From a virus, in IMG/VR virus record IMGVR_UViG_3300030117_004770, positions 1-32,601 of that record: a stretch of DNA of 32,601 bases; one strand, 5' to 3'. Shown here one piece after another: positions 1 to 32,601 of this stretch. The notes under the pieces are model-generated. The model did not search any database. It worked only from the letters and a program-made list of their open reading frames with translations, and was not told the origin of the DNA. Position 1 is the first letter of the stretch, and each line of letters starts with the position of its first letter. Position numbers and translations under genes: made by a program.

Positions 1-109
1 TGAAAAAAAGCACAATGAATCTCTGACTCCTACAGGAACCATGGATTCACACCAAATACAGAGTGCTCAAACGAGTAGATGCAGTTCATTCTTATTAGAA
101 AAAACGACT

Positions 110-565
110 ATGTCAGAAAACAACCAAAATACTAAACCAACTGAAGAAAACACATTCGATGAGTCCAATGTATCAACAATCCTGAATGTAGATTTATCGG
201 CATTATTAACTCTCGATGAGTCCAAATTCGACTCAGATGAAGAGAGATTAGTAGCTCAACAAATGTTTATGAGTAGCCTCAAAATCTCATCAGAAATGAA
301 AGAAGGTAAAAATGGAAAGTTTTACATTGATTTAAAAACTGTAAAGCTAAAGAACCCACAGTATGGAAATACACACGGTATCGCACTCTGGCTGAAAAGA
401 GGAGAAGATGAAACTGAGGAGAGTTATCAGAAAAGAGTTAAGAAGTTTAAAGACTTCTGGTTAGGTAAAGCTAAGAACTTCAAGTTTATTAACACAGTTA
501 AGAAAGCAGTTAAGAAGTTCAGCGAAACAGATATGAAGAAAGTTCTGAAGAAGATGATGAGTTAA
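110..565 (+). CDS. hypothetical protein, acidic N-terminus and Lys-rich C-terminus
   Basis: I do not recognise this 151-residue protein. The frame is open from position 41, but the upstream part reads like untranslated sequence, so I place the start at the ATG at 110. The first 70 residues are acidic and polar. The last 50 are strongly basic, with repeated KK and KF pairs in predicted amphipathic helix, so the protein is bipolar in charge. No catalytic motif or membrane segment is visible. A basic helical tail could bind nucleic acid, but that is only inference. No clear SD precedes the start. The gene ends just before a strong terminator at 582-615, so it is the last gene of a transcript entering from the left edge. 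Confidence 0.7.
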   Translation: MSENNQNTKPTEENTFDESNVSTILNVDLSALLTLDESKFDSDEERLVAQQMFMSSLKISSEMKEGKNGKFYIDLKTVKLKNPQYGNTHGIALWLKRGEDETEESYQKRVKKFKDFWLGKAKNFKFINTVKKAVKKFSETDMKKVLKKMMS

Positions 566-581
566 TACCTCATCACATCAC

Positions 582-615
582 AACCCTAGTGAGTATATCT
601 CACTAGGGTTTTTTT
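582..615 (+). terminator. rho-independent terminator
   Basis: There is a perfect 12-bp stem, AACCCTAGTGAG (582-593) against CTCACTAGGGTT (599-610). The loop is TATAT, and a run of T residues (609-615) follows directly. It ends the transcript carrying the first gene. Confidence 0.93.
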
Positions 616-653
616 ATGTCTAATATGAAAAATTCAAATATGTATCTACCCCT

Positions 654-791
654 TTACCAATTTTCTTTGAACTCTATGTCTGCCTTCAGAGCGGTAAGGT
701 ATTCGGTAGTTTGTACTGTACCGACTGTTTGTCCAGTTTCAGAGAGATTCAGTATAAATTGGATCATAGCTGACATCAATTTTCTGTTCAT
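654..791 (-). CDS. possible small leftward hypothetical protein (doubtful)
   Basis: A leftward frame reading from 881 has an internal ATG at 791 that gives a 45-residue product. It looks more protein-like than the opposing frame: an amphipathic helix, then a polar stretch ending EFKENW. It would be the only leftward gene among the left-arm genes, and no SD or leftward terminator is visible. If read from 881 it would overlap the rightward gene at 866. I keep it as a weak candidate. Confidence 0.25.
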   Translation of the reverse strand: MNRKLMSAMIQFILNLSETGQTVGTVQTTEYLTALKADIEFKENW

Positions 792-800
792 CGGGCTATA

Positions 801-838
801 TTTTTTGGTTCGACCTTCGGTCCCTATGAACCAAAAAA
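801..838. repeat. 11-bp perfect inverted repeat
   Basis: TTTTTTGGTTC (801-811) is an exact inverted match to GAACCAAAAAA (828-838). The 16-nt space contains a smaller GACC/GGTC-type stem. The T-tract precedes the stem and the A-tract follows it on both strands, so it is not a standard terminator. It could be a protein-binding palindrome. Confidence 0.6.
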
Positions 839-865
839 GTAGATCCCGAAGCCCAGAAAATAAAG

Positions 866-1039
866 ATGTCAGATGATCCAAAATTTATTTGTAATGATTG
901 TGGAAGAATTACGACGGATGAGATATGCATCTGCGGTTCTGATGACTTAGAAATCCACAGTAGATATGATGATTATTATTACAATGATGATCCAACTAAC
1001 TATTCAATTAACGAACTATACGAATATAACAAACGATAA
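866..1039 (+). CDS. small Cys-rich (zinc-ribbon-like) protein
   Basis: This 57-residue protein begins at the ATG at 866 and ends with TAA at 1037-1039. Four cysteines near the N-terminus, Cys9, Cys12, Cys21 and Cys23 (CxxC then CxC), look like a small metal-binding knuckle. The rest is very acidic and tyrosine-rich, with a DDYYYNDDP stretch. Small phage proteins of this type often bind host enzymes or nucleic acid through a zinc knuckle, but the partner here is unknown. It is followed five bases later by the next gene in the same direction, and the small genes to the right are similarly packed. No SD is visible, as for most genes of this arm. Confidence 0.65.
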   Translation: MSDDPKFICNDCGRITTDEICICGSDDLEIHSRYDDYYYNDDPTNYSINELYEYNKR

Positions 1040-1044
1040 AATAT

Positions 1045-1230
1045 ATGTTACCTACAACTAAAAAATATATAGAAGAAAATCAAAGAAAATTCTTTGGAAA
1101 AAAACTTGAGTCCGATTGGACTAAAGAAGCTGAACTGCAATTTAAAATAGGATCTCTTGAAGAGAAACTAAAAAAAGCAAAAACTAAAATCAGGATGCAA
1201 AACAAAATCATTGAAGCACTTACAAAATAA
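1045..1230 (+). CDS. small coiled-coil hypothetical protein
   Basis: This 61-residue protein is unrecognised. The N-terminal third is Lys-rich. From about residue 27 to the end there is a continuous charged helix with heptad-like Leu/Ile spacing (LEEKLKKAKTKI then a MQNKIIEAL pattern), so a coiled-coil oligomer is likely. The start is the ATG at 1045, preceded only by an A/T-rich run (AAAATAT) without an SD. It ends one base before the next ATG at 1232, so the two are probably translated together. Confidence 0.7.
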   Translation: MLPTTKKYIEENQRKFFGKKLESDWTKEAELQFKIGSLEEKLKKAKTKIRMQNKIIEALTK

Positions 1231-1231
1231 T

Positions 1232-1549
1232 ATGAGCGAAGAAATTATATTACCAACAATACATCCCAATGGTACTTCAGATGGGACACTACTAAATGAA
1301 TACTTTGAAATAGCAATAGCTATCGAAGCACTAAAAGAAAAAATACAAGCATGTACATTTCATGGTCGTGACTATTATCCACAAGATGAAGACCCAATCA
1401 AAGATGCTCTTATGGATACCAATGCATTCGCAATGGCACACAATCAAAGAAATGTGCATCTCAATAACATCGATGACTTCGGTGTATACATAGAAAAACA
1501 TATTAAACACATTCTAAAAAACAATCCTAACACTATCAGATCAATATGA
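1232..1549 (+). CDS. hypothetical protein
   Basis: This 105-residue protein is unrecognised. The frame is open from a TTG at 1211, but the ATG at 1232 (MSEEII) follows the upstream stop and is the more natural start. The predicted fold is alpha-helical with His and Asn enriched in the second half (for example AHNQRNVHLNN and IEKHIKHIL). No known motif is visible. The stop overlaps the next start (ATGA at 1546-1549), which implies translational coupling. Confidence 0.7.
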   Translation: MSEEIILPTIHPNGTSDGTLLNEYFEIAIAIEALKEKIQACTFHGRDYYPQDEDPIKDALMDTNAFAMAHNQRNVHLNNIDDFGVYIEKHIKHILKNNPNTIRSI

Positions 1550-1998
1550 AAAAAGAAAATATACCAGAATGCATACGCTTCTTACGATTCAAGCACAACC
1601 AGCTTGGACATATCAACACTCCATTTACTATATGGGCTAATCCCCATGACTTTAATAGTAGACTATGGGTTACAATCAAACAAACAGAATTATTTCTATT
1701 CCGTCAGTATGATGAAACAAGACCTTCACATTGTGATATATCATTAATCTATTTATCATTACGAAAATTGACTCGTAATATTATAATGTTCCATAAAGCA
1801 CAAGGAAGTGCTCCATCACTCTGGTTAAATGCAAGCAATCTAATTAACCATATTAAAGAATTGCCTATGAGTCAAAAAGTAAAATACGCAAGCGACTATC
1901 ATACACTAAATAAATTCATTCATGTATATGAAACCCTACAAATAAAACTTTCATGGAAAGGTATTCATGAAGAATGGAAACCGTCAATCAAAAAGTAA
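1546..1998 (+). CDS. hypothetical protein, basic and aromatic-rich
   Basis: This 150-residue protein is unrecognised. It is basic, rich in Trp, Phe, His and Tyr, and predicted mixed helix and strand. It has no Cys cluster, Walker motif or membrane segment. Its start overlaps the stop of the upstream gene (ATGA), so it is translationally coupled. The residues around 20-60 (LGHINTPFTIWANP then LWVTIKQTELFLFRQYD) look like a small beta sheet, and the rest looks helical. The genes around it are also small and unassigned. It could be a host-takeover protein, but nothing in the sequence fixes a function. Confidence 0.7.
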   Translation: MKKENIPECIRFLRFKHNQLGHINTPFTIWANPHDFNSRLWVTIKQTELFLFRQYDETRPSHCDISLIYLSLRKLTRNIIMFHKAQGSAPSLWLNASNLINHIKELPMSQKVKYASDYHTLNKFIHVYETLQIKLSWKGIHEEWKPSIKK

Positions 1999-1999
1999 A

Positions 2000-2167
2000 A
2001 TGTTAATTTACAACATCACAAATTCAGAAACAACAACAGCAAAACCAGTAGAGGTAAAATACGAATTCTTCAGTGTGTATTGCAAGAACACACTGAACAT
2101 CCCAAAAGAAATAAACAAAACAACTGAGTTACCCAAAACTCAAATCAAAAATAACTATGAAAAATAA
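2000..2167 (+). CDS. small hypothetical protein
   Basis: This 55-residue protein is unrecognised. An in-frame ATG at 1967 would overlap the preceding gene and add 11 basic residues. The ATG at 2000, two bases after the preceding stop, fits the packing better. The product is Thr/Asn/Lys-rich with one strand-like segment (VKYEFFSVYC) and a single Cys. The last 11 bases overlap the next gene. It could be spurious, but the tight fit between neighbours supports it. Confidence 0.5.
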   Translation: MLIYNITNSETTTAKPVEVKYEFFSVYCKNTLNIPKEINKTTELPKTQIKNNYEK

Positions 2168-2693
2168 AATACTAGCTCCATTCAGAGCTATCAAAAACAA
2201 GCTGCTTGATGCAATCATCGAGCGAGCCAACATCACTGCAAATAAAATTGCATCAGAGATATCAGAAGACAAAGACTTCTGCGAAACTACAGTACAAATA
2301 GTCGGAGACAATCTGCTAGATAACAGCTCAACACTTGAGGTAATTGCTGATAGTATAAACTATGGATCACTCGCATATGAAGTTGATCATAGAAATCTAG
2401 CTGAATACATAGACATCAATGATCTATCATACTCAGTAGCTGATCAATTCTCAGCATCTGAAATTGCAGAGACCTTTAATGTATATGAAATAGCTGAGAT
2501 CATCCATAATGATATGGAAAACAGAGACGAAGATGAAGACTCAATACTAGATAATAGAATCAAAAGACTTGATTCAAACATAGAAGAACTAAAAGATCTA
2601 ATGTATGAAGAAATAAAACTATCTACAGATAAGCTAAAGAAAACATCAAGCAGAGTCGCTGATCTATTACAAGAACTAGCAAGGGAGTATTAA
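2157..2693 (+). CDS. all-helical acidic hypothetical protein
   Basis: This 178-residue protein is unrecognised. It is acidic apart from a basic first 25 residues (APFRAIKNKLLD). It contains repeated short helical units of the type ADSINYGSLAYEV, LAEYIDINDLSYSV and ASEIAETFNVYEIAEII (about residues 60-115), which look like degenerate helical repeats. The C-terminal 50 residues form a probable coiled coil (LDSNIEELKDLMYEEIKL). The start ATG at 2157 overlaps the preceding gene by 11 bases. The next gene begins one base after the stop. The acidic helical character would suit a protein-binding or DNA-mimic role, but that is speculation. Confidence 0.75.
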   Translation: MKNKILAPFRAIKNKLLDAIIERANITANKIASEISEDKDFCETTVQIVGDNLLDNSSTLEVIADSINYGSLAYEVDHRNLAEYIDINDLSYSVADQFSASEIAETFNVYEIAEIIHNDMENRDEDEDSILDNRIKRLDSNIEELKDLMYEEIKLSTDKLKKTSSRVADLLQELAREY

Positions 2694-2694
2694 A

Positions 2695-2892
2695 ATGAAA
2701 GTAATAAGAACACTAATATGCGACGACGGAGTAGTCGGTCTCAACGGATACCAGTACGCACTAGACGAAAATGGTGACTGCTTGATCTTCGATAATGAAA
2801 CTAAAGCTACGCAGTTCCTTCTATCTAACGGAGTAGATAAAGAGAGCATAGAGAATGGAGACATTGAAATAGTCGATGATCCAGCTTCATAA
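2695..2892 (+). CDS. small acidic hypothetical protein
   Basis: This 65-residue protein is unrecognised. It is strongly acidic, with a beta-hairpin-like start (MKVIRTLICDDG, then YQYALDENGDCLIFDN) and an acidic tail. AGGGAG at 2682-2687 lies seven bases before the ATG, one of the few SD-like sites in this arm. It starts just after the stop of the helical protein upstream, so both are likely in one transcript. No domain can be named. The length and composition are those of small phage accessory proteins. Confidence 0.7.
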   Translation: MKVIRTLICDDGVVGLNGYQYALDENGDCLIFDNETKATQFLLSNGVDKESIENGDIEIVDDPAS

Positions 2893-2910
2893 TAATCAAC
2901 ACATATAAAA

Positions 2911-3417
2911 ATGAAAAAACTAATACAACAATACATACAACAAAGCGAAATTAATAGTTTAGTTAGACAACACCTTGATGCCTATGACAATGGTGACGAG
3001 TATTATGTTAAACTATTCTGTGCTTCAGAAAGACATCTCGTTGAATACAAAGTAAAAGAATGGGTTAAAGACCTAGTGGACAGTCAAAAGATATATACTA
3101 ACGATAAATATCAAGTCGCTGTTACTGATGATCCCTCATCGGATATCATCCACCTCTCAATCAAGAGACATGATCGTGGGGTCATGAAAGACTGGCGAGA
3201 CTTTCAAGAGATCAAGAATCAGTTAGTCGGAGAAGAGAACGAGGGAGTTGAACTATACCCCGCAGAAAGTCGATTAGTAGATTCTGCAAACCAGTATCAC
3301 ATATGGGTTGTCAGAGATCCATCTTTCAAATTCAACTTTGGATATAAAGAAAGATATGTCACCGACAAACCTTTCGGTAAAGCTAAACAAAGAACAATTA
3401 AACCAATAAAATCATGA
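2911..3417 (+). CDS. hypothetical protein
   Basis: This 168-residue protein is unrecognised. It is a mixed alpha/beta, charged, soluble protein without Cys pairs or nucleotide-binding loops. The first 25 residues are a Gln-rich helix. The middle alternates helix and strand (for example YYVKLFCASERHLVEYKVKEW). The C-terminus is basic. The upstream spacer is A-rich without an SD. Its stop overlaps the next start (ATGA at 3414-3417), so it is translationally coupled to the acidic protein that follows. A basic-tailed protein coupled to an acidic partner could indicate a two-subunit complex, but this is only a suggestion. Confidence 0.72.
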   Translation: MKKLIQQYIQQSEINSLVRQHLDAYDNGDEYYVKLFCASERHLVEYKVKEWVKDLVDSQKIYTNDKYQVAVTDDPSSDIIHLSIKRHDRGVMKDWRDFQEIKNQLVGEENEGVELYPAESRLVDSANQYHIWVVRDPSFKFNFGYKERYVTDKPFGKAKQRTIKPIKS

Positions 3418-3734
3418 AACCTATACGTAGAGAAAGCAGATGGGTAATGGACATGGACGAAAATGAATACAGTATCGAATGGTATGAAACAGATGACGAA
3501 GGTGTCACATCATGTGGCATAGAACTTCTTACATCTAAATATGAATGCCCAGCAGGATCATCACTTGATTGGGCATTATCACATGGAGGTATACAATGTG
3601 ATGATGTAGCAACATTATCAAATCCAGATGGTATCATACCAATGGACGAAACATTACTCGAATCCATAGAGAACTGGAGAGACAGTCTAGACGAACAACT
3701 TACAGAATTTTATGATGATACAACTTCATCATAA
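3414..3734 (+). CDS. acidic hypothetical protein
   Basis: This 106-residue protein is unrecognised. It has many Asp/Glu and few basic residues after the first ten. It starts at an ATG overlapping the upstream stop. Three cysteines (TSCGIE, YECPAG, IQCDD) are spread too widely for an obvious zinc site. A 32-base A-rich spacer separates it from the DUF932 gene, and the two probably share a transcript. Confidence 0.7.
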   Translation: MKPIRRESRWVMDMDENEYSIEWYETDDEGVTSCGIELLTSKYECPAGSSLDWALSHGGIQCDDVATLSNPDGIIPMDETLLESIENWRDSLDEQLTEFYDDTTSS

Positions 3735-3766
3735 TCAACAACATACTAAATACAAAAATAAATAAC

Positions 3767-4948
3767 ATGCACGAAATCGAACACACCGATACCGTAATAT
3801 CCACTAAAAAAGAATGGCATGACCTTCAAGTCATAAAGCCAGAACTATCAAAAGAAATAATTGATAGTGATCACCGCAATGTATACTTCGACATTGAAGA
3901 AGGCACTGCATATGCGGATGTAAACCCTGAACTAAGAGACGAACTGTTAGATATATCATCAAGACAAGATGGTCTTCCACACGCATCAATCGTAGAACTA
4001 ATCAACACATGGTCAGAGTGTCCTGAAAACAAGATACTAACCAGACAGTTTGAAGGTATACGATATGGACTTGGTGTACCATCAGCTAGATACAAATCAA
4101 TACCTAACCAAAAACTAGTACAAGCTGTATGCAATTCACTAGATGATGAAGGTATTGATTACAGTATCGAAACATTAGGTACACTAAAGAATGGTAAGTT
4201 ATTCTTCTCATCACTTGAAATAGCAGATGATGCAGAACGATTGATCAACGGAGATAACTTCCTATTCTATCTTAACTTGCTTCAGTCACATGATGGTTCA
4301 TATGCTATGACTATGTTTGATTCAAACACAAGAGTAGTGTGTGCTAACACATTCAAATATGCACTTGGAGATCAAGGTGACTTAGCAATCAAGATCAAGA
4401 AAACATCTAATGCAGATCTAAGACTTGATGAAGCAGGACGTACCATCGCTAACATATACAAAGGCAGAGATCAATTTGTATACATGATGAAAAAGTTCGC
4501 TGAAGTAGAATGTGATACAAAAAAAGCAGAAGCACTTATATCTGCATACAAAGGTATCAAAGTAGATCCTAATACAATCATATCTACTAGAGCATTCAAT
4601 CAAATCGTTGATGTTACATACCTACATAAACATGGCGTAGGTAACAAAGGTGAAACACTCTATGACTTATTCAATGCAGTCACTGAGTATTACACAAGCG
4701 GTGATGGTTCAGGTCATGACAATGGTACAGCAGACAAGTCATGGAAGAAATACACATCAAGTGAATTCGGAGCTGGTGCAGATGCTAAAGCAGGTTTCGC
4801 ATCATGGCTAAGTAAAGTACTAGATGACAATACATTACATGCAGAAGCAGAAAGAGGTAAGCAACTTCTTGCTACTAAAGTTGATGTACTGCCAGCAACA
4901 TATTCAAACCCAAAAGCAGTTATTAATACAATAAACGGATTGGGTTAA
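3767..4948 (+). CDS. DUF932 family phage/plasmid-like protein
   Basis: This 393-residue protein matches the DUF932 (phage/plasmid-like) family. The signature parts are a strand-rich N-terminal half and the conserved stretch around residues 166-200, including SHDGS (174-178) followed by TRVVCANTF (188-196), then a helical C-terminal half with long Lys/Glu helices. The length is usual for the family. The biochemical role of DUF932 is not established. Members are common in phages and conjugative plasmids, often among early genes near replication functions. No SD precedes the ATG at 3767. The stop codon overlaps the start of a tiny membrane-protein gene (TAATG). Confidence 0.88.
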   Translation: MHEIEHTDTVISTKKEWHDLQVIKPELSKEIIDSDHRNVYFDIEEGTAYADVNPELRDELLDISSRQDGLPHASIVELINTWSECPENKILTRQFEGIRYGLGVPSARYKSIPNQKLVQAVCNSLDDEGIDYSIETLGTLKNGKLFFSSLEIADDAERLINGDNFLFYLNLLQSHDGSYAMTMFDSNTRVVCANTFKYALGDQGDLAIKIKKTSNADLRLDEAGRTIANIYKGRDQFVYMMKKFAEVECDTKKAEALISAYKGIKVDPNTIISTRAFNQIVDVTYLHKHGVGNKGETLYDLFNAVTEYYTSGDGSGHDNGTADKSWKKYTSSEFGAGADAKAGFASWLSKVLDDNTLHAEAERGKQLLATKVDVLPATYSNPKAVINTINGLG

Positions 4949-5022
4949 TGGATCAAGCACTAATGGCATGGACCATTACATGGTTCATTATAGTAATAAT
5001 CGCATTCATAGTCGTAAAATAA
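4948..5022 (+). CDS. 24-residue single-span membrane mini-protein
   Basis: A short frame starts at the ATG overlapping the DUF932 stop (TAATG, 4946-4950) and ends at TAA 5020-5022. The product has eight N-terminal polar or small residues and then an almost unbroken hydrophobic span (WTITWFIIVIIAFIVV) ending in a single Lys, as expected for a one-pass inner-membrane peptide. The stop-start overlap supports translation by coupling. Such short peptides may act as holin-like or membrane-modulating proteins. No specific function can be assigned. Confidence 0.6.
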   Translation: MDQALMAWTITWFIIVIIAFIVVK

Positions 5023-5030
5023 AAACCAAA

Positions 5031-5050
5031 GGGGGGAGGAAACTCCCCCC
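5031..5050 (+). promoter_or_regulatory. stable GNRA-tetraloop hairpin between genes
   Basis: A perfect 8-bp stem, GGGGGGAG (5031-5038) with CTCCCCCC (5043-5050), encloses a GAAA tetraloop. It is followed by ACATTTCAT and not a T-run, so it is at best a weak terminator. More likely it is an RNA stabiliser or processing signal. A purine tract resembling an SD (GGAGGA, 5035-5040) overlaps the stem, but it lies about 22 bases before the next ATG, too far for normal initiation. Confidence 0.75.
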
Positions 5051-5062
5051 ACATTTCATAAA

Positions 5063-5362
5063 ATGTTAGTTAACATATCACCAAAAGAAGCATACGAAGT
5101 AGTAAAAAACTACCATATAACAAAAGGTTGGAAACCATATGCAATCATGTTCCTATACCAAGCAGAATGGGAAAGCAATGATGGAAGACCTGTAGACCTA
5201 ATAGACTCCCTAATATATTGGGATCATTACGAATCATTAGATGAACTAAGAGAAGACCACCCAGATGATTGGTTTGAAAAAATAGACGAAGGGTATTCAT
5301 TTACTAACCTTCTAAGATCTGATCACAAAGGATACATAAAAGAATACTTAATAAGAAACTAA
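5063..5362 (+). CDS. hypothetical protein
   Basis: This 99-residue protein is unrecognised. It is rich in Tyr, Trp, Asp and Glu, with short helices (SPKEAYEVVKNYH, YESLDELREDHPDDWFEKIDEGY). No catalytic or metal motif is visible. The start is the ATG at 5063, 12 bases after the strong hairpin at 5031-5050 and without an SD. The stop overlaps the start of the GP88 gene (TAATG), so the two proteins are translationally coupled and may work together. Confidence 0.75.
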   Translation: MLVNISPKEAYEVVKNYHITKGWKPYAIMFLYQAEWESNDGRPVDLIDSLIYWDHYESLDELREDHPDDWFEKIDEGYSFTNLLRSDHKGYIKEYLIRN

Positions 5363-6048
5363 TGAGACTTCTTACTGTAAACAATCAAAAGATAAACAAA
5401 AGTAAAGAGTATGGGTGGATGACCTTTGGTCTCCACCTTGCACCCTATACCTTGTCTGGTAGAAACGTATGCCCTTATGCAAGCAAAGGATGTGCTGAAG
5501 CATGTCTCAACACAGCAGGTAGAGGGCATATGAATTCAGTACAAGAAGCAAGAATACGTAAAACTAAAATGTTTTATGAAGGAAAAGCTAACTTCTTACA
5601 CTTCTTAAACAAAGACATCTATGCAGGTAAACGTGCAGCAGAAAGAGCTAACATGAAACCATGCTTCAGACTCAACTTAACCAGTGATATATCATGGGAG
5701 AAGTATGGGATAATACAAAGCAATCCTGATGTACAGTTCTACGACTACACTAAAAACATCAAAAGAATTGATAAGTTCTTAAACAAAAAGCTACCAAAGA
5801 ACTATCACCTAACTTATTCAAGATCAGAAGACACAGACATTGATACAATCAGAAACATAATCAAACATAAAGGTAATGTTGCTGTATGCTTCAATGATAA
5901 TAGTAACCTATCTAAATGGGAAGGTATGAAAGTAACAAATGGCGACACACATGACCTAAGATTCATAGATCCTCATAGCCATATCATATCACTCAAAGCA
6001 AAAGGTAAAGCCACAAAAGATCAAACAGGCTTCACCATAAATCTATAA
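5362..6048 (+). CDS. GP88 family phage protein
   Basis: This 228-residue protein matches the GP88 family first named from mycobacteriophage gene product 88. The diagnostic part is the N-terminal third: a WMTFGLHLAP-like stretch, then NVCPYASKGCAEACL with Cys37, Cys44 and Cys48, followed by TAGRG and a basic helix (EARIRKTKMFYEG). Further cysteines occur in KPCFRLN and VAVCFND. The clustered cysteines suggest a metal or Fe-S site, but the family has no established biochemical function that I know of. The start overlaps the upstream stop (TAATG). The gene is the last in this arm and is followed five bases later by a strong terminator. Confidence 0.85.
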   Translation: MRLLTVNNQKINKSKEYGWMTFGLHLAPYTLSGRNVCPYASKGCAEACLNTAGRGHMNSVQEARIRKTKMFYEGKANFLHFLNKDIYAGKRAAERANMKPCFRLNLTSDISWEKYGIIQSNPDVQFYDYTKNIKRIDKFLNKKLPKNYHLTYSRSEDTDIDTIRNIIKHKGNVAVCFNDNSNLSKWEGMKVTNGDTHDLRFIDPHSHIISLKAKGKATKDQTGFTINL

Positions 6049-6052
6049 CACT

Positions 6053-6084
6053 AAGTACCAGTTGTAACATACTGGTACTTTTTT
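6053..6084 (+). terminator. rho-independent terminator after the GP88 gene
   Basis: A perfect 9-bp stem, AAGTACCAG (6053-6061) with CTGGTACTT (6072-6080), has a 10-nt loop and a following T-run to 6084. It closes the left-arm transcript. Confidence 0.93.
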
Positions 6085-6106
6085 ACAAAAAAGAGCGAAC
6101 CTTAAA

Positions 6107-6150
6107 GTCAGACATCAGAGAGATTTTTGTCAGACTTCAGAGAGACTTGC
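6107..6150. repeat. 22-bp tandem repeat, two copies
   Basis: Copies at 6107-6128 and 6129-6150 share GTCAGAC(A/T)TCAGAGAGA, then diverge slightly at their ends. Two adjacent copies at one helical-phase interval (about two turns) suit a repressor or initiator binding site. Confidence 0.8.
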
Positions 6151-6172
6151 ACCCTGTACCCTGACTCATGAA

Positions 6173-6240
6173 TAGGGAGATAGTTTTTAGTAAGCACAGA
6201 TCTGTGGAAAAAGGGGGTGCACGGACTAGAAAATAATTGA
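6173..6240. repeat. 68-bp imperfect direct repeat, copy A
   Basis: The shared blocks are TAGGGAGATAGTTTTTAG (6173-6190), TGGAAAAA, GTGCAC (6217-6222) and GAAAATAATTGA (6229-6240). Copy B lies about 157 bp to the right. Copy A is not followed by a recognisable promoter. Confidence 0.85.
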
Positions 6241-6284
6241 ATAAAAGGGTAGGTAAGTTTTTTATTTTTAGTGCACCCCTTTTT
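6208..6284. repeat. inverted repeat with GTGCAC core
   Basis: AAAAAGGGGGTGCAC (6208-6222) pairs with GTGCACCCCTTTTT (6271-6284) with one bulged G. A second inverted pair, ATGGGGGT (6288-6295) with ACCCCCCAT (6313-6321), follows. The arms overlap the direct repeats, so alternative foldings compete. Confidence 0.7.
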
Positions 6285-6330
6285 AAATGGGGGTAGGAGT
6301 TAAGAGTTTCGTCACCCCCCATTATAAAAT

Positions 6331-6396
6331 TAGGGAGATAGTTTTTAGTGAGCATGGGTCATGGAAAAAAGGTGTGCACTAATTGAAAATAATTGA
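6331..6396. repeat. 68-bp imperfect direct repeat, copy B, abutting the promoter
   Basis: The same block order as copy A appears at 6331-6348, 6362, 6374-6379 and 6385-6396. It ends 11 bases before the -35 box at 6407, where an activator or operator would sit. Confidence 0.85.
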
Positions 6397-6406
6397 AGAA
6401 AATATC

Positions 6407-6435
6407 TTGACTCAATATTCAATCGATGCTATAAT
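6407..6435 (+). promoter_or_regulatory. near-consensus sigma70-type promoter
   Basis: TTGACT (6407-6412) and a perfect TATAAT (6430-6435) are separated by exactly 17 bases. Transcription would start near 6442, giving a leader of about 100 nt before the first gene at 6545. The match to host housekeeping sigma70 suggests an early promoter, and it speaks against a Bacteroidetes-type -33/-7 promoter. Confidence 0.88.
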
Positions 6436-6466
6436 GAATTCCGTTACTTGAACAGTAATAAACACA

Positions 6467-6520
6467 GCTCCCTCAGATAGTTTCTTTGTTCATTTTTCCA
6501 TATTGACTATCTGAGGGGGC
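6467..6520 (+). promoter_or_regulatory. 15-bp stem-loop in the leader RNA
   Basis: GCTCCCTCAGATAGT (6467-6481) pairs with ACTATCTGAGGGGGC (6506-6520) through 15 positions with one G-T wobble, around a 24-nt pyrimidine-rich loop. No T-run follows directly, so it is not a classical terminator. It sits about 25 bases after the predicted transcription start and about 25 before the first start codon. It may be an RNA stabiliser, a protein-binding site or part of an attenuator. Confidence 0.8.
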
Positions 6521-6544
6521 ATTAACTCTAAATAAAATATAAAT

Positions 6545-6754
6545 ATGCAAATTCAAATGGGGAGAGTATCCCGAACAGATAGATATTGTAGCAGTCCTAG
6601 TCAGGATCATAAATGGGAAACCATTGCTAGTGGAAATAAGTCAGAGGCTATTGAACAGTTCCTTGATTTTCTAAACGATAGGAGTTCTGATGATGACTTC
6701 AGTATAGACAACTGGTGGTTCAGAACTAAAGCAGATAAGGAGGTATCAGCATGA
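6545..6754 (+). CDS. small hypothetical protein, first gene after the strong promoter
   Basis: This 69-residue protein is unrecognised. It is soluble, with an acidic and Ser/Asp-rich second half (FLDFLNDRSSDDDFSIDNWW). The ATG at 6545 is taken as the start. A second in-frame ATG at 6557 is possible, and neither has a clear SD. It is the first gene downstream of the promoter at 6407-6435 and its long leader stem, so it is probably expressed early and strongly. The stop overlaps the next start (ATGA), and a perfect AAGGAGGT for that next gene lies inside its 3' end. Confidence 0.7.
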   Translation: MQIQMGRVSRTDRYCSSPSQDHKWETIASGNKSEAIEQFLDFLNDRSSDDDFSIDNWWFRTKADKEVSA

Positions 6755-6936
6755 ACGTATCAGAAACCCTATGTGATTTAAATGACATCAAGGAGTTCTT
6801 AGAGCTACGTAAGTTGATGGATGAACCAAAGGATAATAACGGATCTGGTTTTACTATCGGAGATGTTATAGATGATTTGATTTATAAAGTAGAAGAAGCA
6901 TCCCAATGGGAAGATTATATTAAGGAGGTATCATAA
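6751..6936 (+). CDS. small hypothetical protein with a strong SD
   Basis: This 61-residue acidic, helical protein is unrecognised. AAGGAGGT (6737-6744) lies six bases before the ATG, a near-ideal SD that settles the start. The sequence alternates helix-forming charged stretches (ETLCDLNDIKEFLELRKL, then IDDLIYKVEEASQWEDYI). The stop overlaps the next start (TAATG). Confidence 0.8.
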   Translation: MNVSETLCDLNDIKEFLELRKLMDEPKDNNGSGFTIGDVIDDLIYKVEEASQWEDYIKEVS

Positions 6937-7325
6937 TGGCTACAGATTTAAACAAAGCAATACACAGAGCTGTAGAATTAAATGGTGAATCTTATATTGT
7001 TTCATTGGAGCCGAACCCACCAAGGGTGACGCTCCGAAAGAAACGCCATAAGAACTTAGCCAGTGAAACCGCCCTTGCAGATTTACTGGAGGCAGATGAA
7101 AGAGAAACTCAGATGACTCAAAGGGATTGGGATTCAATCGGTGATTACAAACCATCTGATATAGATTACATTCATCCGAGTGATCTAAAGATGTGGGCGA
7201 AGTACAGCTATCCAAAGTTTAACGACGCATGGAATGAGTACCAGTCCGTTGTGAGAAAGAAACAACTAGCCGATATCCTGTGGCATACAGACGGCTCGAT
7301 AGAAATAGCAATTAGACCAGAATGA
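6936..7325 (+). CDS. hypothetical protein
   Basis: This 129-residue protein is unrecognised. AAGGAGGT (6922-6929), six bases before the ATG, fixes the start. The 12-base string AAGGAGGTATCA is identical before this gene and the previous one. The N-terminal 35 residues look like a small beta-rich unit with a basic end (PPRVTLRKKRHKN). The rest is helical with many Trp and Tyr (DWDSIGDYKPSDIDYI, MWAKYSYPKF). The stop overlaps the start of the small membrane protein downstream. Confidence 0.8.
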   Translation: MATDLNKAIHRAVELNGESYIVSLEPNPPRVTLRKKRHKNLASETALADLLEADERETQMTQRDWDSIGDYKPSDIDYIHPSDLKMWAKYSYPKFNDAWNEYQSVVRKKQLADILWHTDGSIEIAIRPE

Positions 7326-7519
7326 TATACGCAATTTTAATCATAGGAGTGTATGTTGGTATCGTTCTCATCTGTCTGCGACTGCTACAGAAGTTGCATG
7401 AACAGGCAGATGAGATACGTATACACAACGAACGTATCATAGAATACAAAAGAAGAATCAATGCACTATCAGAAAGAATGGAGGAACTAAACGATGCCGA
7501 GCAATCACATATCAAATGA
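7322..7519 (+). CDS. small membrane-anchored coiled-coil protein
   Basis: This 65-residue protein has an N-terminal membrane segment (about residues 2-20, IYAILIIGVYVGIVLICL). It is followed directly by a charged heptad-patterned helix to the end (LHEQADEIRIHNERIIEYKRRINALSERMEEL). An N-terminal anchor with a soluble coiled coil is the architecture of inner-membrane spanin (Rz-like) subunits, but also of many phage membrane proteins. No cognate outer-membrane lipoprotein was recognised, so spanin is only one possibility. It overlaps the genes on both sides, and the SD of the next gene lies inside it. Confidence 0.72.
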   Translation: MIYAILIIGVYVGIVLICLRLLQKLHEQADEIRIHNERIIEYKRRINALSERMEELNDAEQSHIK

Positions 7520-7754
7520 ACCCTACCATGAATGGTTGAGGGATGTTATTAGTAGCAAACCAAAACTGTTTACGCATGACTTCAACATCTCATTCTCCGT
7601 TGACTCCCTGCACCTTGATCCTTGGCTCATTGACGATGAAGTATTGGTAGCTTACCTGTACAAAAGAATCAAGGAAGCTAGAGAGACAGGATGTTTTAAA
7701 GAAGCACTAGAACACACAGAGACAATAGAACCTGAGACAGATATAAGTTTATGA
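7494..7754 (+). CDS. hypothetical protein
   Basis: This 86-residue protein is unrecognised. GGAGG (7480-7484), nine bases before the ATG, supports the start, which lies inside the end of the membrane coiled-coil gene. The protein is acidic and soluble, with a strand-like centre (LFTHDFNISFSVDSLHLDPW) and a C-terminal helix (YLYKRIKEARETGCFKEAL). Its stop overlaps the next start (ATGA). Confidence 0.75.
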   Translation: MPSNHISNEPYHEWLRDVISSKPKLFTHDFNISFSVDSLHLDPWLIDDEVLVAYLYKRIKEARETGCFKEALEHTETIEPETDISL

Positions 7755-8086
7755 ACACGATATATAAAGTAACAACTAACGAAATGGGTGGGTGTGACTA
7801 CCCAACAGAAGGCACACGAACTATATGGTATAAGAATAAATACGAAGCGACTCGCCACGTAGATAAGTTCAATAGCAAGTTTATAAAGCTAAAGAAACGA
7901 GAACGTAAGTTCCATTCAACTACAGAAAGCTTTGGGGTAGAGGCTCCCGAACTTCTTAGAGCTTTACGTCTAAAGTTCCTTGAGGAATATGGGTGTTTAC
8001 CTGACGGAGAAGCGGAGTGTGAAGTCCATCACTATTTAAGTACACAAGAATCTGTAGTGAATCTTTTAAACAAATTCACATCATGA
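7751..8086 (+). CDS. hypothetical protein
   Basis: This 111-residue protein is unrecognised. It is basic in the middle (FNSKFIKLKKRERKFHS) with a strand-like start (NTIYKVTTNEMGG) and a helical C-terminus. It begins in an ATGA overlap with the gene upstream. Its own stop overlaps the start of a 30-residue membrane mini-protein (ATGA at 8083-8086). The gene is part of the continuous chain that starts at 6545. Confidence 0.75.
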   Translation: MNTIYKVTTNEMGGCDYPTEGTRTIWYKNKYEATRHVDKFNSKFIKLKKRERKFHSTTESFGVEAPELLRALRLKFLEEYGCLPDGEAECEVHHYLSTQESVVNLLNKFTS

Positions 8087-8175
8087 CAATACTAGCAGGA
8101 ATAGTTATCTGGTTTGCGTTGATCTACCTTGTACTAAAGTTCTTTGCTGTCTCCTCTGAGATAGATAAAGATTAA
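8083..8175 (+). CDS. 30-residue single-span membrane mini-protein
   Basis: A short frame starts in an ATGA overlap (8083-8086) and ends with TAA at 8173-8175. The product is a short N-terminus, a hydrophobic span (ILAGIVIWFALIYLVLKFF, about residues 3-21) and an acidic tail (SSEIDKD). This is the layout of a small inner-membrane protein with one transmembrane helix. The stop-start overlap supports real translation. A holin-like or immunity-related role is possible but not shown. Confidence 0.62.
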   Translation: MTILAGIVIWFALIYLVLKFFAVSSEIDKD

Positions 8176-8181
8176 CCATGA

Positions 8182-8307
8182 ACCCTGACTCCTGTACTCT
8201 GGGCTAGGAATAAAGCTAGAGGAGAACTCTAGATGAGGCGTTATTTTTTGCATAGTTGTTCAATGCGTCTTTGATGAACACCTAGTTCAGACTACAGGGG
8301 TCAGGGT
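8182..8307. repeat. long-range 15-bp inverted repeat
   Basis: ACCCTGACTCCTGTA (8182-8196) pairs with TACAGGGGTCAGGGT (8293-8307) with one T-G wobble, enclosing 96 bases. A smaller hairpin, CTAGAG (8216-8221) with CTCTAG (8227-8232), lies inside. The ten bases ACCCTGACTC also occur at 6158-6167 in the main control region. Confidence 0.72.
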
Positions 8308-8317
8308 ATTTTCTGTC

Positions 8318-8346
8318 TTGCTTTTATATCATTTTAGAAATATTGT
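8318..8346 (+). promoter_or_regulatory. candidate promoter abutting a start codon
   Basis: TTGCTT (8318-8323) and TATTGT (8341-8346) are 17 bases apart. The predicted transcription start (about 8353) is two bases from the ATG at 8355, so the message would be almost leaderless. AT-rich DNA makes chance matches likely. Confidence 0.4.
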
Positions 8347-8354
8347 TAAAGACC

Positions 8355-8561
8355 ATGAACATTTTGAGAATATACTTTGAAGAGTTTGAAATCCTTATGT
8401 CCATGCAAACAAAGAACCACAGAGTAATGCCAGAGACATTTAAAGTTTATCCTGTATTTAGGGATGAGACTGGAGCTAACCCTAAAGTTGGGGAGGAAAT
8501 CTTTATGCCTTTGGGAGCTGCCAAGGCAATTCTGCCGAAGCAATATTTCCATGAGTGTTAA
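8355..8561 (+). CDS. small hypothetical protein
   Basis: This 68-residue protein is unrecognised. The frame opens with a TTG at 8343, but the ATG at 8355 is preferred. A still later start at the MSMQTKNHR methionines (near 8397-8403) is possible, because the first 14 residues are hydrophobic and unlike the rest. The conserved-looking part is ETFKVYPVFRDETGANPKV, then an IFMPLGAAKAILP stretch, which looks like a small beta-rich fold ending in a helix. The stop overlaps the next gene (ATG at 8551). Confidence 0.6.
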   Translation: MNILRIYFEEFEILMSMQTKNHRVMPETFKVYPVFRDETGANPKVGEEIFMPLGAAKAILPKQYFHEC

Positions 8562-8778
8562 ACGCTACATACAAACGGATGCAGATAGTAGATATGATTG
8601 GATTGCGATGTTGGAGAAACAAAACTCATACGAGATTGTTGCAAGCATCAAAGATTCAAGAGTCCTTCTGTATAGAAACAAAGACGAACAAAAGAGCATA
8701 GATACTTTCAAGTATCTCGCCCATAAGCATGGGGCGTTATCAGCTACTATTCCTTTCAGAAGTTTTGCGATGGCTTAA
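8551..8778 (+). CDS. small hypothetical protein at the convergent junction
   Basis: This 75-residue protein is unrecognised. The frame extends back to 8464 inside the preceding gene, but the ATG at 8551 overlaps that gene's stop and gives a sensible product. It looks like a compact alpha/beta protein (SYEIVASIKDSRVLLYRNKDE, then FKYLAHKHGALSATIPF). Its TAA stop (8776-8778) overlaps the TAA of the giant leftward gene on the other strand through the shared TTAA at 8775-8778, with no terminator between them. Confidence 0.68.
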   Translation: MSVKRYIQTDADSRYDWIAMLEKQNSYEIVASIKDSRVLLYRNKDEQKSIDTFKYLAHKHGALSATIPFRSFAMA

Positions 8779-11700
8779 TCTTCTCTGTTGTGATAGTAGA
8801 ATCTAGGTAAGTTTTTAAAGTAAGCATCAAGCAAGCGTTCCCTTCTGAGGAACTCTTTGTTCTCGGTAAGTCTGTACTTATCTCTTAGTTTCTTTTTCAA
8901 ACCTTTGTGAGTTTCTCTTGGGGTTTCTGTTTTGCCCTGTAATAAAAACCCATATCTTCTTTTTCCAAACTGTGATCCATATACTATTTTTTTAACATCT
9001 TGATCTGATAGTCCACCAAGAGTCGCTAAGTTTTTGAGTGTATGGGCTACCTCTTTATCTAGCCTGACCCTATGATCTATCTCATCGATCACGAGAGCTT
9101 TCATTTCAGCATCAGTGATTGGGTTATCGCTCAGAACTTTGTTTTTCCTTAACGATATGTTCTGTGTTTCTCTTCTTACATCAAATAGATATCTCCTCAT
9201 GTTGTTTGAGATATCTACTGTGTATGGTTTAGCAGGATAAAATTCTTTTGCTATACGCTCAAAGATTTCTTCGACAGGGTTTGTGCCGATCATCTTAGCG
9301 ACTTCCCGACCAGCTTTTATTGTCCTTGGTTCCAAAGCTTCTTTAAGTAGGAATGAAGCCCCTTTGATAAATACATCTTCAGCTTCGTCTCTCTCCTCCC
9401 ATATCTTTTTATTTGTTTGAGGATCTCTGTTTGCTTTTAAACTTAACAATCCCCCTGCAAAGATTTGGTCATCTAAGTATTCGTTAAATATCAAACCTTC
9501 TATAAAACTCATTGCCATAGATGCTGGGCTTTCCCCTCTGAATCCTTTCTCAACTGAACGTAGTACAGGATCAGCTAACATAGCGTATGGGTTTACGTAT
9601 GTTAGATCCAAAGTTTTTAACTCACCATCTTCTCTGTACATTATGAAAGTATGCCCCCTCAAGTACTCGACTAAAGTTCTTCTAAGGGCAGCTTCTTCTT
9701 CATCATCTACATCAGTTATCATACGAGCTATCAACGGACCAACTGCGGATAGACCAACTGTTGTTCCGAGGAAACCTGAAAGCCTCAAAGCACCCCTCCT
9801 TTTTATAGTGGGGCTTTGATCCTTCATCTCTTCTACAGCGAGGCGTATTGTATTTATAGATATCCTGACTATCTCTCCCTTGAATCGAATGAACGGAGCG
9901 AACATAACTCCAAGAGAGGACTTAGTCCATCCTCTTACTAAAGGTGAAGATCTACTATATGATTGAGCAGTCCTTAAAACTTTATCAGCAGCTTCCCTTT
10001 TGATTTCATAATCTGTCATTGTAGCATACTTACCTTCGCCTCTCTCCTTTGCTTTATTTAAAACAGACAATTCATTTTCGTAGTAAGATATCTTGTAGAA
10101 AGTATCAACAACAGCAGATAGTTCTTTAAGAGAAGTATATAGTTTGTTAAGTGGTGATCCTATTTTCTTTAGGTCACTTTCTTTTGTATTCTCATCAGTT
10201 AATTCATCTATCTGTTTTGTTTTCCTGTATACCTCATCCATCAATTCGTTTGGAGTAGTCTCTCCTCTGAATATTTCATCAAGCATTTTAGGTCTTATCT
10301 CGTCACCAATAATATCTAAAGCATCTAGTTCAGCATAATACTCATCTAATTTAATTTGGCTGGCTTTGAACCTTTCACCTGAGTATATACCCCTATGACG
10401 TAAGAGTTCTTTACCCATATTCTTTGTGTACCTTATAGGTGCTATCATTCCTTGAGACAAACCAAAGTAAAGTACGTTACCAAAAATGTTTCTTAGATAG
10501 AATCCTATAGAACCTAAAGTCTTAGTTGCCATTGAAAGACCTGTCAGATTAAAAGCCATCCTATTTAATTGAGTGGCGACAATCTCAGATTCATTTAAAG
10601 CTACCTTAGTACTGTCACCTAAAAGTTTTAAAGCTTCATTCAGATCTCTAGTGGCATAGTACTTCTTACCTGTAGTCACGTTTACCCAAGGGTCGAAGCG
10701 AGCATCCCCGTCTGCAAAGATTTGTTCCCAGCGGTTTACCTGCTGCCCATTGACGATTACAAACTTCTCGTCATCTGGTAGGTTTAGAAGAACATCCTCT
10801 TCAATTATCCATCCATTCTTTTCTTTCAAGCCAAAGTCTAATACGTTTTTTAAGTAGGCTTGGTGAGATGCCATAATACCAACGTGCATATATGTACGCA
10901 TGATTGCATCATAACCAGTGGCATCACCTTCTTCACCCATCAAAGCCCTCAACTGTTGTGGGATATCTTTCCTTTGTAACAGACGCTCTTTTAATATATG
11001 TGCAAAGCCCATACGCCTAGCAAGATCTTCCCCTTCTACTAGTTTCAATCCTCTGTTCTTTGTAAACAAGTTATCCTTGTTTGAGAAAGAGTTTAAGAAA
11101 GAAGCCATCATATTGTGTATGAGTGGTGGTTGATCAGAAGGAGACTTAGTTCGGTCTGCTACCAATTCTTTTTCAGCTATTTTTCTTGCGTCTTCTATTC
11201 TAGTAACAAGATTACCTTCAGCATCTGTTTCTTTATTTAAAATAATTTGCGTAGCTCTGTGGGTTTTATATTCTTCCGCAAAGAATGCAGCAGCTTCATT
11301 ACGTACTTCAGTGTACTTACTATCGTACATTACTTGATCAGCAAAACCTGCATCTGAAAATAACTTATATGATCTTGTCAGATACACTTCTAGATTTGCA
11401 TCAATGGTAGCATTTAATTGTTTTTTAATTTCTGGATCGTTAGGGAATAACTCCCCTATCTTTTTAGAGAACTCATCTGTCTTCCCACGAAGAGCAAGTA
11501 GATGCCTAACTATTTCAGATTTAGGGTTTCCGTTTTCATCATAACCACCGAGTTGTTCGATAGCATATTCTCTTCTCTGTTCAAGCAAGGCTCTTTTATT
11601 TTGATAAGCCCTATTAAAAGCTGTAGATTTCTGACTATCTAAATCCTTAATATCCTCTGTTAATCTTTTTATATTAGCCTGTAGCTCTTTGTTGTCTGGT

Positions 11701-14700
11701 TCTTGAACCCTCTGCTCATTAAGAGCTGCCAAGACTTGAGTCATTCTTTTCAATTTAGTATCGAAAAATTTATTAAGGAAGTCAGTAGTCTTTGGATCAA
11801 GTCTTAAAACTTCAGCGTCTCCTGTTATACTTCTAAATAAATCTACAGGAGCATCCCCATCTGGATATAACTTAGCAACTAGTTTGTCTAGTCTATCTTT
11901 GTAATTTTGTATTTCATTAAATACAGCATTACGAAGAGCGACTGATTGCTGGTGTAGCCTTTGCAATCTTGGGTCTGGTGACCCGACTAACGCATTCATC
12001 CAAGACATTATGCCTTTGTAAGCACCACGATACTTACCTGTTTTCATAACAGGTATTGTTAACATACCTGTTAGGTTACCATGCTTGAATATTCTATTTG
12101 TACTAACTTCTGTTGTAGTATTACCCTCTGTCTGAGATTCGGTGACTTCAATTATAGTACCAACTTCTGGGGCTATATCAGCATCTGCTTCTGAAGTTTC
12201 GGTGTGTCCTGTAAAAGCTTTCACTACCCTTAAAGGATTGTCTGGATCAAACATAGGTATAGGCTCTACTTGATAACCAGCTTTCATATCGTTGTAAGCT
12301 TGGACAACCCTGTTAACTGCCATTGACATATAAGGGTTTTCTGAATCTCTTCTCAGAGCAAAAGTTATTCTGTTTACAAATCCTTTTAAGTATCTAAGAA
12401 TTGCTGCAAAGATATTAGGGTTCTCTAAATAGAATGCTCTGTCTTGCTCTGTAGTAAATCCTTTTAAGGCACGTTGTGCGTACATACGCAATGCCTCTTT
12501 ACCCAATGTTCTTTGTTCATTAGCTACTACATCTGGATCTTCACTTGTGAGCCTTGCTCTTGCAGCTTGCTTATCTGCTTCCGTTAGGTAGTAGTTATCT
12601 ATGACACGATTAACTTCTGACTGAGGCATCTCCCCATACAAAGCAGAGATCTCTTCTGTAGTGAAGTCAGCGAAAGTGGCTGCGTGTATTATCTCTTCTA
12701 TCATTACAGAAGATGTTAATGCTTTTGCATTTCTATTTGATAAGCCATCAATTAAATTACCTAGTTCGCTAGGTTCTATCTGAACAAAACTTCCGCTCTC
12801 AGATGTAACAAAACTAAAAGGTTTTATTTCTTGTCCTGACTCTTGAGCTGCTTTCCTTTGTTCATCAGATACTAGTCTGACATCAACACCAAATAGCTGT
12901 CCTATTAAACTAAGATCTGCCAAGAGGTTTTGTAGTTTTAATAAGTCTTCCTGACTAATATCATCCAAGGATTCAAAAGCTTTTTCAGGTGACAAGCTTC
13001 TTATTTGGGATTCAGTAGTCTCATCATTAATATCGTTAAGTTTTAAACTTAACTCATGTTGATCTTTGGCAGCTTTTACAGCTTCTATTTCCGTTCTTAA
13101 ACCTTCAGCAACACCCTGAGTATCCCCTTTCTTTAGCTCGTCATTAAACTCAACCTGACGATCAAGAGAATCTAATAGCTTATTGATGTCTTTGTATTTA
13201 ACTTTTCTTGTGATGACATTACCATTCGACCAATCGGGTATATAACTATATGAAAGTTCTACATCTTTTTCTTGTTTTGTTTTAGGAACAAATTCACCTG
13301 TTTTCCCTACTCTTACATAACCATTATTTTCTACATAATCTGCAAGTGCTACTTCACCTTTACGAAGATAATTTCTATATCTTTTATTCGTGATATGTGA
13401 TAACTCATCCATGATGATGGTAGCTCCTGCTTCCATCGCATCATCTATAAGTTTGTACTTACCATCCAATTCACCATCTTTTACTGGTATGATTGCATCT
13501 TTCCGTAGGCCATTAGACGCTACAAAGACAACATCAGAAGACTTGTAGTTACCTGTATTAGCACGCCCTCTAATCTCATACATTCTACGATAGTTATCGG
13601 TTGAAGAACCCACTGCACCATCACCAATAAACTGAGTAGCTTTCCTTGTTTTAACTTGTTCTTTAGGGACGTGATGTTTAGCACTTACATTAGAGAAGGT
13701 TACTATATCTTTTGTTGTAGCTCTCTGTAGTATTTTATTTTCATATATCTCTACTAAAGGACGAAGGCTCTGGGCTTCTTGTTCATTAGCTTGTGCTACA
13801 GCTATATCAGTTGGTGCATCAATATTATCTAATTCTTCAAGTCGAGCTTTAGCTTCAGGGAAACTTAATTTTTTTGTTATTCTTTCACTAAGACCAATTT
13901 CTGGTGAGAAAAAAGTGTACGAATAAGTTATAGGTTGTCCTATCTCTGGCTCAAATATAGATTGGTCATACTCATTTATAGCTTGTTGTAATCCTTCAAT
14001 GTGTCCTAGCTTTTGTATCTTCTCTCTTGTTAAATCATTATCATTGTAGAAACCTCCATAGAACTCAAGAGTATGATCAATTTGTGCAACATCTTTACGT
14101 AGTTGTTCAAGCACCTTACTCGCTTCTTCTATTTGAATATTTTGAATATCAGAAGTTATTTCTTTAGTACCATCTACACTTGTATACGTATATTTATATC
14201 TTAGTGTACTATCTACAGGCTTAGAGGGGGTGGTTGTTTCTTGCTCTAAAGAAAAGTCTGAACCCCTTCCCCTAACTTCAGCGACTGCTTTTTCTAAAGA
14301 AGCAATACGTGCTTTAGAATCTTCTAAGTAATTTCTATCTATAAAAATATCAGAACCAAAGTTAGAACCTGAGTCATAAGCTTCTGTATCTGATGCAAGT
14401 TTTTCTTTTAACTCTTTAATTTTTGCATCAGCCTCATTTAACTTAACAGAATCTGTACTTTCTGTAGTGTTAGTCTCTGGATCGTTTTCTCCCCAAGTAT
14501 ATCTTATATTAATATTTAAAGGTTTAGAAGCTTCAGTTGTTTCTTGTTCTAAAGCAAACCCTCTTACTTCAACTACATAGTCTCTCAGTATTTGGGCATG
14601 GTTTAAATCACCCTCTTGGTGATACAAAAGTTTTTGTCCATCTAACTTACCTTGATTGATTTGATCAAGTACCCATTGCCTACGCTCTTGCTTAACCTGA

Positions 14701-17700
14701 TTAATTTTATAACTTCCACCGCCCTTCAATTTTACCGTGAAATCAACACCCCTTAACCACATTCCGTAGAACCTTAAAGTCTCGCCTAAATTTCCTGTCT
14801 TTATGGTATCACGAGTTTTAGCTTGCGGAAGATCGCTAAATGGATTTCCAAAGTGTTGTTCACCTTCTTGCCTGAGTGTGTTAATGCCTTCTCCTTTTGC
14901 TGCTGCTGCTCTAACTGCTGCTGGCCCTTTTTTATAAACAACCTCTGGTGATTTTTGTTGGTTATCTGGCGTAGTATCTCCTACATACTTCAAGGTGTAG
15001 GGGTCACGTAGTTTTTTCTCAACTAAGATATCATGGATAGCTCTTGCTTGTGAGTTAACATTTATACCAAAGTTGTTCGCACTCGTAGGTTTTTGTGCAA
15101 ACTTATCAGTAAGTATTTTACCTGAACTAGCTTCTCCAATGACTCCTAATTGTTCTTCATTATTATCAAAGTATATTTTCCATAACCCTTTATATACTTC
15201 GTAGTACCTAAATTTATCGCTCTCTGCTTTTTGACCTTTGCCTGTTCCTTTAGCAGCTTTGTAAAGATCTTCTATTGTTGCAATTCCTTTATTAGCTTTA
15301 CCATCTTTTTGTAGGAATCCTAATTTTCTTGATATGGGTATGCCTAAACTTTTTAAAAGTTCTATCGCTTGTTTATATTTTATAGTTGCATTCTTAGGGG
15401 AGAATGTTTTACCAACAGAGGTTCCTGCTAATGAAACCTCAAAGGTATCTCCTTGTCCTTCAGGAACTTCTTTAGCATACCCCACTTGTTTTAAAACTGG
15501 TTTAGTTTTAAGTGGAATAGTTTCTAGATAGGCATCTATACTTTGTCTTATTGCCCTTATTTGGGACTCTAAAATCTCTACACTGTCATCTCTTACAGAA
15601 GGATCAAAATTCTTTATCTGTTCTTCTAATTCTTTTATACGACTGTTAGCATCAACTAGTCGGACAGAACGTGTTGAAAGCTCATTATCGTAGTTTCTAT
15701 AGCTATATGTTATATATACATCACTAGCTCTGAGTGGTTCCTTTGTATCTTCTTTAGACTCTACCTTCTTTTCGTTCTTAACTGCGAATTCCTTTTTAAA
15801 TCTATCATAGTTGCTCCTCGCCTCTTGGTCGTACGCAATGTTTTCAATTAAACCTCCCTCATCCACTTGTTCTGAGCGTTTATCTTTAATTAATTTATAA
15901 AACCCTTCTTCAAACACCATATTAGGTGGTATATAACCTGCGTCTAAAAACATTTCAGCCATCTGCTCTCCCGTCCAACCACTCAAACCGCCTTCAGTCC
16001 TCTGGGCTACTAAGAATTCTTTATCTGGATTAGCACGAGCTGTCTCATATAGCTTACTAATATTTTCAGTTATCTGTGTTTCCGATAATGATCTTTTAGC
16101 TGTTGGTGTTTTCTTAGTTGGGAGCGCATAAGAAGTACCCTCCGTCCCCTCCTGAAGTCCTTCAGCTTGTCCCTTTACATTCCACTTACCTTTTGTACCA
16201 TCTTCCTGCTTATTATAATTACTGTCTGATCTAAGTTTCCTAAATTCATCTACACTTTTCCCCTTACCGAAAGTTGCAAACCCTGCTGCCCCCGCTCCGT
16301 GAAACCCTTGTAGGTTGGAACCAAATACAAACACTTGATTTTCGTCTAATGAGGTTATTTCACCCTTGTATGTTTTTGAACGGGGTTCAGTTGTTGGGTC
16401 ATATTCCTGATAGCCATATTGTACATACCGCCCTCTCTTTTTAACTATTTCGTTATAGGCTTCTATAATTATAGCATCCGTATTTTGAGCAAGTACTTCA
16501 TCTCTTGTTTCAGGATCGTAAGCTCCTTGATCCTCAAACCTATTTATAATCTTTTCAATTTCGGCTGCCATCGCACGTAGCTCTTCCTCCGTAAAATCCA
16601 TTACACCTTGGTTATCCAATATGGGAGATTCTATTAGTTTCCTAAAACCTTGTTCACCACCGTATCGATCAAAGTCTGGATCTCCAAGCGTTAGTATTTC
16701 GTCCCCTTTGTCATATTCAGGCATCTTCCAGTTTAATTGTTCATCATCAGTTTCTGGTAAGCCTTCATTAATTTTACTAAGAGCAGACTTTATATGTTGC
16801 TTGTTTATTTCAGGAGGATCTTCCTCATACAGAGTAGGTATGCCTAAATGATACCCGATTGTTTCTCTTAGCTCCCTATAATTTATATCCAAAACCTCAT
16901 CAAGTTCTCCTCTTATATCTCCTATCGATTCATTAAGCTCTTCCGATGCCTTTCTTAAAAGTGGACTATAAAAATAATTACTTACGACCTCTTCGGGAAT
17001 CGCTTCATTAAACCAGTTAGATCCTTTAAAACCAAGATTTAAAAGAGGATACCATGTACCAGCTTTATTTTCATTACCTGACCTTCCTGATGCGAGATAA
17101 AAAGTAACTATGACTCCGTTTACCTTTTTGAAAACAATAGCCCGTCCAGTTAATTCAAATATAACTGATTGATTCGGACCAGAACCTTTAAACAAAAGAG
17201 AGTCTTCACTAACTTCATCAAAGCCATCTTCATTTCTAACAGCAGATAATATATCATTCATTTCCTCACCGCTTGGGAAATAAGTATCTTCTAGTATAGG
17301 CTCTCCTTCTGTATCAAACTTCTCTGTCGGGGTTTTAGCTTCGGCTTTTGGTATATTTAATTCATTAGCTTTTTGTTGAGCTTCCTCTTCAAGTTCCAAC
17401 CCATAGTTTTCAGCAATGCTCTGCTTATCAAGGTTATCCATGTCCTCTATGAGCTGTTCATTTTGGGCATCTAAATCTGCTCCTTCTGGAGCTGTTGGCA
17501 TATCAGCAGTATCTTTACGTTTCTGTAAAGAACCCCAATCAATACCAAGAGCTTTTGCTGCTTCTATGTTAGCTTCCTTTTCATAATCAATAGCTATTTC
17601 ATTAGTCAGATCAGGGTTATCATTTTCATCTTTTGGATAATTTACATTATGCCCTAATTTGATATGAGCTTTCTCATGTTCTTTGATAAACTCAATATAT

Positions 17701-20525
17701 CTTTCAACAGAACCTAAAGCTTCTTTGAATTTTGCTAAGTCAACCTCTTCAAAAACTTTTTTCTTTTGTTCCGAAGTAGGACTATCTATCTTTCCAGATA
17801 AATAAGGGAGGGGTTCTTTCGCATTAAAATCATTTGCTATATTGGTTGTATATAAAACAATTTCCGCTTCTGCTTCTGTCGTAGGCTCCCCATCAATAGA
17901 CTCAGTAGTTTTAGTTGATACTGCTGGAGTACTTCCTAACTTTCCTGAAGTATCTTTAGTGTTCTCAGTTATTTTTATTTTTGTATCTTCTGCTGCTTTT
18001 TTTCTTCTAGCTATTTCTTCAGTCGCAGCTATAGCTTGACCTATAAAAGTTTCATACTCAGTTCCCGTAACTTTAGAAGCAGGAGTTCTCAACTGCGCTA
18101 ATGTTATCTCCTCCATGACCTTCGCAGTTAAGGGAGAATTATTATCTTTTAAAAATTTTATGAGCTGTTGTTCTTCGTCTTGGCGTACCATTTCCAACTG
18201 ACCTTTTGAAAAAGCCCCTTGTTTTTCTGCAATAGAACGTACACCAGCAGCACCTTGTCCGATGATACCACCAACTAAACCTGCGTACATAGCACCAGTT
18301 ACCCTATCAATCATAGGGGTATCTTCATTTAGAGCAGCGTCTACAATGAATGAATTTACAAACTCATCTACACCTTCCTCGAAAAATTCTTGTGTACCAC
18401 TTTGAAGGAATCTCCTATACAAACCAGTAAATCTTTGGGGTACAACTTCCTTAATCCTTTTTGATAAGTACTCCCTCATTAAGTTTCCATATTGAGACTG
18501 AGCAATCTTAGTTCTCAGCATCCTTTCCAAAAGGGACTTATGTTGCTTGGCAGTAATACCTCTAAGGAAAACATCTTCAAAACCACCTGCCCCTACACTA
18601 CTGAAACCTGCTGTAATAAGACCTGTTGCAGTTCCTGCCATCATCGCTGCTCCAAAAGCGGCATCATGTTTTTCCTCATGTGTACCTTCCAAATTGCCAT
18701 ACACTGTAGCATAAGTAGCACCAGCCGACCTATTAGCAGCCGTTACAAATAGAGCAGATGTCTGAACACCACTTACTAAATAAGAAGATGCTTGTCTTTT
18801 AATAGTCTCTTTACCTTTCTTCTTTGTAACAGTTCTAGTTAGTGATCTATTGAAACCATCAATAGCTTTTTGTACGTCGGCTGCATTACTACCCTTTGTA
18901 AAAATACCAGCGTCGGTAAGTCTCTTAGCTGCTTGCTCCGTAGTTTCTCCAAACCTTTTCTTTAATACACTACCAGTTACGGTTTTAATAGCTCCTTTGG
19001 CTGTTAAGTTTACACCCTGTTTACCTGTTATATAAAGTGCGCCACCAAATCCAAATGTACCCGAACTAAGTAAAACAGTAGCTGTTATGTCAGTAACCAT
19101 AGGTGCAATCGCAGTAGATACATCCATACCTAAACCAAACTTGTCGCCAAATATTTCAGCTACAGCTCTACGGTTTTGTCTGTCCTCGTCCTGTTCAACC
19201 AAAGCATCAATAGCAGCTTGGTTTTCAAACAAAGCAGGTATTACAAACGCTAGACCAGTGAACGAATCAGCAATAGAATCACCGATTGCACCTAAACGAT
19301 TTTTAGCCCCACTATAATTTTTAGGGTCGGCTATAAATCTTTCTAGTATTTGACCATTAGATAAACCTTTTTGTTTACCATCTATCTTTGCAGTACCCCA
19401 TTTCTTCTCCACTGTAGAATCTCTAAATAATTCATCGTATTGAGGGAACTGTCTTGTGAAAAAATCTTTTCTGTAGTTTCTTAAAGAAGTCTTTTGATTT
19501 GTATTTAAATCCGTACGGAGTTCCAAAGCTGCATCAAACTTACCTCTATCAAAAATCAACTCTGAGTGTGCTATGACTGCACCATTCTTTGTTACTTTGA
19601 TGTTCTCTCCTAACTTGTTTACATCACTTATAAAATCTACTTCCCCTTTTTGGTAGGCTTCAAAAGAAGCTACCTGCTCCAGAGCATCCATGATATCTGA
19701 ATCCTGAAACCTGTTCCTTGAAACATTCTCCCCTATATCCCTGCTGCTTGAATAACCTTTAGCTAACAGAGTTCGGGCTTTAGTAATCAGGGCAGAGGGA
19801 TCAGTTTCTTCTTTGTTATTGATGAAGTAATCTTTAGCATCTTTAAGTACTTCATTATAGAGTTCCTTATCTTCCGCTTGGGAAGCAGCAGAAAACTCTG
19901 ATCTTACTTGATTATCTCTTATTGCTTTAAAAGAATTAACACCAGAGTAAATGTCTTTCATACCCCTAGCTACTTGCCACATATCACTATGTCGTATAGC
20001 TCCTCTACTCAAAGCACTAGCAACTGCTTTCTTACTATCTAAAATATTTGAATCACCTATAAGTTCATAACTTATAGATCCGTCTGCACCTTTTCTTCTT
20101 AATGAAGCAAGACTTAGTCTACCATGTTCAACTAAGTGTTGTTTCGCTTCATTAACTTCTGCTGAGAAGTCTTCTCTTTTAGCTCCATTTTCTAATGCGT
20201 TGTAATAATTATCTTTTGCTTCTTGTCCAAAGGCTTCAAACAAAAGGTTAGCATCAGTATCTACAGTTCCAGAATCTAATGCTGGTCTATACTCTGGATC
20301 TATCTGAGCTATCTCATTATTAATAAGTCCACTAATAGCTGCTTCAGCATCACTATCTAAAGCCCCACGTTCAAATTCAAACTCTCTTAGATAATTACCA
20401 TAACCAATAAGCTTATCCTTATCGTCGGTTATGTTAGATCCAATAGAGTCCCCCCATTTATAAAAAGGTAAGGGATTAGTATATGCGTCATCACCTGACG
20501 AATCAGTTATAAGTTCTCCTGTCAC
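8775..20525 (-). CDS. giant phage polyvalent protein, probable internal virion (ejection) protein
   Basis: This single 3916-residue frame takes up over a third of the window. Visible regions in order: hydrophobic Gly/Ala-rich segments near residues 420-510, 625-645 and 745-760 that may be membrane-active; a zincin-like HEKAH (950-954); a beta-rich domain with a TWYPLLNLG stretch (about 1110-1190); a macro-like domain (about 1384-1547); a DUF4326-like domain (about 1859-1987); a Rossmann-like nucleotide-binding domain (about 2272-2414); a second, degenerate zincin-like motif EEIIH (2610-2614); long helical regions; and a hydrophobic segment near 3575-3605. Five diverged strand-plus-coiled-coil repeats lie between about 1603 and 2488. 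This mosaic matches the known phage polyvalent proteins, thought to be injected with DNA and to carry counter-defence enzymes. The start is a GTG without an SD. It is the last gene of the TerL operon. Confidence 0.85.
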   Translation of the reverse strand: MTGELITDSSGDDAYTNPLPFYKWGDSIGSNITDDKDKLIGYGNYLREFEFERGALDSDAEAAISGLINNEIAQIDPEYRPALDSGTVDTDANLLFEAFGQEAKDNYYNALENGAKREDFSAEVNEAKQHLVEHGRLSLASLRRKGADGSISYELIGDSNILDSKKAVASALSRGAIRHSDMWQVARGMKDIYSGVNSFKAIRDNQVRSEFSAASQAEDKELYNEVLKDAKDYFINNKEETDPSALITKARTLLAKGYSSSRDIGENVSRNRFQDSDIMDALEQVASFEAYQKGEVDFISDVNKLGENIKVTKNGAVIAHSELIFDRGKFDAALELRTDLNTNQKTSLRNYRKDFFTRQFPQYDELFRDSTVEKKWGTAKIDGKQKGLSNGQILERFIADPKNYSGAKNRLGAIGDSIADSFTGLAFVIPALFENQAAIDALVEQDEDRQNRRAVAEIFGDKFGLGMDVSTAIAPMVTDITATVLLSSGTFGFGGALYITGKQGVNLTAKGAIKTVTGSVLKKRFGETTEQAAKRLTDAGIFTKGSNAADVQKAIDGFNRSLTRTVTKKKGKETIKRQASSYLVSGVQTSALFVTAANRSAGATYATVYGNLEGTHEEKHDAAFGAAMMAGTATGLITAGFSSVGAGGFEDVFLRGITAKQHKSLLERMLRTKIAQSQYGNLMREYLSKRIKEVVPQRFTGLYRRFLQSGTQEFFEEGVDEFVNSFIVDAALNEDTPMIDRVTGAMYAGLVGGIIGQGAAGVRSIAEKQGAFSKGQLEMVRQDEEQQLIKFLKDNNSPLTAKVMEEITLAQLRTPASKVTGTEYETFIGQAIAATEEIARRKKAAEDTKIKITENTKDTSGKLGSTPAVSTKTTESIDGEPTTEAEAEIVLYTTNIANDFNAKEPLPYLSGKIDSPTSEQKKKVFEEVDLAKFKEALGSVERYIEFIKEHEKAHIKLGHNVNYPKDENDNPDLTNEIAIDYEKEANIEAAKALGIDWGSLQKRKDTADMPTAPEGADLDAQNEQLIEDMDNLDKQSIAENYGLELEEEAQQKANELNIPKAEAKTPTEKFDTEGEPILEDTYFPSGEEMNDILSAVRNEDGFDEVSEDSLLFKGSGPNQSVIFELTGRAIVFKKVNGVIVTFYLASGRSGNENKAGTWYPLLNLGFKGSNWFNEAIPEEVVSNYFYSPLLRKASEELNESIGDIRGELDEVLDINYRELRETIGYHLGIPTLYEEDPPEINKQHIKSALSKINEGLPETDDEQLNWKMPEYDKGDEILTLGDPDFDRYGGEQGFRKLIESPILDNQGVMDFTEEELRAMAAEIEKIINRFEDQGAYDPETRDEVLAQNTDAIIIEAYNEIVKKRGRYVQYGYQEYDPTTEPRSKTYKGEITSLDENQVFVFGSNLQGFHGAGAAGFATFGKGKSVDEFRKLRSDSNYNKQEDGTKGKWNVKGQAEGLQEGTEGTSYALPTKKTPTAKRSLSETQITENISKLYETARANPDKEFLVAQRTEGGLSGWTGEQMAEMFLDAGYIPPNMVFEEGFYKLIKDKRSEQVDEGGLIENIAYDQEARSNYDRFKKEFAVKNEKKVESKEDTKEPLRASDVYITYSYRNYDNELSTRSVRLVDANSRIKELEEQIKNFDPSVRDDSVEILESQIRAIRQSIDAYLETIPLKTKPVLKQVGYAKEVPEGQGDTFEVSLAGTSVGKTFSPKNATIKYKQAIELLKSLGIPISRKLGFLQKDGKANKGIATIEDLYKAAKGTGKGQKAESDKFRYYEVYKGLWKIYFDNNEEQLGVIGEASSGKILTDKFAQKPTSANNFGINVNSQARAIHDILVEKKLRDPYTLKYVGDTTPDNQQKSPEVVYKKGPAAVRAAAAKGEGINTLRQEGEQHFGNPFSDLPQAKTRDTIKTGNLGETLRFYGMWLRGVDFTVKLKGGGSYKINQVKQERRQWVLDQINQGKLDGQKLLYHQEGDLNHAQILRDYVVEVRGFALEQETTEASKPLNINIRYTWGENDPETNTTESTDSVKLNEADAKIKELKEKLASDTEAYDSGSNFGSDIFIDRNYLEDSKARIASLEKAVAEVRGRGSDFSLEQETTTPSKPVDSTLRYKYTYTSVDGTKEITSDIQNIQIEEASKVLEQLRKDVAQIDHTLEFYGGFYNDNDLTREKIQKLGHIEGLQQAINEYDQSIFEPEIGQPITYSYTFFSPEIGLSERITKKLSFPEAKARLEELDNIDAPTDIAVAQANEQEAQSLRPLVEIYENKILQRATTKDIVTFSNVSAKHHVPKEQVKTRKATQFIGDGAVGSSTDNYRRMYEIRGRANTGNYKSSDVVFVASNGLRKDAIIPVKDGELDGKYKLIDDAMEAGATIIMDELSHITNKRYRNYLRKGEVALADYVENNGYVRVGKTGEFVPKTKQEKDVELSYSYIPDWSNGNVITRKVKYKDINKLLDSLDRQVEFNDELKKGDTQGVAEGLRTEIEAVKAAKDQHELSLKLNDINDETTESQIRSLSPEKAFESLDDISQEDLLKLQNLLADLSLIGQLFGVDVRLVSDEQRKAAQESGQEIKPFSFVTSESGSFVQIEPSELGNLIDGLSNRNAKALTSSVMIEEIIHAATFADFTTEEISALYGEMPQSEVNRVIDNYYLTEADKQAARARLTSEDPDVVANEQRTLGKEALRMYAQRALKGFTTEQDRAFYLENPNIFAAILRYLKGFVNRITFALRRDSENPYMSMAVNRVVQAYNDMKAGYQVEPIPMFDPDNPLRVVKAFTGHTETSEADADIAPEVGTIIEVTESQTEGNTTTEVSTNRIFKHGNLTGMLTIPVMKTGKYRGAYKGIMSWMNALVGSPDPRLQRLHQQSVALRNAVFNEIQNYKDRLDKLVAKLYPDGDAPVDLFRSITGDAEVLRLDPKTTDFLNKFFDTKLKRMTQVLAALNEQRVQEPDNKELQANIKRLTEDIKDLDSQKSTAFNRAYQNKRALLEQRREYAIEQLGGYDENGNPKSEIVRHLLALRGKTDEFSKKIGELFPNDPEIKKQLNATIDANLEVYLTRSYKLFSDAGFADQVMYDSKYTEVRNEAAAFFAEEYKTHRATQIILNKETDAEGNLVTRIEDARKIAEKELVADRTKSPSDQPPLIHNMMASFLNSFSNKDNLFTKNRGLKLVEGEDLARRMGFAHILKERLLQRKDIPQQLRALMGEEGDATGYDAIMRTYMHVGIMASHQAYLKNVLDFGLKEKNGWIIEEDVLLNLPDDEKFVIVNGQQVNRWEQIFADGDARFDPWVNVTTGKKYYATRDLNEALKLLGDSTKVALNESEIVATQLNRMAFNLTGLSMATKTLGSIGFYLRNIFGNVLYFGLSQGMIAPIRYTKNMGKELLRHRGIYSGERFKASQIKLDEYYAELDALDIIGDEIRPKMLDEIFRGETTPNELMDEVYRKTKQIDELTDENTKESDLKKIGSPLNKLYTSLKELSAVVDTFYKISYYENELSVLNKAKERGEGKYATMTDYEIKREAADKVLRTAQSYSRSSPLVRGWTKSSLGVMFAPFIRFKGEIVRISINTIRLAVEEMKDQSPTIKRRGALRLSGFLGTTVGLSAVGPLIARMITDVDDEEEAALRRTLVEYLRGHTFIMYREDGELKTLDLTYVNPYAMLADPVLRSVEKGFRGESPASMAMSFIEGLIFNEYLDDQIFAGGLLSLKANRDPQTNKKIWEERDEAEDVFIKGASFLLKEALEPRTIKAGREVAKMIGTNPVEEIFERIAKEFYPAKPYTVDISNNMRRYLFDVRRETQNISLRKNKVLSDNPITDAEMKALVIDEIDHRVRLDKEVAHTLKNLATLGGLSDQDVKKIVYGSQFGKRRYGFLLQGKTETPRETHKGLKKKLRDKYRLTENKEFLRRERLLDAYFKNLPRFYYHNRED
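13062..13260 (-). repeat. strand-plus-coiled-coil repeat 5
   Basis: Residues about 2422-2488: LSYSYIPDWSNGN, then TRKVKYKDINKLLDSLDRQ, then GLRTEIEAVKAAKD. It lies just after the Rossmann-like domain, so that domain sits between repeats 4 and 5. Confidence 0.65.
13290..13712 (-). other. Rossmann-like nucleotide-binding domain in the giant protein
   Basis: At residues 2272-2414 an ATQFIGDGAVGSSTDNY loop is followed by SSDVVFVASNG, a helix with KLIDDAMEAGATIIMD, and a C-terminal GEVALADYVENNGY. The alternating strands, the Gly-rich loop and the GATII(M/T)D strand resemble DprA/putative nucleotide-binding Rossmann domains of polyvalent proteins. I cannot name a specific substrate. Confidence 0.5.
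13729..13935 (-). repeat. strand-plus-coiled-coil repeat 4
   Basis: Residues about 2197-2266: ITYSYTFFSPEIG, then ITKKLSFPEAKARLEELDN, then a helix ending LRPLVEIYENKIL. It lies just before the Rossmann-like domain. Confidence 0.68.
13966..14206 (-). repeat. strand-plus-coiled-coil repeat 3
   Basis: Residues about 2107-2187: LRYKYTYTSVDG, then IQNIQIEEASKVLEQLRKD, then IEGLQQAINEYD. It is preceded by SLEQETTTPSKP, the second copy of the linker. Confidence 0.7.
14278..14518 (-). repeat. strand-plus-coiled-coil repeat 2
   Basis: Residues about 2003-2083: NINIRYTWGEND, then DSVKLNEADAKIKELKEKL, then KARIASLEKAVAEV. It has the same strand-strand-helix-helix order as repeat 1. The linker before it (ALEQETTEASKP) recurs after it. 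Confidence 0.7.
14566..14950 (-). other. DUF4326-like domain in the giant protein
   Basis: At residues 1859-1987 the order VVYKKGP, GEQHFGNPFSD (GNPF from residue 1893), YGMWLRG and a late NHAQILRDY resembles DUF4326, whose members run from a GNP(F) loop to a C-terminal HAxxL helix. The usual Cys-rich segment before the HAxxL helix is replaced by LLYHQEGDLN, so a metal or catalytic site may be lost. Confidence 0.55.
15523..15719 (-). repeat. strand-plus-coiled-coil repeat 1 of the giant protein
   Basis: Residues about 1603-1667: YITYSYRNYD, a second strand with RSVRLVDA, then a helix (RIKELEEQIKNF) and a second helix (ILESQIRAIRQSI). It is the first of five diverged copies. Confidence 0.65.
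15885..16375 (-). other. macro-like domain in the giant protein
   Basis: At residues 1384-1547 the pattern NQVFVFGSNLQGFHGAGAA is followed later by SYALPTKK and FLVAQRTEGGLSGW. This is the signature of a macro-domain-like family found in phage and mobile-element proteins: a strand, then a Gly-rich phosphate loop, then an Ala-Leu-Pro-Thr stretch. Macro-type folds bind or remove ADP-ribose derivatives. The activity of this branch is not known. Confidence 0.6.
17545..17850 (-). other. zincin-like metallopeptidase domain in the giant protein
   Basis: At residues 892-994 the sequence EHEKAHIKLGH contains an intact HExxH (His950, Glu951, His954). A Glu-rich helix follows about 30 residues later (DYEKEANIEAAKALG) that could give the third ligand. 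Zincin domains are a known component of polyvalent proteins, where they may cleave the precursor or host targets. Confidence 0.7.
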
Positions 20526-20550
20526 AGCAGTTCGGGTTATGTTATATAGG

Positions 20551-21837
20551 TTATTCTGTTGGTCTTCTCATATAAGAGCCATATTGAGCTTGTTTTTGAG
20601 CTACTCTATCTACCGCAGCTCCTTCTAATTTTAATTTAGCGGAGGCAGCCGATATTAAATTTAATAATTGTTGATAAGTTTTTACGTCTTCTAGTTTACG
20701 GATATCATCACCGAGAAGATTTGCGAAGTCCTCATCTGTAATACCTGTCTTAACTATAAGTTGAATCAACTCAGTTAAATCTTCATCATCTACTGTTTCA
20801 AATTCGTCTACAGTTCTTAATAAACTAGCTGCTCTTGATGCAAATTCTTCCAAAGCTTCTAGCTGTTTATCACTTGTTATTCCTTGTAACTCATTTGCTT
20901 TCTTAATTCTAAGTAAAGCAAGTTGCTTTTCTTGTATTTGAGTAGGGGCTTTTAAACGGCTTGTTATTTCATTAAAACTATTTGGGTCAGCTCCCCTTAA
21001 ATCAGGTATAAGCGCAGCAAATTCTTTAGCTTTCTTTAGATCTTCTTTCGATTTCTTAGTAGCTTCAGCTAACGTAAGTGCAGTATTATAAACTCTTTTA
21101 CCTCCCTTAGTTTTGTCGCCCCTTAAAGTATTGATGACATCTGTATTGCCAGCAGCAACAGCTTGAGCAATCATATTAGACTCTTGAGCTTGGCGCATGG
21201 TTTTCTTTTTCTGCCTTGCTTCAAGTTTGTCTCCAACATTCTTAAAGGCTGTATCGTACAAAGTTGCTACTAAAGGATTGCCAAGGGCTTCAGGATTTTG
21301 GAAAAGAGATTGTTGTAGGTTATTAAGTTTAATTTTATTATTATCACCAGAGGACATTATCTGCTCTATCCTTTGAGATACAGGGACTTGTAAAGCATCA
21401 GCAGCCTGTGTTAAACGAGCTTTCCTTTGGGCTTCCCTTAGTTGCAAGAAACTTTTTTGCTCTTGCATATTCTGTAAACTTTGCTGCCTAAATTCAGGAG
21501 TAAACTTATCAAGAATAGCTGCTTGTTTGAACTGAGGTAACCCACTTGCACTATCAAAAAATTCTTGTCTTAGTGGGGATACTATATCAGCAGGATTAAA
21601 ATCCCCCTGTATAGCCATCTTCTGCCCTGCCATTATAGCACGTTGAGCTGCATCCTCAGTATCCCTTGTAGCCTGTGTTGACATCCCCCGCTTGGTTTCA
21701 TACACAGCTTCTTTGGCAGCTTCCATTTGAATAGCTGCTTTAGCAGCCCCCTCAAATTTTTCAGACTTTCTACGTAATCTACTAGATAAAGGAGTTATCT
21801 GCCTAACCCCTTGTGCTGATCGTGTGATGTATGCCAT
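20551..21837 (-). CDS. helical, Ala/Gln-rich protein, candidate internal virion protein
   Basis: This 428-residue protein is unrecognised by motif. It is almost entirely helical and rich in Ala, Gln, Lys, Leu and Glu, with long coiled-coil-like stretches (for example KAAIQMEAAKEAVYETKRG and KQAQYGSYMRR at the end). There is no signal peptide, metal site or catalytic triad. It starts at the ATG next to the stop of the 654-residue gene and ends 25 bases before the giant gene, so all three form one operon behind TerL. Phages that eject internal proteins often carry a helical protein of about this size next to the largest one. That analogy is the only reason for the suggested role. Confidence 0.75.
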   Translation of the reverse strand: MAYITRSAQGVRQITPLSSRLRRKSEKFEGAAKAAIQMEAAKEAVYETKRGMSTQATRDTEDAAQRAIMAGQKMAIQGDFNPADIVSPLRQEFFDSASGLPQFKQAAILDKFTPEFRQQSLQNMQEQKSFLQLREAQRKARLTQAADALQVPVSQRIEQIMSSGDNNKIKLNNLQQSLFQNPEALGNPLVATLYDTAFKNVGDKLEARQKKKTMRQAQESNMIAQAVAAGNTDVINTLRGDKTKGGKRVYNTALTLAEATKKSKEDLKKAKEFAALIPDLRGADPNSFNEITSRLKAPTQIQEKQLALLRIKKANELQGITSDKQLEALEEFASRAASLLRTVDEFETVDDEDLTELIQLIVKTGITDEDFANLLGDDIRKLEDVKTYQQLLNLISAASAKLKLEGAAVDRVAQKQAQYGSYMRRPTE

Positions 21838-21838
21838 A

Positions 21839-23803
21839 CTACTGGTTAGCTTTTAATTTCTTTAGTCTCTTTTTAATCTGTTCCGCTGTCGGGTTTGTAG
21901 AAGGCATTCTCGAATCATCTGGTTCTACTCCTGTAGTAACATTACTACCTGAATAATTAGCACCACCCGTTGCCGTATCCCTGAGTCTAGCTGTATCAAT
22001 AGCTTGTTGTTTTGCGTCTCCTCTTGCGTCCATAAACTCATTAGCTTGAATCCGTCTATCTCTCTGTTGCCTTTCTGTATCCTCTCGCATTAATCTATCT
22101 GTAGTACCCTCTGTAGCAGGAGTACGTTGCATACTTAAAAACGGCTGGTTTGTTGTTCCATATGAAGGTGTACTTGGTGTTGGTAATGCTGTACTCCTAC
22201 CTATTGTACTTAATGAGCCTTCACTTAAATTTTTTGAAGGTATATTGGGTTTAGCTATTTCGTTTTGTATTTGCTTTAGGCTGGGTGCTTTACCAGTAAA
22301 GTTTATGGGAATATCAGCAGCATCAGCATCAGGATTTACTGCCAATCCTGTATCAAAAGGTCGTATCTGTTTTTCTTGAGCTTCAGTTGGACCACCACTC
22401 ATTAAGTCTAGCACTTGTTGTTGTCTACTTGCCATACGTCCTTTTACAGCATCTCTCGCATCTAACTCAGCAAGGGAATCTGCTGGTTTACTAAAATCAA
22501 AAGTACCTGTAGCTCCTTTATAACCACTACCTAACGCTCTCCTACCTGCTTTTGTTGTTGATGTACCAATTATCTTACCTGATTTATCTCTGATAACCCT
22601 ACCTAAAAGCTCTCCTGAACCTGATTTGATTTCATTCGCCTGTCTTTTTTCTTCAGCTAGTCTAGCTCTTTCAGTTTGTTGGGCTAATATCTCAGGTCTA
22701 AGCGTAGCGAATCTTTGCTCCCCTGTTCGCCTACGTTCTAAAGCTTCTTTACCCATAGCTTCTTTCGCTGCTTTATCTCTTGCCATCATGTCCTCTCTTG
22801 AACGTAGATAGCCTAACCCAGAACCTGAACCACCAGAAGTACCACCTCCGCTTGGTGTAGCAGTTGAGGCTTCTTTAGTCCCTCTAGTCCGTGGTAGCTT
22901 TAATTGAGATCTTATTATATTGGGAATAGCTGATGACATTTCTTTAGCCTTTTCATCATCTGCTTCAATCTGAGCCTTTCTTTCTTCTGCTGATTGTTTT
23001 CTAAAATCTCTACTCCCCCTTTTAGGTGTTTCATTCCTTACTTCCATTGTTTGCAAAGGAACTTCAATTTCCCCTGACCTTCTCCCATCTGGACCTACTG
23101 CACCTTGTGAGGTAGGTACTATAGGATTTCCTTCATTATCTACCCCCATTGGAGCCTCTCTCGGATCAACGTCCATAAATCCTTTAGAAGCTGGTGCGCT
23201 TTCAGGAGCTGGTGCGCTTTCAGGAGCTGGTGCGCTTTCAGGTTGTTTTTTACTTTCAACTGTGTCTTTTATAAACTTTTTTATTGGGGTGGGTGTGCCT
23301 GAACCTAGCTTAACTGATTCGTTTATATACGGAACATCATCACTATTTATTAAATCCAAATTAGATTCTTGTACATTTCTACCCTCAGATATTAACAATT
23401 CTCTTTCTGGGTTCGACCTTCCAAATGAATCATCTCCTATATAATCAGGAGCAAACCCTAAAGCTTTATGCAACTGCCCTTCTTTTTTACCTGAAAATTC
23501 CCTAGTTATTGCTTGTTTTAAATTATGCCTATAATTTGCTAATTTAGTAGCATACTTATCCCCGTGATCATTATAGAAAGTACTACTAACTTTATTGATC
23601 AAATCTGAAGATCCTATTTGTCTTAGTTGTTTAGTAAGCAACGCAGTAAGATTTTCTTGTGTACTTCCTATAACTCCCGTAGTATCTCCAAGTTTAGAAC
23701 CTTTACTTGGACTAGAAAAAGCCCGATGAAATTTGTCTGAAAATTCTTTAGCGAGTTTAGCTTTATCTTTAGCGGAAAGCTTATCGTAGTCTACAGTAGC
23801 CAT
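21839..23803 (-). CDS. largely disordered protein with PESAPA repeats, candidate virion protein
   Basis: This 654-residue protein is unrecognised. Residues 1-120 form a helical, likely folded N-terminal part (DYDKLSAKDKAKLAKEF, then LTALLTKQLRQIG). The rest is Ser/Thr/Pro/Gly/Arg-rich and probably disordered. It includes a near-perfect tandem PESAPA repeat around residue 190, a Gly/Ser linker (GGGTSGGSGSGLG) and basic helices. The start ATG is preceded by AGGA at close spacing. It lies between TerL and the 428-residue protein. A flexible protein in this position could be an ejection, scaffold-like or cement component. Nothing identifies it firmly. Confidence 0.72.
   Translation of the reverse strand: MATVDYDKLSAKDKAKLAKEFSDKFHRAFSSPSKGSKLGDTTGVIGSTQENLTALLTKQLRQIGSSDLINKVSSTFYNDHGDKYATKLANYRHNLKQAITREFSGKKEGQLHKALGFAPDYIGDDSFGRSNPERELLISEGRNVQESNLDLINSDDVPYINESVKLGSGTPTPIKKFIKDTVESKKQPESAPAPESAPAPESAPASKGFMDVDPREAPMGVDNEGNPIVPTSQGAVGPDGRRSGEIEVPLQTMEVRNETPKRGSRDFRKQSAEERKAQIEADDEKAKEMSSAIPNIIRSQLKLPRTRGTKEASTATPSGGGTSGGSGSGLGYLRSREDMMARDKAAKEAMGKEALERRRTGEQRFATLRPEILAQQTERARLAEEKRQANEIKSGSGELLGRVIRDKSGKIIGTSTTKAGRRALGSGYKGATGTFDFSKPADSLAELDARDAVKGRMASRQQQVLDLMSGGPTEAQEKQIRPFDTGLAVNPDADAADIPINFTGKAPSLKQIQNEIAKPNIPSKNLSEGSLSTIGRSTALPTPSTPSYGTTNQPFLSMQRTPATEGTTDRLMREDTERQQRDRRIQANEFMDARGDAKQQAIDTARLRDTATGGANYSGSNVTTGVEPDDSRMPSTNPTAEQIKKRLKKLKANQ
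23190..23241. repeat. 18-bp in-frame tandem repeat encoding PESAPA
   Basis: The unit GCTGGTGCGCTTTCAGGA (plus strand) begins at 23190, 23208 and 23226; the third copy lacks the last two bases. The copies are identical, so the array is young and may vary in copy number between relatives by slippage. Confidence 0.92.
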
Positions 23804-23849
23804 ATCCTATAAATTTACAGCTATTTCAGACAAAGGCAACCGCTCAAAT

Positions 23850-25619
23850 CTAAGCAAGAGGTTGGTTTGTTAGCACATTTGTAAGCTGTTTCATAGACCT
23901 CCTGCGCCTTGATCCCTGTACCTTGTCTCCTAAATCAAGAGGCTCTACAGCTACAAGACCATGACGTTGTCTTGCGACATCAATACAGATAAAGGCAGCA
24001 TCAGCTAAGTCAGGGGATTTTCCTAACCGATTCTTATAATCTGGCTTGGATTCAAGCTTCATTCTAAGGGTAGAACCTTTGACCATATCGTACTTACGAC
24101 CTACAACTTCTTGAGCTAACTCATTAGTAATACCAAATAACTGTTTAGTTCTACAGAATTCCTTACCCACAAACCAAAGTTCAGTAACTCGATTGACATA
24201 AAGCTCATTACCTATCAGTTTACTATTAGTACTGACTCGCTTGTCAGATGCTTTTCCACCGAATGAAACACGAAGAATATCATCACCAAACTCAGCAGCA
24301 AGAATGTCAGCCAAAGGGCTACCAGCACCTGTGGAGTCGATTCCTAAATTGGCTGGGATTATCTTCCTCTTCTTGCACTCGTCCTTTATCTGCTGAACAA
24401 TCTGGTAAGATCGGGGGACGGCTTTGTTGGTGGCATCGTCAGTAAGAGATATCGCTTCACCTAGCTGGCAAACAAATTGACCAGACTTATCATACCCAAC
24501 ATGACCAGTATAAAGTATTGTTCGGTCACCACCATTAGTAAAAGCAGGGTCACAGCCAGCAATAGGTGTGGGGGTTCCCTCCCATTCTATATTACCCATA
24601 GCTCCTGACTTAACTAACTCAGCGTCTGTGTAAACTCCATCGGTTTCGTCAGAGTCAAAAAATACTGCACGTACCATTCGATAGTAACCTCTACTCTCTT
24701 GACCCAGCAGTGCTTTGTCTTCTTCTATCTTTTCTTCTGTAGGTAACCAAGGGTAGACTGTTTCACCAGCAATTATGTTAGGAGATCTTTCTCCATCATA
24801 TCTTTTGTAAAGACCACCCCATTTTGTTTTCCAAGTTTCGTCTATGTTAGGATCAATAGAATCCCAGCCTTGTGCTGGTTCACTCCACTCACCGAAAGCA
24901 TCCCAACGAGAAGCAGGGTTTGATAAACCAACCAAACTAAATGATGGGTTCTTTGATAAGTTAGATAGACCTGCTTGTAGTATTGCTGTTGATAGTTCTG
25001 AAAGCTCGTCTGCAATCAAGATAACATTCTTTTGTTTGATACCGATAAACTTACCGACAGCTTCCCTAGTCTTACTACGTTCTGCTGCAATCAAACTCAA
25101 ACCCGCTTTCTCTATCAGAGTTCCATTCTCATTTACGTAAGCGACGTTACCAATAGAATCTCTTATCTTAAATGGTGCGCCTTCTAACACTGTTAGTAAA
25201 CTGATGACAGAACCCCATATTCTTTTTCTCGCCTCACGTAACGTAGTCGATGTTAGTAGAACAAGAGTATCTCTTGGTGCAGCTAACCAGTTCAGGATTC
25301 CCCATGCAGCCATAGTGTGTGACTTACCAGATGACGCAGCACCACCAATAGACACATACTTATTTTGTATAACAGCTTGTATCATACTCTCTGCCCAAGG
25401 ATGCTTAATCATCAGAGGTTCAGGGAGTTCGTCATGATTCCATAGTTCATCACACAACCTCCAGAAGTAATACTCTCTTGCCTTATTACTTTTATGGTTA
25501 GCTAACCCATACAACAAACCTGTTATTGTGTTTGTTGCATCAATACTCATCCCACCTACATCCATCTTAGATGTCTTCTCATCTATCCGTGGTTCATATA
25601 TTCGTAAGGTCTGCGTCAT
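23850..25619 (-). CDS. terL: terminase large subunit
   Basis: This 589-residue DNA-packaging motor has both TerL domains. ATPase: Walker A GAASSGKS (residues 93-100), Walker B with LIADE (201-205) after a hydrophobic strand, and a coupling motif GLSNP (231-235). RNase H-like nuclease: GCDPAF with Asp357, LGIDSTGAG with Asp428, and a C-terminal PDLADAAF. The length is usual for the family. It acts at the portal, cutting concatemers and pumping DNA. It is the first gene of the leftward operon, and the start ATG at 25617-25619 is 43 bases from the divergent HTH gene. No portal gene follows it, which is unusual because portal often comes next. Confidence 0.95.
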   Translation of the reverse strand: MTQTLRIYEPRIDEKTSKMDVGGMSIDATNTITGLLYGLANHKSNKAREYYFWRLCDELWNHDELPEPLMIKHPWAESMIQAVIQNKYVSIGGAASSGKSHTMAAWGILNWLAAPRDTLVLLTSTTLREARKRIWGSVISLLTVLEGAPFKIRDSIGNVAYVNENGTLIEKAGLSLIAAERSKTREAVGKFIGIKQKNVILIADELSELSTAILQAGLSNLSKNPSFSLVGLSNPASRWDAFGEWSEPAQGWDSIDPNIDETWKTKWGGLYKRYDGERSPNIIAGETVYPWLPTEEKIEEDKALLGQESRGYYRMVRAVFFDSDETDGVYTDAELVKSGAMGNIEWEGTPTPIAGCDPAFTNGGDRTILYTGHVGYDKSGQFVCQLGEAISLTDDATNKAVPRSYQIVQQIKDECKKRKIIPANLGIDSTGAGSPLADILAAEFGDDILRVSFGGKASDKRVSTNSKLIGNELYVNRVTELWFVGKEFCRTKQLFGITNELAQEVVGRKYDMVKGSTLRMKLESKPDYKNRLGKSPDLADAAFICIDVARQRHGLVAVEPLDLGDKVQGSRRRRSMKQLTNVLTNQPLA

Positions 25620-25624
25620 TTAAT

Positions 25625-25653
25625 TTGAAAGCTATGTAAATATATAGTATATA
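25625..25653 (+). promoter_or_regulatory. candidate rightward promoter in the divergent gap
   Basis: TTGAAA (25625-25630) and TATATA (25648-25653) are 17 bases apart in the 43-bp gap between TerL and the HTH gene. The predicted start of transcription, about 25660, is only a few bases from the TTG start codon. The TerL promoter on the other strand is not resolved. Confidence 0.55.
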
Positions 25654-25662
25654 TTAAGTGCT

Positions 25663-26283
25663 TTGGCTTATAAATCTAAAAAATCTAAGCTGCTTAAACA
25701 TGCTCTCGAAATGTACGAGCAGCAATATAAACTTGTTACTATTGCGAAGGAGTTAGGAATCAATGTATCTACTCTCCGTAGATGGTTAAGGGATGAGGGT
25801 GCAAAACCAAAAAAAGATCCTCATGCAAATAACCCATCTCTGAAAGAAGTAGAAGAAGTAAAAGAAAATAAAGATCCTTTACAAGCAACACTTGATGATA
25901 ACCTAGAAGGTAAAACAGATGAGGCTATAAAAGAAGCTAAACTGGAAGCTCGTATAGATGAGGACAAGAAACTTATGGAGATTGCTCAATCACAATCATC
26001 TCCAGCAGAAAAGTATCAATCTTATGTAGCTGCCTCCGCTATAAAACTTCTGCGGGACAGTATGAAAAACCTTAGAGGACCACGTACAGTTAAAGAACTG
26101 TCTGAGCTAGATCAGTTAATACGTAGGAATTTAGGTTTGAATGCACGTACAGCAGGGGGTTCAGGCAAGTTGCAGATAGACATTAGTATTTTAAATAACG
26201 CAAAGGCAGACCGTGGTGATGGTGCTGTTAAAATAAACAAAGATAAAATAATAGATGTTGAGCCAGACGATGATAAATCCTGA
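25663..26283 (+). CDS. HTH DNA-binding protein, probable terminase small subunit
   Basis: This 206-residue protein has an N-terminal homeodomain-like helix-turn-helix (about residues 9-44, with IAKELGINVSTLRRWLRDEG as the recognition part), a charged linker, and a helical C-terminal region. Around residues 120-165 (KYQSYVAASAIKLLRDSM, then ELDQLIRRNLGLN) it has the composition of small terminase oligomerisation regions. It is divergent from and next to TerL, which fits a TerS that marks DNA for packaging. A transcription regulator is the alternative. No in-frame ATG occurs near the start, so a TTG at 25663 is needed. The next ATG would cut off part of the first helix. Confidence 0.7.
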   Translation: MAYKSKKSKLLKHALEMYEQQYKLVTIAKELGINVSTLRRWLRDEGAKPKKDPHANNPSLKEVEEVKENKDPLQATLDDNLEGKTDEAIKEAKLEARIDEDKKLMEIAQSQSSPAEKYQSYVAASAIKLLRDSMKNLRGPRTVKELSELDQLIRRNLGLNARTAGGSGKLQIDISILNNAKADRGDGAVKINKDKIIDVEPDDDKS

Positions 26284-26527
26284 AACAAAAGAAGACTTAG
26301 ATAAACCTGTACTTCTATTTAGTGGTTTAGAAGATGCTTACATAGGCACGGTAGAACAGTATGGCAGACCACCTGTTGCTTGTTACTCAAAGCAAATGAC
26401 AATAGATTTACTACAAAAAAATTATAACCTTACAAAGCAACAAGCTTATGAAAGGTATGAATATGAATACCTACAAACAAACTTTTGGGAGGGTACGCCA
26501 TGTTTCTTAGACGATCTATCGGAGTAA
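26270..26527 (+). CDS. hypothetical protein
   Basis: This protein is unrecognised. The ATG at 26270 gives 85 residues. An upstream ATG at 26255 in the same frame would add five. Both overlap the end of the HTH gene. It is acidic and Tyr-rich, with a possible helix pair at the C-terminus (KQQAYERYEYEYLQ). It has no metal or catalytic motif, and its end overlaps the next gene by 28 bases. The gene lies in the transcript starting near 25660. Confidence 0.68.
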   Translation: MINPETKEDLDKPVLLFSGLEDAYIGTVEQYGRPPVACYSKQMTIDLLQKNYNLTKQQAYERYEYEYLQTNFWEGTPCFLDDLSE

Positions 26528-26769
26528 TGTTTGAAGACAGGAAGGTTGAAGAAAACCCCTGTGTCATGGTACGTAAAGAAATGGGTAAAGACTTTACCTA
26601 TATTGTAGAACGTAGGTCTGGTACTTATTACAGAGTAATACCTAACTCAGCAAAAGAAGTATTTTATATACAGATGCTTGTCCCAAACGTAGATGCCTTA
26701 ATTCCAGAAGAAGGAGATGGCGTAATACTTTCTGCTAAAGCTATAGAACATTGTGATTATAGGAGTTGA
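26500..26769 (+). CDS. hypothetical protein with a strong SD
   Basis: This 89-residue protein is unrecognised. GGAGGG (26488-26493), six bases before the ATG at 26500, fixes the start. A TTG at 26485 in the same frame is not needed. The protein is strand-rich and small: a stretch of PCVMVRKEMG, then FTYIVERRSGTYYRVIP and EVFYIQMLVP. The C-terminal part has EGDGVILSAKAIEHC. It may be a small beta-barrel. It overlaps the genes on both sides. Confidence 0.75.
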   Translation: MFLRRSIGVMFEDRKVEENPCVMVRKEMGKDFTYIVERRSGTYYRVIPNSAKEVFYIQMLVPNVDALIPEEGDGVILSAKAIEHCDYRS

Positions 26770-27259
26770 TAACGGACTCAACGGTGGGTTAGTCGCCATA
26801 TCAAAACAAACAGGAGCTGTCATTGATAAGACAGTGATGCCTACACTTCATCGTTGTAAGAAACGAGAAACCGATACTCGTAAAGTATATGAATGGGTGA
26901 TGGCACTTGAATCAGATTTTATCTTTGCTATCGAAGAGCCATTGCACCATGCAAAGAGTTCACAAGCTGTTCGATCTATGGCAATATCATTTGGTAAATT
27001 ATTAGGACTAGCTGAAAGTAGGCAGTGGGATGTACAATGCGTCAAAGTACGTAACTGGCAAAAGGCTATGTTAGGTCACTTGGCTCCACCGTATGATACA
27101 AAGAAAGCTGCATTAGGAGTGGCTAATATGTTAGCTCCTGAAGAATGTTGGTTAAAAAGTAAACGCTGTTCTAAACCTCACGATGGTATGGTAGACGCTT
27201 TTCTGATAGCTAGATACATACGGAAAGGTCACGCTTTAGTAGGGTATGATAAATTGTAA
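26753..27259 (+). CDS. RuvC-like Holliday junction resolvase
   Basis: This 168-residue protein has an RNase H-like resolvase pattern: Asp6 in IIGVDNGLNGG, acidic Glu61/Glu62 in FAIEEPLHHAKSSQ, and a C-terminal HDGMVDAFLIARY with Asp144 and Asp148. The family cuts four-way DNA junctions with these four acidic residues and divalent metal. In phage it resolves recombination or replication branches before packaging. The start is a GTG overlapping the upstream gene. It lies between the candidate TerS and the helicase. The size is normal for phage RuvC-like enzymes. It is shorter than some bacterial RuvC proteins. Confidence 0.88.
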   Translation: MIIGVDNGLNGGLVAISKQTGAVIDKTVMPTLHRCKKRETDTRKVYEWVMALESDFIFAIEEPLHHAKSSQAVRSMAISFGKLLGLAESRQWDVQCVKVRNWQKAMLGHLAPPYDTKKAALGVANMLAPEECWLKSKRCSKPHDGMVDAFLIARYIRKGHALVGYDKL

Positions 27260-27269
27260 AAAGTTTTCC

Positions 27270-27297
27270 TTGCCTTCAATTCAAGTTCTTTTACTAT
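27270..27297 (+). promoter_or_regulatory. candidate promoter before the helicase gene
   Basis: TTGCCT (27270-27275) and TACTAT (27292-27297) are 16 bases apart in a 45-bp gap. The predicted transcript would begin at about the ATG at 27305. The match is weak and needs a mapped transcript. Confidence 0.38.
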
Positions 27298-27304
27298 GTC
27301 TTAA

Positions 27305-28600
27305 ATGAAAAACCTATTCCCCGCTCAGTCCAAAGTGGCTGACTTCTTTGAAGAAAAACTAAGAGAAAATAAAAACACTCTAGATTCTAGCTCTGTTGGT
27401 ACTGGAAAAACAGTAGTAGCAGCCCATTTAGCTTTACGTTTAGATCGTCCTGTAGCTGTCATGTGTCCTAAAGCAGTGATCCCTTCATGGGAAAGAGAGC
27501 TAAAGGAAGTGGGTATTGATCCTATATTCGTACTTAATTTTGAAAAGGTAAGGACTGGTAATACGCCACATATGTCTAAGAGGGGTAAAAAGATAATGAA
27601 CTGGAAAGTCCCTAAGAACACTTTGTTTTTAGTAGATGAGATACATAAATGCAAAGGTCCATATACACAAAATGCACAGCTTATTATAAGCCTAGTTAAA
27701 CAAGGGTTTCTAGTACATGGGATGTCAGCAACAGCGTGTGAAGATCCTACAGAGATGAGGTCTATCGGTTATATGTTAGGGCTACATAGCCTAGCTAAAA
27801 CAGAAAATGGTTTATATAACTGGTTCAGTTGGATGAAAGCTAATGGGTGTTACCAAGATGAGTGGAATGGTTGGCACTTAGGAGCAAAGAGTAACCTCAA
27901 AAAGATACACGAAAAGATCTATGGTGTTATGGGGGCTAAGTTAACTGTAGCAGATTTCCCTGATTCATTCAGAAATAACAGGGTTTTCATAGAGCCTATG
28001 GAATTTGCTGATTCTAAGAAGATCATAAAGACTTATGAAAAGTTAGGGCTAACACCGCAAATAATAACAGAACTTATCGAAAATGGTTCTGTTGGAAATA
28101 GTGACCATGTGATCGTTAACATCCTACGTGCAAGACAACTAACAGAAGCTATGAAAGTTCCTGATTTAGTTGCATACGCACAAGACTTAGAAGAACAAGG
28201 TAACTCTGTGGTGTTGTTTGTTAACTTCAGAGACACTGTAGTAACACTATGTGATCAACTGGAATGCAAAGCTATAGAGGGGGGTCAGACAGTAGAAGAA
28301 CGACAAGCAATCGTAGACGAATTTCAAAATGATGAATCAACTATTGTGGTTGCTAACATTGCAGCAGGGGGTACTGGACTATCATTACACGATTGTAATG
28401 GGGATAGACCAAGAGTTAGTTTGATATGTCCTTCTTTCAATGCTAAAGACTACCTCCAAACTTTAGGACGTATCCACCGTAATGGTGCAAAGTCTGACGC
28501 TATACAAAAAGTTTTAGTTACATCAGGGTCTATAGAAGAAAATGTTATAGACTCTATTGAAAGAAAAATAAATAACCTAACAGAGTTACATGGAGTCTAG
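27305..28600 (+). CDS. SNF2-like DExH helicase/ATPase
   Basis: This 431-residue two-lobed superfamily 2 protein carries in order: a Q-motif-like LFPAQSKVADFF, Walker A SSVGTGKT (29-36), a DEIH box (111-114), GMSATA (139-144), VVLFVNFRDTV, ANIAAGGTGLSLHDC and a QTLGRIHRNG motif VI. This is the SNF2-like pattern typical of phage helicases that remodel or branch-migrate DNA using ATP. It is compact and has no extra DNA-binding domain. It sits between a junction resolvase and a RecB/Cas4-like nuclease, so a recombination or replication-restart role is likely. The ATG at 27305 has no SD and is almost next to a candidate promoter. Confidence 0.92.
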   Translation: MKNLFPAQSKVADFFEEKLRENKNTLDSSSVGTGKTVVAAHLALRLDRPVAVMCPKAVIPSWERELKEVGIDPIFVLNFEKVRTGNTPHMSKRGKKIMNWKVPKNTLFLVDEIHKCKGPYTQNAQLIISLVKQGFLVHGMSATACEDPTEMRSIGYMLGLHSLAKTENGLYNWFSWMKANGCYQDEWNGWHLGAKSNLKKIHEKIYGVMGAKLTVADFPDSFRNNRVFIEPMEFADSKKIIKTYEKLGLTPQIITELIENGSVGNSDHVIVNILRARQLTEAMKVPDLVAYAQDLEEQGNSVVLFVNFRDTVVTLCDQLECKAIEGGQTVEERQAIVDEFQNDESTIVVANIAAGGTGLSLHDCNGDRPRVSLICPSFNAKDYLQTLGRIHRNGAKSDAIQKVLVTSGSIEENVIDSIERKINNLTELHGV

Positions 28601-29711
28601 TACCCCCGACCATAGCAGCAGAGGACACGCTCCTTTCTCGCCATCAAGTCTCAAGTACGTAGCAGGTTGTTCTGGTTACGAAGGACGATCAGGTACAAAC
28701 GCTGCTGCTGAAAAAGGTACTCGTATCCACGAAGCCTTAGAAGTTCGTGATCCCTCTGCCCTGCACGATGAAGACGAAGTCATGATCTATGAAGCAATCG
28801 TCAAGCAAGAGGATGAGTATACCAAGAATTATGCTAAAGGGCAGGAGTACAAGGAAGAGAATGAGATCCTTCTAGATGTTGATCTTGACTCTACAAACAC
28901 ATGGGGAACTTGCGATAGACTACTTACATTTGGTAACAGAGCCATACTAGCAGATTACAAAACAGGAGTTAGTGAAATAGACCCACCTAGAAGTAACTGG
29001 CAAGCAAGGGCTTACACAGTAGGAGCTTTTCAAAAATATCCAGAGCTTGATGAAATCACTTTTGTGTTCTATATACCTGTACGCAATGAAGTACTGGAAG
29101 GAACATTTACACGAGAAGAATTGCCCTTATTGGTTAAGCAACTAGCCGATGTAATACGTAATGGGGAGAAAGTGCGCCCTCAATGGGATGGTGGTTTCCC
29201 AGAAGTAGACGCACTTTCTCCTTCGGTTAACTGCCGATTCTGTAAACATGAAGAGTACTGTCCCTCACTTGGTGGTTTAGCAGTTGAAATAGTACAACGT
29301 ATATCGGGGGATAATTTGCCTAAAGAAAATATAGAAGATCCTACAGACCCTAACACAGTAGAGCATCTTTATATCGTAGCTAAAGTTGTAGAGAATTGGG
29401 CTAAGAGAATAAAAGAAAAAGCTGTTACTCTAGCTAAAGAGGGGGTGGAGTTTCAGAACTTGAAACTTAGATCTATGGGAGCAACTCGTAAGTGTACAGA
29501 CAACATGAAGTTATTAGAAATAGCAAAAGAGTACGATTTGGAACAAGAAGATTTACTTAATTTGATTAATATCCCCCTTAAAAAAGTAGCTAATGCTGTG
29601 GGAGATAACGCCCCAAAAGGAGAAAAAGGAGAAAAATCAAGATCTTTTCTTGACGCTGTTGAAAACAATGGCATTATAGAAACATCAGAAGAAAGGTTTA
29701 CCCTTTCTTGA
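28590..29711 (+). CDS. DUF2800 RecB/Cas4-like Fe-S nuclease
   Basis: This 373-residue protein matches DUF2800, a phage PD-(D/E)XK nuclease family. It opens with PFSPSSLKYVAGCSGYEG containing Cys27, then GTRIHEAL (His47). The catalytic core has Asp109 in TCDRLL, Asp122 and Lys124 in ADYKTG, and Gln138 in NWQARAY. Cys27 together with Cys215, Cys218 and Cys224 (CRFCKHEEYC) has the spacing of the Fe-S cluster of Cas4/AddB nucleases. The expected role is DNA end resection for recombination-dependent replication. It starts inside the end of the helicase gene, an 11-base overlap, so the two are likely co-translated. The last 40 residues are Lys/Glu-rich. Confidence 0.88.
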   Translation: MESSTPDHSSRGHAPFSPSSLKYVAGCSGYEGRSGTNAAAEKGTRIHEALEVRDPSALHDEDEVMIYEAIVKQEDEYTKNYAKGQEYKEENEILLDVDLDSTNTWGTCDRLLTFGNRAILADYKTGVSEIDPPRSNWQARAYTVGAFQKYPELDEITFVFYIPVRNEVLEGTFTREELPLLVKQLADVIRNGEKVRPQWDGGFPEVDALSPSVNCRFCKHEEYCPSLGGLAVEIVQRISGDNLPKENIEDPTDPNTVEHLYIVAKVVENWAKRIKEKAVTLAKEGVEFQNLKLRSMGATRKCTDNMKLLEIAKEYDLEQEDLLNLINIPLKKVANAVGDNAPKGEKGEKSRSFLDAVENNGIIETSEERFTLS

Positions 29712-29750
29712 AACTAGAATAAAAACAAGACCAAGACCAAAACTAAGACC

Positions 29751-30407
29751 ATGCCCAAGACTAAATTAGTAGAAGCTAAAAAAGAAGAACTCGCAGCTCC
29801 AGTAGCTGCTCCAAGGCTTGCGATATCAGCAGAAGATATCGAAATTCCAAGACTCAATGTTATACAAGGATCTTCGGAAATCGATGGTGACGAAGGTGCT
29901 CTCGTCATCAATAGAACCCATACTATTATGCCTACAGGGGAAACACTCGCTGTTATTCCGATTACGGCAGTAAAAGGGTGGGCAGAAAACGTACCGTTCG
30001 GTTCAAACGAAGTAGCGAGAGTTGCTTACAGTACAGATGAGAAACAAGCAATAGCGGAAGATTCAGATCATGGATTGATTGAATTTGCCGATATTACGTT
30101 ACTCATCCCCGAACCCGCATCTATATCAGAGGAAGTTGCTGATGCATTTCCTTTTCCAATAGGAGATACTTCTTATGCGATGGGTAAAATCCATGTACGT
30201 AAACAAGCATACCGAAATACGTTCAAGAGACTTGGACTATTTCAAGCGATGAATCCAGATTCTCCACTGTGTGCAAAACACTGGAAGTTTCAGGCTGATC
30301 AAGCTACAGCTAACAGAGTCAGTTGGTTTATACCACAAATGACTGTAACTAAGGTTGATACCGATCCACAAGTTGTCGATTTCGTATCTAGAATTATCCC
30401 TTCCTAA
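29751..30407 (+). CDS. candidate single-stranded DNA-binding protein
   Basis: This 218-residue protein is not firmly identified. An Ala/Lys/Glu-rich N-terminus (about 25 residues) leads into AEDIEIPRLNVIQGSSEIDGD, a pattern seen in phage proteins thought to bind single-stranded DNA. The strand-rich remainder contains LAVIPITAVKGW, YAMGKIHVRKQAYRNTF and WFIPQMTVTKV. It occupies the place between the RecB/Cas4-like nuclease and DNA polymerase where many phages carry a DUF2815-type ssDNA-binding protein, but it does not look like DUF2815 itself. The role is inferred mainly from position. The 5' leader has a repeated AAGACCAA-type tract (29724-29750). Confidence 0.6.
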   Translation: MPKTKLVEAKKEELAAPVAAPRLAISAEDIEIPRLNVIQGSSEIDGDEGALVINRTHTIMPTGETLAVIPITAVKGWAENVPFGSNEVARVAYSTDEKQAIAEDSDHGLIEFADITLLIPEPASISEEVADAFPFPIGDTSYAMGKIHVRKQAYRNTFKRLGLFQAMNPDSPLCAKHWKFQADQATANRVSWFIPQMTVTKVDTDPQVVDFVSRIIPS

Positions 30408-30409
30408 TT

Positions 30410-30610
30410 ATGAGTGATATTACTATAAACGAACAAATAAGTCACCTCGAAGGTGAGATTGAACAAGTGCAAAACATCAGAGAAGAAATTTCTTCTAAGA
30501 TAAAAGAACTTGAATCATCTGACATGAAAATGTCAGTGACGTTGGACGCTTTTGAAGCTCAGATAGAAACCTTAAAGAAGTTAGAGGCATCTCAGCCTGA
30601 ACTAATATAA
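30410..30610 (+). CDS. small coiled-coil protein
   Basis: This 66-residue protein is almost all helix with heptad Leu/Ile/Met (ISHLEGEIEQVQNIREEISSK, then ALEAQ-like DAFEAQIETLKKLE). It has no Cys, no membrane segment and no known family. It starts two bases after the stop of the candidate ssDNA-binding protein and ends just before the structured RNA upstream of the polymerase gene. It could bridge replication proteins, but that is a guess. Confidence 0.7.
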   Translation: MSDITINEQISHLEGEIEQVQNIREEISSKIKELESSDMKMSVTLDAFEAQIETLKKLEASQPELI

Positions 30611-30613
30611 ATC

Positions 30614-30693
30614 TCGTCAAGCGGTCGGAGTTCCGCAATACGAAATGGGGGAGTCCACCTGCGTGTTATAGGTTGCACGTAGGTGGGCAACTC
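30614..30693 (+). ncRNA. two-hairpin structured RNA leader of the DNA polymerase gene
   Basis: Hairpin 1: TCGT (30614-30617) with ACGA (30640-30643) and GCGG (30621-30624) with CCGC (30633-30636), separated by a symmetric 3x3 internal loop. Hairpin 2: CCACCTGCGTG (30655-30665) with CACGTAGGTGG (30676-30686), 11 pairs including one G-T wobble, extended by GAGT (30651-30654) with ACTC (30690-30693). The loop of hairpin 1 contains GAGTT (30628-30632), which can also pair with AACTC (30689-30693), so hairpin 2's base and a pseudoknot compete. It is GC-richer than its surroundings and ends nine bases before the polymerase ATG. No known RNA family was recognised. Confidence 0.65.
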
Positions 30694-30702
30694 ATCGCAA
30701 AT

Positions 30703-32466
30703 ATGAATACAATCGCTATTGACTTTGAAAGTTACTACGACAAAGACTGTTCGGTAAAATTCCTTGGGTTATTAGGCTACTTCAGCCATACCGACTTTGA
30801 TGCCTACAGAGTTAGTGCTGTAGGAGATGAAGGGACAAGTTTCGTTGGGTGTCCCAAAGAAGAATTTGATTGGAGCGTTATAGAAAATAACAGAGTTCTA
30901 TCACACAACGCACAATTTGATGAAACACTTTATTTGTATGGAGTTGATAAAGGGTGGTGGAAAAAATATAAATACGCTGAATGGGTTTGTACCGCAGACT
31001 TAGCAGCGTATTCTGGGTTGCCTAGATCTTTGAAGGGAGCTACCACCACCCTATATAATCTAGAGGTTGATAAATCTACAAGAGATAACATGTCAGGCAA
31101 ACGATGGGAAGACATGACTAAAGAATTTCAAGATGAAGTTGATGAGTACGCTTTGAAGGACTCAGAACTTTGTTTAAAATTATGGCAAGATTTAGAGGGG
31201 GAGTGGCCTCAGATGGAGCGAGATATTAGTTTGATGAATAGAAGATGTGTGCAAAGAGGGATTCCAATTAATACTAAACTCCTTAAAAAGTCTTTAGTAA
31301 CCATTAATGAAAGACTTTTTGAAGCCGAGAACTCTATCCCTTGGATTGATGATAAACCTATACTATCTAGACAGGCATTTAATGATGAGTGTAAAAAAGA
31401 AGGTTTAGAACCTCCTGCAAGTTTAGCCCTTACAGATGAGGATGCTAATAAGTGGATAAAAGAAAATGAGGGTAAGTATAAATGGATTTCTGCTGTCCGT
31501 GATTACAGAAGGATCAACTCACTTAAAAGAAAGTTAGAAGCTTTTGAGTACGCTACGATGGGCGATAAACGATACTACGGAGGTATATTATATCATGGAG
31601 CGCATACAGGTAGATTTAGTGGTAGTGGTGGTAACTTAAATTTACAGAACCTACCTAGAGGGGAAATGTTTGGAGTTAACTTACGTAGTTTGATATCTCC
31701 AAAAGAAGGTAGAAAATTAGTTGTTGTAGACTTATCGCAAATTGAAGTAAGGACTTTATGTTGGTTGGCTGAAGACCAAGATTCTTTAGACGAAATAAAA
31801 GCAAGTGATGACATCTACGAAGCATTTGCTATTAGATTTGATAAGTGGGACAAATCAAAAGGAGTGTTGAAAGATGAAGACCCTTCACTAAGGCATCTAG
31901 TCAAAACTATGGTACTTGGTTGTGGTTACTCTGTGTCAGCAGGTAAATTTGCTCTGATATCAGGTATGGATGAAGACGAAGCTGTCAAGGCTGTTAAGTT
32001 ATATAGAACAAAAATGAAACGAGTTGTGGCTCTTTGGAACAAACTGCAAAGGAAGTTGCACGTAGCATACTCATTAGGAGACGAATTTAGTATCGAGTTA
32101 CCATCTGGACGCAGTTTGGACTACGGTAAGATACAAACTGCAATGCAATTTGGTAGAAGAAATTACATGGCCCTTATTGCTAAAGGAGCCAAAAAGATTC
32201 CCGTGAAACTCTACGGAGGATTACTAACAGAAAATGCATCCCAAGCACTTGCAAGGGACATATTTTCTGATATACTCACACGCCTCGAAAATAGAGGGAT
32301 GGAAATTATTTTCCACGTTCATGACGAAGTTGTCATAGAAGTGGATGAGAAAGATGCAGAGAAAACTTTGGATCTTGTCATAGAAGAAATGAGAACCCCA
32401 CCAGAGTGGTTGCCCGATATCCCCCTAGATGCCGAAGGTAAAGTTCTGGATAAATACGAGAAATAA
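30703..32466 (+). CDS. polA: family A DNA polymerase with 3'-5' exonuclease, Leu762 type
   Basis: From the ATG at 30703 the protein has 587 residues. A TTG at 30673 in the same frame lies inside the RNA hairpin and adds ten unlikely residues. Exonuclease: DFE (Asp7, Glu9), HNAQFD (Asn69, Asp73) and YALKD (Tyr149, Asp153), a DEDDy site. Polymerase: GRFSGSGGNLNLQNLP, motif A DLSQIEVR (Asp343), the O-helix RHLVKTMVLGCGY (Arg397, Lys401, Leu405, Tyr409) and motif C HDE (540-542). No 5'-nuclease domain is present. Leu405 takes the place of Phe762 of E. coli Pol I, a residue that affects speed and fidelity. The enzyme replicates the phage genome and follows the nuclease/helicase genes. Confidence 0.95.
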   Translation: MNTIAIDFESYYDKDCSVKFLGLLGYFSHTDFDAYRVSAVGDEGTSFVGCPKEEFDWSVIENNRVLSHNAQFDETLYLYGVDKGWWKKYKYAEWVCTADLAAYSGLPRSLKGATTTLYNLEVDKSTRDNMSGKRWEDMTKEFQDEVDEYALKDSELCLKLWQDLEGEWPQMERDISLMNRRCVQRGIPINTKLLKKSLVTINERLFEAENSIPWIDDKPILSRQAFNDECKKEGLEPPASLALTDEDANKWIKENEGKYKWISAVRDYRRINSLKRKLEAFEYATMGDKRYYGGILYHGAHTGRFSGSGGNLNLQNLPRGEMFGVNLRSLISPKEGRKLVVVDLSQIEVRTLCWLAEDQDSLDEIKASDDIYEAFAIRFDKWDKSKGVLKDEDPSLRHLVKTMVLGCGYSVSAGKFALISGMDEDEAVKAVKLYRTKMKRVVALWNKLQRKLHVAYSLGDEFSIELPSGRSLDYGKIQTAMQFGRRNYMALIAKGAKKIPVKLYGGLLTENASQALARDIFSDILTRLENRGMEIIFHVHDEVVIEVDEKDAEKTLDLVIEEMRTPPEWLPDIPLDAEGKVLDKYEK

Positions 32467-32467
32467 C

Positions 32468-32601
32468 ATGCACCATTATAGATACTTAAAAAACCTATCA
32501 GAACACCACACTAACACTTGCGAGACACTTACAACATTTAATATAGCTCCAAAGAAGTTTACAGATAAAGAAAAGCGTAGGGCGTGGATGAATCACCCAG
32601 A
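32468..32601 (+). CDS. partial hypothetical protein at the right edge
   Basis: An open frame begins at the ATG at 32468, one base after the polymerase stop, and runs off the window end (44 codons seen). The visible part is basic and His/Thr-rich, with a central PKKFTDKEKRRAW. No family can be named from this fragment. Its spacing shows the rightward operon continues beyond the window. Confidence 0.6.
   Translation, partial: MHHYRYLKNLSEHHTNTCETLTTFNIAPKKFTDKEKRRAWMNHP

Follow-up and report, generated by a model that had tools for sequence, protein, structure and literature searches.

What is the function of the 92 nucleotides that separate the DNA polymerase gene (polA) of an uncultivated marine phage from the small reading frame in front of it? 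The phage is represented by a 53,250-base record, IMGVR_UViG_3300030117_004770, of which bases 1-32601 were analysed and are called the window in the following. An earlier note, made from the letters of the window, had described two hairpins in this gap together with a tail, AACTC, that could pair either with GAGT at the base of hairpin 2 or with GAGTT in the loop of hairpin 1, and had taken the arrangement for a regulatory leader or a riboswitch-like element.

Genomic setting

The leader and its neighbours are listed in Table 1. Genes for a helicase, an exonuclease (DUF2800) and a resolvase lie upstream of the 66-aa ORF, the leader and polA, and a small ORF precedes the polA leader in most of the relatives examined. 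The small protein often ends in an EQLELPL-like C-terminus, e.g. in L048 and L092, which resembles sliding-clamp-binding peptides; the 66-aa version of the window ends in SQPELI. Among named phages the best matches to the polymerase are 26-28% identical and no close relative is found there, and a DNA similarity search against the same phages gave chance matches only. Relatives of the polymerase occur in genome bins of Verrucomicrobiota, Planctomycetota and Kiritimatiellota, which hints at these phyla as the host group, with the reservation that a bin can contain a phage contig by mistake. The polymerase gene of one relative (L338:1501-4128) is interrupted in frame by an intein-like insertion (FGPETKVLTDRGWVDI...VHNC), inside which an HNH-endonuclease-like ORF lies in another frame.

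Elsewhere in the window a 3916-aa ORF (8775-20525, minus strand) matches nothing in Pfam and gives only two small matches in PHROG, both of unknown function. Between larger plus-strand ORFs, a region of about 500 nt (6049-6544) holds a 42-nt direct repeat (6173-6214 and 6331-6372; the copies are 81% alike) together with an inverted repeat at 6209-6284, and a 28-nt relative of the neighbouring sequence is found again at 5437, 7607, 8170 and 23908.

Table 1. Position and structural parts of the polA leader in the window.
Feature	Coordinates	Strand	Basis and remarks
66-aa ORF 5' of the leader	30410..30610	+	weak phrog_5328 match
polA leader, intercistronic, 92 nt	30611..30702	+	between the 66-aa ORF and polA; position common to retrieved relatives
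Hairpin 1	30614..30643	+	MFE fold; UCGU/ACGA around GCGG 30621-30624 / CCGC 30633-30636, loop UCGGAGUU
Outer helix, 5' side	30645..30652	+	MFE fold; AUGGG 30645-30649 and purine internal loop GGA 30650-30652
Hairpin 2 (P3), 13-14 bp	30653..30688	+	covariation in 16 leaders; apical loop with UAGGUU
Outer helix, 3' side	30689..30695	+	MFE fold; internal loop AA 30689-30690 and CUCAU 30691-30695; contains AACTC 30689-30693
polA, family A DNA polymerase, 587 aa	30703..32466	+	PHROG 17 E 6e-79; PF00476 E 2e-28

Structure of the leader

The leader folds with a minimum free energy of -40.7 kcal/mol (z -5.15, with 0 shuffles equally stable), and no other 92-nt stretch of the window, on either strand, is as stable. 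The GC content of the gap is 53%, that of the flanking genes 39%, and only 0.18% of the 92-nt windows are equally GC-rich. The earlier note was right about the two hairpins and the GC-rich gap, and right in all of its coordinates, including GAGT at 30651-30654 and the distance of nine bases from the end of AACTC to the ATG; its view of a stable, structured RNA directly before the polymerase gene agrees with the z-score and with the compensatory changes that hairpin 2 shows in relatives. Both of the pairings it had drawn are possible on paper, with GAGTT at 30628-30632 inside the loop of hairpin 1, but the thermodynamic and comparative fold is a different one, in which hairpin 2 is enclosed by an outer helix.

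The stem of hairpin 2 is GUCCACC.../...GGUGGGC, closed by the loop UUAUAGGUUG, and together the helices comprise about 19 bp with an asymmetric internal loop, GGA/AA, whose counterpart in L049 is GGAUC/A. Hairpin 2 stops 14 nt short of the polA ATG and is followed by the tail AACTCATCGCAAAT. There is no U-run directly after the stem, and a terminator scan of the plus strand found no intrinsic terminator at the window leader. A promoter scan of the gap gave matches at chance level only. Shine-Dalgarno-like sites were found at about 6 of the 32 likely start codons in the window, and since polA, like most of the window genes, has no such site, classical masking of it by the leader is unlikely and was rejected.

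Conservation in related phages

Relatives of the polymerase were fetched from IMG/VR, and leaders were compared among polymerases that are about 60-98% identical. They fall into the sub-clades A (the window), B (L010-L012), C (L013-L016, L042, L047), D (L048, L061) and E (L049-L051), with L052, L054, L073-L077 and L097/L115 as further leaders in the same set. Between the sub-clades the architecture is kept while the primary sequence is largely replaced, and the leaders were therefore compared by structure, as sequence alignment fails between them; for the same reason the formal count for hairpin 2 does not include the E-type leaders.

In the 16 distinct leaders of sub-clades A-D, 96.4% of the cells of hairpin 2 are paired, and both sides have changed in 11 of its 14 pairs, so that the search for compensatory changes in homologous leaders, which the earlier note had proposed, came out in favour of this hairpin. 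Its covariation score was reached by 0 of 500 shuffles, slid controls were paired in only 24-53% of the cells, and RNAalifold recovers the helix unaided. On the plus strand there are 18 G-U wobble cells against a single A-C cell, which means that the selected molecule is the plus-strand RNA. Hairpin 2 is a real, evolutionarily maintained plus-strand RNA hairpin. A 17-nt motif from its tail was found in 11 IMG/VR contigs, and all 11 carry this polA leader. The exact hairpin pattern of the window was not found in IMG/VR, because its stem differs from those of the relatives by a G-U pair.

Hairpin 1 is more weakly supported than hairpin 2. Its stem is invariant within clade A, the other sub-clades have a hairpin of different sequence in its place, and the upstream hairpin of clade C shows one C-G to U-A exchange. 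The outer helix is possible, with no covariation specific to it: its own pairs (GAGGG/CUC) do not exceed cross pairs (p 0.45-0.64), as the strands are G-rich and CU-rich throughout. A G-rich, GAGGG-like 5' flank is repeated in many relatives. Across the polymerase clade of the window the z-scores of the leaders range from -3.1 to -6.1.

The two mutually exclusive pairings, which were the core of the proposed switch, are not kept in the homologues. Clade B has GAGC for GAGT and cannot pair it with ACTC, while its stem has been extended by paired changes from GUCC/GGRC to GCC/GGC, and evolution thus keeps the extended stem and not the GAGT/ACTC pairing. The other partner, GAGUU in loop 1, is invariant in clades A and B, as is the AACUC tail; C, D, L052, L073 and others lack the loop motif. 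When duplex energies of loop and tail were permuted among 17 representatives, the leaders' own combinations (-2.7 kcal/mol) were no better than crossed ones (-2.9 kcal/mol, p=0.67).

Leaders in sister clades and the R1 RNA

We placed the leaders on a polymerase tree of 71 taxa, with leader labels that were partly assigned by eye. A hairpin without a U-tract is found in 26 rows (the window clade and L097/L115), an intrinsic terminator in 24, most of them with a U-tract, and a pseudoknot RNA, here called R1, in 15, mostly followed by a hairpin. The automatic hairpin caller misjudged L073 and L074, in which the hairpin is present, and L083 has R1 without a hairpin. Leader type changes 5 times on the tree, compared with a mean of 36 after shuffling, i.e. 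it is clustered by clade, and at a polymerase identity of roughly 50% or more most members have a strong hairpin that ends within about 25 nt of the ATG. The position of the leader before polA is thus fixed, and the device in it is exchanged clade-wise for terminators. As terminators occupy the same spot in sister clades, we read the element of the window as its clade's answer to the same task, to set polA apart from the upstream genes and probably to keep it at a lower level than these. The equivalence is positional only, since the hairpin of the window has no U-tract.

R1 lies at the start of the leader in sister clades and has the form GGnAnUGCGGCGG-hairpin-CUGGUUA-n-CAUCGCC-stem-GUAACCGCAUAAAAG-stem. 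In 37 distinct sequences its three helices form an H-type pseudoknot with 96.4% of the cells paired. Cells with a double change number 99, compared with 33 in shuffles; in helix 1 the first four pairs are invariant, and helix 3 shows most of the covariation. The strict pattern occurs in at least 100 stretches in IMG/VR, with 64 distinct sequences among the matches listed, of which 27 lie directly before this polymerase family. Other listed copies precede ORFs that by eye resemble terminase, portal, SSB and MazG-like genes, some contigs hold two copies (L247, L248, L256), and the match in L189 is probably due to chance. The carriers are L177-L275 and the leaders of L082, L083, L088, L092, L094, L096, L098, L099, L105, L113, L116, L120, L132, L133 and L152. 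R1 had no match in Rfam, and a comparison of two R1 sequences with named phages gave nothing convincing. A host riboswitch was considered and rejected, since none of 388 genomes from the phylum to which one host bin belongs contains the strict pattern. R1 is a conserved, virus-borne RNA without an Rfam entry that is widespread in viruses. Kinship with the window leader was also rejected, as neither the window nor its 53-kb contig gave a match to the R1 covariance model.

Discussion

We hypothesize that the gap is a cis-acting intercistronic RNA hairpin in the polA message that limits or uncouples expression of the polymerase, perhaps with a protein bound to it, and we consider this reading about evenly balanced between right and wrong. 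In it a smaller hairpin is followed by a stable one, whose 3' foot is some 8-15 nt away from the start codon of polA. Such a leader would separate polA from the upstream genes and hold the output of polymerase down at the RNA level, through limited loading of ribosomes and/or a defined, processed and stabilised mRNA end, and a protein may recognise the hairpin by its recurrent loops and flanks. We infer the effect on polA expression, its direction and any protein partner from this picture.

One more specific explanation is an autogenous translational operator, in which the polymerase or another replication protein of the phage would bind the hairpin and block its own translation when it is not replicating, as gp43 does in T4 and RB69. 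The T4 gene 43 operator is a protein-read hairpin upstream of the polymerase start codon, with a loop that is kept while the stem varies (PMC3014915), and the leaders share the position and have apical loops that recur on variable stems. By inspection, GUGGG sits on unrelated stems in L049, L052, L073, L074, L097, L115 and the second hairpin of clade C, and a class of the UAG(G/C)UUU kind (UAGGUUUU or U(A/U)GCUUUC) is found in A, B, C and L075-L077. This recurrence of loops and flanks in the clade suggests candidate sites for protein recognition. However, the loop is not conserved clade-wide (UAGGUUUU, UAGCUUUC or GUGGG, depending on the clade), which does not support a single common binder, the family A polymerase is unrelated to gp43, and sister clades with polymerases about 60% identical have plain terminators, so we find an autogenous operator rather unlikely. 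A little less probable still is a processing or stability hairpin, in which a double-strand-specific nuclease would cut in or near the internal loop, as at an RNase III site of the T7 type, and leave a defined, hairpin-protected polA mRNA. The anatomy of an intercistronic helix with an asymmetric internal loop is compatible with this, but the helices are rather short for RNase III, and some clade members have only 13-16 bp and no outer helix.

The metabolite-sensing riboswitch or pseudoknot switch of the earlier note has in its favour that clades A and B share both GGAGUU and AACUC although their hairpin 1 sequences differ. Against it stand the permutation result, the loss of the loop in clade D, L052 and L073, and the absence of a conserved aptamer-like core across the clade; nor did Rfam covariance models, at gathering and permissive thresholds, give any match for the window leader, and a riboswitch-like element of this kind is very improbable. 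A DNA-level element, i.e. an origin or a recombination or packaging site, would fit a GC-rich inverted repeat near a replication gene, but it is hardly credible in view of the asymmetric wobbles, the constant sense orientation directly before polA, and the terminators or R1 RNA found at the same spot in sister clades.

The cis-acting intercistronic hairpin may be part of a wider pattern. In a tentative view, possible rather than probable, one family of uncultivated phages would reserve the polA leader for control at the RNA level and would have filled this site anew with devices of three unrelated kinds: in the window clade a hairpin read by a protein, elsewhere an intrinsic terminator or a pseudoknot RNA that is new and specific to viruses. 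Each of them would throttle polymerase synthesis, the one in the window through a phage protein that reads the apical loop. The leader is in any case a covariation-backed candidate for a regulatory RNA, placed in the replication operon of phages that have no close named relative (best about 28% identical). It suggests that phages control replicative polymerases at the RNA level not only in T4, where this is known, but also in an unrelated polymerase family; the study of the leader also led to R1.

Comparison with known systems

The translational operator of T4/RB69 gene 43 is among the nearest known parallels, as a hairpin some tens of nucleotides before the start of a phage DNA polymerase gene with a partly conserved loop and a variable stem. 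It is a hairpin of 16-18 bases with a UAAC-type loop that is bound by gp43, a family B polymerase, whereas the window has two hairpins, a stem of 13-14 bp, its own loop sequence and a PF00476 polymerase of family A, and no Shine-Dalgarno site for the leader to overlap.

The RNase III sites of T7 are intercistronic, irregular hairpins with an asymmetric internal loop, and the window leader shares these features; its helices are shorter, and there is no kinship in sequence. The intrinsic terminators before polA in sister clades (e.g. L078, L085, L103) are alike in place, in the length of the GC-rich stem and in the distance to the ATG, but the window clade has no U-tract and has one or two extra hairpins upstream. 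R1, too, is a structured RNA that is conserved in polA leaders of this polymerase family, with the topology of an H-type pseudoknot and a long conserved core, unlike the hairpins of the window.
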